In this document: positions 1 through 64,000 of the stretch, piece after piece
Layout of the letters: each line of letters begins with the position of its first letter
Numbering within the stretch: position 1 is the stretch's first letter
Program-made: the position numbers and the translations under genes
Notes under the pieces: generated by a model
What the model was told of the DNA's origin: nothing
The model's input: the letters and a program-made list of their open reading frames with translations, nothing else
Database searches by the model: none
Assembly (NCBI RefSeq): GCF_002216145.1
Contig: NZ_CP022278.1
Coordinates: 2,432,445-2,496,444, forward strand
Length of the DNA stretch: 64,000 nt
Direction: 5' to 3'
Source of the DNA: Neisseria chenwenguii
GTDB taxonomy: Bacteria > Pseudomonadota > Gammaproteobacteria > Burkholderiales > Neisseriaceae

Positions 1-1
1 C

Positions 2-706
2 TATGCCAGCGAAGTGGCGAAAAAAATCCGTGCCGAAATTTTTGCCGAAACGGGGCTGACAGCTTCGGCAGGCATCGCGCCCAACAAATTCCTCGCCAAA
101 ATCGCCTCCGACTGGCGCAAGCCAAACGGACAGTTTGTGCTGCCGCCTGAAAAAATCAGCGCTTTTCTGGAAACACTGCCACTGGGCAAAATCCCCGGCG
201 TGGGCAAGGTTACGCTGAAAAAAATGCAGGCACACGGAATGCGGACCGCCGGCGATTTGCGCCGTTTCGAGCGCGGCGAACTGCTGAACCTGTTCGGCCG
301 CTACGGTTACCGCCTCTACGATTTGGCGCGCGGTATCGACGAGCGCCCCGTCAAACCCGACCGCGAACGCCTTCAGATTTCTACTGAAATCACGCTGCCC
401 GAAGATCTGCCGCTGGCGCAGACTTTGGAACACCTGCCGCATCTGGCCGAAGATTTGTGGCGGCAGATGGTGCGTAAAAACGTCGAAGCGCAGGGCGTTA
501 CCCTCAAGCTGAAAACCTCCGATTTCCGCATCATCACCCGTTCGCTGACCTATTCTTCCGCGCTGCCCGACAGCACCTCGCTGCTCCTTGCCGCGCAAAC
601 GCTGGCCGCACGCATTCCGCCCCAGCGCGAAGACACGTTCCGCCTGATCGGCATCGGCGTCAGCCACCTTTTGCCCGAAAACCGCCAGCCGCCGCTTTGG
701 TTATAA
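2..706 (+). CDS. dinB: DNA polymerase IV, 3' part only (5' end outside window)
   Basis: Error-prone Y-family polymerase that copies past damaged bases. The frame is open from base 2 and the gene begins before the window, so the 234 residues seen are the C-terminal two thirds. The stretch TASAGIAPNKFLAKIAS followed by KPNGQF is the family signature at the palm/thumb boundary, and the helix-hairpin-helix IPGVGKVTLKKM follows. The rest is the little-finger domain. The protein ends in QPPLWL, which resembles the beta-clamp-binding peptide at the end of Pol IV. The N-terminal catalytic acidic residues lie outside the window and cannot be checked. A GTG at 14 is in frame, but the family signature continues upstream of it, so it is not the start. 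Confidence 0.93.
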   Translation, partial: YASEVAKKIRAEIFAETGLTASAGIAPNKFLAKIASDWRKPNGQFVLPPEKISAFLETLPLGKIPGVGKVTLKKMQAHGMRTAGDLRRFERGELLNLFGRYGYRLYDLARGIDERPVKPDRERLQISTEITLPEDLPLAQTLEHLPHLAEDLWRQMVRKNVEAQGVTLKLKTSDFRIITRSLTYSSALPDSTSLLLAAQTLAARIPPQREDTFRLIGIGVSHLLPENRQPPLWL

Positions 707-843
707 AGAAAGAAAAAAGCATTCTTTCCGATGCGGTAGCGAGGGGCGGACAATAATGAGGTGTGAGATTTTCAAACGGCCTTCTTAAATTGAATCAGGC
801 CGTCTGAAAAAATAAAACCAAAAACCAAAGGAACACCCAAACC

Positions 844-1575
844 ATGTCCTCATTCCGCCCTAAATTCTGGCAGATTCCCGCTGCTACCGAAGCCGACGAA
901 CAGCGCCTGCCCGAGTTGGCCGCCGCGTTGGAAGGCCGTCTGAAAGAGATTGCCGAACGCTTTCCGCAAGCCGTGTTCGCCTCCAGCCTCGCGGTTGAAG
1001 ACATGGTGATTACCGACACCATCTGCCGTCTGAAACTGCCGCTGCGCATCATCACGCTCAATACGGGCAAGCTCAACCCAGAAACCGCCGCGCTGATTGC
1101 CGAAACCGCCGCGCGTTACGGCATCGCGCTGGAAGTGTTCACGCCCGACGAAGCCGCAGCTGTTGCGTTTGAAGCTGAATTCGGTGCGGCGGCAATGTAT
1201 GAAAGCGTCGAACTGCGCCGCCGCTGCTGCCACATCCGCAAAATCGAACCTCTCAACCGCGCCCTCGCCGGTGCGCCTGCCTGGTTGACGGGGCAGCGGC
1301 GCAGCCAGTCGGATACCCGCAGCGAACTGGTGTTTGAAGAGCAGGATGCAGGCCGCGGCATCGCCAAGTTCAACCCGATTTTCGACTGGGAAGAAGCCGA
1401 CATTTGGGCATACGCCGAAACCCATGATGTTCCGCTCAATGCGCTCTACCATCAGGGCTATCCCAGCATCGGCTGCGAACCCTGTACGCGGCCGGTGAAA
1501 GAGGGCGAAAACATCCGCGCGGGCCGCTGGTGGTGGGAAAGCAAAGACAGCAAGGAATGCGGTTTGCACAAATAG
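844..1575 (+). CDS. cysH: Phosphoadenylyl/adenylyl-sulfate reductase, Fe-S type
   Basis: Reduces activated sulfate (APS or PAPS) to sulfite with thioredoxin in the cytoplasm, during assimilatory sulfate reduction. The 243-residue protein has the PP-loop-like segment SSLAVEDMV (about 47-55), the substrate-binding GQRRSQS (150-156) and a C-terminal ECGLHK whose Cys239 is the catalytic nucleophile. The pairs Cys128-Cys129 and Cys211/Cys214 are the four ligands of the [4Fe-4S] cluster found in APS reductases, so APS is the more likely substrate (inference from the family). ATG at 844 has an AAAGGA ribosome site. cysJ lies about 6 kb downstream, and no other sulfate-assimilation gene is adjacent. 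Confidence 0.95.
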   Translation: MSSFRPKFWQIPAATEADEQRLPELAAALEGRLKEIAERFPQAVFASSLAVEDMVITDTICRLKLPLRIITLNTGKLNPETAALIAETAARYGIALEVFTPDEAAAVAFEAEFGAAAMYESVELRRRCCHIRKIEPLNRALAGAPAWLTGQRRSQSDTRSELVFEEQDAGRGIAKFNPIFDWEEADIWAYAETHDVPLNALYHQGYPSIGCEPCTRPVKEGENIRAGRWWWESKDSKECGLHK

Positions 1576-1630
1576 GGATAAGACAACGCAATTCGGTTAC
1601 TGATTTTTCCAATTTTATTGGCGATAAATA

Positions 1631-1662
1631 AAAAGGCCGTCTGAATATTCAGACGGCCTTTT
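1631..1662. terminator. Inverted DUS hairpin between convergent genes
   Basis: AAAAGGCCGTCTGAA and its exact complement meet head to head around a two-base centre, with A-runs on the left and T-runs on the right. It can terminate both cysH (+) and the DUF945 gene (-). Confidence 0.8.
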
Positions 1663-1679
1663 AACGTTTATGACGGAAT

Positions 1680-3290
1680 TTATGGCTTGGATTTGGCGCT
1701 TTCCTGCTCTGCCGCTTCCTGTTTTACGGCCTCTTCATTTTCATTGAAGAGCGATTCATCGCCGATGTCGATTTCCTCTTCGTTTTCCAAGACCTTGCCG
1801 TTGAGTTTCAACTCGTTGTTTTTCAAGGTCAGATGGGTGTTGATATTGCCGTTGGTAACGGTCAGGTATTGCTCGGCAGCCATAGATTGGATGGTGCTGT
1901 CCACCATCATGCGCAGGGTTTCGTTGATGTCTTCGATGTCGGCCTGTCCGGCGGCTTCGTCTTCAGGATTGATGCTGAACAGACTCTGCGCTTGGTTGGC
2001 GGCAAGGGATTCGATCAACTTCTGCGGGACTTGGAGTTTGAAATCGGCTTGGGTTTTTTTCAGCATTCCGTCCAAGCTGTCCAAATCTTTTTGGGTCAAA
2101 CCGTTAAACGCCAGCTTGCCGCTTACGTCAACCAAACCGTGCGGCATGGTGAATTTGAAGGTTTTCACGTTCAACACGGGGTTTTGCGTAAACAGGCCGG
2201 AGGCTTTGGTTTTGACGGTTTGGATCAATTCGTCCTGAATCTGTTCTTCGCTCATTTCTTTACCGGCAACTTCGGCGAGCTTGGCTTTGAGTGTGGTCAG
2301 GCCGGCGGCGTCGAGGTGTTCGGCGGAAATATTGATGTCGAGCGGGCCGTATTTGTCTTCGCCGTAAGCGAGGGTTTCAAATTGGAAACGGCCTTCGCTG
2401 TTGATAAATTTGCCGGACTCGGCGGTATTGGTATCAAACTTGAGCTTATTGACTTCGATTTTCGAGGGCGCAATCGTACCGGTCGGGTTGATAAACGCGC
2501 CGATTTGCAGGTTGGTCACCATGTTGACCAACTCGTTGAGTTTCAGGTTGTAATCGATGCCTTCTTTCCATTGCAGCATGAATTTATCGACGGCGATGCT
2601 GCTTTTGCCCAAAGCGATTTTGTTTTGGCCTTCGGTGGTTTCGGATTGGAAACTGAGGTTTTCCATGGTTACGTCGCCTTTGTCGGCAAGTTTGACTTGC
2701 AGCGACGGGGCGGCGTAATCGTGTTTGTAGGATTTGAAGCCGTCGTCGTAGGCGGTTTCGCCGCTCAGACCTTTCCATTGGATTTTGATGCCGGAAAGCT
2801 CTTCGTAGTCAAACGCGGGCATTTCCATCTTCATCACGCCGTTGCCGTTGAAATGGATGGTGTTGGTCATTTTCAACGGTGTTTCGGTGCCGAAGAAGCG
2901 GGCGAGGGCTTTGGTGGTTTCGGGGGAATATTTAAACTCGGTTTCCACCTGCGCGCGCGTACCGAAGCCGCCGGCAAACGGGCCGTGTTTGACGTGGTTG
3001 ACGATGGTAACCGGCTCGATTAAGACGGTTTTGAGGTTGTCGGGCAGGTATTTTTGGGTATTGAGAAGCAGGGTCGGCTTCACGCGCACGACCATGGTTT
3101 CCGTGGCGCTAAACCAGCCGCGCTCGTATTTGTGCGATTCGACGGTGAGAAAACCGGATTCGTTTAACAATTTCTGCTGCGCGGTCAGGCTTTCTTCTGC
3201 TTTGATACCGAAGTAGTAGGGCGTGCCGAGACCGACGGCGGCGGCCGCTACGGCAATCGCGGCCACGGTCGGGATGAGAAATTTTTTCAT
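1680..3290 (-). CDS. DUF945 (YdgA-like) family protein
   Basis: 536-residue protein of the DUF945/YdgA family; function is not established. Residues about 5-25 form one hydrophobic segment after MKK, a membrane anchor or uncleaved signal. The next part (YYFGIKAEESLTAQQ, then the conserved Y-x-R-G-W-F-S-A-T segment) is the family's N-terminal signature. The bulk is a long periplasmic, beta-rich region, and the C-terminus is acidic and ends in a Glu/Lys-rich tail. It is transcribed toward cysH and separated from it by a DUS hairpin. It is probably a single-gene unit exposed in the periplasm (inference). Confidence 0.82.
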   Translation of the reverse strand: MKKFLIPTVAAIAVAAAAVGLGTPYYFGIKAEESLTAQQKLLNESGFLTVESHKYERGWFSATETMVVRVKPTLLLNTQKYLPDNLKTVLIEPVTIVNHVKHGPFAGGFGTRAQVETEFKYSPETTKALARFFGTETPLKMTNTIHFNGNGVMKMEMPAFDYEELSGIKIQWKGLSGETAYDDGFKSYKHDYAAPSLQVKLADKGDVTMENLSFQSETTEGQNKIALGKSSIAVDKFMLQWKEGIDYNLKLNELVNMVTNLQIGAFINPTGTIAPSKIEVNKLKFDTNTAESGKFINSEGRFQFETLAYGEDKYGPLDINISAEHLDAAGLTTLKAKLAEVAGKEMSEEQIQDELIQTVKTKASGLFTQNPVLNVKTFKFTMPHGLVDVSGKLAFNGLTQKDLDSLDGMLKKTQADFKLQVPQKLIESLAANQAQSLFSINPEDEAAGQADIEDINETLRMMVDSTIQSMAAEQYLTVTNGNINTHLTLKNNELKLNGKVLENEEEIDIGDESLFNENEEAVKQEAAEQESAKSKP

Positions 3291-3421
3291 TGCTTCGGGT
3301 CGATGTTGGGTGGTTCAAAAAAGGGCAAGGATAGCACTTTTTACAGGCTTTGTGTTGCGCTTAGGACAGACGGGAGGAATATGATAACGAAAGGATTTTT
3401 GCATGGAATTTTGTGCGGATA

Positions 3422-3474
3422 CCGTCTGAAAAACGGTTTGCAGACGGCATTTTTTCAGATTTTCAGACGGCCTC
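3422..3474 (-). terminator. Compound DUS hairpins downstream of mogA
   Basis: Three DUS cores, two of them inverted around a 6-base loop (CCGTCTG ... CAGACGG), lie just after the mogA stop codon. The arrangement can fold into alternative hairpins. Confidence 0.5.
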
Positions 3475-3478
3475 GGGC

Positions 3479-4057
3479 TTATTTCTGCTTAGGGCGGAAC
3501 GCTTTGCTGATGCTTTCGTCGGTTTCGATAAATGCGCCGCCGATTAAATCGACGCAGTAGGGAATCGCGCTAAACAGGCCGTGCACCTTGATTTCACCGT
3601 TTTCCCCACGCACGCCGCCCAGCGTTTCCGCAATCGCCTTCGGGCGGCCGGGCAGGTTTACAATCAGGCATTTGCCGCGGATTCCTGCCGTCTGCCGCGA
3701 CAAAATGGCGGTCGGCACATAATAAAGGCTGATTTGGCGCATCTGTTCGCCGAAGCCGGGCATTTCTTTGTCTACGACGTTTAAAGTCGCTTCGGGCGTG
3801 ATGTCGCGCGGGGCGGGACCGGTGCCGCCGGTAGTAAAAACGAGGTCGCACAAATCTTCGTCGGCCATTTTTTTCAGCGTATTTTCGATAACGGCCTGCT
3901 CGTCGGGAATCAGCGCTTCCACAAACCGAATCGGATTTTTCACGGCTTTTTGCAGCCAGTCTTTCAGCGAGGGAATACCTTCGTCGGCATAAACGCCGCT
4001 GCTGGCGCGGTCGCTGGCGGAAACGAGGCCGATGGTGACGGAGGGTAGGGGATTCAT
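3479..4057 (-). CDS. mogA: Molybdopterin adenylyltransferase
   Basis: Adenylylates molybdopterin before molybdenum insertion by MoeA, in the cytoplasm. The 192-residue protein shows the MogA/MoaB-fold signatures: LVSASDRASSGVYADE near the N-terminus (11-26), TTGGTGPAPRDITPEA (75-90) and a proline/arginine-rich LPGRPKA in the C-terminal half. It fits the E. coli Mog length and begins with ATG at 4057. The other cofactor genes moaD, moaE, mobA and moeA form an operon about 57 kb away in this window, so the pathway is split. It sits between the DUF945 gene and ruvB with a DUS in each gap, so it is probably its own transcription unit. Confidence 0.9.
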   Translation of the reverse strand: MNPLPSVTIGLVSASDRASSGVYADEGIPSLKDWLQKAVKNPIRFVEALIPDEQAVIENTLKKMADEDLCDLVFTTGGTGPAPRDITPEATLNVVDKEMPGFGEQMRQISLYYVPTAILSRQTAGIRGKCLIVNLPGRPKAIAETLGGVRGENGEIKVHGLFSAIPYCVDLIGGAFIETDESISKAFRPKQK

Positions 4058-4133
4058 CGTGATTCCTTGTGTGTCGTTTGTCAGGCCGTCTGAAAATTCA
4101 AGAGGTTAGAACGAAACGGCGGAAGAGATGTTT

Positions 4134-5168
4134 TCAGGAACGCGCTGATTTCAAACCGAAATGCAGATACGCGCGCTCGGTAGCCATACGCCCGCGCGGG
4201 GTGCGTTGCAGAAAACCCTGCTGAATCAGATACGGCTCGATGACGTCTTCAATCGTGTCGGTAGATTCGCCGATGGCCGCAGCGACGTTTTCCAAGCCGA
4301 CCGGCCCGCCGCTGAATTTGTGCAGGATCGCTTCGAGAAATTTTCTGTCCATCACGTCCAAACCCTGCGCATCAACGTCCAGCATACTCAAGGCTGCATC
4401 GGCAACGTCGGCATCAATCACGCCGTTGTGTTTCACGTCGGCATAATCGCGCACGCGGCGCAGCAGGCGGTTGGCAATCCGCGGCGTTCCGCGGCTGCGC
4501 TTGGCTACTTCCATTGCGCCTTCGTCGCCCATCTCAAGCTGCAAAAGTTGCGCCGAACGGCGGACAATAGTTGCTAAGTCTTTGTTTTCATAAAATTCCA
4601 AACGTGCCACAATCCCGAAGCGGTCACGCAGCGGATTGGTCAGCATCCCCGCGCGCGTGGTCGCGCCGACCAGCGTAAACGGCGGTAAATCAATTTTGAC
4701 AGAACGCGCCGCCGGCCCTTCGCCGATCATGATGTCCAACTGATAATCTTCGAGGGCAGGGTAGAGAATTTCCTCAACTACGGGGCTTAAGCGGTGGATT
4801 TCGTCAATAAAAAGAACATCATGCGGCTCAAGATTGGTCAGTAGCGCCGCCAAATCGCCGGCGCGTTCCAACACCGGGCCGCTGGTTTGACGCAGATTGA
4901 CGCCCAATTCTTTGGCAATAATGTGCGCCAGCGTCGTTTTGCCCAAACCCGGCGGGCCGAACAAAAGCGTATGATCCAGCGCTTCGCCGCGTTTTTTCGC
5001 CGCTTGGATAAAAATTTCCAATTGTTCTTTGGCTTTCGTTTGCCCGATGTAATCGGTAAGCGTTTTCGGGCGCAGGGCGCGTTCCAACAATTCTTCCTGC
5101 GGAGAAAGGTTCTGCGCCGTTACGATACGCTGTGGCCGGGCGGCGGTAAGATTGTCTGTTTGCAGCAT
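4134..5168 (-). CDS. ruvB: Holliday junction branch-migration ATPase RuvB
   Basis: Hexameric motor that moves Holliday junctions with RuvA and delivers them to RuvC. The 344-residue protein has the full order of motifs: Walker [10 protein letters not shown] (71-79), Walker [10 protein letters not shown] (119-127), sensor GATTRAGML (168-176), then the AAA+ lid and the C-terminal winged helix ending [16 protein letters not shown]. It matches the family length. ruvA and ruvC are not in this window. The upstream gap contains a decayed DUS (one base off: GGCCGTTTGAA). Confidence 0.98.
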
Positions 5169-5238
5169 AATATTCGGAAATTAAAAGATTTTTCAAACGG
5201 CCTGAATGCTTTTCGACCGTAAACAACGAAAGCGTATT

Positions 5239-5544
5239 CTAACCGCGTATTTCGCGCCAAGCCAGATAATCGCGCAACGGCGGCATCGGCGGATTGATGC
5301 AGTGCGGGCAAACGCCGGTAATGTCTTCATCGTCGCTGTCGATATGGAAAGCGTCCGGATCAAAGCGAACCTGCTGCAAAACCGCCTGCGCCAAAGCCTG
5401 CGCCTGAACAACGTCAAATTCAAAACGATCGAGAATTTCATTAAGCAGCGAAAATTCGCCGGCGCTGAAACCGCTGGAATTTTGCGTAATCAGGTGTTGG
5501 TAATCCTGATTGGGGATTTTGAGGAGCAGATGGGGCTGGAGCAT
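5239..5544 (-). CDS. Small acidic hypothetical protein with a CPHC motif
   Basis: 101 residues that I do not recognise as a named family. There is an N-terminal helical region (about 10-60, repeated LAQA patches), an acidic stretch DSDDEDITG (69-77), then Cys79-Pro-His-Cys82 and a proline-rich segment NPPMPPL. A single C-x-x-C could bind metal or be redox active; a second pair is missing, so a complete zinc site would need dimerisation (inference). Codon use matches its neighbours. It lies upstream of ruvB on the same strand with a gap of about 70 bp. The ribosome site before ATG 5544 is weak, so the start is uncertain. Confidence 0.6.
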   Translation of the reverse strand: MLQPHLLLKIPNQDYQHLITQNSSGFSAGEFSLLNEILDRFEFDVVQAQALAQAVLQQVRFDPDAFHIDSDDEDITGVCPHCINPPMPPLRDYLAWREIRG

Positions 5545-5605
5545 GATGGAATGGACTGGTAAATTTTAGACTTTTTGCATTATATCACATTAATTCCTTA
5601 GTTCG

Positions 5606-5621
5606 CATAATGTATATTATG
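5606..5621. promoter_or_regulatory. AT-rich inverted repeat CATAAT-N4-ATTATG
   Basis: A perfect 6+6 bp inverted repeat in the AT-rich 5560-5700 gap between the divergent CPHC protein (-) and rbfA (+). It could be an operator or a promoter element. No regulator family was recognised. Confidence 0.35.
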
Positions 5622-5775
5622 TAAAATTATATTTAGCTATTCACAATTGGTCAACGGCGTGATTCTGGCCTGCGAGGCGGCGTTTTTGTTTAAATTAATT
5701 TGTGCTGTTTGACATCATCAAATACCACCTTCATTCCCAACCTTTTTCAGACGGCCTTAAACAGCCGATTTCCGC

Positions 5776-5781
5776 TATAAT
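5776..5781 (+). promoter_or_regulatory. Candidate -10 box for rbfA-truB
   Basis: TATAAT lies about 60 bp before rbfA; there is no good -35 at the usual distance. The assignment rests on the -10 hexamer and position only. Confidence 0.35.
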
Positions 5782-5837
5782 AACGCACTTACAGCGACTT
5801 AGGCCGTCTGAAACGGCCGCTCTCTCAAGGATTTACC

Positions 5838-6209
5838 ATGCGAAAACCCCAACGCGGCTACGCCCGCCAAGACCGTGTTCAAGAACAAATCATGCGCGAG
5901 CTGGCCGAGCTTGTCCGCACCGGCCTGAAAGACCCGCGCGCGGGCTTCATCACCATCAACGAAGTGGACGTTACCCGCGATTACAGCCACGCCACCGTAT
6001 ATTACACCGTTTTGAACGACGGCACCCGCGAAGTCACCGAAGAAGCGCTGGAACACGCCAAAGGCTATCTTCGCACGGAATTATCCAAAAGAATCAAACT
6101 CTTCAAAACGCCCGAGCTGCATTTCAAATACGACGAATCGCTGGAACGCGGCATGAGCATTTCCAGCCTGATCGATAAAGTGGCCGCGGAAAAACCGGTT
6201 GAGGATTAA
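5838..6209 (+). CDS. rbfA: 30S ribosome-binding factor A
   Basis: Binds immature 30S subunits and helps 16S rRNA maturation. The 123-residue protein has the family core: an N-terminal basic helix (RQDRVQEQIMRELAEL), then GLKDPRAGFITINEVDVTRDYSHATVYYTV, the KH-like fold signature with the Asp-Pro-Arg loop. ATG 5838 follows AAGGATTTACC, a usable ribosome site. truB follows after 55 bp. rbfA and truB are adjacent in many proteobacteria, usually with infB upstream, but here infB is not in the window. Confidence 0.96.
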   Translation: MRKPQRGYARQDRVQEQIMRELAELVRTGLKDPRAGFITINEVDVTRDYSHATVYYTVLNDGTREVTEEALEHAKGYLRTELSKRIKLFKTPELHFKYDESLERGMSISSLIDKVAAEKPVED

Positions 6210-6219
6210 CATTAGAACA

Positions 6220-6250
6220 AAGGCCGTCTGAACACTTCAAGACGGCCTCA
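6220..6250 (+). terminator. DUS-based hairpin between rbfA and truB
   Basis: AGGCCGTCTGAA and an imperfect complement (one extra base) around a short loop. It may weaken rather than stop read-through into truB. Confidence 0.45.
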
Positions 6251-6264
6251 ATCAAGAAAACCCC

Positions 6265-7176
6265 ATGCAAAACAAACCCCTAAAACGCAAAATCAGCGGT
6301 GTTCTGCTGCTCGACAAACCGCTCGGGCTTTCAAGCAACACTGCGCTGCAACAGGTCCGCCGCCTTTACCGCGCCGAAAAAGCGGGGCATACGGGTGTAC
6401 TCGACCCTCTGGCGACGGGGCTTCTGCCCATCTGCTTCGGCGAGGCGGCGAAGTTCGCCCAATATCTGCTCGACGCAGACAAAGCCTACACCGCCGAAAT
6501 GCGGCTGGGCGAAGCGCGCAGCACGGGCGATTTGGAGGGCGAAACCGTGGCGACGGGGCGCAGCGGCGTTTCGCTTGCAGAATTTCAGACGGCCTGCAAG
6601 GCGCTGACGGGCGCGATTCGGCAAGTTCCGCCGATGTTTTCCGCCTTGAAACACGAAGGCAAGCCGCTTTACGAATACGCGCGGCAAGGCATTACGATTG
6701 AGCGCAAACCGCGCGACATCACCGTTTACTCAATTGATATTGTTGAATTTAATGCGCCTCAAGCGCGGATAGACGTGCGTTGCAGCAAGGGTACTTATAT
6801 CCGCACGCTGAGCGAGGATCTTGCCAAACAATGCGGCACACTCGCCTGCCTCACCGCCCTGCACCGCACGGAAACCGCGGGTTTTACCATCGCAGAAAGC
6901 CACACGCTCGAAGCGCTTGAAAAACTGGCAGAAGCCGAACGCGACGCGCTGCTGCTGCCTTGCGACGTTTTGGTGCGCCACCTGCCGCAAATCACTTTGA
7001 ACGATAAAGCGGTGGAAATGCTGAAATTCGGCCAACGCCCGCAGTTTGGCGAAAACATCGGCCATGAAACGCCCATCCGCGTGTACGGCCGCAACGGCGC
7101 GTTTGTCGGCCTAGTGCAATACCAAAAAGAAACAGGCCGTCTGAAAGCACTGCGGCTGATGAATACGGCGGGGTAA
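6265..7176 (+). CDS. truB: tRNA pseudouridine(55) synthase
   Basis: Makes pseudouridine 55 in the T-loop of tRNAs. The 303-residue protein has the motif-II loop GHTGVLDPLATG with catalytic Asp47, the LLDKPLGLSSN segment (15-25) and the motif RCSKGTYIRTLSEDLA in the middle, with a C-terminal domain that fits the longer TruB forms. It is downstream of rbfA and probably partly cotranscribed. An internal DUS at about 6590 encodes FQTA, a common way neisserial genes carry uptake sequences. Confidence 0.97.
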   Translation: MQNKPLKRKISGVLLLDKPLGLSSNTALQQVRRLYRAEKAGHTGVLDPLATGLLPICFGEAAKFAQYLLDADKAYTAEMRLGEARSTGDLEGETVATGRSGVSLAEFQTACKALTGAIRQVPPMFSALKHEGKPLYEYARQGITIERKPRDITVYSIDIVEFNAPQARIDVRCSKGTYIRTLSEDLAKQCGTLACLTALHRTETAGFTIAESHTLEALEKLAEAERDALLLPCDVLVRHLPQITLNDKAVEMLKFGQRPQFGENIGHETPIRVYGRNGAFVGLVQYQKETGRLKALRLMNTAG

Positions 7177-7206
7177 AAAACTGCCGTTTTTCTGTTTTTC
7201 CGTTTA

Positions 7207-7245
7207 AGCCGTCTGAAAATCCCGACACTTTTCAGACGGCCTTTT
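7207..7245 (+). terminator. Inverted DUS hairpin after truB
   Basis: GCCGTCTGAAAA and TTTTCAGACGGC pair around an approximately 10-base loop, followed by CCTTTT. Confidence 0.7.
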
Positions 7246-7380
7246 CGCATTCCACCCTGCCCTACATCCAAAACTTATAACGAAATCATCTTATATTAAA
7301 ACCAAGCATTCTTTCCTTTTTTCAGACGGCCTCTTTAAAGTAACGCCGTCAAATCAGGCTGTGTTTTTGCGTTTCAAACG

Positions 7381-7431
7381 CCGCCGTAAAACATTACCCG
7401 CCCGCCGTAAAAATTACGATAAAACGGCGGT
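7381..7431 (+). promoter_or_regulatory. Repeats and hairpin in the cysJ leader
   Basis: Two near-identical direct repeats, CCGCCGTAAAACATTAC (7381) and CCGCCGTAAAAATTAC (7402). The second also pairs with ACGGCGG at about 7424-7430. They end about 25 bp before the cysJ start. They may be a regulator site (CysB would be the obvious candidate) or an RNA hairpin in the leader; this is inference. Confidence 0.35.
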
Positions 7432-7456
7432 ACGCATGAGAAAAAAAGGAACCTCC

Positions 7457-9244
7457 ATGACCCAAGTCAATCCGCTGCCTGCGGAACTTTCCGCGCAATT
7501 ATCCGCCCTCTCCCCCACCCAGCTCGCGTGGCTTTCCGGCTATTGCTGGGCGCAGAGTCAGGGAACGGGCGCGGTTGCCGCTGCGCCCGCTGCGTTTGCC
7601 GACGCACCGGCCGCCGTTGCGCGCCGCGTAACCGTTTTATCCGCTTCACAAACCGGCAACGCCCGCCGCGTGGCGGAATCTTTGCAGGCCAAACTCAAGG
7701 CGGCAGGAGTGGGCGCAAACTTGGTCGGTGCGGGCGATTTCAAGAGCAAAACGCTGCCCGACGAAGACATTGTGCTGATGGTAACGTCCACGCAAGGCGA
7801 GGGCGAACCGCCCGAAGAAGCCCTGCCGCTGCACAAATTCCTGTTCGGCAAAAAAGCACCAAAGCTCGACGCGCTGACGTTTGCGGTGTTAGGTTTGGGC
7901 GATTCGTCCTACCCGAATTTCTGTCAGGCGGGCAAGGATTTCGATGCAAAATTTGCCGAACTCGGCGGAACTCGGCTGGCGGATTTGGGCGTGTGCGACT
8001 TGGATTTCCAAGCGGCGGCGGATGCGTGGGTTGATGCAGTCGTGCCGAAAGTGGCCGAACTGACCGCGCAGGCTGCCGCGCCCGCCGCCGCGGTTGCCGA
8101 TGTCGCCGGCGCAGCCCAAAACGGTACGGTTTATACCAAAGAGCAGCCGTTTACCGCCGTTTTGTCGGTTCGCCAGAAAATCACTGCCCGCAACGCGGAA
8201 AAAGACGTCGAACACATCGAAATCGACTTGAGCGGCTCGGGCATCCGCTATCAGGTGGGCGACGCGCTGGGCGTGTGGCCGCTGAACGCACCGGATTTGG
8301 TCAAAGAAATTCTGGATTTGAACGGCCTCTCCGGCAGCGAAACGGTCAAACTCGCCGACGGTAAGGAAACCGATATTCAGACGGCCTTGACCGAGTTTGC
8401 CGACATTACCCAAAACACGCCCGCTTTCGTGCAGCAATACGCCGAACTTTGCGGCAATGGCGAATTGAAAGCGCTGGCCTCCGACGCAGAACAACGCGAA
8501 ATCTTCTTGGCCGCCACCCCGCCCGTCGGCGTTTTAGCCGCCTATCCGCACGCTCTCGACGCGCAAACGCTGTTCGGCATCTTCCGCGCGCAAACGCCGC
8601 GCCTCTATTCCATTGCCTCTGCGCAGGACGAAGTAGGCGACGAGGTGCACCTCACCGTCGGCGTCGTGCGTTTCGACCACCACGGCCACGCCTACACCGG
8701 CGCGGCCTCGGGCTATTTGGGCGAACAGTTGGAAGAAGGCGCCACCGTGCGCGTGTTCGTCGAAACCAATCCGCATTTCCGCCTGCCCGCCAACGGCGAT
8801 ACGCCCGTGATTATGATCGGCGCCGGCACCGGTATTGCCCCGTTCCGCGCCTTTATGCAGCAGCGCGAGGCCAACGGCGACAGCGGCAAAAACTGGCTCT
8901 TCTTCGGCAACCAGCGCCTCTGCGACGATTTCCTCTACCAACTCGAGTGGCAGCAATACCGTAAAGACGGTCTGCTCACCCGCGCCGATTTGGCATGGAG
9001 CCGTCAGGGCGCGCAAAAAGTGTACGTGCAGCACAAAATCACGGAAAACGCCGCCGAAGTATGGGCATGGCTGCAACAGGGCGCGCACATCTATGTCTGC
9101 GGCAACGCCGCCCGCATGGCGCGCGACGTCGAAGAAGCGCTGCTCGATGTGATTGAATCGCAAGGCAAACTCAACCGCGACGAGGCTGAAGACTACCTCA
9201 ACGATTTGCGCGAAGACAAACGCTATCAGCGCGATGTTTATTGA
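7457..9244 (+). CDS. cysJ: Sulfite reductase [NADPH] flavoprotein alpha subunit
   Basis: Passes electrons from NADPH through FAD and FMN to the CysI hemoprotein, which reduces sulfite to sulfide. I start at ATG 7457 (595 residues) because AAAAAAAGGA stands just before it and family similarity begins soon after; an upstream in-frame extension of 32 basic residues looks like leader DNA. Domains in order: flavodoxin (from SASQTGN at 62-68), FAD-binding (RLYS at 382-385) and NADPH-binding (IGAGTGIAPFRAF from 454), ending in the expected aromatic ...DVY. The linker after the flavodoxin domain is Ala/Val rich. cysI is not next to it and must lie elsewhere. Confidence 0.96.
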   Translation: MTQVNPLPAELSAQLSALSPTQLAWLSGYCWAQSQGTGAVAAAPAAFADAPAAVARRVTVLSASQTGNARRVAESLQAKLKAAGVGANLVGAGDFKSKTLPDEDIVLMVTSTQGEGEPPEEALPLHKFLFGKKAPKLDALTFAVLGLGDSSYPNFCQAGKDFDAKFAELGGTRLADLGVCDLDFQAAADAWVDAVVPKVAELTAQAAAPAAAVADVAGAAQNGTVYTKEQPFTAVLSVRQKITARNAEKDVEHIEIDLSGSGIRYQVGDALGVWPLNAPDLVKEILDLNGLSGSETVKLADGKETDIQTALTEFADITQNTPAFVQQYAELCGNGELKALASDAEQREIFLAATPPVGVLAAYPHALDAQTLFGIFRAQTPRLYSIASAQDEVGDEVHLTVGVVRFDHHGHAYTGAASGYLGEQLEEGATVRVFVETNPHFRLPANGDTPVIMIGAGTGIAPFRAFMQQREANGDSGKNWLFFGNQRLCDDFLYQLEWQQYRKDGLLTRADLAWSRQGAQKVYVQHKITENAAEVWAWLQQGAHIYVCGNAARMARDVEEALLDVIESQGKLNRDEAEDYLNDLREDKRYQRDVY

Positions 9245-9252
9245 TGTGATGT

Positions 9253-9294
9253 AAAACAAGAGGCCGTCTGAATTTCAGACGGCCTCTTGTTTTG
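9253..9294. terminator. Bidirectional inverted DUS terminator
   Basis: AAACAAGAGGCCGTCTGAA and its complement form a very long perfect stem between convergent cysJ and the epimerase-like gene, with A/T runs on both sides. Confidence 0.85.
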
Positions 9295-9304
9295 AAACTA
9301 TCCG

Positions 9305-10228
9305 CTATCTTGCTTCCAAAACATAGCGCGTTTCAAACCGTTTTTCCTGCTGCGGCTGCAATACCGCCAACCCCATGCCGTTGTTGAAACAGTCCGGCGC
9401 ACCGCTGAGGTTTTCCAGCGCGATACTGTCGCGTTCGGGTGGAATGTAGATTTGCAGGTAGGGATAGCTTTCGCCCGCGAAAATGCTCAGGCGCAGTTTG
9501 TCGCCGGTCAAAACGCAGGCGGCGGTTTGGTGGCCGTTTAAAACAAAACTGTTGTCCAATTCAATACCGCGAAGGCTTGAGGCCGTCTGAAAATGCGTGT
9601 CTGCGACAGTTTCGCCGTTGGGCACCAAATCTTGGTCGAACACCAGCCGCGTCGCGCTGTTGGTTTGCAGCGTCCAATCATCCGCACGGCCGCCGAGCGT
9701 GAAATACGGATGCCAGCCGTCAGCCAGCGGCATGGCGGTTGGGCCGGTATTTTTCGCGACGGTGGCAACGGTAAGGCCGTCCGAATCCAAATGGTAGCTG
9801 ACGGTGAGGCGGTAGGGAAAGGGGAAACCGCCGTCTTCGCCGCTGTAATCGGCAGCTATTTTTACCCACGCGGCTTGGCCGTCTGCGCCACTGCCGATGA
9901 GTGAGAATTTTGCGTCAAACATCAAGCCGTGCACCGCATGGCCCGCAATGAAGAATTTGCCACACCTGTATTTACTTCCCCGAAATTCATAGCCGCCGTT
10001 GCGGATGCGGCAGGCAAACGGGCTGAGTTTGGCACTGTGAAAACCGCCGGTCAGCGTTTCGCGGCTGTGTTGCGGGCTTTGATAGGCTTTGACGGCGTTG
10101 AAACGGCTGCCGTCGCGCAAAACGGTCTCATAGCGGTTTAACAGGCCGCCCGAAAGATAGATTTCGGCTTGGGTCCGGTCGGGTGCAGTCAGGATGATGC
10201 GTTCGGAATCGGTGTTGCAAATAAACAT
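9305..10228 (-). CDS. Aldose 1-epimerase family protein
   Basis: Member of the galactose-mutarotase fold, probably converting alpha and beta anomers of a sugar. The 307-residue protein shows HAVHG (catalytic-type His100), FPFPYRLTVSY (135-145), GWHPYF with His173, and the C-terminal LENLSGAPDCFNNG pattern typical of the superfamily. No sugar-use genes surround it, so the substrate is unknown. It could be a broad D-hexose-6-phosphate or hexose mutarotase. No signal peptide, so cytoplasmic. Confidence 0.85.
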   Translation of the reverse strand: MFICNTDSERIILTAPDRTQAEIYLSGGLLNRYETVLRDGSRFNAVKAYQSPQHSRETLTGGFHSAKLSPFACRIRNGGYEFRGSKYRCGKFFIAGHAVHGLMFDAKFSLIGSGADGQAAWVKIAADYSGEDGGFPFPYRLTVSYHLDSDGLTVATVAKNTGPTAMPLADGWHPYFTLGGRADDWTLQTNSATRLVFDQDLVPNGETVADTHFQTASSLRGIELDNSFVLNGHQTAACVLTGDKLRLSIFAGESYPYLQIYIPPERDSIALENLSGAPDCFNNGMGLAVLQPQQEKRFETRYVLEAR

Positions 10229-10447
10229 AGTTACTTTCGTTTTATAAATAAAATCAGACGGCTAAAAGCGTTTTATCAAAAGTTCCCACGAATTTTGAGA
10301 AAAGTCATTCTTATTTGACTCCGCTCAAGCAAGAAACGGATATATCTCAGGGATATCTCAGACGGCTTTACGGCATTTTGGCGCAAAGCGTAAGATGCAG
10401 ATGAAGCCTCAATGAGGTTTGAAAACAGTCAAACAAGGAGAGAAAAA

Positions 10448-10939
10448 ATGTTATCAGCAAATGTTGTCAAATTGCTCAACCAACAGATGAATCAGGAAAT
10501 GGTTTCCAGCAACCTCTACCTGCAAATGTCGGCTTGGTGCGACAGCAAAGGTTACGAAGGCGCGGCGGATTTTTTGAAAGCCCATGCTGACGAGGAAATG
10601 GGTCATGCCCGCAAACTCTTTGATTATCTTCACGAAACCGGCGCAGCCATCGAAGTCGGCGCCATTGCCGCCCCGAAAACCGAATACGCCGGTTTGCGCG
10701 AAGTTTTCCAAGAAGTGTTTGAACACGAGCTGGAAGTAACCGCCAAAATCAACGCTTTGGTTTCCGCCACTTGGGACGAAAAAGACTATTCGACCTTCAA
10801 CTTCCTGCAATGGTACGTTGCCGAGCAACACGAAGAAGAGCATCTCTTCCGCACCATTTTGGAAAAAATCGACATCATCGGCACCAACGGCAACGGCCTT
10901 TACCACGTTGACCGTGATTTGGGTCAGATGAAAGGTTGA
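10448..10939 (+). CDS. ftnA: Bacterial non-heme ferritin
   Basis: Stores iron in a 24-subunit shell after oxidising Fe(II). Start at ATG 10448 follows AAGGAGAG, an excellent ribosome site; 163 residues, a normal FtnA length. The ferroxidase ligands fall at the same numbers as in E. coli FtnA: Glu17, Glu50, His53, Glu94, and the Glu129/Glu130 pair. No haem-binding methionine pattern of bacterioferritin is evident, so this is FtnA rather than Bfr. The gene stands alone, with its own terminator. The upstream 10229-10447 gap has a TTGACT at about 10315 that could be a -35 box. Confidence 0.95.
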   Translation: MLSANVVKLLNQQMNQEMVSSNLYLQMSAWCDSKGYEGAADFLKAHADEEMGHARKLFDYLHETGAAIEVGAIAAPKTEYAGLREVFQEVFEHELEVTAKINALVSATWDEKDYSTFNFLQWYVAEQHEEEHLFRTILEKIDIIGTNGNGLYHVDRDLGQMKG

Positions 10940-10950
10940 TTTTAAGCTGC

Positions 10951-10990
10951 AACAAAACCCGCTTGGATAAAGCGGGTTTTGTTTTGTTTT
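10951..10990 (+). terminator. Rho-independent terminator of ftnA
   Basis: A 14-bp stem (AACAAAACCCGCTT and its complement) with a five-base loop, followed by a T-rich run. Not DUS-based. Confidence 0.92.
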
Positions 10991-11055
10991 GCAGTTTTGA
11001 GTTTTCAGACGGCCTCAGATCTTGCAAAACCCGCAAATGCCGTCTGAAAAACCGT

Positions 11056-12165
11056 TTACTTCCGCCGTTTCCGTTCCCCGGGCAGCCGCATGTCCGCCCA
11101 TTTCACAATATTCGCTACTTCCGCGGGGTTCAGCTCGTAAAACTGGCCGCGTTTCAAGCGGTTGGGCAGACCGATGGGGCCGAAGCCGACGCGCACGAGG
11201 CGGCTGACGGTCAAGCCCTGACTCTCGAAAATACGGCGTACTTCGCGGTTGCGGCCTTCTTTAATGACTACGTTATACCATTTGTTCGCGCCCTCGCCGC
11301 CCTGCTCCCAAATCCGTTCGACCTTCGCCAAACCGTCTGCCAGCATCACGCCTTCTTCGGTCAAAACGCGCATCTGCCCGGTCGTCAGCCCGCCCAACAC
11401 GCGTACGGCGTATTCGCGTTCCACCTCGAAACTCGGGTGGGCAAAACGCTGCACCAACTCACCCGAAGTGGTCAGAATCAGCAAACCGCTGGTGTTGATG
11501 TCCAAACGCCCGATGGCGACCCAGCGGCTGCTGGCGGCCTGCGGCAGGCGGTCGAAAATGCTCACGCGCCCCTGCGGATCGTCGCGCGAAACGATTTCGC
11601 CTTCCTGTTTGTAATACAAAATGATGCGCGGCAGGCGGTCGGCCCATTTGAGCTTGATAATATTGCCTTTCACGGTAACGTGGTCTTCGGGCGTCACTTT
11701 TTCACCCAATTCGGCCACACGGCCGTTGACCGTTACCCAGCCGTTTTGAATCCACTCTTCCATTTCGCGGCGCGAACCCACACCCGACGCGGCCAGAATC
11801 TTCTGCAAACGCTCCGGCCCCGCGCGCGACAAATCGCTGCGGCGCTCTTTCAAATCGCGGGCGTGTTCCATGATTTTCTGGTTCGGATTGCGCACCACCA
11901 GTTTTTTCGCCTTGGAAACGCGCTGTTTCGGCGCGCCCTGCCCCGTTTCCTTGAGGCCGTCTGAAACTGCGTTGCCGCGCGGATTCGGCTGCGCTTTGCG
12001 GTTTTGGAACCCGCTGTCCGCCGCACCTGCGCGTTTGCCGCGGGGCCGGTCGTCCGCCTTGCGGGAGGATGTTTTGGAAAACGGTTTTTTCGGGGATTTT
12101 TTTGCTGCGGATTCCGGCGCTACGCCGTCGCGCCATTGGCGTTTGCTGACTGTTTTTTTAGACAT
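11056..12165 (-). CDS. rluB: 23S rRNA pseudouridine(2605) synthase, RluB type
   Basis: Makes a pseudouridine in 23S rRNA. ATG at 12165 is chosen because AGGAG lies just upstream; 369 residues. Residues 1 to about 110 are a Lys/Arg/Ser-rich, probably disordered extension; then an S4 RNA-binding domain (RLQKILAASGVGSRREMEEWI), then the RsuA/RluB catalytic domain with GRLDINTSGLLILT holding the catalytic Asp. The tail RLPGERKRRK is basic. RluE/RluF have a similar core, but the S4 domain and overall length fit RluB. Confidence 0.93.
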   Translation of the reverse strand: MSKKTVSKRQWRDGVAPESAAKKSPKKPFSKTSSRKADDRPRGKRAGAADSGFQNRKAQPNPRGNAVSDGLKETGQGAPKQRVSKAKKLVVRNPNQKIMEHARDLKERRSDLSRAGPERLQKILAASGVGSRREMEEWIQNGWVTVNGRVAELGEKVTPEDHVTVKGNIIKLKWADRLPRIILYYKQEGEIVSRDDPQGRVSIFDRLPQAASSRWVAIGRLDINTSGLLILTTSGELVQRFAHPSFEVEREYAVRVLGGLTTGQMRVLTEEGVMLADGLAKVERIWEQGGEGANKWYNVVIKEGRNREVRRIFESQGLTVSRLVRVGFGPIGLPNRLKRGQFYELNPAEVANIVKWADMRLPGERKRRK

Positions 12166-12278
12166 TTGAAAGACTCCTAACGCGCCTGATTGGCTCGGCA
12201 AACCGGCGGTTCTTCTGCGGCGGATGCGGCAGGTTTGGGTTGGAAATAAAAGATAACACAGCAACTCCGCAGCCTCCT

Positions 12279-12360
12279 GCAGGCCGGGCTCGGTTGGTAA
12301 GCTGTCGAACCATTAGCCCGGCTGCAAACATTCAAAATGCTGTGCTGAAGCCCGGCCTAC
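12279..12360. repeat. Dispersed repeat, GGC(T/C)GGGCTCGGTTGGTAAGC family, copy 1
   Basis: The segment reads GCAGGCCGGGCTCGGTTGGT, then GAACCATTAGCCCGGC, and ends with GCTGAAGCCCGGCCTAC. The same words recur at 47574-47770. Inverted GGCCGGGC/GCCCGGC arms suggest a foldable element. It fills most of the 305-bp gap between rluB and pdxH. Confidence 0.65.
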
Positions 12361-12379
12361 GAAGTTGCCTTGAATTTAA

Positions 12380-12421
12380 AAGGCCGTCTGAAAAACCGTT
12401 GTAAAACTTTTCAGACGGCCT
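12380..12421 (-). terminator. Inverted DUS hairpin after pdxH
   Basis: AAAAGGCCGTCTGAAAA and TTTTCAGACGGCC pair around about 12 bases, just past the pdxH stop on the minus strand. Confidence 0.7.
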
Positions 12422-12471
12422 CTGAAAACGAAGCGGGATTCTACCCTATTCCATTGAATCCGTGCGGAAAA

Positions 12472-13104
12472 TTACGGCGACAAACGCTCTTTAATCCAAC
12501 TGCCGTCAAGCAAACGGTATTGGATGCGGTCGTGCAGGCGGCTCGGGCGACCCTGCCAGAATTCGATGCGGTCCGGCACCACGATATACCCGCCCCAATG
12601 CGGCGGACGCGGGACGTGCAACGGATGTTTCGCGCCGACTGCCGCCGCTTTCGCTACCAAAACCGCCTTGCTCGACAAAACTTCGCTCTGTGCGCTTGCC
12701 CACGCGCCGATTCGGCTGGTGTAGGGGCGGCTGTCGAAATATTCGTCGGACGCCGCCGCATCGAGTTTCTCAATCCGCCCTTCAATCCTGACCTGCCGCT
12801 CGAGTTCCGGCCAGAAAAACGTCATCGCGGCAAACGGATGCGCGTCAAACGACCGCCCCTTGCGGCTTTGGTAATTGCTGAAAAACACAAACCCGCGCGG
12901 GTTCACTTCCTTGAGCAAAACCATGCGGCTGTTCGGCCGGCCGTCTTCGTCCACCGCCGCCACATTCACCGCCGTCGGCTCATTGACCTCCGATTTTACC
13001 GCCTCGTTAAGCCATTGTTCAAATTGAACAATCGGGTCGGCATGGCATTCCGTTTCCGACAATTCGCGCTTGCTGTAATCCTGACGGATGTTGTGTAAAT
13101 CCAT
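12472..13104 (-). CDS. pdxH: Pyridoxamine 5'-phosphate oxidase
   Basis: FMN enzyme that oxidises pyridoxamine- or pyridoxine-5'-phosphate to pyridoxal 5'-phosphate. The 210-residue protein matches E. coli PdxH along its length: [15 protein letters not shown] start, [22 protein letters not shown] (FMN/phosphate site), [31 protein letters not shown], and the C-terminal WGGY...[17 protein letters not shown] signature. AGGAGG lies just before ATG 13104. Standalone gene. Confidence 0.98.
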
Positions 13105-13220
13105 AAAATCCTCCTTTTTCGATCAATCAACGCCATCATACGCTTTTTCAGACGGCCTTAGAAAGCCCGAGGGCGGAGATTGTGTATAATTCCCGCCAAC
13201 CGAAACCGAAAGGAACCATC

Positions 13221-13673
13221 ATGCAAACCGAAGTCGAACTGAAAATCCTCAATCCCAAAATGGCCGAATACCTGCCCGCCTACGCCACCGCCGGTTCCGC
13301 CGGCCTCGACCTGCGCGCCTGTCTGGACGCCGACGTTACCCTTCAGCCGGGCGAAACCTATCTCGTGCCGACAGGTCTGGCCGTCCACCTCGCCAATCCC
13401 GCTTACGCCGCCGTTTTGCTGCCGCGCTCGGGGCTGGGACACAAACACGGCATCGTGCTCGGCAACCTCGTCGGCCTGATTGACTCGGATTATCAGGGCG
13501 AACTGAAAGTGTCACTGTGGAACCGCGGAAGCGAAGCGTTTACCGTCAAGCCGCTGGAACGCATCGCGCAAATGGTCATCGTACCCGTCGTTCAGGCCGC
13601 ATTTAAAGTGGTGGACGAATTTGCCGCCAGCGACCGCGGCGAAGGCGGATTCGGCAGCACGGGCAAGGCGTAG
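13221..13673 (+). CDS. dut: dUTP diphosphatase
   Basis: Hydrolyses dUTP to dUMP, keeping uracil out of DNA. ATG at 13221 is preceded by AAAGGA; 150 residues. All five trimeric dUTPase motifs are present: [37 protein letters not shown] and the C-terminal [15 protein letters not shown] at 13185-13190 is a likely -10 box. Unlinked to coaBC, its usual neighbour in enterics. Confidence 0.98.
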
Positions 13674-13687
13674 CTGCTTGAAAACTA

Positions 13688-13726
13688 AGGCCGTCTGAAC
13701 GTATCGGTACTTTCAGACGGCCTTTG
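13688..13726 (+). terminator. Inverted DUS hairpin after dut
   Basis: AAGGCCGTCTGAA and TTTCAGACGGCCTT around an 11-base loop, followed by T-rich sequence. Confidence 0.75.
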
Positions 13727-13770
13727 GGATTTGCCGTCAAACCGTCTGAAAAACCCCTCCCTTAAACAAC

Positions 13771-13806
13771 AAAACAGGCAGAAGAAACCCCTCTGCCTGT
13801 TTTTTC
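13771..13806 (-). terminator. Terminator of the porin gene
   Basis: AAAACAGGCAGA and TCTGCCTGTTTT pair around a nine-base loop with a T run on the minus strand; not DUS-based. It begins about 13 bp after the porin stop codon. Confidence 0.85.
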
Positions 13807-13818
13807 TGCATCCGCCGT

Positions 13819-15009
13819 TTAGAATTTGTATTCCAACTGACCGCGGATGACGTTGACGTCTTGTTTTTCCGTGCCCACAGTTGCGGTAACTTGTTTGCCG
13901 CGCAGGTAGAACGCGTTGAATTTCCAGTCTTTCCACGGCACGAAGTTGGCGCCGATTTGTACGCCCTGCACGTTTTTGCTGTAATCCTCAACCGAAGACA
14001 CGCCCGAAAGCGGGCCGACGCGGCGGTAGTTTAAGAAAATGTCGTAGGAATTGCGCACTTTCCAGTCGGCCAGTTTGTAGCGCACTTGGGTAAACACGCC
14101 GTCATTTTTGATTTTCCGGCCGGCGTCGTTGTAGGCTTTAATGTTGGATTTGCTCACCGCAGCCATCCAGCGCCAATCGTCGTTGAATTTCACATCGGTG
14201 CCGATTTCGCCGAATACGGCGTTTTTGGCGTCTTGATTTGCGCCGATGTCCACGTCTTTCATGTAGCTGACGGTGGCGCCGACATTGATGTTTTCATTGA
14301 TCGGCAGCGTGCTTTGGATGGTGGCAAACTGTTTGCGGCGTCCGCCGATGCCCCATGCATTATCGTTCAGATTGCCGGTGCGGCGGCCTGCGACGATTTT
14401 GGTCGGCAGCACTTTGTTGTCGAAGAAAAGTTCGCCGCCGGTCACTTCGGTATCCCAAATGCGGCCGTATGAAGAGAATGCGCCGAATTTACCGACGCGG
14501 GCTTTCAGGCTGGCATTGTCGCTGAAGTTGTAAACCGTACCTTCGCCGTAGAGTTTGACCATCGGGATGTCATGGTCTCCACGCATTTTGCCGGTTTCCA
14601 AATCCCAGTTCGGCTCGATTTGCAGAACGGCTTTCCAGTCTTTATAGAGTTTGGCGCGGAACCACAGGCTGGCGTTGAATTCGCTGTGGGTGTCGGTCGG
14701 TGTCGGATTGGTGGAAGAATTATTGGCATTGATGTCTTTGCTGTCCACGCGCAGGCGCAGCTCGGGGTTGATGGTGACGATGTCGTTGAACAGGCTGATT
14801 TTGTCTTCGTCTTTGCGGATAAACGCGCCGTCGTTGATGTTGTCGTTGGAGACGACGGAGGCGGGCGTGCCTGCGCCGGAGTTGACATAGTCCCCGGTCG
14901 GAGACATGGCGGCCGCGTCGCGCACAGTGTCGGCAGGTGCTGCGAGGGCGACGGCGGGAACGGTGGCAAATGCGGCGCAGATTAAGGCAAAATTGGTTTT
15001 GAGTTTCAT
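13819..15009 (-). CDS. Outer-membrane porin-like beta-barrel protein
   Basis: 396-residue outer-membrane protein. ATG at 15009 is chosen: GGAG sits six bases upstream, and the signal peptide KLKTNFALICAAFATVPAVALA is complete with cleavage at ALA|APA. The mature part has many alternating-polarity strands (ELRLRVDSKD, ASLWFRAKLY, VQIGANFVPWKDWKFNAFYLRGK) and ends in ...LEYKF, the C-terminal Phe that the BAM machine recognises. It lacks the clear look of classical neisserial PorB and resembles the putative porin family with a substrate-binding RLR/RLK pattern near the N-terminus. Substrate unknown. Ends at a strong terminator. Confidence 0.72.
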   Translation of the reverse strand: MKLKTNFALICAAFATVPAVALAAPADTVRDAAAMSPTGDYVNSGAGTPASVVSNDNINDGAFIRKDEDKISLFNDIVTINPELRLRVDSKDINANNSSTNPTPTDTHSEFNASLWFRAKLYKDWKAVLQIEPNWDLETGKMRGDHDIPMVKLYGEGTVYNFSDNASLKARVGKFGAFSSYGRIWDTEVTGGELFFDNKVLPTKIVAGRRTGNLNDNAWGIGGRRKQFATIQSTLPINENINVGATVSYMKDVDIGANQDAKNAVFGEIGTDVKFNDDWRWMAAVSKSNIKAYNDAGRKIKNDGVFTQVRYKLADWKVRNSYDIFLNYRRVGPLSGVSSVEDYSKNVQGVQIGANFVPWKDWKFNAFYLRGKQVTATVGTEKQDVNVIRGQLEYKF

Positions 15010-15121
15010 AGAAATCTCCAAAGGTAAAAGGCAAGAAGTTTATGTTTTTCCGCTAAGGCCGTCTGAACGATTTTTCAGACAGCTTGGCGGCATGAAGTGA
15101 AAGACCTACTGATGCGCTTTT

Positions 15122-15188
15122 ATGACGTTTTTGTCATTCGGTTACAAAATCTGCCCGAATTTTTTGGTATTTTAAGTAAACTTACTTA
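15122..15188. promoter_or_regulatory. Two inverted repeats upstream of the porin gene
   Basis: ATGAC-GTTTTT-GTCAT (15122-15137) and TAAGTA-AACT-TACTTA (15173-15188) are perfect inverted repeats within the 369-bp region upstream of the porin. They are candidate operators. The rest of this gap, up to recD at 15379, holds DUS copies and no gene that I can see. Confidence 0.4.
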
Positions 15189-15378
15189 CATTCCGTAACT
15201 TACCTGTCGGCAATCCTATGTAGCCAGACAGATTGCGTCAAGAAAATTTTACAAGAATTAAAAAAGAACGCAGGAGGTTTGACCGAAGTCAATTCCCGCT
15301 TCCTGCGCCCATGCCGTTTTGTGCCGATATTTATGCAAAACTACTTTTACGGTCTGCCTTAACCCGGCCGTCTGAAAT

Positions 15379-17130
15379 TTAATTTCCTTTAAAACAATCC
15401 CCAATCATATCCGCCAGCGCCGTCTGCCGCTTTTTGCGCGTCTCAACCGCCGCCGTCCACTCGTTTTTCCCGCCCCAAAACACAAATTTCTCCCGCGCGC
15501 GGGTAATCGCGGTATAGAGCAGCGCGTTGTTCAGCCCCGACAAAACATCGTCTTCGTCCGTATCCGCCGCCGGTGCGCCGCCCGATGGCGGCAGCAGCCA
15601 GACCTCGCCGTATTCCGAACCCTGGCTTTTGTGCACCGTCATCGCAAACGCCGGTTCATACGGCGGCAGGCGGCTGACGGGGATTTTTTTCAGGCCGTCT
15701 GAAACCTTGAAATACGCCGCGAGGCCGTCTGAATCCGCATTGGGCATCATCAGGCCGATGTCGCCGTTAAACAGATCCAGCCCGTAATCGTTGCGCGTCA
15801 CCATCAGCATCTGCCCCGCATACCACGGCACATCCGCGCGGGCGCGTTTTTCCAGCATCAGGCGGTTGAGATAGGCTTCGTTGAACGCCGCCGCGTCTTT
15901 GCGCCACGCCGCGAGTACGACCACGTCCGCCGCGTGTTTGAAGGCCGTCTGAACATCTCCGGCGTCCACCGCCCGCCAATAGGCCGCGTGTTTGCGGTAA
16001 AGCAGCGCCGCCTGCTGTTTGGGCGTACCCGCCATCACCGCCAAATGCTCGGGAAATTTGTCGAACTGCGCCCATGCTTCTTCGCTCTGCCCCGCCACCA
16101 CCGCGCGTGCGAGGCAGCCGATGCCGCTGTCGGCGCCGAAACGGTGGCTGACGGTCAGCGCAGCGGTATTTTGCGCCAGCGCGGGCGGATGTCCGGCCGT
16201 CTGAAAACCGTGTTCGGGCAGATATTCGCGCAAACGGCGGTCGGTTTCGGCGTCCAACACCGTTTCCCGCGCCAGCGCCGCCAACACTGCGCCCACGCCC
16301 ACCGAGGGCAGTTGGAACGGATCGCCGAGAAACACCAGGCGGCAGCCCGTCGGCACCGCGCGCAGCAAATCCAAAAGCAGCGAAACGTCCAGCATCGACG
16401 CCTCATCAACCACCAGCATATCCAGCGGCAGCGGATTTTGCGCATCAAACGCCGGCCGCATCTGCGGCGGGCGCAGCTTCAGCAGGCGGTGCACCGTTTT
16501 GCCTTCCAGAGCCGCCAGATGCGTTTTGGTTTCAGACGGCATCTCGAATTTTTCCAGCGCCTGATGCAGCGCCCGCGCCATATGCGCCGCCGCCTTGCCC
16601 GTCGGCGCCGCCAGCGCGATGCGCGGCAGCTTGGCCGAATTGGCGCACACCAAACCCAGCAGTTTCGCCACCGTCGTCGTCTTGCCTGTACCCGGCCCGC
16701 CCGTAATCAGCATAAACGGCTTGATCAACGCCAGCGCCGCCGCATCGCGCTGCCCTTCGCTACCCTTGTCTGCAAACCAGTTTTGCAGGTTTTGCGCCGT
16801 CTGCATCCAATCCACTTCCGGCGCAGGCGCTTCGGCCAGCCGTTTGATTTCTGCCGCCAAATCCTGCTCGAGCTGCCAAAGCCGTCCTAAAAACAAACGG
16901 TTGCCCGCCAAAACCAAAGGCGAACCCGCGCCGCCGACCAACCCGCCGCAACGCCGCAACGCCGCCGCATCGCCATCGCTGATGCGGACAAACGAATGCC
17001 CGTTTTGCAGCGCATTGAAAAGCTGCACGACAAACGGCGACGCCACACCCGCCACGTCGGGGGCAAAGTTTTCGATAAAACGCGTCGCAGCGGCGGCGGG
17101 ACTGAGATAAAAATGTTCGGGATCTTGCAT
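15379..17130 (-). CDS. recD: RecBCD exonuclease V subunit RecD
   Basis: 5'-3' helicase subunit of RecBCD, which processes double-strand breaks and incoming DNA. I start at ATG 17130 (583 residues); an in-frame extension of 24 residues lacks family similarity. Walker A is GGPGTGKTTTV at 144-154, followed by VVDEASMLD (Walker B), RLVFLGDPFQLPSVGVGAVL, and the C-terminal motif FAMTVHKSQGSEYGEVWLLPP and YTAITRAREKFVFWG. Several internal DUS copies encode FQTA or SDGL. recB and recC are not in the window. Confidence 0.95.
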   Translation of the reverse strand: MQDPEHFYLSPAAAATRFIENFAPDVAGVASPFVVQLFNALQNGHSFVRISDGDAAALRRCGGLVGGAGSPLVLAGNRLFLGRLWQLEQDLAAEIKRLAEAPAPEVDWMQTAQNLQNWFADKGSEGQRDAAALALIKPFMLITGGPGTGKTTTVAKLLGLVCANSAKLPRIALAAPTGKAAAHMARALHQALEKFEMPSETKTHLAALEGKTVHRLLKLRPPQMRPAFDAQNPLPLDMLVVDEASMLDVSLLLDLLRAVPTGCRLVFLGDPFQLPSVGVGAVLAALARETVLDAETDRRLREYLPEHGFQTAGHPPALAQNTAALTVSHRFGADSGIGCLARAVVAGQSEEAWAQFDKFPEHLAVMAGTPKQQAALLYRKHAAYWRAVDAGDVQTAFKHAADVVVLAAWRKDAAAFNEAYLNRLMLEKRARADVPWYAGQMLMVTRNDYGLDLFNGDIGLMMPNADSDGLAAYFKVSDGLKKIPVSRLPPYEPAFAMTVHKSQGSEYGEVWLLPPSGGAPAADTDEDDVLSGLNNALLYTAITRAREKFVFWGGKNEWTAAVETRKKRQTALADMIGDCFKGN

Positions 17131-17253
17131 GACTGTCGCTTTTCTCTGTCGGAACGGCGGTTTGACTAAAAAATACGGGCGGGTATCAACCCCGCCCTGC
17201 ATCCGGCCTGCCCGGACGTTTCGGTTTTAAACGCAGAAGGCCGTCTGAAAAAT

Positions 17254-17919
17254 TCACAGCAGCTTGCCGCAGCAGGCTTTGTATTTCTTGCCGCTGCCGC
17301 ACGGGCAAGGATCGTTGCGGCCGATTTTTGCGGCTTTGCGGCAGTAGGTTTGCGGTTTGTTGATGACGGCCTGCCAATAGAAATAGATGTCGAGCAAAAC
17401 GTGCGGCAGTTCGGATTCGAGTTCGGTCAGTTCGCTTTCGGTCAGGTGCAGGATGACTTCGCCGTTTTGTTCTTCGTCGTAAATGCCGCCCAGCGCCATA
17501 ATCGGGTAAAACAAATCTTCAAATTCTTCTTGGGCAATGGTTTCAAACCAGTCGGTCGGCACGACGTCGAGCGCGTAGAGATAGGCGTTGCACCAGGTGT
17601 AGAAATCGGGATTGCCCGCATCGTCTTCGTAAAGCCACAAATCGGGCAGCATTTTCGCTTGGAGTTTGCTGCGCATATCGGTGGCCAGCGCGATGACGAG
17701 ACGTTCGACTTCGCTGCGCTCTTTGGCATCGAACAACGATTCGTCGCCCAATACTTCGGGCAACCAGTCGTTGGGATTTAAGGCGTCGGGACCGCTCAAA
17801 AGCGCGGTCATAAACGCCTGCACTTCGTCGCAGCGCATGGTGTTGTGTTCCAGCGATTTTTCGTCCAAGAGCGCCATCAGGCGCGTGCGCGCAGTTTGGT
17901 CGAAGGTTGGAATTTGCAT
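17254..17919 (-). CDS. UPF0149/YecA-like protein with SEC-C zinc motif
   Basis: 221-residue protein of the UPF0149 (YecA) group. The acidic helical N-terminal domain fits this group, and the tail is the SEC-C motif [13 protein letters not shown] (205-217), the same zinc-binding module that SecA uses to touch SecB and ribosomes. ATG 17919 is chosen over an in-frame TTG two codons earlier because AAGGA stands seven bases upstream. Molecular function is unknown; binding to ribosomes or the Sec machinery is inference from the motif. It lies between recD and the SpoU methyltransferase on the same strand. Confidence 0.85.
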
Positions 17920-17953
17920 GATCAATCCTTGATTTTAAAGTGTTTTAATATTT

Positions 17954-18742
17954 TCAGACGGCCTGAATGCGCTGGCGCATCTGTTCAAACAGGCAAACCG
18001 TCGCGGCCATTGCGGCGTTGAGCGATTCGGTCTGCCCGAGCATGGGAATGCGCACACAGCCGTCGGCGGCGGCAATCAGCGCAGCATCCACGCCGCTGCC
18101 TTCGTTGCCGAAAATCCACGCGGCGGGCGCGGTGAGCTTCATTTCATAGAGATTCTGCGGATTGCCGCTGTCCAAAGCCGTGGCCCAAACGGGCGCGCGG
18201 TAATGCTGCCGCCAATCGGCAAGATCGACATCGGTATGAAGTGCCAACAGGAAATGCGCCCCCATGCCCGCGCGCAATACTTTCGGCGACCAGACGTCGG
18301 CGCAACCGCGCCCCAAGACGATTTGCCGGACGCCCGCCGCCGCGGCGCTGCGCAGTATGGTGCCGACATTACCCGGATCTTGCAGGCGGTCGAGTATCAC
18401 GCAGTCGCCCGTTTGCGGTAGATTGCCGGGTTTCGGAATCTTTACCAGCGTCATGATTTCGTCGCCGTCGGTCAGGCTGCCGGCTTTGGCCAAAAGGCCG
18501 TCTGAAACCTGCGTCAGCAATGATTCGGGCAGTTTACCGGCCAGCCTGCGGATTTCACGATTGGCGGTTTTGGCCTCGGGCAGGTAAACCTGCTCGGGAA
18601 CAATCCCTGCCCGAAGGCAGGCGTCTAAAAGGTGCACTCCCTCCAGCACGGCCTGCCCGCCCTCCCGCCGCGCTTTGGCTTGGGAGAGCAGTTTGCCGAG
18701 GTGTTTGATTTGGCTGTTTTGGACGGAGGTAATCAATTTCAT
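17954..18742 (-). CDS. TrmH/SpoU-family RNA 2'-O-methyltransferase
   Basis: 262-residue SPOUT-fold enzyme that 2'-O-methylates rRNA or tRNA using S-adenosylmethionine. Motif 1 ILDRLQDPGNVGTILRSAAAAG, motif 2 WIFGNEGSGVD and motif 3 IPMLGQTESLNAAMAA are intact; an N-terminal substrate-binding region (KHLGKLLSQAKARREGGQAVLEGVHLL) precedes them. The start ATG 18742 gives a normal length; an extension of ten residues contains a chance DUS translation. The exact target cannot be told from sequence; it is nearer to RlmB/TsnR-like enzymes than to TrmL. Confidence 0.9.
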   Translation of the reverse strand: MKLITSVQNSQIKHLGKLLSQAKARREGGQAVLEGVHLLDACLRAGIVPEQVYLPEAKTANREIRRLAGKLPESLLTQVSDGLLAKAGSLTDGDEIMTLVKIPKPGNLPQTGDCVILDRLQDPGNVGTILRSAAAAGVRQIVLGRGCADVWSPKVLRAGMGAHFLLALHTDVDLADWRQHYRAPVWATALDSGNPQNLYEMKLTAPAAWIFGNEGSGVDAALIAAADGCVRIPMLGQTESLNAAMAATVCLFEQMRQRIQAV

Positions 18743-18811
18743 GGAGGCATTATAGCGGTTTTCAGACGGCACGGGCGGCAGAAAATGCCGCAGTTGTTTT
18801 CAGACGGCATA

Positions 18812-18823
18812 TTGTGTACACAA
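18812..18823. promoter_or_regulatory. Perfect 12-bp palindrome TTGTGTACACAA
   Basis: Lies in the AT-rich region between the divergent methyltransferase and the unknown gene at 19170, upstream of two terminators. Candidate operator. Confidence 0.35.
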
Positions 18824-18829
18824 CCATAC

Positions 18830-19031
18830 AGAAAGAAAAATAATATTTATACATTTCAATATATTATTAACAATTCGGCAAAATTTTCCGCGCAAGGCTT
18901 GAATGTGCCCGATTTCTTGTTTTAGACTAACCCGCATCCGTCAACCAAACCGTTTGATGAAATCATGAACACCCGTTTCCGCCCGTCTGCTTATTATTAT
19001 TGGTACCCCACAAAAGTGCGGTACTTTTTTG
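18830..19031 (+). ncRNA. Candidate small RNA ending at a terminator
   Basis: No open reading frame with a ribosome site is visible in this region. It begins with a very AT-rich stretch (18830-18880) suitable for a promoter and ends with a terminator at 19003-19031 that serves no visible plus-strand gene. The 5' end is undetermined. It may be an sRNA or an attenuated leader. Confidence 0.35.
19003..19031 (+). terminator. Terminator with no upstream gene on its strand
   Basis: GTACCCCAC and GTGCGGTAC pair (one mismatch) around AAAA, followed by six T. The right arm contains the 9-mer AAGTGCGGT. Confidence 0.7.
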
Positions 19032-19077
19032 CGCTTGTCTGAGAATACAGACGTTTGAAGCAGATGCGAAACAGAGC

Positions 19078-19103
19078 CGCCGATTTTTTCAGGCGGTTTT
19101 TTG
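19078..19103 (+). terminator. Second tandem terminator
   Basis: CCGCC and GGCGG flank a 10-base loop, followed by six T; it is 47 bp after the first terminator and 66 bp before the gene at 19170. Between the two, GTCTG-agaata-CAGAC forms another hairpin. Confidence 0.65.
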
Positions 19104-19169
19104 TATTTGTGCGATTGCTGTCTGAAACCGCCTCCCCGACCCGACACACTAAAAACAAGGAGCAATCAC

Positions 19170-19688
19170 ATGAAAACCGCCGCCCGACGCCTCCCTGCCG
19201 CCCCCGTCCTCAAACCCGAAGCGCTGCACCGCTTTGCCCTGATTGTCGACGGCAACGCCCACCGCTCCGATTTGTGTGGTGCCGCCCTGCCCGATACGCC
19301 GCATCCTGCGCTCAGCGAGGCGCTTATTCCGCAAATCCGCACTGTTGCCACCTTGATTGCCGCCGCCCGCCACGATTTCGGCAGCCGCAGCCCCGGCGTC
19401 TTTACCGAAGAAGCCGATTTTTTCGCCGCCCGCATTTTAGTATTGGGCGCACGCCGCTTCCATCTCGACATTACGCTCGTTCCCATGCTCAACACCGCCA
19501 ACCGCCGCGCCCGCGAATTTGCGCAGCGCCACGGCCTGCCGTTTGCCCCCGCCGAAATCCGCATGAGCCTCAACGCCGGCCGGCCGGCCAACCTGCTGAT
19601 TATCGAAAGCTGCCGCCATGCGGAAAACATCGGCAGTCTGGTCGAAAACAGCCGTGCGTTTGCCGCAAACCTGCCCTTTGCCGTCTGA
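19170..19688 (+). CDS. Hypothetical protein, 172 aa, unknown family
   Basis: I do not recognise this protein. It starts at ATG 19170 after AAGGAGCAATCAC, a strong ribosome site. No signal peptide or membrane segment is evident. The composition is Ala/Arg/Leu rich with a central helical part (ARHDFGSRSPGVFTEEADFFAARILVLGARRFHLDITLVPMLN), which could be a regular soluble fold. The stop codon lies in a DUS (GCCGTCTGA) at 19680-19689, so the uptake sequence encodes the last residues (FAV-stop). Transcription is preceded by two terminators, so it is either attenuated or has its own promoter in the 66 bp after 19103. Confidence 0.6.
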   Translation: MKTAARRLPAAPVLKPEALHRFALIVDGNAHRSDLCGAALPDTPHPALSEALIPQIRTVATLIAAARHDFGSRSPGVFTEEADFFAARILVLGARRFHLDITLVPMLNTANRRAREFAQRHGLPFAPAEIRMSLNAGRPANLLIIESCRHAENIGSLVENSRAFAANLPFAV

Positions 19689-19793
19689 AAAACCGACAAA
19701 CCCGTAAATCCGCCCGCAAACACGCTTGATAAATTCCCAATCCGCACCATATAGAGCGCTGACTACCTTCCAACCACCCCGACAGGATAAACA

Positions 19794-20387
19794 ATGAAAA
19801 AAATCCTTGCCTTAGCCGCCGTAACCGCTTTTGCGCTTGCCGCGTGCAAAGACAATACGCAAGCCCAGCTCGAGCAGCAGCAGAAGCAGATTGAAGCTTT
19901 GCAGCAACAGCTTGCCCAACAAGGCGCCGCTGCCGCGCAGGACAACACCGTTTACCAGCTCGCTGCCAGCGCGGTCAAAGATACCATTCCCGCCGAAGCG
20001 CTTGCCAACAACGGCAACGGCCAGCCCGTAACCGGCAGCGACGGCCAGCAGTATATCTACGACCAGTCCAGCGGAAGCTGGCTGTTGCAAAGCCTTGTCG
20101 GCGCGGCTGCGGGCGCGTTTATCGGCAACGCTTTGGCCAACAAATTCACCCAGGCGAAAAACCAAAACAGCCCGATCGCCCAACGCGCGCGCAACAGCTA
20201 CTACCAAACCGCCCGCCCGAATGCGCGCACGACGCAGCAGCTCAACACCCGTACCGTTCCTGCGCAAAACCGCGCCGCCGCCGGCAATCCGCAATACCGC
20301 CAAACCCAAAACGCGCCGTCAAACTACCGCCGTCCGGCGACTGTCCGCCGCAGCGGATTCGGTCGCGGGTTCGGCCGCAGACGTTAA
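19794..20387 (+). CDS. Lipoprotein with coiled coil and Arg-rich tail
   Basis: 197 residues with a lipoprotein signal: MKKILALAAVTAFALAAC with lipidated Cys18 (no Asp at +2 but Lys-Asp at +2/+3). Residues about 22-48 are Gln-rich and form a coiled coil; about 95-118 are Gly/Ala rich (SLVGAAAGAFIGNALANK), like glycine-zipper outer-membrane lipoproteins. The tail is Arg, Asn and Gln rich, ending in RRSGFGRGFGRRR, likely disordered and able to contact nucleic acid or peptidoglycan (inference). Function unknown. An inverted DUS follows the stop. Confidence 0.78.
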   Translation: MKKILALAAVTAFALAACKDNTQAQLEQQQKQIEALQQQLAQQGAAAAQDNTVYQLAASAVKDTIPAEALANNGNGQPVTGSDGQQYIYDQSSGSWLLQSLVGAAAGAFIGNALANKFTQAKNQNSPIAQRARNSYYQTARPNARTTQQLNTRTVPAQNRAAAGNPQYRQTQNAPSNYRRPATVRRSGFGRGFGRRR

Positions 20388-20398
20388 GCGCATAACAG

Positions 20399-20422
20399 AG
20401 GCCGTCTGAATTTCAGACGGCC
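20399..20422 (+). terminator. Inverted DUS hairpin after lipoprotein gene
   Basis: AGGCCGTCTGAA and TTTCAGACGGCCT directly abut. Confidence 0.65.
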
Positions 20423-20495
20423 TGAGGCGTATATTCCGTTTGTTGGATTTTTTGACGGCAAACGTCTTTCCTACACCGCTTTTCAGACGGCCTGA

Positions 20496-21488
<993 letters not shown>

Positions 21489-21505
21489 GTGTTCCGTTAA
21501 AACCC

Positions 21506-21541
21506 AAGGCCGTCTGAAAATGCGGTTTTCAGACGGCCTTC
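21506..21541 (+). terminator. Inverted DUS hairpin after trxB
   Basis: AAGGCCGTCTGAAAA and TTTTCAGACGGCCTT pair around five bases. Confidence 0.75.
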
Positions 21542-21574
21542 CCCTATTTCCGCTCCTAAAAAACACCCCACACC

Positions 21575-23566
21575 ATGCACAGAATCACGCCGAAAAACCT
21601 TCCTGCCCTGCTCGACCAACACATCGACGACACCGATTTTGTGTTGGTGTTGAACGCGTTGGTCTGCTTTTTGCGCCGCGGCGGACGGAAAAACGCGTTT
21701 GCCCGTTTCGACCGCTTCATTGAGGTTTTGCAGCGCGACAAAGCCTTATGCCGCCGTTTCGGCAACCGTTTCCATGCTTGGCTGGCGGAAGTTCACACCG
21801 TGCCCGCGCTGGTGAAACTCGGCATTTTCTCGCGCGACAGTTTTCTGCGTGAAACCGCCGTGCGCATTTACGAGCGTTTCAGCCCGTCTTACAAGGATTT
21901 CGGCAATCTGCGCGAAGTGTTTCTCTATCTTTTCCACAGCGGAAACGACGAAAAATGGCTGGGAGGCATTTCCCTGCGCCAATGGCTGAAATGCTACCGC
22001 CTGATTTGCCGGAACACCGAACCCGCGCTGGTTCAGACGGCCTCGCGCCATATCGGCGAAGCGCGCTTGAGGGCGATGGAACTTTTATCCGTCTGGATTG
22101 CCGCCGAGGCGCTCGAACCCGAGCTTATCCGCCTTGAGCCACGCATTTTGGAAACCGATTCGGCCTTTATCGCGCTGCAACGCGAGGTGTCGAAACTGGT
22201 CGAACACAGCCGCGAACACGACCATCCGTATGATGCCGCGCATCTGGAAGTGATGTTCGACCAATGCCAAACCCAAGTCGATCACCTGCGCCGCAGGGGT
22301 ACGGGCGCAGGCTCTGGTTCGTCGGTCAAAGTCGCCCACCTTTTGGAACGCCTGCAACAAACCTTAGGCCGTCTGAAAATCCTCATCCGTATCCAAAACC
22401 GGCCCGCCCAGCGCCGCCGCTTTTCCATCACGCTGCTGGGCGGCATGGTTGACGCCGCCGTCAAACAGCACAGCACGCGCGAGTTGCGCAAAAGCAGCAT
22501 CAAAATGCTCGCCCGCAGCATCACCGAAAACAAAAGCCACCACGGCGGCCACTACATCACCCGCACCCGCAAAGAATACTGGAATATGCTCTATTCCGCC
22601 GCGGGCGGCGGCGTAGTCATCGCCCTGATGGCCTTGCACAAAATCCACATCGGCGCTTTGGGTTACAGCGAATTTGCCACCTCCCTGCTCGCGGGTTTGA
22701 ACTACGGCTTCGGCTTCATGCTGATTCACGTTCTGCACATGACCGTCGCCACCAAACAGCCCGCCATGACTGCCGCCAGTTTTGCCGAACAGGTCGATTT
22801 GAACGAACGCGGCCGCGCCGTGGACAACAAACTCGCCAAACTCCTCATCGATGTAAGCCGTTCGCAAAGCGTCGCCGTGTTCGGCAACGTCAGCTTGGCG
22901 ATACTTGTCGCCGGCATCGTTTCCGCCGCCTACGCCCACACATTCCACGCGCCGCTGCTCTCCGCCGCCGACAGCGCTTACCAGCTCGAATCGGTCGAAC
23001 TCCTGACCCGCCCTACCCTCTGGTATGCTGCCATTGCCGGCGTCTGGCTGTTTTGCTCCGGCATCATCGCCGGCTTTTTCGATAACCGCGCCGACTACCT
23101 CGACCTGCGCAACCGCCTGACCGTCAACCCGCTTTTGCGCAAAATCCTGCCGACCAAAATCCGCCGCGTCTTTGCCGCTTACATTCACGCCCACTACGGC
23201 TCGCTCGCCGGCAACTTCATCTTCGGCATGCTCTTGGGCATGACCGGCTGGCTCGGCCACGCCCTCGGCCTGCCGCTCGACATCCGCCACGTCGCCTTCT
23301 CCTCCGCCAACTTAGGCTACGCCGCCGTCAGCAGCCACATCGGCTTTACCGCCTTCCTCTACGGCATGGCCGGCGTACTCACCATCGGGCTGGTCAACCT
23401 CATTGTCAGCTTCCACCTCGCCCTCTACGTCGCCCTGCGTTCGCGCGGCACCGAAATCGGCAGCATCGGCAAACTGCTGAAAAGCCTGTGGGTGCAGATT
23501 AGAGCCAACCCGCTGCTGCTGGTTTATCCCGTTCAGACGACCGGGAAAAACAGCAGCGTAAAATAA
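21575..23566 (+). CDS. gcr: Gcr family putative site-specific recombinase (membrane protein)
   Basis: 663-residue member of the family annotated as SpecificRecomb/Gcr from Neisseria. Residues 1-330 are soluble and helical, with Arg/Leu-rich stretches. From about 345 on there are five or more hydrophobic membrane segments (SAAGGGVVIALMALHKI, VAVFGNVSLAILVAGIVSAA, LWYAAIAGVWLFCSGIIAGFF, FIFGMLLGMTGWLGHALGL, GMAGVLTIGLVNLIVSFHLALY). I see none of the Tyr- or Ser-recombinase catalytic motifs. The recombinase name comes from the family; a membrane-embedded protein of this kind is unlikely to be a conventional recombinase. Confidence 0.8.
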   Translation: MHRITPKNLPALLDQHIDDTDFVLVLNALVCFLRRGGRKNAFARFDRFIEVLQRDKALCRRFGNRFHAWLAEVHTVPALVKLGIFSRDSFLRETAVRIYERFSPSYKDFGNLREVFLYLFHSGNDEKWLGGISLRQWLKCYRLICRNTEPALVQTASRHIGEARLRAMELLSVWIAAEALEPELIRLEPRILETDSAFIALQREVSKLVEHSREHDHPYDAAHLEVMFDQCQTQVDHLRRRGTGAGSGSSVKVAHLLERLQQTLGRLKILIRIQNRPAQRRRFSITLLGGMVDAAVKQHSTRELRKSSIKMLARSITENKSHHGGHYITRTRKEYWNMLYSAAGGGVVIALMALHKIHIGALGYSEFATSLLAGLNYGFGFMLIHVLHMTVATKQPAMTAASFAEQVDLNERGRAVDNKLAKLLIDVSRSQSVAVFGNVSLAILVAGIVSAAYAHTFHAPLLSAADSAYQLESVELLTRPTLWYAAIAGVWLFCSGIIAGFFDNRADYLDLRNRLTVNPLLRKILPTKIRRVFAAYIHAHYGSLAGNFIFGMLLGMTGWLGHALGLPLDIRHVAFSSANLGYAAVSSHIGFTAFLYGMAGVLTIGLVNLIVSFHLALYVALRSRGTEIGSIGKLLKSLWVQIRANPLLLVYPVQTTGKNSSVK

Positions 23567-23656
23567 TACTGCAAGCTGCGCCTTCCCGCCGAACCGGCAA
23601 AATACCGAATCACGATTATTAACTGTTTTCAGACGGCCTTTCCCGGCCAAACCGCC

Positions 23657-24847
23657 ATGACCACCATCACCTTCCCCCGTCCCACCCGCCTGAGCGCTCT
23701 GCCGCCGCTATCGCTCTATATCCATATTCCGTGGTGCATCAAAAAATGTCCGTATTGCGACTTCAATTCCCACAGCCTGAAAAACCTGCAAAACGGCCTG
23801 CCCGAAGCGGATTACGTTGCCGCGCTGCTGACCGACCTGCAAACCGAGCTGCCGCACGTCTGGGGGCGCAAGGTCGAAACGGTCTTTATCGGCGGCGGCA
23901 CGCCCAGTCTGTTTTCCGCCGACGCTATCGCGCGCCTGCTCAGCGGCATCCGCGCGCTGCTGCCGCTCCAGCCCGACGCGGAAATCACGTTGGAAGCCAA
24001 TCCGGGCACGTTTGAAATTGAAAAATTCAAAGGTTTTAAAGACGCGGGCATCACGCGGCTCTCCATTGGTGTGCAGAGTTTCGACGATGAAATGCTCCAA
24101 CGGCTCGGACGCGTACACAACGGCGGCGAGGCATTGGCAGCCATTGATACTGCTTTGAATTTATTTGAAAAAGTCAACATAGACTTGATGTATGCCCTGC
24201 CGCACCAAACCGTTCAGACAGCCTTAAGCGACGTCCAAACCGCCATCGCCACGGGCGCCGGCCACATCAGCGCCTATCATCTGACGATGGAACCGAACAC
24301 GCCCTTCGGCCACACGCCGCCGCAGGGTTTGCCGCAGGACGATGCCGCGCTCGACATCGAAGACGCCGTTCACGGCGCGTTGGCTCAGGCCGGTTTCCGC
24401 CACTACGAAACTTCCGCGTTTGCCCGCGCCGGCAAAGAATGCCGCCACAACCTCAATTATTGGCAGTTTGGCGACTACCTCGGCATCGGCGCGGGCGCGC
24501 ACGGCAAAATCTCACACCACGACCGCATCGGGCGCACCGTACGCCGCCGCCACCCGACCGAATACCTCGCCGCCATGCAGCACAGCCCCGCTGCCGCTGT
24601 CGAGCGCAAAAACATTGCCGAGGGTGATTTGGCGTTTGAATTCATGATGAACGCCCTGCGCCTCACCGACGGCGTTCCAGCCGCCCTGCTCGAAGAACGA
24701 ACCGGCATCAGTACTGCGCAAATCATGGTGCAAATCGAAACCGCCCGCCGCAAAGGGCTGCTCGAACCCAACCCGACGGTGTTCAGGCCGTCTGAAAAAG
24801 GGCTGCTGTTTTTGAATGATTTGTTGCAGTGTTTTTTAGCAGATTAA
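23657..24847 (+). CDS. hemW: Radical SAM heme chaperone HemW
   Basis: Radical SAM protein that carries heme (formerly annotated as a coproporphyrinogen oxidase-like HemN). 396 residues. Cys27, Cys31 and Cys34 in PWCIKKCPYCDFNSH bind the [4Fe-4S] cluster; true HemN has a further Cys after the third (CxxxCxxCxC), and here the residue pair after Cys34 is Asp-Phe, which favours HemW. GGGTPSL and NPGT...KGFKDAGITRLSIGVQSFDDEML are SAM-binding signatures, and the C-terminal HemN domain follows. It begins just after Gcr and an inverted DUS half. Confidence 0.94.
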   Translation: MTTITFPRPTRLSALPPLSLYIHIPWCIKKCPYCDFNSHSLKNLQNGLPEADYVAALLTDLQTELPHVWGRKVETVFIGGGTPSLFSADAIARLLSGIRALLPLQPDAEITLEANPGTFEIEKFKGFKDAGITRLSIGVQSFDDEMLQRLGRVHNGGEALAAIDTALNLFEKVNIDLMYALPHQTVQTALSDVQTAIATGAGHISAYHLTMEPNTPFGHTPPQGLPQDDAALDIEDAVHGALAQAGFRHYETSAFARAGKECRHNLNYWQFGDYLGIGAGAHGKISHHDRIGRTVRRRHPTEYLAAMQHSPAAAVERKNIAEGDLAFEFMMNALRLTDGVPAALLEERTGISTAQIMVQIETARRKGLLEPNPTVFRPSEKGLLFLNDLLQCFLAD

Positions 24848-24943
24848 AAAGTTTGGGCGGCCCAAAATGCCGTCTGAAATTTTCCGCCTGCGGTATTTTG
24901 CGGATAGAACCGGCCGGTCAAACACCGGGCTTATGCTTTTGTT

Positions 24944-24949
24944 TATAAT
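24944..24949 (+). promoter_or_regulatory. Candidate -10 box for cmk
   Basis: TATAAT 51 bp before cmk; no convincing -35 at 17 bp. Confidence 0.35.
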
Positions 24950-24999
24950 GCGGGTAAATGTGCCGTTTCAGACGGCAGACTCAAACCGGAAAGTAAAAC

Positions 25000-25659
25000 A
25001 TGACAGAACGACAAAAAGTAATCGCCATCGACGGGCCGAGCGCATCGGGCAAGGGAACGGTGGCTTCGCGCGTGGCGGCGGCGCTGGGTTTCGATTATCT
25101 CGACTCCGGCGCGCTTTACCGCCTGACGGCGCTGTTTGCGCAGAAAAAATGCGTGGAATGGTCGGACGGCGCGGCGGTTGCGGCTTTGGCCGAGTCGCTT
25201 CCTGCGCGCTTTGACGGACAGCAGGTGTTTTTGGACGGCGAAGACGTTTCGGCGCAAATCCGCACCGAAGCCATCGGTATGGGCGCATCGGCGGTGGCGC
25301 AGGTGCCTGAGGTGCGTCAGGCGCTGTTGCAGCGGCAGCGCGATTTTCTGACGGATAAAGGCTTGGTGGCCGACGGGCGCGACATCGGTTCGGTTATTTT
25401 TCCAAACGCGGCGGTAAAGATTTTTCTGACGGCAAGCGCGCAGGTTCGCGCCGAGCGCCGTGCCAAACAAATCGGCCTGCCTTGTGAGGGCGTGGCGTTT
25501 GACCGCATTCTGGCCGACATCAAGGCGCGCGACGAAGCCGACCGCCGCCGTGCAGTTGCGCCGCTGGTTCAACTTCCTGATGCGCACTTACTTGATACAA
25601 CGCAATTAAGCATCGAGGAATCGGTAAAAAAAGTGCTTGATTGGTATAGCAAAGTTTAG
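25000..25659 (+). CDS. cmk: Cytidylate kinase
   Basis: Phosphorylates CMP and dCMP. 219 residues. P-loop DGPSASGKGTVASRV (about 11-25), LDSGALYRLTALFA nucleoside-monophosphate-binding segment, and DGRDIGSVIFPNAAVKIFLTAS with RRAVAPL near the end are all characteristic. cmk lies directly upstream of rpsA, an arrangement conserved in many proteobacteria. Confidence 0.97.
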   Translation: MTERQKVIAIDGPSASGKGTVASRVAAALGFDYLDSGALYRLTALFAQKKCVEWSDGAAVAALAESLPARFDGQQVFLDGEDVSAQIRTEAIGMGASAVAQVPEVRQALLQRQRDFLTDKGLVADGRDIGSVIFPNAAVKIFLTASAQVRAERRAKQIGLPCEGVAFDRILADIKARDEADRRRAVAPLVQLPDAHLLDTTQLSIEESVKKVLDWYSKV

Positions 25660-25668
25660 CGGTTGCTG

Positions 25669-25674
25669 TATAAT
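25669..25674 (+). promoter_or_regulatory. Candidate -10 box for rpsA
   Basis: TATAAT ten bp after the cmk stop and 142 bp before the rpsA start. The leader contains two DUS in one orientation pair. No good -35 was found. Confidence 0.35.
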
Positions 25675-25815
25675 TCCGCTGTCTCTTTTCAGACGGCCTG
25701 CTGCTGTTTTTTCAGGGAAGGCCGTCTGAAATATTTTTCCAACCTGCCGCGCCAAGGGCGGCAGGTATTTTGCAACCAACCCGCACCCCTTGGCGGTGTA
25801 CCGAAAAGAGAATAT

Positions 25816-27501
25816 ATGTCTATGGAAAATTTTGCCCAGTTGTTGGAAGAAAGCTTTACCCTGCAGGAAATGAATCCGGGTGAAGTGATTACTGCCGAAG
25901 TTGTCGGCATCGATCAAAACTTCGTTACCGTAAATGCAGGTCTGAAATCAGAATCTCTGATTGATGTTGCCGAATTCAAAAACGCTCAGGGCGAGATTGA
26001 AGTAAAAGTCGGTGATTTCGTTACCGTAACCATCGAATCTGTCGAAAACGGCTTCGGCGAAACCAAACTGTCGCGCGAAAAAGCCAAACGTGCTGCCGAC
26101 TGGCTTGCTTTGGAAGAAGCGATGGAAAACGGCGACATCCTGTCCGGCGTGATCAACGGCAAAGTCAAAGGCGGCCTGACCGTGATGATCAACAGCATTC
26201 GCGCATTCCTGCCGGGCTCGCTGGTTGACGTGCGTCCCGTTAAAGACACTTCGCACTTTGAAGGCAAAGAAATCGAATTCAAAGTCATCAAATTGGATAA
26301 AAAACGCAACAACGTGGTGGTATCGCGCCGCGCCGTTTTGGAAGCCACTTTGGGCGAAGAGCGCAAAGCCCTGTTGGAAAACCTGCAGGAAGGCACTGTT
26401 GTCAAAGGTATCGTTAAAAACATCACTGATTACGGTGCATTCGTTGACTTGGGCGGCATCGACGGCCTGCTGCACATCACCGACCTGGCATGGCGCCGTG
26501 TGAAACACCCGAGCGAAGTGTTGGAAGTCGGTCAGGAAGTCGAAGCCAAAGTATTGAAATTCGACCAAGACAAACAGCGTGTTTCTCTGGGTATGAAACA
26601 GTTGGGCGAAGATCCGTGGAACGGTCTGACCCGCCGTTACCCGCAAGGTACCCGCATCTTCGGTAAAGTTTCCAACCTGACTGATTACGGTGCATTCGTT
26701 GAAATCGAACAAGGCATCGAAGGCTTGGTACACGTTTCCGAAATGGACTGGACCAACAAAAATGTCCACCCGAGCAAAGTGGTTCAGCTGGGCGACGAAG
26801 TCGAAGTGATGATTCTGGAAATCGACGAAGACCGCCGCCGCATCTCTTTGGGCATGAAACAATGCCAAGCCAATCCGTGGGAAGAATTTGCCGCCAACCA
26901 CAACAAAGGCGACAAAATTTCCGGCGCGGTTAAATCCATTACCGACTTCGGCGTATTCGTCGGCCTGCCGGGCAATATCGACGGCTTGGTACACCTGTCC
27001 GACCTGTCTTGGACCGAATCGGGCGAAGAAGCCGTACGCAAATACAAAAAAGGCGAAGAAGTCGAAGCAGTTGTATTGGCCATCGACGTGGACAAAGAGC
27101 GCATCTCTTTGGGCATCAAACAGCTCGAAGGCGATCCGTTCGGCAACTTCATCAGTGTAAACGACAAAGGTTCGCTGGTGAAAGGCGTTGTGAAATCCGT
27201 TGACGCCAAAGGCGCGGTTGTTGCGCTGTCTGACGAAGTAGAAGGCTACCTGCCTGCTGCCGAGTGGTCGAGCGAACGCGTTGAAGACCTGCGTAATGTT
27301 GTGAAAGAAGGTGATGAAGTGGAAGCCGTTGTGGCCACCGTTGACCGTAAAAACCGCAGCATCCGTCTGTCTGTAAAAGCGAAAGACGCGAAAGAAAACC
27401 GCGACGCACTGAACTCTGTCAACGCCGCAGCAACCGCACACGCTGGCACTACCAGCCTAGGTGACCTGCTGAAAGCCAAACTGTCAGGCGACCAAGAATA
27501 A
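25816..27501 (+). CDS. rpsA: 30S ribosomal protein S1
   Basis: RNA-binding ribosomal protein that helps load mRNA. 561 residues with six S1 repeats; the later repeats show the G-x-V-x-x-I-T-D-Y/F-G-A/V-F-V pattern (for example [31 protein letters not shown]) followed by a second strand ending [11 protein letters not shown] 25816 is preferred to the upstream frame because AAAAGAG sits before it and family similarity starts at [13 protein letters not shown]. Codon use is strongly biased, as expected for high expression. Followed 11 bp later by ihfB. Confidence 0.99.
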
Positions 27502-27512
27502 GGTCGGAAATT

Positions 27513-27818
27513 ATGACTAAGTCTGAGTTAATGGTACGTTTGGCAGAAGTTTTTGCCGAAAAAAACGGTACCCAACTGATGGCTAAGGACGTCGAATACA
27601 GCGTTAAAGTTTTGGTTGATACCATGACCCGCTCGCTTGCCCGCGGTCAGCGGATTGAAATCCGCGGCTTCGGCAGCTTCGACTTAAACCACCGTCCGGC
27701 GCGCGTCGGCCGTAATCCCAAAACCGGCGAACGCGTGGAAGTGCCCGAAAAGCATGTTCCACATTTCAAACCGGGCAAAGAGTTGCGCGAACGCGTGGAC
27801 TTGGCCTTGCAAAAATAA
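27513..27818 (+). CDS. ihfB: Integration host factor beta subunit
   Basis: DNA-bending protein, half of the IHF heterodimer. 101 residues: [12 protein letters not shown] start, [29 protein letters not shown] arm with the DNA-intercalating proline, and [19 protein letters not shown]. The beta-type signature separates it from HU and IhfA. rpsA-ihfB is a conserved pair. A terminator follows at once. IHF-binding sites have been described in long Correia elements; one such element lies only about 360 bp downstream. Confidence 0.97.
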
Positions 27819-27840
27819 TTCCGTTAAATACGAAATAGGA

Positions 27841-27867
27841 AAAACGCCGCAGCAATGCGGCGTTTTT
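27841..27867 (+). terminator. Rho-independent terminator of ihfB
   Basis: AAAACGCCGC and GCGGCGTTTTT around AGCAAT; not DUS-based. Confidence 0.93.
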
Positions 27868-27995
27868 ATTTTTGAGGCAAACTTTTCGGGGTGTGTTTTA
27901 AATGGGTGGAACGTATTTTCAGACAGACTGAGATATAGAAATCACAAGCGTCCGCCCAAAGGCCGTCTGAAACGGTTAATCCTGCAACCGATGCC

Positions 27996-28015
27996 ATTTC
28001 CACGCAGGCGGGAAT
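27996..28015. repeat. dRS3-like repeat, imperfect
   Basis: ATTTCCACGCAGGCGGGAAT matches the neisserial dRS3 form ATTCCC-N8-GGGAAT with one mismatch. Confidence 0.7.
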
Positions 28016-28069
28016 CCACGTTTTTTGAAACTTCTATTAAAACAAGATATTGCCTGTTTTTTGCCATGG

Positions 28070-28089
28070 ATTCCCGCCTGCATGGGAAT
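28070..28089. repeat. dRS3 repeat, perfect
   Basis: ATTCCCGCCTGCATGGGAAT, a perfect dRS3. It lies 54 bp after the first copy in opposite internal orientation, giving a small neisserial intergenic mosaic (NIME-like) unit. Confidence 0.85.
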
Positions 28090-28174
28090 GACGTCTGCGG
28101 GAATTTCAGACGGCCATTCTGATTTTTGTAACGGTCTCGCCCTCAATGCCCGTATGACGTCGTTATCAAAAAGA

Positions 28175-28330
28175 TATAGTGAATTAAAATAAGAAATCTG
28201 CTTCGTTGGCCGCGGCTGGGCTCAAAGAGAACGATTCACTAAGGTGCTGAAGCGCCAAGCTCATCTGTCCCGTACTACCCGTACTGTCTGCGCCTTGCTG
28301 TCTTGTATCTTTCTTATTTTACTTCACTAT
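28175..28330. mobile_element. Full-length Correia-type element (CREE/NEMIS)
   Basis: About 155 bp bounded by imperfect inverted ends (ATAGTGAATTAAAATAAG on the left, ATAGTGAAGTAAAATAAG on the right when read inward). Inside, read on the minus strand, are GCGCAGACAGTACGGGTAGT, GCTTCAGCACCTTAG and GAATCGTTCTCTTTGAGC, which are core words of the long Correia repeat of pathogenic Neisseria. The ends differ from the usual TATAGTGGATTAAC. Long elements of this family carry promoters and an IHF site. It sits 160 bp before zapE, in the 672-bp gap after ihfB. Confidence 0.88.
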
Positions 28331-28490
28331 GAATCAGCGCAGGCGTTTGGGCCGTCTGAAATCATTTATAATGGCGGCTGTTTGGTTTGGCAGATGCGCA
28401 GATTCTGTCTGCATTTATATTTTCAGACGGCCTTTCTGCCGCAATGCAATTAAAGCCGTAAAACAACAAATTTGATACAAGGTTTAATGA

Positions 28491-29633
28491 ATGAGCAATA
28501 GAGAAAATCAGTTTGTCCCGCCCGCTTTCGACAACCACAGCCCGCTGACCTGGTATCAGGCGGCGAAGCAGCAACCGGGTTTTATCAGCGATAAGGCGCA
28601 GGCGCAGGCGATTGAATATCTCGACCGTTTGTGGACGGAACTGATGATGTTCAAACGTAAGCGCAACCGCTTTTTGGGGCGCAGTCTGCGTTCGCCGCAA
28701 GTGCCCAAAGGTCTGTATTTTTACGGCGATGTCGGGCGCGGCAAAAGTTTTCTGATGGATGCGTTTTTCGGCTGCCTGCCTTACAAACGCAAACGCCGCG
28801 TGCATTTCCACGCGTTTATGGCGGAAATCCACAAGCGTTTGAAAGAACTGAAAAGCGAGGAGAATCCGCTGAAAGCTGTAGCTTCGGAAATCGCCAACGA
28901 AACGCGCGTTTTGTGTTTCGATGAATTTCACGTCAGCGATATTGCCGATGCGATGATTTTGGGCAGGCTGCTGGAAAATCTGCTGGCCGAGGGCGTGGTG
29001 TTGGTGGCGACTTCAAATTACGCACCGTCCGAACTTTACCCGCAGGGGCAGAACCGCAGCAGTTTCCTGCCGACGATTGCGCTGATCGAATCCAATCTGA
29101 CGGTGTTGAATGTGGACGGCGGCGAAGATTACCGCCTGCGCACGCTGAAGCCCGCCGAGATTTTCTTCGTGCCCGCCAATGAGGAAAACGAGCAGAAGCT
29201 CGCGGCGCTGTTTCAGGAAATGTCCGGCCTGTCCGGCCCGGATCCGGGTGTCAGCATTATTCACGGCCGCGAAATCGCACACAAAGCCAAAACCGAACAC
29301 GCCGTTTGGTTCGATTTCCGCGCCCTGTGTTTCGGCCCGCGCTCGCAGGCGGATTATCTTTATTTGGCCGAACACTACGAAATCATTTTCATATCGGGTT
29401 TGGAACGGCTGACCCCGCAGGAAAAAGCCGAAGCGCGCCGCCTGACCTGGCTGGTGGACGTTTTATACGATTTCCGCGTCAAACTCTGCGCCACCAGCGA
29501 AGTGCTTGTGGACGACATTTATGTCGAGGGCGACTTCGTCCAAGAGTTTACCCGCACCGCCAGCCGCATGACCGAAATGCAGTCGGAAGCCTATCTGGCG
29601 CTGCCGCATCTGACTTTGGGCACGAAAGCGTAA
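28491..29633 (+). CDS. zapE: Cell division protein ZapE (AFG1-like ATPase)
   Basis: ATPase that acts with FtsZ at the division ring; an AFG1 relative. 380 residues with GDVGRGKSFLMD (Walker A, from 79), VLCFDEFHVSD (Walker B), VATSNYAPSELYPQG (sensor) and LVDVLYDFRVKL in the C-terminal half. No signal peptide, so cytoplasmic. An unusually long upstream gap with mobile elements could affect its expression. Confidence 0.95.
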   Translation: MSNRENQFVPPAFDNHSPLTWYQAAKQQPGFISDKAQAQAIEYLDRLWTELMMFKRKRNRFLGRSLRSPQVPKGLYFYGDVGRGKSFLMDAFFGCLPYKRKRRVHFHAFMAEIHKRLKELKSEENPLKAVASEIANETRVLCFDEFHVSDIADAMILGRLLENLLAEGVVLVATSNYAPSELYPQGQNRSSFLPTIALIESNLTVLNVDGGEDYRLRTLKPAEIFFVPANEENEQKLAALFQEMSGLSGPDPGVSIIHGREIAHKAKTEHAVWFDFRALCFGPRSQADYLYLAEHYEIIFISGLERLTPQEKAEARRLTWLVDVLYDFRVKLCATSEVLVDDIYVEGDFVQEFTRTASRMTEMQSEAYLALPHLTLGTKA

Positions 29634-29641
29634 CACGGTCT

Positions 29642-29672
29642 TTTTACCAAAAATAACGGAAGTTTGGTAAAA
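29642..29672 (+). promoter_or_regulatory. 10-bp perfect inverted repeat before ndk
   Basis: TTTTACCAAA and TTTGGTAAAA are separated by 11 bp in the 76-bp gap between zapE and ndk. It may be an operator or a weak terminator of zapE (no T run). The right arm TAAAAT can double as a -10 box. Confidence 0.4.
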
Positions 29673-29709
29673 TGCCAAGCTGAAAAAATTCTCAAAAAAG
29701 GATATTCAA

Positions 29710-30135
29710 ATGGCGATTGAACGCACCATTTCCATTGTTAAACCCGACGCCGTCGGCAAAAATATTATCGGCAAAATTTACAGCCGTTTTGAAACCAACG
29801 GCTTGCGCATTGTCGCCGCCAAAATGAAACACTTGAGCGTGCGCGAAGCGCAAGATTTTTACGCCGTTCACAAAGAGCGCCCGTTTTTCGGCGAACTGGT
29901 TGAATTTATGACCAGCGGTCCGGTGATGATTCAAGTTTTGGAAGGCGAAAACGCCGTCGCCAAAAACCGCGAGCTGATGGGCGCAACCAACCCCGCCGAA
30001 GCTGCCGAGGGAACCATCCGCGCGGATTTCGCCGAGTCGCTGAGCGTTAACGCCGTACACGGTTCCGACAGCTTGGAAAACGCCGCCATCGAAATCGCCT
30101 ACTTCTTCAGCCAAAGCGAAATCTGCTCACGCTGA
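29710..30135 (+). CDS. ndk: Nucleoside diphosphate kinase
   Basis: Transfers the terminal phosphate between nucleoside tri- and diphosphates. 141 residues, the normal length. [15 protein letters not shown] start and NAVHGSDS with the phosphorylated His117 are diagnostic. Preceded by AAAAAAGGA. Followed by a long DUS-rich gap. Confidence 0.99.
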
Positions 30136-30142
30136 TCCGTCA

Positions 30143-30193
30143 GAGGCCGTCTGAAAGTTTTGAAGCCGTTGCAAACGGTTTTTCAGACGGCCT
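30143..30193 (+). terminator. Inverted DUS hairpin after ndk
   Basis: AGAGGCCGTCTGAAA and TTTCAGACGGCCT with an internal AACCG/CGGTT stem give a long hairpin. A second DUS pair in the reverse order occurs at 30273-30308. Confidence 0.7.
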
Positions 30194-30353
30194 GAAGCAG
30201 CAAAGTCAAAAAGCATCGGCGCGGGCGGTAACGCTGTATCCGGTTGTTTGCCGTATTTGATTTGTAAGACATATTTTCAGACGGCCTATCCATTCAGGCC
30301 GTCTGAAAATCAATAAAGCAGGCCGCAATGCAAGCCTGCTGCACCGTAAGAAC

Positions 30354-31448
30354 ATGAAAACCAACCTACTGAATTACGACTTGAAAGGTCTGACCGAGCA
30401 TTTCGCCGAAATGGGTGAAAAGCCTTTCCGCGCCAAGCAGGTGATGCGCTGGATGCATCAGGGCTGCGCGGCGGATTTCGATGAAATGACCGATTTGGCC
30501 AAATCGCTGCGCCAAAAGCTGAACGGGCAGGCGGTTGTCGGCGTTCCCTCGCTGATGACGTCGCAGGAGTCTTCAGACGGCACGCGCAAATGGCTCCTCG
30601 ATGTGGGAACGGGCAACGGCGTGGAAACTGTGTTTATCCCCGAAACCGACCGCGGCACGCTCTGCATTTCTTCGCAGGTCGGCTGTGCACTCGAATGCAC
30701 TTTTTGTTCCACCGGCCGGCAGGGGTTCAACCGCAACCTGACCACCGCCGAAATCATCGGCCAGCTTTGGTGGGCGAATAAAGCGATGGGCGTGACGCCG
30801 AAAAACGAGCGCGTGATTTCCAATGTCGTGATGATGGGGATGGGCGAGCCGATGGCGAATTTCGACAACGTCGTGACCGCGCTCAATATTATGCTCGACG
30901 ACCACGGCTACGGCCTTTCCCGCCGCCGCGTAACCGTATCTACTTCGGGCATGGTGCCGCAGATGGACAGACTGCGCGATGCCGCGCCCGTGGCGCTGGC
31001 GGTGTCGCTGCATGCTTCAAACGACGCGGTGCGCGACGAAATCGTGCCGTTGAACAAAAAATATCCGCTCAAAGAATTGATGGCGGCGTGTCAGCGCTAT
31101 CTGGTCAAAGCGCCGCGCGATTTTGTCACTTTCGAATATGTGATGCTCGACGGCATCAACGACAAAGCCGAACACGCGCGCGAGCTGATTGAATTGGTGA
31201 AGGACGTGCCGTGCAAATTCAATCTGATTCCGTTTAATCCGTTTCCGAATTCGGGCTACGAGCGCTCGGGCAACGAAAACATCCGCGTGTTCCGCGATAT
31301 TCTCCAGCAGGCGGGTTTTGTCGTGACTGTGCGCAAAACTCGCGGCGACGATATTGATGCAGCCTGCGGCCAGCTTGCCGGCCAAGTGCAGGACAAAACG
31401 CGCCGCCGGCAGAAATGGCAGCAAATTGTGGTTGAAAAACAGGGGTAA
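30354..31448 (+). CDS. rlmN: Dual-specificity 23S rRNA/tRNA adenine methyltransferase RlmN
   Basis: Radical SAM enzyme that methylates C2 of A2503 in 23S rRNA and A37 in some tRNAs. 364 residues. Cys111, Cys115, Cys118 ([11 protein letters not shown]) bind the cluster; the mechanistic Cys near the C-terminus is Cys338 (DIDAACGQL). SHQV.. is replaced by the usual family blocks LCISSQVG and [13 protein letters not shown]. First gene of a tight run: pilW starts three bases after its stop. Confidence 0.97.
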
Positions 31449-31451
31449 AAC

Positions 31452-32204
31452 ATGAAACTGAATATCTGGCAGCCGCTGCTTCTGGCGGCATTTTTGAGTG
31501 CCTGCGCCAATTCGGGCGAGCCGAGCAAACGCGAGCGCGAAGAGCAGGTTTCCAATATCAAAACGCAGCTGGCGTTGGAATATATGCGCGGGCAAGATTA
31601 CCGTCAGGCCACCGTCAGCATCGAAGAAGCCTTGAAAGCAAACAGCAAAAACGACATGGCTTGGCTGGTGCGCGCGCAGATTTACCAATATCTGAAAGTG
31701 CAGGACAAAGCGCGTGAGAGTTTCCAAAAAGCACTGGCTTTGAAACCCGACAGCGCGGAAATCAACAACAACTACGGCTGGTTTTTGTGCAGTAGCGGCA
31801 ACAATCCCGCGCAATCCCTCGCTTATTTCGACAAAGCGCTGGCCGACCCGACTTATCCCAGCCCGCATATCGCCAACCTGAACAAAGGCATCTGCAGCGC
31901 CAAACTGGGGCAGTTTTCGCTGGCCGAATCTTATCTGGAACGCTCGCTTGCCGCCGCACCAGGTTTTCCGCCCGCGTTTAAGGAATTGGCGCGCACCAAA
32001 ATGATGGCCGGCAATCTGAAAGATGCCGACTACTATTTCCGCCAGTACCAAAGCAAAGTCGATGTTTTGCAGGCCGACGATCTGCTTTTGGGCTGGAGGC
32101 TGGCCAAAGCGCAAGGCAATGCGCAGGCAGCTTACGAATACGAAGCCCAGCTCCGGGCGAATTTCCCTTATTCCGAACAATTAAAAGAAATCACAGGCCG
32201 TTAA
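31452..32204 (+). CDS. pilW: Type IV pilus biogenesis/stability lipoprotein PilW
   Basis: Outer-membrane lipoprotein (PilF in Pseudomonas) that stabilises type IV pili and assists PilQ secretin assembly. 250 residues; signal and lipobox end at Cys18 (AAFLSAC), and the rest is tetratricopeptide repeats (for example QTA-like ALEYMRGQDYRQATVSIEEAL and RESFQKALALKPDSAEINNNYGWF). In the operon rlmN-pilW-rodZ-ispG. With comP and comE in the same window it supports piliation and competence. Confidence 0.94.
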   Translation: MKLNIWQPLLLAAFLSACANSGEPSKREREEQVSNIKTQLALEYMRGQDYRQATVSIEEALKANSKNDMAWLVRAQIYQYLKVQDKARESFQKALALKPDSAEINNNYGWFLCSSGNNPAQSLAYFDKALADPTYPSPHIANLNKGICSAKLGQFSLAESYLERSLAAAPGFPPAFKELARTKMMAGNLKDADYYFRQYQSKVDVLQADDLLLGWRLAKAQGNAQAAYEYEAQLRANFPYSEQLKEITGR

Positions 32205-32207
32205 GAT

Positions 32208-33080
32208 ATGGAAAACCAACAAAAAGCCGCATACAACCAACAAGCGGCAAAAGAGCTGGGACAGGAACTGAAAAAGCTGCGCACACAGCAAGGTATGGAT
32301 ACGGACGATGCCGCAGGCCGTCTGAAACTGAGTGCAGAGCAGGTAGAAGCCTTGGAACAGGGCAATTATGCCGACTTTTCGGGCTTGGTATTTGTGAGCG
32401 GTTTTCTGCGCGCATACGGGCGCCTGCTGAAAATGGACGAAAAAGACCTCGCAGGCCGTCTGAAAGCCGTCGTGCCGGCGGCGGCCGACCATGTTTACGC
32501 GGTCAACCGCCAACAGTCCGGAACCATACGCTACCAAAATATTGAGAAAGCGGGCTTCCCTAAATGGATTTTAGGCTTGGCTACCGGCCTGTTGGTCGGC
32601 AGCGGCATTTTGGCATGGCAGAACAAATCCAATCAGGAACACGCCCTGCAAACCAAGCAGGACAGCAGCGCAGTTCAAAACAGCCTGCAACCGCCGGCTT
32701 TGAAAGCCAGCAATATTTCCGTATCAAAAATGGCGGATGAAAACAAACAGGCTTCTGCCGCCGCAGCGTCTCAAGCCACGCCGGCTGCCGCCTCTGCTGC
32801 TGCGGCTTCCGCACCGGCCGTTACCGTTGCGCCAGACGAACTTTGGATTAAAGTCCATTTCCGCAGCAACCTGATTATTACCGACAAAGACGGCAAAATG
32901 GTGTTCAGCCGCATCGTTCCTGCCGGCGGCGAACAGCGCTTCAAAGGCGGTGCGCCGTACAACGTCTGGGTCGGCATTTCCTCCGGCGCGCAGGCCAATT
33001 TCGGCGGCAAAGCCATCAATCTTCAGGAACACCGCGCAGCGGGCGAACGCTCCGCTTCCTTTATCGCCGGGAAAAAATAA
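32208..33080 (+). CDS. rodZ: RodZ-like cell-shape protein
   Basis: 290 residues: a Cro-like helix-turn-helix domain (about 14-76, [37 protein letters not shown]), one membrane segment (about 119-137), an Ala-rich linker (about 180-215) and a C-terminal DUF4115 domain ([18 protein letters not shown]...). This is the RodZ plan, which links MreB to the membrane. It is three bases after pilW and overlaps nothing; ispG starts one base after its stop. Confidence 0.9.
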
Positions 33081-33081
33081 T

Positions 33082-34347
33082 ATGAACGGATACCAGCGCC
33101 GCCAAACCCACCAAGTGCAGATCAATCACGTTACCGTCGGTTCGGACGCGCCCGTGGTCGTGCAGTCGATGACCAATACCGACACCGCCGATGCCGAAGC
33201 CACCGCCTTGCAGGTGAAAGAACTCAGCGATGCCGGCTCCGAAATGGTGCGGATTACCGTCAACAGTCCTGAAGCCGCTTCAAAAGTAGCCGAAATCCGC
33301 AGCCGTTTGGACGACATGGGCTACACCACGCCGCTGATCGGCGATTTCCACTTCAACGGCGAACGCCTGCTGGCCGAGTTTCCCGAATGCGGCAAAGCCC
33401 TGTCGAAATACCGTATCAACCCAGGTAACGTCGGCAAAGGCGCGAAAGGCGATGAAAAGTTCGCCTTTATGATCCGCACCGCCGCCGAAAACGACAAAGC
33501 CGTGCGTATCGGCGTCAACTGGGGTTCGCTCGACCAAAGCCTCGCCAAACGCATGATGGATGCCAACCTCGCCTCCGCCACGCCCAAAGCGCCCGCAGAG
33601 GTGATGAAAGAAGCGCTGATCGTTTCCGCGCTCGAGTCCGCCGAAAAAGCCGTCACCCTCGGCCTGCCCGAAGACAAAATCATTTTGTCGTGCAAAGTCA
33701 GCGCCGTGCAAGACCTGATTCAGGTTTACCGCGAACTCGGCAGCCGCTGCCGCTATCCGCTGCACCTCGGCCTGACCGAAGCCGGCATGGGCAGTAAAGG
33801 CATCGTCGCCTCAACCGCCGCTTTATCCGTATTGCTGCAAGAAGGCATCGGCGACACCATCCGCATTTCCCTCACACCCGAACCAGGCAGCCCGCGTACG
33901 CAGGAAGTCATCGTCGGCCAGGAAATCCTGCAAACCATGGGCTTGCGCTCGTTTACCCCGATGGTCACAGCCTGCCCCGGCTGCGGCCGCACCACCAGCA
34001 CCGTGTTTCAAGAGCTGGCGCAGGACGTGCAAAACTACCTGCGCCAGAAAATGACCGTATGGCGCAGCCTCTATCCCGGCGTCGAATCGCTCAACGTCGC
34101 CGTTATGGGCTGCGTCGTCAACGGTCCCGGCGAAAGCAAACTGGCCGACATCGGCATCAGCCTGCCCGGCACGGGCGAAACCCCCGTCGCCCCCGTTTAT
34201 GTGGACGGCGAGCGCAAAGTAACCCTCAAAGGCGACAACATCGCCGCCGAGTTTTTACAGATTATCGAAGAATATGTAAAAACCAATTACGGCGAGGGCG
34301 GCGCCAAGCGCCGTTTGGCCAAGGTTATTCCGATTCAAACCGTCTGA
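33082..34347 (+). CDS. ispG: 4-hydroxy-3-methylbut-2-enyl diphosphate synthase
   Basis: Iron-sulfur enzyme of the non-mevalonate isoprenoid pathway, also called GcpE. I start at ATG 33082 (421 residues); family similarity begins at [11 protein letters not shown]. The cluster ligands are Cys298, Cys301 (ACPGCGRT) and Cys344 ([11 protein letters not shown]). [13 protein letters not shown] at the start is a family block. Last gene of the rlmN operon, with an inverted DUS after it. Confidence 0.97.
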
Positions 34348-34365
34348 TTCGGCAACAATATGAAA

Positions 34366-34420
34366 CAGGCCGTCTGAAAACTCCGATTGCAGAGTGATGC
34401 CGGAGTTTTCAGACGGCCTT
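34366..34420 (+). terminator. Inverted DUS hairpin after ispG
   Basis: AGGCCGTCTGAAAACTCCG and CGGAGTTTTCAGACGGCCT form a 19-bp stem, DUS plus flanks, with a 14-base loop. Confidence 0.85.
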
Positions 34421-34433
34421 AGTATTTTTCCTT

Positions 34434-34439
34434 TATAAT
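34434..34439 (+). promoter_or_regulatory. Candidate -10 box for pqiABC
   Basis: TATAAT 35 bp before ATG 34475, just after the ispG terminator. Confidence 0.4.
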
Positions 34440-34474
34440 GCCGACTCTTGTTTCCGCCTGTTTCCCGTATTTCC

Positions 34475-35776
34475 ATGAGACCGATTCCGACCTACCGACG
34501 CTGGTGGCGCTATAAGGCGTTCCGCCAAGATGCCGCGCTGCCGGCGCATACGGTCGATTGTCCGGACTGCGGCAGCCGCATGGATATTCCGCGTTTGGTG
34601 CAGGGGCAGGAGGTGCATTGTCCGGTGTGCAACCACGAAATCGTCGAGGTGGAAAACAATCCCTACGTCGCGCCGCTGGCTTATGCAACGACGTCGCTGA
34701 TTCTGATGGCTTTTGTGTACGGCATGATGCTGATGAAGGTCGAAATGTTCGGTATGACGTCGATTCTGTCGCTGCCGGGCATGATGCGCGGGCTGGTGCT
34801 GCTGGATTACGGTTTTCTCGCCGAGGTGATGTTTGCGCTGGTTTTCGGCACACCGCTGCTGTTTCTGCTGCTCTGTCTGTATGTTTACACGGCGCTGGCG
34901 CGGGAAAGGGTTTTTCCGGGGCTGCGCTGGGCGACGCGGGTATTGGTGCGGCTGCGGCATTGGATTATGGTGGATGTGTTTGTGGTGTCAGTGTTGGTGG
35001 CGCACATCAAACTGACCACGGTCGCGGCGGTGGAATACGGGCCGGCGGCTTATCTGATGCCGGCGCTGGCGGTGATGCTGATTCGGACTTCGGTGTCGAT
35101 TCCGCAGCATTGGGTTTATTACAAAATCCACCGCATTTTGGGGTGCAATGCCGTTCAGACGGCCTCTGAAGACAGAATCTGTTGCGGCCGCTGTCTGTAT
35201 TTCCGCGACCAAAACGAGGAAACCTGCGGCGTGTGCGGTGCGGATCTGTACCGCCGCCGCCCGAAAAGCCTGAGCATTTCGACGGCGTTTCTCATCGCGG
35301 CAGCAGTGCTGTATATCCCGGCCAATCTGCTGCCGATCATGATTTCTTCCAACCCGACCGCCTTGGAAATCAATACGATATTGAACGGCATCGTGTATAT
35401 GTGGAACGATGGCGACAAGCTGATTGCGGTGATTATTTTCTGCGCCAGTGTGCTGATTCCGATTATGAAGATTGCAGCGATGTCGTGGCTGACTGTTTCG
35501 GCGCATTTCCGGCCGTTTGCGAGTGCGCACTTAATGACGACGGTTTACCGCGTTACCGAAGCCATCGGCCGCTGGTCGATGATCGATATTTTTGTGATTA
35601 TTATCCTGATGAGCGCGTTTCATACCAATGTCGCGCGCGTCGTGCCCGGCGAAGCCGCCGTGTATTTCTGTTTGGTCGTTTTGCTGACCATGCTTTCTGC
35701 CTATTTTTTCGACCCGCGCCTGATTTGGGACAAACACAGCGTTTCAGACGGCCTCAAGAATGATGAACCAAGATAA
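34475..35776 (+). CDS. pqiA: PqiA family inner-membrane protein
   Basis: Membrane partner in the Pqi lipid-transport system. The ATG at 34475 gives 433 residues; an in-frame TTG at 34448 would add nine. Two repeats of zinc-ribbon plus four membrane segments: Cys29, Cys32, Cys49, Cys52, then segments from about 70; a second ribbon (CCGRCLYF...CGVCGAD) about residue 230, then SISTAFLIAAAVLYIPANLLPIM and three more. The stop overlaps the pqiB start by 17 bases, so the genes are translationally coupled. Confidence 0.93.
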   Translation: MRPIPTYRRWWRYKAFRQDAALPAHTVDCPDCGSRMDIPRLVQGQEVHCPVCNHEIVEVENNPYVAPLAYATTSLILMAFVYGMMLMKVEMFGMTSILSLPGMMRGLVLLDYGFLAEVMFALVFGTPLLFLLLCLYVYTALARERVFPGLRWATRVLVRLRHWIMVDVFVVSVLVAHIKLTTVAAVEYGPAAYLMPALAVMLIRTSVSIPQHWVYYKIHRILGCNAVQTASEDRICCGRCLYFRDQNEETCGVCGADLYRRRPKSLSISTAFLIAAAVLYIPANLLPIMISSNPTALEINTILNGIVYMWNDGDKLIAVIIFCASVLIPIMKIAAMSWLTVSAHFRPFASAHLMTTVYRVTEAIGRWSMIDIFVIIILMSAFHTNVARVVPGEAAVYFCLVVLLTMLSAYFFDPRLIWDKHSVSDGLKNDEPR

Positions 35777-37424
35777 CTCTTCCGAAACCCGAAGCGTGCC
35801 CGCGCGCGTGAATAAAACCAATGTTTTCACTTCCGTCGTCTGGATTATCCCGCTGGTTGCGCTGGTGGCCGGCGGCTGGCTTTTGATGAAGCAGATCCGC
35901 GAAACCGGCCCGCGCATCACGCTGCTGATGGACAGCGCCGAGGGCATCGAAGTCAACAATACAGTGGTGAAAGTGTTGAACGTCGATGTCGGCCGCGTCA
36001 TCCGCATCAAGCTGCGCGACGACCGCAAAGGCGTGGAAGTGACCGCGCAGCTCAACGCCGACGCCAAAGAACTGATGCGCAGCGATACCCAGTTTTGGGT
36101 GGTCAAGCCGCGCATCGACCAAAGCGGGGTAACGGGTTTGAATACGTTGCTTTCCGGCTCGTATATCGCGTTTACGCCCGGCAAAAGCAGCGAGGAAAAA
36201 CATACGTTTGAAGTGCAGGACATTCCGCCGATTGCCGCCATCGGCCAAAGCGGCCTGCGTCTGAAGCTGACCGGCAAAAACGACAAAATCCTCAACGTCG
36301 GCAGCCCGGTTTTATATGAAAACTTCATGGTCGGCATGATTGAAAGCGCGCGCTTCGAGCCGGCCGACCAGACCGTTCACTACACCGTCTTCATCCAAAG
36401 CCCCAACGACAAACTCATCAATTCCAACAGCCGCTTCTGGCTGTCCAGCGGTTTCCATATCGAAACTTCAGCCAACGGCATCAAAGTCGATTCTGCCCCG
36501 CTGGGCGCGTTAATCTCCGGCGCGATCTCGTTTGACGCGCCGAAAACCGGCGACAGCCACGCGGTCAAAAACAACGACCAATTCACGCTTTACGACAGCC
36601 AAAGCGAAGTCGCCAACCTGCCCGACGGGCGCTCGATTTACTACACCGCGTTTTTCAAACAATCCGTGCGCGGCCTGACGGCGGGTTCGCCTGTGGAATA
36701 CAAAGGCATCAACATCGGCGTCGTCACCGATGTGCCGTATTTCGACCGCAACGACAGCCTGCATCTGTTTGAAAACGGCTGGATTCCCGTGCGCCTGCGC
36801 CTCGAGCCCGCGCGCATGGAAATCAATGCCGACGCGCAAAGCAAAGACGTTTGGAAACAGCAGTTTCAGACGGCCTTAGACAAAGGGCTGACCGCTACGA
36901 TTTCCAGCAACAACCTGATTACCGGCACAAAAATGGTCGAACTGACCGAACCGCGCGGCTCGTCGCCCAAGCTCAAACCGCACACCGTTTACGGCGGCGA
37001 CACCGTGATTGCCACGCAAACCGGCGGTTTGGACGATTTGCAGGTGCAGGTCGCAAATCTGCTGGAAAAATTCAACAGCCTGCCGCTGGATAAAACCGTC
37101 AACAACCTCAACGGCTCGCTGGCCGAGCTGAAAACCACGCTCAAATCCGCCGATGCCGCGCTTAAATCCGTCAATTCGCTGGTCGGCAAACCGCAGACGC
37201 AAAACCTGCCCGCCGAGCTGAACGCCACGCTGCGCGAGTTGCGCGAAACCCTCAAAGGCGTATCGCCGCAATCGCCCGTGTACAGCGACGTTCAATCCAC
37301 CCTGCAAAGCCTCGACAAAACGCTGAAAGACGCGCAGCCAGTCATCCAAACCCTGAAAGAAAAACCCAACGCGCTGATTTTCAACCAAAATGCCAAAGAC
37401 CCGATCCCGAAAGGAAGCCGATAA
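35760..37424 (+). CDS. pqiB: PqiB, MCE-domain lipid-transport protein
   Basis: Forms a periplasm-spanning tube of stacked MCE rings that carries lipids between membranes. 554 residues; an N-terminal membrane segment (VVWIIPLVALVAGGWLLM, about 28-45), then three MCE domains (starts ITLLMDSAEGIEVNNTVVKVLNVDVGRV, LRLKLTGKNDKILNVGSPVLYEN, and SIYYTAFFKQSVRGLTAGSPVEYKG), then a long helical tail rich in coiled-coil heptads (about 430-530). Two Met at the start (35760 and 35763). pqiC follows with one-base overlap. Confidence 0.94.
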   Translation: MMNQDNSSETRSVPARVNKTNVFTSVVWIIPLVALVAGGWLLMKQIRETGPRITLLMDSAEGIEVNNTVVKVLNVDVGRVIRIKLRDDRKGVEVTAQLNADAKELMRSDTQFWVVKPRIDQSGVTGLNTLLSGSYIAFTPGKSSEEKHTFEVQDIPPIAAIGQSGLRLKLTGKNDKILNVGSPVLYENFMVGMIESARFEPADQTVHYTVFIQSPNDKLINSNSRFWLSSGFHIETSANGIKVDSAPLGALISGAISFDAPKTGDSHAVKNNDQFTLYDSQSEVANLPDGRSIYYTAFFKQSVRGLTAGSPVEYKGINIGVVTDVPYFDRNDSLHLFENGWIPVRLRLEPARMEINADAQSKDVWKQQFQTALDKGLTATISSNNLITGTKMVELTEPRGSSPKLKPHTVYGGDTVIATQTGGLDDLQVQVANLLEKFNSLPLDKTVNNLNGSLAELKTTLKSADAALKSVNSLVGKPQTQNLPAELNATLRELRETLKGVSPQSPVYSDVQSTLQSLDKTLKDAQPVIQTLKEKPNALIFNQNAKDPIPKGSR

Positions 37425-37942
37425 TGCGCCTGTTTCCCACCGCCGCCGCGCTGGCCTTAGCCGCCTGCTCAAGCGCGCCGGCCACGCAATATTTCATGCT
37501 GCCCGACAGCCAATACAGCCGCCCCGCCGCGCAGGGCGAGGAAGTGGCGGTGAAAGTATTCCTCGCCGCCCCGTTGGACAACGGCGGGCTGGTGTACCAA
37601 ACTGATGCCTTAAGCATCAATTTCGCCAAAAACAACCTCTGGGCAAGCCCGCTCGATGCCGCGCTGGCCAACAGTTTCAGCAACAAACTCAACCGCCTGA
37701 ACCCGCGTTATGTATATGCACCCGCCGGCCGCAGCCAAAGCGGCAAAACGCTGAAAATTTACGTCGAAGCCTTCAACGGCAGCTACCGCGGCCAAACCGT
37801 CGTCGTCGGCTACGCGCAATGGCCGAACGGCCAAACCCGCCCGTTTAAAGCCGAAACCGCACAGCAGGGCGACGGCTACGCCGCGATGGTGCAGTCGCTC
37901 GAGCAGGGTTTGCAGGCCGCGGCGGAACAGATTGCACGCTGA
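37424..37942 (+). CDS. pqiC: PqiC outer-membrane lipoprotein
   Basis: 172-residue lipoprotein with lipidated Cys15 (ALAAC) and the ABC-type auxiliary (DUF330-like) fold; it is thought to link the PqiB tube to the outer membrane. Its ATG shares a base with the pqiB stop. The order A-B-C is that of enterobacterial pqiABC. Confidence 0.9.
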   Translation: MRLFPTAAALALAACSSAPATQYFMLPDSQYSRPAAQGEEVAVKVFLAAPLDNGGLVYQTDALSINFAKNNLWASPLDAALANSFSNKLNRLNPRYVYAPAGRSQSGKTLKIYVEAFNGSYRGQTVVVGYAQWPNGQTRPFKAETAQQGDGYAAMVQSLEQGLQAAAEQIAR

Positions 37943-38106
37943 GGCCGTCTGAAATTTAACCGCCCTATCCTGCCGCTCCTTTTGCTTCGTTTGCGATCGC
38001 CCCGATAATGTTATGGATGTTTAGGGTTATCGGGCAGTTTCCCAATAAAAAAACAAGTCCGGCATCTCCATTTCTACCATTGTTCAGACGGCCTTTTTAA
38101 TCTGTC

Positions 38107-38135
38107 TGGCACTCCCCTGCCCCTGCAGGTATAAT
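38107..38135 (+). promoter_or_regulatory. Candidate promoter of uraA
   Basis: TGGCAC and TATAAT (38130-38135) with 17-bp spacing, 38 bp before ATG 38174. Confidence 0.5.
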
Positions 38136-38173
38136 CGCGCCCGTTTGCCAACAAAAGATAACGGAATTTAACC

Positions 38174-39400
38174 ATGCAGCAGCTCAAATCCGCCATTGCC
38201 GGCGCACAGATTTTGTTTGTCGCGTTTGGCGCGATGGTACTCGTTCCCCTGCTTACCGGACTTAATCCCGCGCTGGCGCTTTTGGGCGCAGGCTGCGGCA
38301 CTTTGCTGTTCCAACTGCTGACGCGGCGAAAAGTGCCGATTTTTTTGGGCTCGTCTTTCGCCTTTATCGCACCGATTATTTACGCGATTCAGGAATGGGG
38401 GCTGCCCTCGACCATGTTCGGCCTGTTTGCCGCGGGCTTTATGTATTTTGTATTTGCCGCGATAATTAAATGGCGCGGGCTGGAAGCGGTGCACAAACTG
38501 CTGCCGCCCGTGGTTATCGGCCCGGTGATTATGGTCATCGGTTTGTCGGTGGCAGGCGCAGCGAGCCAGATGGCGATGGGCTTTTCGGGCGACAAGCAGG
38601 TAATCGAATATGGCAGTTCGTTGATTTTGGCAGGTTTTTCATTTGCGGTAACGGTGATTGTGTCGGTATTCGGCAGCAAAATGATGAAACTCATCCCGAT
38701 TTTAATCGGCGTAGCCTCGGGCTATCTGCTGGCGCTGGCAATGGGGCTGGTGGATTTGAGCGGCATCATCAATGCGCCGTGGTTTGCCGTTCCCCATTTT
38801 GAAACGCCGCAGGTCAACTGGCAGGCGGCGCTGTTTATGCTGCCCGTCGCCATCGCGCCCGCCATCGAACACATCGGCGGCGTCATGGCCATCGGCAACG
38901 TCACCGGCAAAGATTACGCCAAAGACCCGGGTTTGGACAAAACCCTTGCCGGCGACGGTTTGGGCGTGTGCGTAGCCGGTTTGATCGGCGGCCCGCCGGT
39001 AACGACTTACGGCGAAGTGACCGGCGCGGTAATGATTACCAAAAACAGCAATCCTGTAATTATGACTTGGGCGGCGGTTTTCGCCATCTGCATGGCGTTT
39101 TTCGGCAAATTCAACGCCTTCCTCGCCTCGATTCCGCTGCCGGTAATGGGCGGCATCATGATTTTGCTGTTCGGCACCATCGCCTCGCTCGGTCTGAAAA
39201 CGCTGATTGACGCGAAAGTCGATTTGATGAAGCCGCGCAACCTCGTCATCGTCAGCTCGGTTTTGACCACAGGCGTCGGCGGCATGATCATCAAGGTCGG
39301 CACTCTCAGCTTCGCCGGCGTGGGTTTGTGTGCGGTGTTGGCGATTGCATTGAATATGTTGCTGCCGGATTCGGAAGATTCAGTGGAAAGCATCCACTAA
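38174..39400 (+). CDS. uraA: Uracil permease, NCS2 family
   Basis: Proton-coupled uracil importer of the nucleobase-cation-symport-2 family. 408 residues with about 14 membrane segments. GLNPALALLGAGCGTLLFQL at the start, then VGPVIMVIGLSVAGAA, and AIAPAIEHIGGVMAIGNVTGKDY with the substrate-binding Glu-His pair, then GGPPVTTYGEVTGAVMITKNS. Single gene with its own promoter and an inverted DUS terminator. Confidence 0.95.
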   Translation: MQQLKSAIAGAQILFVAFGAMVLVPLLTGLNPALALLGAGCGTLLFQLLTRRKVPIFLGSSFAFIAPIIYAIQEWGLPSTMFGLFAAGFMYFVFAAIIKWRGLEAVHKLLPPVVIGPVIMVIGLSVAGAASQMAMGFSGDKQVIEYGSSLILAGFSFAVTVIVSVFGSKMMKLIPILIGVASGYLLALAMGLVDLSGIINAPWFAVPHFETPQVNWQAALFMLPVAIAPAIEHIGGVMAIGNVTGKDYAKDPGLDKTLAGDGLGVCVAGLIGGPPVTTYGEVTGAVMITKNSNPVIMTWAAVFAICMAFFGKFNAFLASIPLPVMGGIMILLFGTIASLGLKTLIDAKVDLMKPRNLVIVSSVLTTGVGGMIIKVGTLSFAGVGLCAVLAIALNMLLPDSEDSVESIH

Positions 39401-39410
39401 ACAGATGCTT

Positions 39411-39464
39411 AAGGCCGTCTGAAAACTGTTTTTCCACAGGGGGACATGGTTTTCAGACGGCCTT
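39411..39464. terminator. Bidirectional inverted DUS terminator
   Basis: AAGGCCGTCTGAAAAC and GTTTTCAGACGGCCTT with a roughly 20-base loop between convergent uraA and the aldehyde dehydrogenase gene. Confidence 0.8.
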
Positions 39465-39468
39465 TTCT

Positions 39469-40812
39469 TTATTTCTGCCAATACGTTTTGACGTTTACAA
39501 ATTCATACAGCCCGAATTCCGACAATTCCCGCCCGTAGCCCGAATTTTTTACCCCGCCGAAGGGCAGGCGCAGGTCGCTGCTGGTGTGGCGGTTGATAAA
39601 TACCGAACCGGCTTCAATTTTTTCGGCCAAATGCCAAGCGCGTTTGGTGTCGGCGGAATAAATGGCGGCGCCGAGCCCGAAGGGCGTGTCGTTGGCCAGC
39701 GCAACGGCGTGGGCTTCGTCTTTTGCGCGCAGGATCATGGCGACGGGACCGAAAACTTCTTCGTGATACACGCGGCAGGCGGGGTTGACTTCATCCAAAA
39801 CAGTGGCAGGATAAAACCACCCTATCCCTACAGGAATTTCGCCGCCAATCAGACACTTTGCGCCGTTTTCGACGGCGTTTGTTACCTGATCATGCACATT
39901 TTCGCGCAAATCGGCGCGGTGCAGCGGCGCGAGCGTGGTTTCGGGCGATTTCGGGTCGCCGCTTTTGAGTTTGGCACATTCGTTTAAAAACAAAGCGATA
40001 AATTCATCCGCCACCGCCCCGGTTACGATAATGCGCTTGGCAGCGTTGCACGACTGCCCCGCATCGCGGAAACGCGAATAGCAGGCTTCTTTGGCAGCCT
40101 GCGCCAAATCGGCGTCGGGCAGAACGATAAAAGCGTTACTGCCGCCGAGTTCCAACACGGTTTTTTTGATGTGCGCACCCGCGTGGGCGGCGAGCAGGCG
40201 GCCGGTGGCGGTTGAGCCGGTAAACGCCAGCGCGTCGGTGTATTCGATGGCTTTGAGCGTGTCGCCGTGGTCGAGCCACGCAGGTACGATTGGCAGCTCG
40301 CTGCCGACCAGGTCAAACAGCGCGGCGCTGACTTTGGCCACGCTGGGCGCGGGTTTGACCGTGCAAGCATTGCCTGCGCACACCGCAGGAACGGCGAAAC
40401 GCAACACCTGCCACACGGGATAATTCCACGGCATCACGGCAAACACCGAACCCAGCGGCTCGAAGCGGACCTGACTCAGGCCGGCATGGGTGGCAATGGT
40501 TTTGTGCGCCAGCAATTCGGGCGCAAGGCGGGCATAGTAGCGGATGAGCTCGACCGATTTTTGCAGCTCGGCACGGCATTCGTGCAGGCAGCGGCCGACT
40601 TCTTCGCATACCATTTCCGCCAGCATTTCTTTGGCCTCGTCCAAACGGGCGGCAAAACGGTTGAGCCGCACCGTGCGCTCGGTTACAGACAACGCTGCAA
40701 ACGCCGCCTGACGCGCGTTCAAATCATCGAGTTTGGCGGCAAACGCCGCCCAAGTTTCTGCCTCGCGGCGGTAAAATTCCTGCCCGTTTGCGGCGTTGGT
40801 GCTGACAAACAC
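39469..40812 (-). CDS. NAD(P)-dependent aldehyde dehydrogenase (succinate-semialdehyde dehydrogenase-like)
   Basis: 447-residue cytoplasmic enzyme. Catalytic Cys255 is in AGQSCNAAKR, the general base Glu221 in LELGGSNAF, and Asn130 in MPWNYPVWQ. It lacks the first ~30 residues of the longer family members (about 480-490), a normal shortening in the GabD2/YneI-like group. Substrate is a small aldehyde acid, likely succinate semialdehyde, by similarity only. Single gene. Confidence 0.88.
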   Translation of the reverse strand: MFVSTNAANGQEFYRREAETWAAFAAKLDDLNARQAAFAALSVTERTVRLNRFAARLDEAKEMLAEMVCEEVGRCLHECRAELQKSVELIRYYARLAPELLAHKTIATHAGLSQVRFEPLGSVFAVMPWNYPVWQVLRFAVPAVCAGNACTVKPAPSVAKVSAALFDLVGSELPIVPAWLDHGDTLKAIEYTDALAFTGSTATGRLLAAHAGAHIKKTVLELGGSNAFIVLPDADLAQAAKEACYSRFRDAGQSCNAAKRIIVTGAVADEFIALFLNECAKLKSGDPKSPETTLAPLHRADLRENVHDQVTNAVENGAKCLIGGEIPVGIGWFYPATVLDEVNPACRVYHEEVFGPVAMILRAKDEAHAVALANDTPFGLGAAIYSADTKRAWHLAEKIEAGSVFINRHTSSDLRLPFGGVKNSGYGRELSEFGLYEFVNVKTYWQK

Positions 40813-40873
40813 GGTTGTTTCCTTTATATGTATTTTATTTTTAAGAGATAAAAATCATGATGCCGTCTGAAAA

Positions 40874-40979
40874 TATAGTAAATAAAATAAGCAAGATGCA
40901 AGGCGGCAAGGCGCAGACAGTACGGGTAGTACGGCAAGCTGCAGCCAACGAAGTAGATTTCTTATTTTAATTTACTATA
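40874..40979. mobile_element. Short Correia-type element (CREE)
   Basis: About 106 bp with inverted ends TATAGTAAATAAAATAAG and TATAGTAAATTAAAATAAG, enclosing GCGCAGACAGTACGGGTAGT and TACGG followed by GCAGCCAACGAAG. It is an internally deleted version of the element at 28175-28330 and fills part of the 326-bp gap between the aldehyde dehydrogenase and purK; the rest holds clustered DUS. Confidence 0.85.
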
Positions 40980-41108
40980 GAAAAGTTTTCAGACGGCCTT
41001 TGCAAAAATCAGAACGGCCGTCTGAAACTTTTACAGACATCGTTTTTTGCAGGAACAAGTTTTTCCCTACCCGGACGGCAGCAGTACCGTTTTTTTATTT
41101 TACAAAAG

Positions 41109-41138
41109 GTTCAGACGGCCGAATGCCGTCTGAAAACC
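41109..41138 (-). terminator. Inverted DUS hairpin after purK
   Basis: GGTTCAGACGGC and GCCGTCTGAAAACC nearly abut just past the purK stop on the minus strand. Confidence 0.7.
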
Positions 41139-42281
41139 CTACTTTTTCAAAACCGTGTGCAGTCGCTGCGCGTTTTGCAAGGCTGTGTCCACGTCCTGCG
41201 CCAGCGTGACGAAATGCCCCATTTTGCGGCCTTTACGGGCGGCTTTTTTGCCGTAGAGGTGCAGATGGGAATGCGGGTCGGACTGAAGTGGCAGCCAGTT
41301 TGGTTCGCTGCCGTCTCCGCCCCAAACGTCGCCGAGAATGTTCGCCATGCAGCAGGCGGAAAGCAGACGGGTGTCGGCGGGGGGCAGGCCGCACATGATG
41401 CGCACCTGCTGCTGGAACTGGCTGGCGGCGCACGCGTCGATGGTGTGGTGGCCGCTGTTGTGCGGGCGCGGGGCGATTTCGTTTACCACCAGCTCGTGCG
41501 TGTCGCCGACGACGAACATTTCCACCGCCAGCACGCCGACGTAATCCAGCTCGTCGGCCAAACGTCGCGCCATTTCCCGCGCCTGCTGCTGCACGTCGGC
41601 GCTCAGGCGGGCGGGCACGATGGAATAGGCCAGAATGCCGTTTTCGTGGATGTTTTCGGCAGGGTCGAAAGTCTGCACGTTTTCGCTGTTCAGACGGCAT
41701 ACCACCACCGAAATCTCACCGCGCAAATCGACCATTTTTTCCAACACGCAGTCCACGCCGCCGTGTTCGGCAAAGGCCGTCTGAAGTTCGGCCAAGGTTT
41801 TCACGCGGATTTGGCCTTTGCCGTCGTAGCCCAGCGTGGCGGTTTTCAGAATGCCGGGCAGAAATTCCGCGCTCGCGTCGCTGATGTCTTCGGGTTTGCA
41901 GACGGCTTGATACGGCGCGGTCTGCAAACCGGCTTTGCGTATCCACGCTTTTTCCTGAATGCGGTTTTGCGCAACAGCGACGCAATCGCCGCTCGGCGAC
42001 ACGCGGGTGTGCCGCGCCAAAAAACGCATCGCGTCGGCATTGACGTTTTCAAATTCGGTGGTGACGGCGGCGCATTCCGCCAACTCGTCCAACGCGGCTT
42101 GGTCGTCGAACGGCGCGCACAGATGGCGGTTGGCAAATTCCGCCGCCGGCGCGTTCGGGTCGGGGTCGAGCACGGTCACGCGGTAGCCCATGGTTTTGGC
42201 GGCAACGGTGAACATACGTCCAAGCTGGCCGCCGCCGAGAATGCCGAGGTTGGCGGGAGGGAGGATGGGGGTGTTTTGCAT
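41139..42281 (-). CDS. purK: N5-carboxyaminoimidazole ribonucleotide synthase
   Basis: ATP-grasp enzyme that adds bicarbonate to AIR in purine synthesis. 380 residues. ILGGGQLGRMF (14-24) is the ATP-grasp N-terminal signature, and GRPHNSGHHTID-like NEIAPRPHNSGHHTIDAC in the C-terminal half is the metal/ATP part. PurE is not in the window. The Fic gene lies 44 bp upstream on the same strand. Confidence 0.97.
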   Translation of the reverse strand: MQNTPILPPANLGILGGGQLGRMFTVAAKTMGYRVTVLDPDPNAPAAEFANRHLCAPFDDQAALDELAECAAVTTEFENVNADAMRFLARHTRVSPSGDCVAVAQNRIQEKAWIRKAGLQTAPYQAVCKPEDISDASAEFLPGILKTATLGYDGKGQIRVKTLAELQTAFAEHGGVDCVLEKMVDLRGEISVVVCRLNSENVQTFDPAENIHENGILAYSIVPARLSADVQQQAREMARRLADELDYVGVLAVEMFVVGDTHELVVNEIAPRPHNSGHHTIDACAASQFQQQVRIMCGLPPADTRLLSACCMANILGDVWGGDGSEPNWLPLQSDPHSHLHLYGKKAARKGRKMGHFVTLAQDVDTALQNAQRLHTVLKK

Positions 42282-42325
42282 GGTTTGATTTACTTAGTTA
42301 ATTATGAACATAATTTTATGAATAT

Positions 42326-43057
42326 TCAGATTTTTGCTAATTTCTTCATTACCTCAAGTCTAAATTTCATAAATTCACTTAAGTCTTCTGAAATCCCTTC
42401 CTCTCCATAAAACCTCATGCTATCAATACCATGTTCAGGCGTTAAATTAAGTAATTTTCGTAGTTTGGAAATATATTGAGGATCAAAGTCTTCTCGCCCT
42501 TTTTGTCCTTTTTTCTTCACAGTGACACCTTGGATAACACTATTTGTCCTAAGATTTCTTATTTTGTAAACTGCACCATAGTCTAATAAGCCGTAATTGA
42601 AATTGGCTAAAATACTTTTTAATCGGTTAAATTTTAAAGGTCTATCACCTTTACTTTGATGGCGAGAATTCGTTTCTAAAAATTCAGCAATGACACTAAC
42701 TTCATCATTTCGATTTTCACAAATTTCATGCGCAGCAATTTGTCGAGTAAATTCATATAACTCATCGTCAGAGCATCGTTCTAATAATATGCCTAATTCT
42801 CCTAAATAATAAATAGTAGAGAGTAATGCTGTTCGTTTATTTCCATTATGAAAAGGATGATTATTGATGATGCTATGAAATAATGCAGCGGCTTTCAGAT
42901 AAGAAGTATCATACTCTGGGTTTAAATCGGGACGACTGGCAGCAGATTCAATTCCATTCTGACTTTTTACTCCAGGAGGTTGAATTGGATCTTCTAAATT
43001 AACAAAATAGTTGGTTAGATAGTCATGGATAAAAATAATAGTATTGGAATTTATCAT
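42326..43057 (-). CDS. Fic/Doc family protein with unrecognised C-terminal extension
   Basis: 243 residues, clearly AT-rich against GC-rich neighbours (foreign origin likely). Residues 1 to about 130 are a Doc-type Fic domain: KSQNGIESAASRP, then the catalytic core HPFHNGNKR (67-75). Lys74 replaces the second Gly of AMP-transferring Fic proteins (GNGR), as in P1 Doc, which phosphorylates EF-Tu; Asn71 stands at the Asp position of many members. I could not identify the classical inhibitory (S/T)xxxE(G/N) motif. Residues about 131-243 are a basic, then acidic extension (VKKKGQKGREDFDPQYISKL) that I do not recognise. No antitoxin gene is adjacent; the extension could act in cis or bind DNA (inference). 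Confidence 0.8.
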   Translation of the reverse strand: MINSNTIIFIHDYLTNYFVNLEDPIQPPGVKSQNGIESAASRPDLNPEYDTSYLKAAALFHSIINNHPFHNGNKRTALLSTIYYLGELGILLERCSDDELYEFTRQIAAHEICENRNDEVSVIAEFLETNSRHQSKGDRPLKFNRLKSILANFNYGLLDYGAVYKIRNLRTNSVIQGVTVKKKGQKGREDFDPQYISKLRKLLNLTPEHGIDSMRFYGEEGISEDLSEFMKFRLEVMKKLAKI

Positions 43058-43080
43058 TTTTGAATTTAATCCTAATATGA

Positions 43081-43097
43081 TTTATTGTTTCAATAAA
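43081..43097. promoter_or_regulatory. Perfect 17-bp palindrome upstream of the Fic gene
   Basis: TTTATTGTTTCAATAAA, arms of seven bases and a three-base centre, 23 bp before the Fic start (ATG at 43057). Good candidate operator for autoregulation. Confidence 0.55.
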
Positions 43098-43124
43098 ATT
43101 AATGCCGTCTGAAAAAATACACGG

Positions 43125-44600
43125 TTAGCTGTCCAACCCTTCCTGCACCATCTGCGCCGCGCGCAAAACCGCGCGGGCTTTGTTTTGGGTTTCCTGCCAT
43201 TCGGCTTCCTCGTCGGAGTCGGCGACGATGCCGCCGCCGCTTTGCACGTAGAGCGTTTGGTCTTTGATGACGGCGGTGCGGATGGCGATGGCCAAGTCCA
43301 TGTCGTTGTTGAAGCCCCAGCAGCCGACGGCGCCGCCGTAGATGCAGCGTTTGGCGGGTTCGAGTTCTTCGATGATTTCGAGCGCGCGTACTTTGGGTGC
43401 GCCGGAGAGTGTGCCGGCGGGAAAGGTGGCGGCGAGGATTTCCATGTTGTTCACGCCGTTTTTCAGACGGCCTTCGACGTTGGAGACGATGTGCATCACG
43501 TGGGAATAGCGTTCGATGACCATTTTGTCGGTTACGTTTACCTGCCCGGTTTGGCTGATGCGGCCGACGTCGTTGCGGCCGAGGTCAATGAGCATGACGT
43601 GTTCGGCGATTTCTTTGGCGTCGCTGAGCAAGTCCTGTTCGTTGGCAAGATCTTCGGCGGGGGTTTTGCCGCGCAGGCGGGTGCCGGCGATGGGGCGGAC
43701 GATAACGGTGTCGCGTTCGCGGCGCACGAGGATTTCGGGCGAGGAGCCGACGATGTGGAAGTCGCCGAAATCGTAGTAGAACATATACGGCGAGGGATTG
43801 AGCGTGCGCAGGGCGCGGTAGAGCGAGAGCGGGTTGTCGGCAAACGGCAGTTTCATGCGCTGGCTGGGGACGACCTGCATGCAGTCGCCGTCGAGGATGT
43901 ATTCGCGGATGCGGCGCACGTATTCTTTGTAGCGCGCTTCGCCGGTTTCGTGCTGCGGTTCGGCTTTTGCGCTGCCGAGCGAAAGCGGGATAACCGCGCT
44001 TTGGCGCAGCTGTACGCGCAAATCTTCCAGCCGCGCGCGCGCCTGTTCGTAGCCGTCTGAAACGCTCGGGTCGGCATAGACGATCAGGTAGATTTTGCCG
44101 CTTAGATTATCGACTACGGCCAACTCCTGCGAGAGCATGAGCAGGATGTCGGGCGTGCCGACGGTATCGGGCTTGCCGCTGTTTTGGAAGCGGTGGGCGA
44201 AATGTTCGAAATGGTAGATGGTTTCGTAACCGAAATAGCCGACCAGTCCGCCGGTAAAGCGCGGCAGGCCGGGGATTTCGGGCGTTTTGAAACGTTGGTG
44301 GAACTGTTCGATAAAGTGAAGGGGATTGCCGTCGTATTGTTCGGTAATTTCGCCGTTTTGATGGAGATCGACGTGCCGTCCGCTCGATTTCAGATAGGTG
44401 GTGCAGGGCAGGCCGATAAAGGAATAGCGGCCGAAACGTTCGCCGCCCACCACGGACTCGAGCAGATAGGTAAACGGCTTGTTCGCCAGTTTGAGATAGA
44501 GCGACAGCGGCGTGTCGAGATCGGCCAGCAGCTCCTGCACGAGCGGAATGCGGTTGTAGCCTGCGGCGGCTTGGGCTTGGAATTCTTGTTTGGTAATCAT
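43125..44600 (-). CDS. trpE: Anthranilate synthase component I
   Basis: Converts chorismate to anthranilate in the tryptophan pathway, with TrpG as amidotransferase partner. 491 residues. [15 protein letters not shown] near the start belongs to the Trp-binding N-terminal domain; [48 protein letters not shown] and [24 protein letters not shown]-like [24 protein letters not shown] form the chorismate-binding domain. trpG is not adjacent. I see no leader peptide or attenuator in the sequence upstream. Confidence 0.97.
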
Positions 44601-44718
44601 GTTTCAGACGGCCTTCAGACGGATTTTTTCGGCGGTTTTGGCGGTTTTCCGACCGCCTGCTTCGAGCGGAAAAAGTATAGCAGTTTATCGGAATGGTTGA
44701 CAGTTTGAGACCGTCTGA

Positions 44719-44757
44719 AAAAAACACCGCCGGGTTAATTTCGGCGGTGTTTTTTTA
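44719..44757 (-). terminator. Terminator of the small membrane protein gene
   Basis: AAAACACCGCCG and CGGCGGTGTTTT pair around nine bases, with A/T runs on both sides; not DUS-based. Confidence 0.8.
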
Positions 44758-45180
44758 TTTGGCGGGAAAATTCGTGGCGGCCTGCCGCTTGGCGGCGCGG
44801 GCGCGTTTGAATTTGTAGAGATAGCCGGCAGCGGCGGGGATCAGGGCGAGGATGATTTTAAACGTCCACGTTACGTACCAGGGTTTGTCAATCGGAGCGG
44901 CCTGCGTGTCTATGCCGGCGGCGATCAAATCTTTGACGGCGTACCAGTCAAGCAGCGGCCACCAGCAAACCACCAAAAAGCCGAGAAACAGCGGCCAAAC
45001 GGTCAGGCTCAGACCGCGTTGCCACAGCACAAAACAGACCACCGCCCAAACCAGCGTCAAGCCGGTGATAAGGAACATGGTGTAGGCGTCGCCCGTCAGG
45101 TAGGCGGCGGTAAAATAGGTCAATACCGCCCACAATACTGCCAGCAGTAAAACGATGATTTCTTCGGGGCGTTTGAACAT
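44755..45180 (-). CDS. Small four-pass membrane protein of unknown function
   Basis: 141 residues with about four hydrophobic segments (IIVLLLAVLWAVLTYFTAAY, MFLITGLTLVWAVVCFVLW, LFLGFLVVCWWPLLDWY, WTFKIILALIPAAAGYLY) and a short basic tail KFKRARAAKRQ, likely cytoplasmic. I do not recognise the family. Its AGAAAAG upstream of ATG 45180 is a possible ribosome site. It lies between trpE and argB on the same strand; no functional link is visible. Confidence 0.75.
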   Translation of the reverse strand: MFKRPEEIIVLLLAVLWAVLTYFTAAYLTGDAYTMFLITGLTLVWAVVCFVLWQRGLSLTVWPLFLGFLVVCWWPLLDWYAVKDLIAAGIDTQAAPIDKPWYVTWTFKIILALIPAAAGYLYKFKRARAAKRQAATNFPAK

Positions 45181-45228
45181 TCTTTTCTCCGGATTTGTTT
45201 TTAAGAACTGCCGTTACTATACCCGAAA

Positions 45229-45266
45229 AGGCCGTCTGAAAACAGGTTAACGGTTTCAGACGGCCT
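45229..45266 (-). terminator. Inverted DUS hairpin after argB
   Basis: AAGGCCGTCTGAAAAC and GTTTCAGACGGCCT around about nine bases, just past the argB stop. Confidence 0.75.
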
Positions 45267-45276
45267 GATTCCCGCG

Positions 45277-46269
<993 letters not shown>

Positions 46270-46274
46270 TTAAA

Positions 46275-46315
46275 AAGGCCGTCTGAAAACGGAAACGGCG
46301 TTTTCAGACGGCCTT
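46275..46315. repeat. Inverted DUS pair in a divergent gap
   Basis: AAAGGCCGTCTGAAAACG and CGTTTTCAGACGGCCTTT in the 251-bp region between divergent argB and the carboxypeptidase gene. Here the pair cannot be a terminator of a convergent gene end. Confidence 0.75.
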
Positions 46316-46418
46316 TGCCGGTTTTTGCAAAGCCGCCGGCGGGCGCGCCTTTCATCATGCGCAGGAAATGCTTTAAAATACGTCCTTTCATTACGCCTGT
46401 TTTTTGTTAGGAACGTCC

Positions 46419-47549
46419 ATGTTGAAAATCAGCAGCCAATTCGATGGCGGCGCCGTTACGGTAAAAGATTTGAGTAATCCCGCTGACATCCGCCTCGCCA
46501 TCCGCGGCGACAACGCTTCGGATTTCGCCCAATGGTTTTACTTCCGCCTGCAGGGCGCGGCCTATCAAAACTGCGTGATGCACTTTGAAAACGCAGCCGA
46601 CGCCGCCTATCCCTCCGGTTGGGAAGACTATCAGGCCGTCGCCTCTTACGACCGCCAAAACTGGTTCCGCGTGCCGACCCGCTACGAAAACGGCGTTCTG
46701 ACCATAGACCACACCCCGCTTTCCAACAGTGTTTACTACGCCTATTTCGAACCCTATTCCCACGAGCAACACCTTAATTTACTCGGCGACGCGCAAGGCA
46801 GCGGCCTTTGCCAGATCGAGGATTTGGGCAGCACCGTGCAAGGCCGCGACATCAATCTTCTGACCATCGGCAACCAAGTCGAAAGTGACCTGAAAATTTG
46901 GATCATCGCCCGCCAGCACCCCGGCGAAACTATGGCCGAATGGTTTGTCGAAGGCTTCCTCGCCCGCCTGCTCGACCCACAAGACCCCACCGCCCGCGCC
47001 CTGCTCGACCGCGCCACATTTTACGTCGTTCCCAATATGAACCCCGACGGCTCCGTACTCGGCAATCTGCGCACCAACGCCGCCGGCGCCAACCTCAACC
47101 GCGAATGGCTGGAACCGAGCATTGAAAAAAGTCCCGAAGTGTATTTCGTGCGCGAAAAAATGGAAGCCGTCGGCGTAGATTTGTTTTTGGACATCCACGG
47201 CGACGAAGGTTTGCCGTTTGTATTCGTCGCCGGCACCGAAGGCGTGCCCAATTACAATGAGCGCACCGCCGCGCTGGAAGCGCAGTTCAAAACCGCCCTG
47301 CTCGCCGCCAGCCCCGATTTCCAAGACGAACACGGTTACCCGAAAGACGCGCCGGGCGAAGCCAATCTGAACATGGCAACGGCTTGGGTCGGCAACCGCT
47401 TCAACTGCCTCGCGTTCACGCTGGAAATGCCGTTCAAAGACAACCTCAACCTGCCCGACGACGACTTCGGCTGGAACGGCCAACGCTCGCTGCGCTTGGG
47501 CGAAGCGATGGTTTCGGCAGTTTGGAATGTTTCGGATATGTTGCGTTGA
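46419..47549 (+). CDS. M14-type zinc carboxypeptidase (cytosolic/Nna1-like)
   Basis: 376-residue protein with an N-terminal beta-sandwich domain (about 1-115), then a metallocarboxypeptidase. Zinc ligands His167 and Glu170 (RQHPGETMAEW) and His260 (LDIHGDEG), with catalytic Glu336 (TLEMPFKDN). The two-domain plan fits the cytosolic carboxypeptidase group, whose eukaryotic members trim tubulin. No signal peptide, so cytoplasmic. The bacterial substrate is unknown. ATG 46419 is preferred to an in-frame start five codons upstream because GGAACGTCC lies before it. Confidence 0.88.
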   Translation: MLKISSQFDGGAVTVKDLSNPADIRLAIRGDNASDFAQWFYFRLQGAAYQNCVMHFENAADAAYPSGWEDYQAVASYDRQNWFRVPTRYENGVLTIDHTPLSNSVYYAYFEPYSHEQHLNLLGDAQGSGLCQIEDLGSTVQGRDINLLTIGNQVESDLKIWIIARQHPGETMAEWFVEGFLARLLDPQDPTARALLDRATFYVVPNMNPDGSVLGNLRTNAAGANLNREWLEPSIEKSPEVYFVREKMEAVGVDLFLDIHGDEGLPFVFVAGTEGVPNYNERTAALEAQFKTALLAASPDFQDEHGYPKDAPGEANLNMATAWVGNRFNCLAFTLEMPFKDNLNLPDDDFGWNGQRSLRLGEAMVSAVWNVSDMLR

Positions 47550-47573
47550 TGTTTTGATGCAGGACGCAAACGG

Positions 47574-47775
47574 CGCAGGCTGGGCTTCAGCCCGGCAATG
47601 CCTCTAAAAATATCGGTTGAAACTGCTGGGCTAAAGCCCAGCCTACACAGCTTCCCAGTCATTCCGCCAGATAAAAAGGCCGTCTGAAAAATCAGGCTAC
47701 GCCCGCAGGCTGGGCTCGGTTGGTAAGCCTGCAGAACCATCAGCCCAGCTTTTGTAATAGTCGAACCATCAGGCC
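47574..47775. repeat. Dispersed repeat, GGCTGGGCTCGGTTGGTAAGC family, copies 2-4
   Basis: Three related modules follow one another: GCAGGCTGGGCTTCAGCCCGGC (palindromic), GCTGGGCTAAAGCCCAGCCTAC (palindromic) and GCAGGCTGGGCTCGGTTGGTAAGC followed by GAACCATCAGCCCAGC. They share words with 12279-12360. They lie in the 342-bp gap between the carboxypeptidase and lgt together with DUS copies. Confidence 0.7.
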
Positions 47776-47891
47776 GACAAAGACAAAATTATTATTCCCC
47801 AAACAAAAAGGCCCCGTCTGAACCCCCGCCCCCACAACTTTTCAGACGGCCTTAAACAAACACCATAAAAACCCCAAAGGACACCCCCATC

Positions 47892-48746
47892 ATGATGATA
47901 CACCCGCAGTTTGACCCTATCGTTTTCAGTGCAGGCCCGCTGGCCGTGCGTTGGTATGCCTTGAGCTACATCGTCGGCTTCATCCTCTTCATCTGGCTCG
48001 GCCGCCGCCGCATCGCGCAGGGCAATACCTTGTTTACCAAAGAAATGTTGGACGACTTCCTCACATGGGGCATCCTCGGCGTCATCCTTGGCGGGCGCAT
48101 CGGCTATGTTTTGTTTTACAAATTTTCCGACTACCTCGCCGATCCCGTGGCCATTTTCAAAGTCTGGGAAGGCGGAATGTCGTTTCACGGCGGCTTTCTC
48201 GGCGTCGTCGCCGCCATGATTCTGTTTGCCCGCAAACACCACATGAGCACCTTGAAAGTCATGGACTTCGTCGCCCCGCTCGTGCCGTTGGGCTTAGCTT
48301 CCGGCCGCATCGGCAACTTCATCAACGGCGAACTCTGGGGGCGCGTGACCGACATCAACGCCTTCTGGGCGATGGGCTTCCCGCAGGCGCGTTACGAAGA
48401 CATGACCGCTGCCGCGCACAACCCGCAATGGACGCTGTGGTTGGAGCAATACGGCATGCTGCCGCGCCACCCCTCTCAGCTCTACCAGTTTGCCCTTGAA
48501 GGTGTCTGCCTCTTTATTTTGGTGTGGGTATTCTCCAAAAAAACGCGCCCCGACGGCCAAGTCGCCTCGCTGTTTTTGGGCGGTTACGGCTTTTTCCGCT
48601 TCATCGCCGAATTCGCCCGCCAGCCCGACGACTACCTCGGCCTGCTCACGCTGGAATTATCGATGGGCCAATGGCTGAGCGTGCCGATGATTGTTTTGGG
48701 TGCGATTGGTTTTGTCTATTTCGGCAAACGCAAACAAACCGTATAA
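47892..48746 (+). CDS. lgt: Prolipoprotein diacylglyceryl transferase
   Basis: Inner-membrane enzyme that adds diacylglycerol to the lipobox cysteine of prolipoproteins; the window's lipoproteins (PilW, PqiC, the 19794 protein) are its substrates. 284 residues and about seven membrane segments. SFHGGFLG with His99 and [17 protein letters not shown] (about 135-151, Arg139) are the Lgt signature. Two adjacent ATG codons (47892, 47895). AAAGGACACCCCC is a ribosome site. Confidence 0.97.
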
Positions 48747-48748
48747 AA

Positions 48749-48794
48749 CAGGCCGTCTGAAAACTTCTATCCCTATGTTTTCAGACGGCCTTTT
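48749..48794 (+). terminator. Inverted DUS hairpin after lgt
   Basis: AACAGGCCGTCTGAAAAC and GTTTTCAGACGGCCTTTT, with T run. Confidence 0.8.
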
Positions 48795-48814
48795 TACAAA
48801 AAACCGCTTACCTC

Positions 48815-49480
48815 ATGAACAAACAAACCTTTGAATCCGACGGTAAAACCCTTGCCCTCTACCCGCCGCAATCGCCCGAACTGCCGCTGTTCCTCACCTT
48901 CCTCACCCCGCAGGAAGCCGACGCACTTGCCGCGTTGATTGACGGCAAAGCCGCGCTATTGGCGGTGGACGAACCCTTGTGGGAACACGCTTTCACGCCG
49001 TGGCCTGCGCCGGCCGCGTTTAAAAAAGCACCCGATTTTAGCGGCGGCGCAGACGCTTATCTGCAATGGCTGACTGAAACCGCCTTATCGCAGGCGCTGG
49101 AAACAGGCCGTCTGAAACCGCAATGGAACGCTCTTCTCGGCTATTCGCTGGCCGGTCTCTTTGCTGCCTACGCCGCCTACCGCAGCCATGTTTTTACCCG
49201 CACCGCCTCCGTTTCCGGCTCACTGTGGTTTGACGGCTGGACGGATTTTATACAGACAAATCCGCTCTCCCCCCTGCCGCAGAAAGCCTGTTTTTCCGTC
49301 GGCGACAAAGAAAAAAACAGCAAAAATCCGCGCATGGCGGTTGTCGAAACCGCCACCCTCGCCACGCAGCAAAACTGGCAGCAGCAAGGCGTTGAATGTG
49401 TGTTTGAATTAAACGCCGGCGGGCATTTTGAAAACGTGCCGCTGCGGCTTTATCGGGCGGCAGAATATCTGCTTGGGTGA
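48815..49480 (+). CDS. Alpha/beta-hydrolase, esterase-like
   Basis: 221 residues. The nucleophile elbow is GYSLAGLFAAYA with Ser111, the catalytic His is His203 (GGHFENVP), and Asp163 after SVGD is a candidate acid. The arrangement resembles the siderophore-esterase (IroE/Fes-like) esterase family. It is a little short, and there is no signal peptide, so cytoplasmic. No siderophore genes are adjacent, so the substrate is uncertain. Confidence 0.75.
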   Translation: MNKQTFESDGKTLALYPPQSPELPLFLTFLTPQEADALAALIDGKAALLAVDEPLWEHAFTPWPAPAAFKKAPDFSGGADAYLQWLTETALSQALETGRLKPQWNALLGYSLAGLFAAYAAYRSHVFTRTASVSGSLWFDGWTDFIQTNPLSPLPQKACFSVGDKEKNSKNPRMAVVETATLATQQNWQQQGVECVFELNAGGHFENVPLRLYRAAEYLLG

Positions 49481-49538
49481 AAAACCTTTTAAAACCGGTT
49501 TTGTCCGCGTTTACGCCTTGATTTTTCAACAAAGATTT

Positions 49539-49586
49539 CAGGCCGTCTGAAACTTCCGATAATCATCGATCTATTCAGACGGCCTG
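49539..49586 (+). terminator. Inverted DUS hairpin after the hydrolase gene
   Basis: CAGGCCGTCTGAA and TTCAGACGGCCTG around about 22 bases containing a CGAT/ATCG inner stem. Confidence 0.65.
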
Positions 49587-49660
49587 CAACTTTCCCCGAG
49601 CCCCACCCTGTTTTACGCTAAAATAACGCCTTTCCAAACGACCTATTATCCCTACCCGCC

Positions 49661-50614
49661 ATGTCCAAAAAAACCAAACAGGAATTAGAAAACAACAAAC
49701 TCAGCAAACGCCTGCGCCACGCCGTTGGCGATGCGATCAACGATTTCAACATGATCGAGCCGGGCGACAAAATCATGGTCTGCCTCTCCGGCGGCAAAGA
49801 CAGCTACGCGCTTTTGGACATCCTGCGCCAGCTCCAAGCCAGCGCCCCGATTGAATTTTCGCTGGTTGCCGTCAACCTCGACCAAAAACAGCCCGGCTTC
49901 CCCGAACACGTTTTGCCCGAATACCTCGAAAGCATCGGCGTCGATTACAAAATCGTCGAAGAAGACACTTACTCCACCGTCAAGCGCGTGCTCGACGAAG
50001 GAAAAACCACCTGTTCGCTGTGCAGCCGCCTGCGCCGCGGCATCCTCTACCGCACCGCCAAAGAGCTGGGCGCCACCAAAATCGCGCTCGGCCACCACCG
50101 TGACGACATCCTTGCCACCTTATTTTTAAACATGTTTTACGGCGGCAAACTCAAAGCCATGCCGCCCAAACTCATTTCCGACAACGGCGAACACATCGTC
50201 ATCCGACCGCTTGCTTATGTGAAAGAAAAAGACCTCATCCGCTACGCCGAAATGAAAGAATTTCCTATCATCCCCTGCAACCTCTGCGGCTCGCAGCCCA
50301 ACCTCCAGCGCCAAGTCATCGGCGACATGCTGCGCGACTGGGACAGATGCTACCCCGGCCGCATCGAATCCATGTTTTCCGCCCTGCGCAACGTCGTTCC
50401 CTCGCATCTGGCCGACACCGAACTCTTCGATTTCGTCGGTCTCGAGCGCGGGCAAAACTTGAAACACGGCGGCGATTTGGCGTTTGACAGCGAAAGCGTC
50501 CCCAAGCGTTTTTCAGACGGCACGGACGACAGCGAAGTGCACATCGAAACCAAGCCCGAACGCAAAGTCATCAACATCCTCGCCAGCAAACCGAAAAACG
50601 GTTGCTCAATGTAA
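49661..50614 (+). CDS. ttcA: tRNA 2-thiocytidine(32) synthetase TtcA
   Basis: Iron-sulfur enzyme that thiolates C32 of some tRNAs. 317 residues. PP-loop SGGKDS (43-48); Cys118 and Cys121 ([12 protein letters not shown]) are the family cluster cysteines, with a further Cys in [14 protein letters not shown]. The C-terminal tail carries a DUS in frame (FSDGT) and a basic segment, an extension found in neisserial TtcA (family knowledge, not measured here). Confidence 0.96.
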
Positions 50615-50743
50615 TCCGCCAAGCAAGAAAATGTAAAATCCAGGCGCAAAGGCTCGGATTTTTATCGGGCGAACCCAAATAGAGTAAAGTTTCCAACCGC
50701 CGACAAAGGCCGTCTGAAAAACCCACCGCACAAAGGAAAACCC

Positions 50744-51226
50744 ATGACCGCCATCCTCATCACCCTCGGCCTGATTGCCATCCTCGTCGGCCTGCTCGGC
50801 ATCATCTACCCCGCCATTCCCGGCTTGAGCCTGATGTTCGGCGGCACATGGCTGATTGCCTACGTCGGTGATTACCAAATCTTCGGACAAACCACGCTGA
50901 TTTTCCTCGCCGTCGTTGCCGCCGTCGGCACCGCGATGGATTACGTTTCCGGCATGCTGGGCGCGAAATATACAGGCGCGAGCAAACTGGCAGTGCGCGG
51001 CGCATTCGCCGGCGGCATCGTCGGCGCATTCTTCTCCCTCCCCGGCCTACTGCTCGGCCCGCTTACCGGCGCAGCCGTCGGTGAATTTCTCACACGGCGC
51101 GATATGCTCAAAGCCGGCAAAGTCGGGCTGGGCACGTTTATCGGCTTCATCATCGGCACCATCGCCAAAATCGGCTGTGCGATTACAATTGTGCTGACGC
51201 TGCTGACCGTTTGGATCGTGAGCTAG
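50744..51226 (+). CDS. DUF456 family membrane protein
   Basis: 160 residues, at least four membrane segments separated by Gly-rich turns (VGLLGIIYPAIPGLSLMFGGTWLIAY near the start is the DUF456 signature; LGTFIGFIIGTIAKIGCAITIVLTLLTVWIV at the end). Function unknown. AAAGGAAAACCC precedes ATG 50744. It has an AT-DUS hairpin after it. Confidence 0.88.
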   Translation: MTAILITLGLIAILVGLLGIIYPAIPGLSLMFGGTWLIAYVGDYQIFGQTTLIFLAVVAAVGTAMDYVSGMLGAKYTGASKLAVRGAFAGGIVGAFFSLPGLLLGPLTGAAVGEFLTRRDMLKAGKVGLGTFIGFIIGTIAKIGCAITIVLTLLTVWIVS

Positions 51227-51251
51227 TTTTAAGGTTTGCGGAACAAAAACA

Positions 51252-51281
51252 GATGCCGTCTGAAAACTTCAGACGGCATTT
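51252..51281 (+). terminator. Inverted AT-DUS hairpin
   Basis: ATGCCGTCTGAAAA and TTCAGACGGCAT. Both halves are the ATGCCGTCTGAA form, unlike most copies in the window. Confidence 0.7.
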
Positions 51282-51449
51282 CAATTATTTCAAAAACCGT
51301 AGGCTGCGGTGTATCGGTAACACAAAATCAGCCGAAAAAAGCAGAAATAGAAATCTCAGATCTTTTCAAAAATTACGACCCGTCTTGTTTCCCTCTAACT
51401 GATTAATTTCTTTATCTTTTCTATTATTAAGACTAAAAAACTATATTTT

Positions 51450-51481
51450 TACTCTAATTTTTGTCATTTTTAGAGTATAAT
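51450..51481 (+). promoter_or_regulatory. Inverted repeat overlapping a -10 box, upstream of 51551
   Basis: TACTCTAA-N12-TTAGAGTA (51450-51477) overlaps TATAAT (51476-51481) about 70 bp before the gene. No good -35 is present at 17 bp (TCTAAT). This suggests a regulated promoter. The 324-bp gap from 51227 holds the DUS pair and AT-rich DNA and no other gene. Confidence 0.5.
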
Positions 51482-51550
51482 TCCTAAAAGTTCAAAACAC
51501 ACTTCCTGCATACACTTCAAACCTGCTTTACCCGACAAAGGAAACTCCCA

Positions 51551-52714
51551 ATGCAACACGATTTCGCCCCCTTGAATATCCGCGGAAAATCCCTGATTCC
51601 CATCGTTCAGGGCGGTATGGGTGTCGGCGTTTCCGCCTCACGCCTCTCGGGCGCAGTAGCGCGTGAAAACGGCATTGGCACAATCGCCAGCGTGGATTTG
51701 CGCCATCTTCACGACGACTTGCTGGCCGAGTCCAAAATCAATCCGAACGAAGAAAAATACACAAAACTCAACCGTATCGCGCTCGACCGCGAAATCCAAA
51801 AAGCGCGCGAAAATTCGGCGGGCAACGGCCTGATTGCGGTGAACGTGATGAAGGCGCTGAAAGACCATGCTGCGTATGTCCGCCAAGCCTGCGAATCGGG
51901 CGCAGATGCGATTGTGATGGGTGCAGGGCTACCACTGGATCTGCCTGAGATGACCGAAGGTTTCCACAAAGATGTGGCGCTGCTGCCGATTTTGTCGGAA
52001 TCACGCGGCATCAATATCGTGCTGAAACGCTGGATGAAAAAAGGCATTCTGCCCGACGCGATTGTGATCGAACACCCCGCCCACGCCGCCGGCCATTTGG
52101 GTGCGGCGACGGTGGACGGCGTGAACGACGCCAAATTCGACTTCAAGCGCGTGATTGAAGAGACGATGGAAGTGTTTAAAAACCTCGGTTTGGAAAGCGA
52201 AAAAATCCCGCTGATTCTCGCCGGCGGCATGGCGAATTTTGAAAAAGTCAAAACCGCGCTGAAAACTTGGGGCGCAAACGCCGTGCAGATCGGCACCGCT
52301 TTTGCCGTGACCGAAGAAGGCGATGCGCACTTAAATTTCAAAAAAACGTTGGCCGGCGCGGAAACGGAAAAAGTGGTCGAATTCATGTCGGTGGCCGGCC
52401 TACCCGCTCGCGGCGTGCGCACCAAATTCCTCGACAGCTACATCAAACGCGAAACCAAACTGCAATCTGCCGCCAAAGCCGACCCGCGCCGCTGCACGCA
52501 GGGGCTGAACTGCCTCACCAGTTGCGGCCTACGCGACGGCCTGCCGAAAGCAGGGCAATTCTGTATCGATATCCAGCTCTCCGCCGCCTTCCGCGGTGAA
52601 GTGGATAAAGGATTGTTTTTCCGTGGAAAAGACCCGCTGCCGTTCGGCCAGGCCATCCGCACCGTTCAGGAAACCATCCAGTATTTGCTCAACGGCAGAA
52701 TGCCTGCGTTGTAA
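51551..52714 (+). CDS. Nitronate monooxygenase-like flavoprotein (NPD family)
   Basis: 387-residue FMN-binding TIM-barrel protein of the 2-nitropropane-dioxygenase/enoyl-ACP-reductase-II superfamily. IVQGGMGVGVSASRLSGAVARENGIGTI at the N-terminus and IVIEHPAHAAGHLGA, ILAGGMANFEKVKTALKTWGANAVQIGTAF (FMN phosphate loop) are diagnostic. The C-terminus has CTQGLNCLTSCG, a Cys cluster seen in one subgroup. The substrate is not established; nitroalkane detoxification is one possibility. It has its own palindrome-bearing promoter. Confidence 0.85.
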   Translation: MQHDFAPLNIRGKSLIPIVQGGMGVGVSASRLSGAVARENGIGTIASVDLRHLHDDLLAESKINPNEEKYTKLNRIALDREIQKARENSAGNGLIAVNVMKALKDHAAYVRQACESGADAIVMGAGLPLDLPEMTEGFHKDVALLPILSESRGINIVLKRWMKKGILPDAIVIEHPAHAAGHLGAATVDGVNDAKFDFKRVIEETMEVFKNLGLESEKIPLILAGGMANFEKVKTALKTWGANAVQIGTAFAVTEEGDAHLNFKKTLAGAETEKVVEFMSVAGLPARGVRTKFLDSYIKRETKLQSAAKADPRRCTQGLNCLTSCGLRDGLPKAGQFCIDIQLSAAFRGEVDKGLFFRGKDPLPFGQAIRTVQETIQYLLNGRMPAL

Positions 52715-52776
52715 GTATAAAAAAATTAAGCATAGCATATTTAAATATAGACGTAAGCCGTAGAAATTACCGGTCT

Positions 52777-52796
52777 AAAACGGGGGTACCCGTTTT
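52777..52796. terminator. Bidirectional terminator between the flavoprotein and comP
   Basis: AAAACGGG-GGTA-CCCGTTTT, a perfect 8-bp stem between convergent genes. Confidence 0.7.
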
Positions 52797-52836
52797 GGGC
52801 TGTTTTTTACAAAGCCCCCCACCTTCATCCAAGGCT

Positions 52837-53307
52837 TTACCCGAAAGGCCGGCACTCCTTATCCCCGCCCCCGCCGAAATACGCCTTCCCGTCCGTACAC
52901 CGGCTGTCCGAACGCCCGCACAACACCGCCGACAAACCCCCGTCCAGCTTCAGCACCCGCGGTTCGCCCTCATGATCCTTCGCCACCGCCTTCAGCATAA
53001 ACTTATCCGCCCGCGCCCCACGCGGATTTCCGTTTAAACGGATACAGAATCCGCCCGCCTCCTTAACCGGCAACTCCGGCCAGGTCGTCGAATTCGCCTT
53101 AAAACTCCCCCGCTGCGCATAAAACCGCTCCATAAACTGCGCATTCTCCAACAGCGCCGCATGGGCAGCCCGCAGATTCGCAGCACGGACATGATCCCGA
53201 TAGAGCGGATAGGCAACCGTCGCCAAAATGCCGGTAATGGCCAGCGTGACCAACAGTTCCGTCAAGGTAAAGCCGGAAAGCCGTGTTTGCGGATGAATCT
53301 GTTTCAT
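52837..53307 (-). CDS. comP: ComP, DNA-uptake-sequence receptor minor pilin
   Basis: Minor type IV pilin that binds the DUS during natural transformation. 156 residues. A type III prepilin leader (MKQIHPQTRLSG cut before FTLTELLVTLAITGILATVAYPLY, with Glu5 of the mature chain) is followed by a C-terminal globular domain whose blocks ENAQFMERFY, FCIRLNGNPRGA, DKFMLKAVAKD and the four Cys (in GFCIR, VLCGR, SRCTD, KECRP) match meningococcal ComP as I recall it. ATG 53307 follows AAAGGGAAACA. comE is 210 bp upstream on the same strand. Confidence 0.86.
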   Translation of the reverse strand: MKQIHPQTRLSGFTLTELLVTLAITGILATVAYPLYRDHVRAANLRAAHAALLENAQFMERFYAQRGSFKANSTTWPELPVKEAGGFCIRLNGNPRGARADKFMLKAVAKDHEGEPRVLKLDGGLSAVLCGRSDSRCTDGKAYFGGGGDKECRPFG

Positions 53308-53372
53308 TGTTTCCCTTTTGTCTACTTTGCCGTGTGCCGTTTTACTATAACAGACATGGAAATAACTTCGGT

Positions 53373-53400
53373 TGCCGTCTGAACCGTTTCAGACGGCATC
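53373..53400. repeat. Inverted DUS pair upstream of comP
   Basis: TTGCCGTCTGAACC and TTTCAGACGGCA; an AT-type DUS on one side. It sits between comE and comP. Confidence 0.65.
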
Positions 53401-53517
53401 AGGTATTCCGTATTTCTAACCGACTACCGGAACTTTGACCTTTTTTCCGTCCCGCAGATGCAGCAAAGGCCGCCCGACCCCGTTTCCGGTTTCAGACGGC
53501 CTCCGGCAGGATCTGCC

Positions 53518-53823
53518 CTATTTCTTCACCACCGGCTGTTTCACTGCCGGTACGGCTGCCTTCTTCGCAGGCGCACCGCCAACCGCCACCTCGGCCTTCA
53601 GCTTCGCAAAAATGCCTTCGCCGATGCCTTTGACGTTCTTCAGCTCGTCCACACTCTTAAACTGTCCGTGCTGACTACGGTAGGCCACAATCGCCTTCGC
53701 TTTGGCCGGACCCACACCCGGCAGCGTTTCCAGCTCGGCCTCACCCGCAGTATTGATGTTGACTGCCGCCAGCGACAGCGCTGTACCCAATGCCGCTACC
53801 GCAGCAAAAATGAATTTTTTCAT
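53518..53823 (-). CDS. comE: ComE-type periplasmic DNA-binding protein (ComEA)
   Basis: 101-residue protein with a signal peptide (MKKFIFAAVAALGTALSLAAV) and a helix-hairpin-helix pair (ELETLPGVGPAKAKAIVAYRSQHGQFKSVDELKNVKGIGEGIFAKLKAEV), the ComEA fold that captures DNA in the periplasm. The tail is basic and Ala/Lys/Pro rich. I choose ATG 53823 for the signal peptide; an in-frame start 14 codons upstream is less likely. In N. meningitidis, comE copies sit next to rRNA operons, and here comE is about 400 bp downstream of the rRNA terminator on the same strand. Confidence 0.92.
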   Translation of the reverse strand: MKKFIFAAVAALGTALSLAAVNINTAGEAELETLPGVGPAKAKAIVAYRSQHGQFKSVDELKNVKGIGEGIFAKLKAEVAVGGAPAKKAAVPAVKQPVVKK

Positions 53824-54227
53824 GATTTTTTTCCGTTTCCTGTGAAATCCGTAATGTCCAAACACTCACCGCATCCGCCCAACCGCCGGCTGTTTTTCCG
53901 CGGCTGCACCGATGCACCAGTCGTTATGATAAATAACTTTCCACGCCGTTTTAAACCCTTTCTGATTATCGTGGCATTTATAGTCATCAAATGTTTCATC
54001 CGAACAACACCGGAACCGTTTGTCTTTTTCCCTTATCTGCATTCCCGTCCGCCCCTCACTCTCTTCTCACTCACTTTCCCTTCCTACAGCCCTCCCTTTC
54101 CTGACTGACAGCACAACCCCTTCCTCCCCCATCGGCTACCCCTTACCCGCTCTTATCCGCCTCCCCTGCATCGCCTCTTTTGCACCCTCTCTTTGTTTTC
54201 TCCACCGTTTGCTCCGTCCAAAAACAA

Positions 54228-54250
54228 AGCCCCCGACATCGTCGGGGGCT
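54228..54250 (-). terminator. Terminator of the rRNA operon
   Basis: AGCCCCCGAC and GTCGGGGGCT around ATC, followed on the minus strand by TTTGTTTTT. The 404-bp stretch between comE and this hairpin has no gene; it is pyrimidine rich on the plus strand. Confidence 0.9.
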
Positions 54251-54260
54251 GGGAATGGGT

Positions 54261-54375
54261 GTTTGGCAGTGACCTACTTTCACATGGAAGAACCACACTA
54301 TCATCGGCGCTGAGTCGTTTCACGGTCCTGTTCGGGATGGGAAGGCGTGGGACCAACTCGCTATGGCCGCCAAAC
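54261..54375 (-). rRNA. rrf: 5S ribosomal RNA
   Basis: Minus-strand sequence opens GTTTGGCGGCCATAGCGAGT and contains the conserved 5S interior, CCCATCCCGAAC; it closes with the complementary arm. Ends estimated to within a few bases. Confidence 0.93.
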
Positions 54376-54484
54376 TTAAACTGTACAAACCGGTAAAGCC
54401 GCAATCCCTCAGGATTGGCAAATCAACTGTATGGTGATGATCAAATCATCAGTAAGCTTTTATCTCTGAAATTCTTCAAATGAT

Positions 54485-57375
<2,891 letters not shown>

Positions 57376-57620
57376 TCATTTCAAGAACCTCTCTGACTCC
57401 GCTTTCGTTCCCGTTGACTAGGCAACTTGGCTTGAAGTCTTTACTTTGATAAAGCTTACTGCTTGTTGTGTCTTAACCCTGCCTTTTGTGTTTCAGGGTT
57501 AAGTCGATACAATCATCACCCAAATACTGTGGTTTGCTTCTCCAACCTGCCTGCTTTTGCAAACAGAATCTTCAAATCAAACCGACATTGTCTTTGTTTG
57601 TTGATTTCGGCTTTCCAATT

Positions 57621-57630
57621 TGTTAAAGAT
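57621..57630 (-). promoter_or_regulatory. boxA-like element in the 16S-23S spacer
   Basis: ATCTTTAACA on the minus strand resembles the rrn antitermination boxA and lies in the spacer before 23S. Confidence 0.55.
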
Positions 57631-57703
57631 CGATGCGTTCGATATTGCCATCTACTCCGCAAATCAAAACAGACTCTTCAATCTGCTTTGATTTGGGAAG
57701 TAA

Positions 57704-57779
57704 TGGTGGAGGCAAACGGGATCGAACCGATGACCCCCTGCTTGCAAAGCAGGTGCTCTACCAACTGAGCTATGCCCCC
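57704..57779 (-). tRNA. tRNA-Ala (TGC)
   Basis: 76 nt on the minus strand, GGGGGCATAGCTCAGTTGGT at the 5' end, anticodon loop TTTGCAA, and encoded CCA at the 3' end. Located in the 16S-23S spacer. Confidence 0.97.
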
Positions 57780-57807
57780 AGTGTACTACCTTCCGGCTGC
57801 CGTCTTG

Positions 57808-57884
<77 letters not shown>

Positions 57885-57971
57885 AAGGTCCTTGACCGTA
57901 CCATGCGGTACCGTCCTGCATCTTCTATACAGTTTACCGATAAGTGTGGATGCCAAAACCCCTTCTTTCTC

Positions 57972-59516
<1,545 letters not shown>

Positions 59517-59628
59517 ATCTCTAACTTTTTAACTTCTGGTCTGCTTCAAAGAAACCGACAAGATTTTTTTCTTGCCTGTCTTTCAAACAGTGTGGGGCCC
59601 AAGCACCCACACTTATCGGTAATCTGTA

Positions 59629-59640
59629 CTGTTAAAGAAC
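59629..59640 (-). promoter_or_regulatory. boxA-like antitermination element in the rrn leader
   Basis: GTTCTTTAACAG on the minus strand, between the promoter and 16S. Confidence 0.6.
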
Positions 59641-59696
59641 GCTTCCGGACCAAACTCCGGCCCGAAAAAACCGCTGCAAAAGCAGCGAAGAACCGA

Positions 59697-59726
59697 ACTA
59701 TACACACCCCCACCACTCAGCGTCAA
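59697..59726 (-). promoter_or_regulatory. rRNA operon promoter
   Basis: On the minus strand TTGACG (59721-59726) and TATAGT (59697-59702) are separated by 18 bp, and an AT-rich stretch upstream (59727-59775) resembles an UP element. The start would be near 59690, about 175 bp before 16S. Confidence 0.8.
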
Positions 59727-59774
59727 CCATAATTTCAAAATTATTTTACAAAAACTAGGAAACTTATGTTTTAA

Positions 59775-59808
59775 AAGAAATTTAAATTTCCATTTTTTAA
59801 AATTTCTT
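59775..59808. promoter_or_regulatory. AT-rich inverted repeat between rrn and coaBC
   Basis: AAGAAATTT and AAATTTCTT are separated by 16 bp of AT-rich DNA in the divergent gap. The function is unknown; it is a possible regulator or bending site. Confidence 0.3.
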
Positions 59809-59910
59809 AGAATAAGCAGCCAAACCGGATTTCCCAGTTAATCTCCACGATAAAAAATCCGTGCTATGATTTGGCCGTTTTTCAGCAATTTCCAACGTAC
59901 TATATATTAA

Positions 59911-61095
59911 ATGAACAACAAACACATCCTATTAGGCATAAGCGGCGGCATTGCAGCGTATAAATCCTGCGAACTCGTCCGCCTACTGAAAAAGCAGGGG
60001 CACAACGTTACCGTTGCCATGAGCCGTTCGGCGGCTGAATTTGTAGCTCCGCTGACGTTTCAGGCTTTGAGCGGCAATCCCGTTTTGACCGATACGCATC
60101 ACAACGAATCAGGTGGCAACGGCATGGCACACATCAACCTGACGCGCGAAGCCGATATTTTTCTGATTGCGCCTGCCACCGCCAATACCATTGCCAAAAC
60201 CGCCAACGGCATTGCCGACAATCTGCTGACCAATCTTGCCGTCGCGCGCAAATGTCCGATGGCGGTTGCGCCTGCGATGAATGTAGAAATGTGGCACAAC
60301 CCCGCAAACCAACGAAATATCAAACAACTGATTTCAGACGGCATTACCGTTTTCCAACCCGCTTCAGGCGAACAAGCCTGCGGTGAAACCGGCGTCGGGC
60401 GGATGCTTGAGGCTGCCGAACTCGCCGACTTGCTGCCCGACTTATGGACGGAAAAACGCCTGCAAAACAAAAAGATTCTGATTACCGCAGGCGCGACTTT
60501 CGAAGCCATCGACCCCGTGCGCGGGATCACCAATATTTCCAGCGGACAAATGGGCATGGCCCTCGCCCGCGCCTGTCGTGCCGCCGGTGCGGAAGTGACA
60601 CTGATTTACGGACAACTGCAAACCGCCCTACCCGCCGCGCTTTACCATGCCGAACAGGCCATCAGCGCCGATACCATGTATCAGGCGGTACACAAGCATA
60701 TCGGCGGGCAAGACGCATTCATTTCCGTAGCCGCCGTCGCCGACTATAAAGTCAAAAACAGCAGCAGCCAAAAGCTGAAAAAAGACGGTTCGGGCACGCC
60801 ACCCGTTATCGAGCTTGCGGAAAACCCCGACATTCTCGCTTCCGTCGCCGCCCTGCCGAATCCGCCTTTCTGCGTCGGTTTTGCCGCAGAAAGCGAAAAC
60901 GTCTTGGAATACGCCCGCGCCAAGCGCCTGCGCAAAAACATTCCGATGCTGGTGGCGAACCAAGTTTCTCAAACGATGGGAAAAGCGACCAACCAAATTA
61001 CCCTTATTGATGATGCACAGGAAACTTCATTTCCCGAAAGCAGCAAACAGCAGGCCGCGGAAGAAATTGTCAAACGCTTGGCCGAACTGCTTTAA
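59911..61095 (+). CDS. coaBC: Bifunctional phosphopantothenoylcysteine synthetase/decarboxylase
   Basis: Makes 4'-phosphopantetheine for coenzyme A. 394 residues. The decarboxylase half has LLGISGGIAAYKSCELVRLLKK, HINLTREADIFLIAPATANTIAK and APAMNVEMW; the synthetase half begins near ILITAGATFEAIDPVRGITN and has SSGQMGMALA. In this window dut is not adjacent. Divergent from the rRNA operon. Confidence 0.97.
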   Translation: MNNKHILLGISGGIAAYKSCELVRLLKKQGHNVTVAMSRSAAEFVAPLTFQALSGNPVLTDTHHNESGGNGMAHINLTREADIFLIAPATANTIAKTANGIADNLLTNLAVARKCPMAVAPAMNVEMWHNPANQRNIKQLISDGITVFQPASGEQACGETGVGRMLEAAELADLLPDLWTEKRLQNKKILITAGATFEAIDPVRGITNISSGQMGMALARACRAAGAEVTLIYGQLQTALPAALYHAEQAISADTMYQAVHKHIGGQDAFISVAAVADYKVKNSSSQKLKKDGSGTPPVIELAENPDILASVAALPNPPFCVGFAAESENVLEYARAKRLRKNIPMLVANQVSQTMGKATNQITLIDDAQETSFPESSKQQAAEEIVKRLAELL

Positions 61096-61220
61096 ACTTT
61101 TTAATTTCAGCAAATCAACGCATCAAAAAAACCGGATTTATCCTTACCCTAAATCCGACTGTTTTGTTGAATGTCATCCAAATCGTTATCAATCACCCGT
61201 AAATATCCTCCCCGAGCATC

Positions 61221-61260
61221 TATAAGGCCGTCTGAAAATTAATTCAGACGGCCTTTTTTT
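61221..61260. terminator. Bidirectional inverted DUS terminator
   Basis: AAGGCCGTCTGAA and TTCAGACGGCCTT with T run, between convergent coaBC and moeA. Confidence 0.85.
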
Positions 61261-61275
61261 CATTTAAACAAAACC

Positions 61276-62463
61276 CTACTTCGGCAACAGATAAATCCTC
61301 ACCAAATCCCCCTCGTTTACCGTTTCCCCCGCGGGCACTTCGCACAGGGCTTCGGCTTCGCAGCAGGTGGCAAGCATGGCGCTGCCTTGATTGGGGAGCA
61401 GGCGGGCGGTGGTTTTGTGGTCGTTTGTCAAGACGACGCGCAGGAATTCGCGGCGTTTGATGGCTTTTTTGGTGGTAAACGCGGCGGTGGTACGGATTTC
61501 TTGCAAACCGTCGCCGTTGCCGCCGGCCATTTTGTTTAAGGCGGGCAACAGCAGCATATGGGCAGTCACGAAAGCAGCGACTGGGTTACCGGGCAGGATG
61601 AAGATGTCGGCGCGGCCGATGCGCCCCCAGGCGAAAGGTTTGCCGGGTTTGATGGCGACGGAGTGGGAAGTCAGTTCGCCCGCGCGTTCGACGGTTTGTT
61701 TGAGGTAATCGGCTTCGCCGACGGAAGCGCCGCCGCTGGTAATGACGGCGTCGAAATTTTCGGCGGCATTTTTCAGCGCGGCTTCGGTTTTGGCGGGGTC
61801 GTCGGGAATGATGCCGCCGTCGCAGACTTCTGCGCCCAGCGATTGCAACCAGGCAATGAGCTGGTAGCGGTTGGCGTCGTAGATTTGGCCGTCTGAAAGT
61901 GCTCTACCCGGTTCGGCCAGCTCGTTTCCAGTGGAAAACACCAATACTTTTAATGACTTATAAACTTCCACTTCGGCGTAACCCTGTGAGGCAGCCAAGC
62001 CTGAGGCGGCGGTGTTGAGTCTGCTGCCTTGCGCGAGCAGGGTTTGGCCGACTTGGATTTCTTCGGCTTTCAGGCGCATGTTTTGGCCGGCTTTGATGTC
62101 GGCGGTTACACGCAAAAGATTGCCGTCGGTTTCGGTTTGCTCCTGCATGACGACGGCGGTGGTATTGGGCGGCAGCGGCGCGCCGGTAAAGATGCGCACG
62201 GCTTCGCCCGCGGCAAGCGGGGTTTCGGCGGTATCGCCGGCCTGAATGCGGCTGACGATGGTAAATTCGCGCAGGCCGTCTGAAGGGTCGCAGACGGCGT
62301 AGCCGTCCATCGCGCTGTTGTCAAACATCGGGCTGGGATATCTGGCGGACAGCGTTTGCGCGAGGATGCGTCCGGCGGCTTTGGCCAGCGGCAGGGTTTC
62401 GGTTTTCAGACGGCATTCACAGCCGGCCAAAAGCTGCACTTTGGCGGTGTCGAAATCAATCAT
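61276..62463 (-). CDS. moeA: Molybdopterin molybdenumtransferase MoeA
   Basis: Inserts molybdate into adenylylated molybdopterin, releasing AMP. 395 residues. [11 protein letters not shown] near the start, [25 protein letters not shown] and [17 protein letters not shown] are family blocks; the C-terminal beta domain follows. Its ATG overlaps the mobA stop by four bases, so it is the last gene of the operon moaD-moaE-mobA-moeA. Confidence 0.96.
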
Positions 62464-63044
62464 GGCAGGGCTTTCTCCAAATCTTGCGGGGTGTTGTAGT
62501 TGTCGAAATCCGCGTCGGCGTCAAAGGCAACGGCGCGGGCGCGCTGCTGTTGAAGCCAGCCGCGTATGGTGCGCATTCCGGCGTAAAGGTAGGGTACGGC
62601 GCTTTGCAGAATCTGCGGGCGGATAAACATCACGCTGTAATGCTGCTGCTCGGGCGTCTGCACATAAAATGCGTTGCAAAGCGGCGAGCGCCGTGCGGCT
62701 TCGAGAAAACAGGCAACCAGATTGCGCGGCAGTTTGGGTATATCACAGGAGACAATCAGCAGCCAGTCGGCTTTGGCGAGCTGCAAATCGTTGGCGGCGG
62801 TGCAGAGCGCGGCCAGCGGGCCGAGATGCTGCCATTGGCGCGCATCGGAAAAAACGTGCGGACTGCGTTCGGAATAACGCTCGAGGTTGCGGTTGGCGCT
62901 GATGGCGATGTAGTCGAGCTGCGGGCGGATGCGTTCGATAACGTGATCGACAAGCGCTTTGCCGTGCCATTCCACCAGTCCTTTGTCTTCGCCGCCCATG
63001 CGCTTACTCTGCCCGCCGGCCAATACCAATGCGTAGATGCTCAT
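62460..63044 (-). CDS. mobA: Molybdenum cofactor guanylyltransferase
   Basis: Attaches GMP to the cofactor to make the bis-MGD form used by nitrate reductase and formate dehydrogenase. I start at ATG 63044 (194 residues): [35 protein letters not shown] is the nucleotide-transfer signature, [12 protein letters not shown] the second. A longer frame includes moaE DNA. The ATG overlaps the moaE stop by four bases. Confidence 0.94.
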
Positions 63045-63505
63045 GCGCTGCTCCATTTTTCCAATGCCGTTTGGTCGGTCTTTTTGGCTTCCACCCAGCT
63101 TTCGAGGCCGTCTGAAAAAATTTCTTTTTTCCAAAACGGCGCTTCGGTTTTCAAATAATCCATGATGAATTCGGCGGCGGCAAACGCGGCTTTGCGGTGT
63201 TCCGACGCCGCCAGTACCAACACAATCTGCTCATTGGCATTCAGACGGCCTACGCGATGGATAACCGTGCAGCCCGTCAGCGGCCAGCGGCTTGAGGCCG
63301 TCTGAATGATGCGCGCGATTTCGCTTTCGGTCAGGCCGGGATAGTGTTCGAGAAACATCGCCGAAAGGCGGGTATCGGTATCGTGGTCGCGTACCAACCC
63401 GGTAAAGCCGACCACCGCGCCGGTGTTGCCGCCGGCGGCCAACAGCGCGTCGTATTCGGTTTGCAGCGAGAAATCTTGGTTTTGAATGCGGATAATCGGC
63501 TGCAT
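63041..63505 (-). CDS. moaE: Molybdopterin synthase catalytic subunit
   Basis: Converts precursor Z to molybdopterin with sulfur from MoaD. 154 residues. [80 protein letters not shown] are family blocks, the last with the catalytic Lys pair. One base lies between it and the moaD stop. Confidence 0.96.
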
Positions 63506-63506
63506 T

Positions 63507-63755
63507 TCAGCCTCCCGTAACCGGCGGCAGCAGGCCGACTTCCGCGCCGTCGGGAACGGTTTCGTCCCAAGCGGCGATTTGTTGGTTAATTGCCAGACGG
63601 AACACTTTTCCCTCCGCCAGCGCCGCTTCCCAATCCGCCCCCCGCGCGCGCAGCAGCGCCAGCAGATCGCGCCCGCTGCCGCCCGTCCACTCGATTTGCT
63701 CGCGTTCGGTTTGAAGCGATTGTTTTAAAACACCGAAATAAAGGATGGTAATCAT
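63507..63755 (-). CDS. moaD: Molybdopterin synthase sulfur carrier subunit
   Basis: Ubiquitin-like sulfur carrier. 82 residues ending in the double Gly (PPVTGG) that is thiocarboxylated. First gene of the operon; the region upstream holds a DUS hairpin. Confidence 0.95.
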   Translation of the reverse strand: MITILYFGVLKQSLQTEREQIEWTGGSGRDLLALLRARGADWEAALAEGKVFRLAINQQIAAWDETVPDGAEVGLLPPVTGG

Positions 63756-63785
63756 GGTTTTGGTTCCGATGGTGGCTGTGTTTGC

Positions 63786-63832
63786 AGGCCGTCTGAAAAC
63801 TTCCGTTCAGGCAATTTTTTCAGACGGCCTGT
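63786..63832. repeat. Inverted DUS pair upstream of moaD
   Basis: CAGGCCGTCTGAAAA and TTTTTCAGACGGCCTG around about 17 bases. Confidence 0.7.
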
Positions 63833-63976
63833 ATAATGTTCATATATTTTGAATTTTATCATAACAGAGTTTTACAAAAAATCCTTTTACCTCGGTCAAA
63901 CAAATCCAAAATTGCTATCTGCTTGAATAGCCCCGCGCTTAATGTTATTTTTCGTAAAAAACACACGGAAACCGCG

Positions 63977-64000
63977 ATGAAAAACCCGTTTGCCAGATTT
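63977..64000 (+). CDS. Possible start of a gene running out of the window
   Basis: ATG followed by eight open codons (MKNPFARF). A weak GGAA stands before it. The product cannot be judged. Confidence 0.25.

Follow-up and report, generated by a model that had tools for sequence, protein, structure and literature searches.

The window analysed here is a stretch of 64,000 nucleotides from Neisseria chenwenguii. Two conserved genes in it, which from their sequences we take to be trpE and purK, flank an AT-rich insert carrying a gene for a 243-residue protein that combines a Doc domain, a HicA-like domain and a C-terminal helix. The features of the locus are as follows.

41139..42281, minus strand: purK, conserved flank.
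42282..43124, no strand assigned: AT-rich insert between purK and trpE, the cassette slot (GC 0.31).
42326..43057, minus strand: Doc-HicA-like gene (ORF of 243 aa with an ATG start; Fic and DOC_P1 profiles).
42335..42403, minus strand: C-terminal helix, residues 219–241, a proposed in-cis neutralising helix (AF2 helix, class III alignment, conservation phase).
42404..42439, minus strand: conserved linker GIDSxRFYG, residues 207–218 (conservation).
42440..42637, minus strand: HicA-fold (dsRBD-like) domain without the HicA catalytic His, residues 141–206 (structure and profile comparison).
42668..43057, minus strand: Doc domain, residues 1–130.
42833..42859, minus strand: Fic/Doc active-site motif HPFHNGNKR, residues 67–75 (alignment conservation).
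43104..43113, plus strand: GCCGTCTGAA, the Neisseria DNA uptake sequence, at the insert's trpE edge (sequence).
43123..43138, minus strand: terminator-like hairpin at the trpE end (terminator scan).
43125..44600, minus strand: trpE, conserved flank.

Counted from the last sense codon of trpE, the trpE–purK gap measures 846 bp and has a GC content of 31%, versus ~55–63% in the flanking genes (500-bp windows), in agreement with the AT-rich character that an earlier, sequence-only reading of this DNA had given the gene between its GC-rich neighbours. The slot's sole further ORF of at least 40 aa is a 41-aa antisense one, which also upholds that reading's view that no antitoxin gene adjoins: a hicB partner is absent, there being no second same-strand ORF of this size in the slot, and a Phd partner is absent within the window. 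A terminator scan found three sites in 42200–43250 (both strands) versus 0.8 ± 1.0 in shuffled sequences, and a promoter scan was no richer than the shuffles (3 versus 4.0).

The N-terminal part of the protein is a Doc domain. Within residues 2–116, there are matches to both Pfam Fic (E 2.3e-11, 44.8 bits against a cut-off of 24) and TIGR01550 DOC_P1 (E 2.7e-13, 50.1 bits against a cut-off of 38.65), and HPFHNGNKR conforms to the Doc active-site motif as worded in a passage of PMC13034048, HXFX(D/N)(A/G)NKR; profile and motif together place the protein in the Doc family (TIGR01550, Fic/DOC), so that the Doc-type Fic core recognised earlier at residues 67–75 stands. Residues H67, N71, G72, N73, K74 and R75 have a weighted frequency of 1.0, to two decimals, across 137 family sequences, and do not vary in an alignment of 70 members (56 of the 120 listed relatives plus 14 loci). 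PADLOC returned PDC-S23, PDC-S05 and PDC-M59B, all confined to the Doc part, and none of these was accepted as the identity of the whole protein; similarly, the two BFVD matches at E ≤ 0.001 extend over 135–143 columns, and were taken as the Doc part. A regular-expression search of all 243 residues gave zero matches to the (S/T)xxxE(G/N) inhibition motif, as had been claimed. By analogy with P1 Doc, the domain would be a kinase acting on EF-Tu.

The ~110-residue extension had been called unrecognised. In terms of named families this is accurate, as residues 131–243 have no Pfam or NCBIfam match (PHROGs phrog_18015, of unknown function, corresponds to the whole protein); in terms of fold it is not, as the extension is HicA-like. 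With the extension alone as query, Foldseek had no match at E ≤ 0.001, HicA coming eighth in its list (E 1.3, prob 0.63); the assignment is made because a second structure comparison and a profile comparison were decisive over this first ranking. All 57 of 57 residues of the HicA chain 6hpb_A align to the model with an rmsd of 2.1, and the HicA profile was built from 14 of 24 matches (omitted were one scoring below the cut-off, two located at contig ends and seven that are divergent). The domain shares the α-β-β-β-α dsRBD-like fold of HicA mRNA interferases, from which it differs in being fused to Doc, in having no HicB beside it in the window, and in the loss of the catalytic His: position 163, which aligns with this residue (GSH region), is Val in the window protein, and the weighted frequency of His there is 0.00 after rounding across the 137 sequences. 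The mean weighted maximum frequency is 0.57 for the HicA-like domain, 0.67 for Doc and 0.72 for the linker (residues 207–218). Profile and fold searches pointed to no DNA-binding domain, and the suggestion that the extension is a DNA-binding autoregulator was abandoned. We regard the identification of the Doc and HicA-like parts as highly probable.

As modelled, the extension consists of two parts, the HicA-fold domain without its catalytic His and then a C-terminal helix (residues 219–241 in the AF2 model); this anatomy is compatible with the built-in control domain suggested from the sequence, although the candidate is a HicA-fold domain plus a helix. The helix is placed from a single AF2 model together with alignment ranges. 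Fifteen listed class III Fic chains (NmFic, HpFic, MmFic and EfFic, including the point mutant 3zlm) align up to model residue 238–239; for the NmFic mutants 3sn9 (S182A/E186A) and 3se5 (delta8), and for the other listed Fic chains, the alignment stops at 133–137. On these grounds, we propose that the helix is placed where the inhibitory helices of class III Fic proteins lie. The likeness to that class (as defined in passages of PMC5033356; e.g. NmFic) would be a C-terminal helix within one polypeptide, aligned in the model at the inhibitory-helix position; the window protein differs in having a Doc-type motif without the second Arg, in lacking (S/T)xxxE(G/N), and in having a whole domain between the Fic core and the helix.

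A resemblance to the Phd antitoxin is also suggested: L226, F229, M230, R233, M237 and L240 have a spacing identical to that of the six Phd hot spots (56, 59, 60, 63, 67 and 70, as given in a passage of PMC9207808), and this phase is the most conserved of the 11 possible (0.84; next 0.76). An amphipathic helix favours such spacing too, and, therefore, the Phd-like phase is a hint, not proof. The mean weighted conservation of residues 219–243 is 0.62, below the Doc value, with L240 and A241 at 0.98, and helix–Doc pairs account for two of the top 40 in a mutual information analysis that is noisy (Neff 52) and lends the docking no support. According to a passage of PMC13034048, E. faecalis Phd does not cover the catalytic motif; thus, a helix at that place need not block catalysis.

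Of 900 candidates compared with the window protein, 488 scored E ≤ 0.001; the 120 strongest are listed, a few of them short (e.g. P0012, 213 aa, and P0118, 166 aa, named partial). Those listed are 51–86% identical to the window protein, the closest named one being a 243-aa protein of Neisseria yangbaofengii (86%), and the named members among them are annotated as death-on-curing toxins, Toxin Doc or hypothetical. The extension is present in all 23 members chosen for alignment (mean column identity 70%) and in more distant relatives at 26–33% identity (L028–L031), as expected of a fusion to Doc that recurs in other genomes; the C-terminal helix, too, is retained at this distance. Of the viral-contig loci, 15 of the 31 confirmed span from residue 10 or earlier to residue 241 or later. 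A search with the extension matched 22 proteins, 17 with Pfam Fic and five without (P0124, P0125, P0127, P0128 and P0130); the latter look truncated, because their first residues fall within the Doc domain or at the extension and their contigs measure 535–2153 bp, and the extension as a stand-alone protein was accordingly set aside. In a second such search, Fic was present in 10/10 matches, both searches relying on shared exact words and so being able to miss a stand-alone extension. The relatives are under purifying selection: dN/dS is 0.01–0.07 in three of seven phage or plasmid copy pairs, in Doc and extension alike (three of the remaining pairs are saturated at synonymous sites and one is nearly identical).

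Members are also found in mobile elements elsewhere. The gene accompanies filamentous-phage genes in a 7.9-kb Salmonella record, and occurs in a 9.1-kb contig (L024) alongside Zot-like and protein-IV genes, in Vibrio Tubulavirales (there split into two annotated ORFs), and next to an endolysin (L016) and an integrase (L017). In E. coli, all eight matches, a minimum number detected by DNA similarity among 5,426 genomes, lie in the slot of a P4-like satellite between psu and integrase, with the family member alone there; they carry one identical protein (WP_073464939.1) and are, therefore, not independent. The P4-satellite psu–int locus is described as a reservoir of antiviral systems in passages of PMC9122126, and the likeness lies in this same slot being occupied, in the eight E. 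coli matches solely by the family member; those passages do not name the gene. Several other neighbours were noted. A cREC (cyclic-phosphate processing receiver, PF20274) protein is encoded upstream of the gene in the filamentous-phage contig L024 (7256–7561), and a predicted pPIWI-associating nuclease domain protein (PF18165) upstream of a distant member in L029 (2685–3581). A 265–273-aa protein with CPVCAIENPREVM, a possible zinc-ribbon partner, adjoins the gene in two distant genomes (L006, 8808–9629; L012, 2126–2923), once on the downstream and once on the upstream side.

The location of the window gene itself was compared across the genus, with 45 of 46 genomes examined (G039 was omitted, its purK being split over contig ends). 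The order trpE then purK is kept in 34 of the 45, including our own. These 34 slots contain the Doc gene (1), KptA (4), an AbiGi-like gene (3), a restriction-modification-like pair (3), full or partial GIY-YIG (9) or no identified cargo (14, with gaps of 43–660 bp), that is, at least five cargo types plus near-empty sites. Pfam confirmed AbiGi (two), KptA (one) and GIY-YIG (one) on four representatives, the others being assigned by tblastn to these, and the restriction-modification-like pair was identified by visual inspection of its sequence. The other 11 genomes lack trpE in the fetched stretch, and one of them has the restriction-modification-like pair beside purK. The single uptake sequence at the insert edge is consistent with exchange by homologous recombination. 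Neisseria minimal mobile elements, as defined in passages of PMC3898611, are differing whole-gene cassettes between two conserved genes; the same arrangement is found here, and the trpE–purK junction fits the definition. A literature search found no Neisseria paper on this site. The cargo in relatives includes putative anti-virus genes, KptA and GIY-YIG not being established defence genes. Taken over the genus, the junction (42282–43124 in the window; L047–L100) holds KptA, two AbiGi-like types, the restriction-modification-like pair, GIY-YIG or nothing recognised; in L096, a 3.8-kb insert has ORFs of 477, 206 and 203 aa, and the KptA found there may be among them.

The reading that we favour, on which our own judgement is evenly poised, is that the gene is a horizontally acquired, single-gene cassette for a three-part Doc protein that is restrained by its tail and released on infection. 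The C-terminal helix would supply in cis what the Phd antitoxin helix supplies in trans, the completion of the Doc fold, and in the resting state would keep Doc away from its target (EF-Tu, if P1 Doc is a guide). The HicA-derived domain, without its catalytic His, would be the sensor or hinge: on reading a phage-linked signal (an RNA, or a phage protein with affinity for the HicA fold), it would displace the helix, and the freed Doc would modify EF-Tu, stopping translation, such that growth arrest aborts the infection and spares the population. It is the location of the family in mobile elements and cassette slots that suggests an anti-phage role.

The alternatives turn in part on whether the protein has a separate antitoxin. 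It may be an ordinary solo Doc toxin, with an antitoxin that is unlinked or of another family and a HicA-like extension that sets target or stability only; we consider this unlikely. Our own genome has seven Phd/YefM-family matches, the nearest ~0.64 Mb from the gene, which leaves room for an unlinked antitoxin. Against this, the window has no linked antitoxin, and the adjacent Phd gene that marks a Phd–Doc type II toxin–antitoxin system is found neither in the slot nor, using a Phd/YefM model, in the stretches covered of 37 family loci (0 matches; several loci with 1.5 kb on each side). The model was built from the seven members of our own genome, and its recovery of 7/7 controls refers to these same source sequences. 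In a separate count, Phd/YefM exceeded the cut-off in 6 of the 28 genomes or records, and in none of the 17 virus records. In one genome (G412, upstream of L011), a Phd-family match (C166:7708-7836) lies just beyond the stretch scanned with the model, 1.8 kb upstream of the distant Doc-HicA-like gene (at 9623) and on the same strand, with a PurT-like gene (395 aa) between the two. A VbhA-like ORF ends 160 bp upstream of the gene in Achromobacter (L006, 7637–7840; Pfam E 3.5e-10; 1 of 37 loci by tblastn), and would likewise suit a solo toxin; VbhA was over the cut-off in this one of the 28 genomes or records and had zero matches in control genomes, and of its homologues in 76 plasmid records, the one inspected adjoins partition and restriction-modification genes and has no Fic gene in 4.3 kb. 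On these counts across the family loci, Phd and VbhA were set aside as regular partners. Finally, a separate single-domain Doc stands beside the gene in 6 of 37 loci (tblastn), in five directly upstream and in one on the opposite strand, and could be held to favour a solo toxin too. The expectation that the fusion is never accompanied by an antitoxin, therefore, holds for Phd/YefM in the 37 loci, but has to admit the VbhA-like ORF, the Phd-family match 1.8 kb upstream and the second Doc.

Some details of these neighbours are recorded here for their own sake. The single-domain Doc-like protein has 159–176 aa and the motif HPFFNANKRT (L020, 5724–6254; L021; L022; L023, 7428–7958; L025, 7485–7964), and ends 12–19 bp upstream of the Doc-HicA-like gene in L020, L023 and L025; the similar one on the opposite strand is in L030. 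Two Doc genes are thus paired at these loci. No other Fic gene was noticed next to the VbhA-like ORF in L006. Two further Fic matches in our own genome stand ~1.1 kb apart (C1:1321123-1322861), and the strand opposite to them carries a Phd/YefM match at 1320090.

It is similarly improbable, in our estimation, that the HicA-like domain is a substrate selector, which would bind RNA or RNP (tRNA, the ribosome or the EF-Tu ternary complex) and bring Doc to it, the protein then being a regulator or weak toxin without in-cis inhibition. The HicA/dsRBD fold, the lost nuclease His and a basic KKGxxG stretch, seen in the consensus sequence for 23 members, would all suit such a role, but the C-terminal helix is kept in relatives at 26–33% identity and its alignment in the model is to the place of the inhibitory helix. 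We consider it very unlikely that the gene serves phages or satellites selfishly, for addiction or superinfection exclusion, and is now a neutral remnant left in Neisseria by transformation: spread on inoviruses, prophages and P4 satellites and rarity among hosts (1/83 family and 3/369 class genomes at E ≤ 1e-25, and 4/399 order genomes at E ≤ 1e-40, the window's own included) speak for it, whereas the intact frame in the window and the 86% identical 243-aa copy in N. yangbaofengii count against it, as does the sharing of the slot with other accessory genes, which suggests recurrent use.

If the tail-restrained reading is extended to the family, its members might be Doc toxins of a new class, each encoded by one gene and neutralising itself, in which the toxin chain has taken in a Phd-type helix and a former HicA toxin now serves as the trigger sensor; this we put forward tentatively, as a possibility short of an even one. 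The difference from P1 Doc and the Phd–Doc system would then lie in the HicA-like domain and the in-cis helix seen in the model, in addition to the missing Phd gene, a chain about twice as long, and an Asn in place of the Asp of P1 Doc (read from the 3k33 alignment). Literature searches found no report of a Doc/Fic–HicA fusion, nor, under Fic/Doc in phage defence or phages, of a Doc-HicA-like protein; passages of PMC2701414 and PMC11594946 do not mention such a fusion.

Two general questions are open: what silences a toxin that has no separate antitoxin, and by what means single-gene phage-defence proteins detect infection. The Doc-HicA-like family, which joins parts of two classical toxins, would allow a direct test of restraint by a tail helix and of phage sensing by a dead HicA, and the member in the P4 psu–int slot makes this testable in E. 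coli. The trpE–purK junction, for its part, is a short interval in which further Neisseria defence genes might be sought. If the proposed mechanism is true, the family would constitute a portable abortive-infection gene that fits 8–10-kb filamentous phages, P4 satellites and transformation cassettes.
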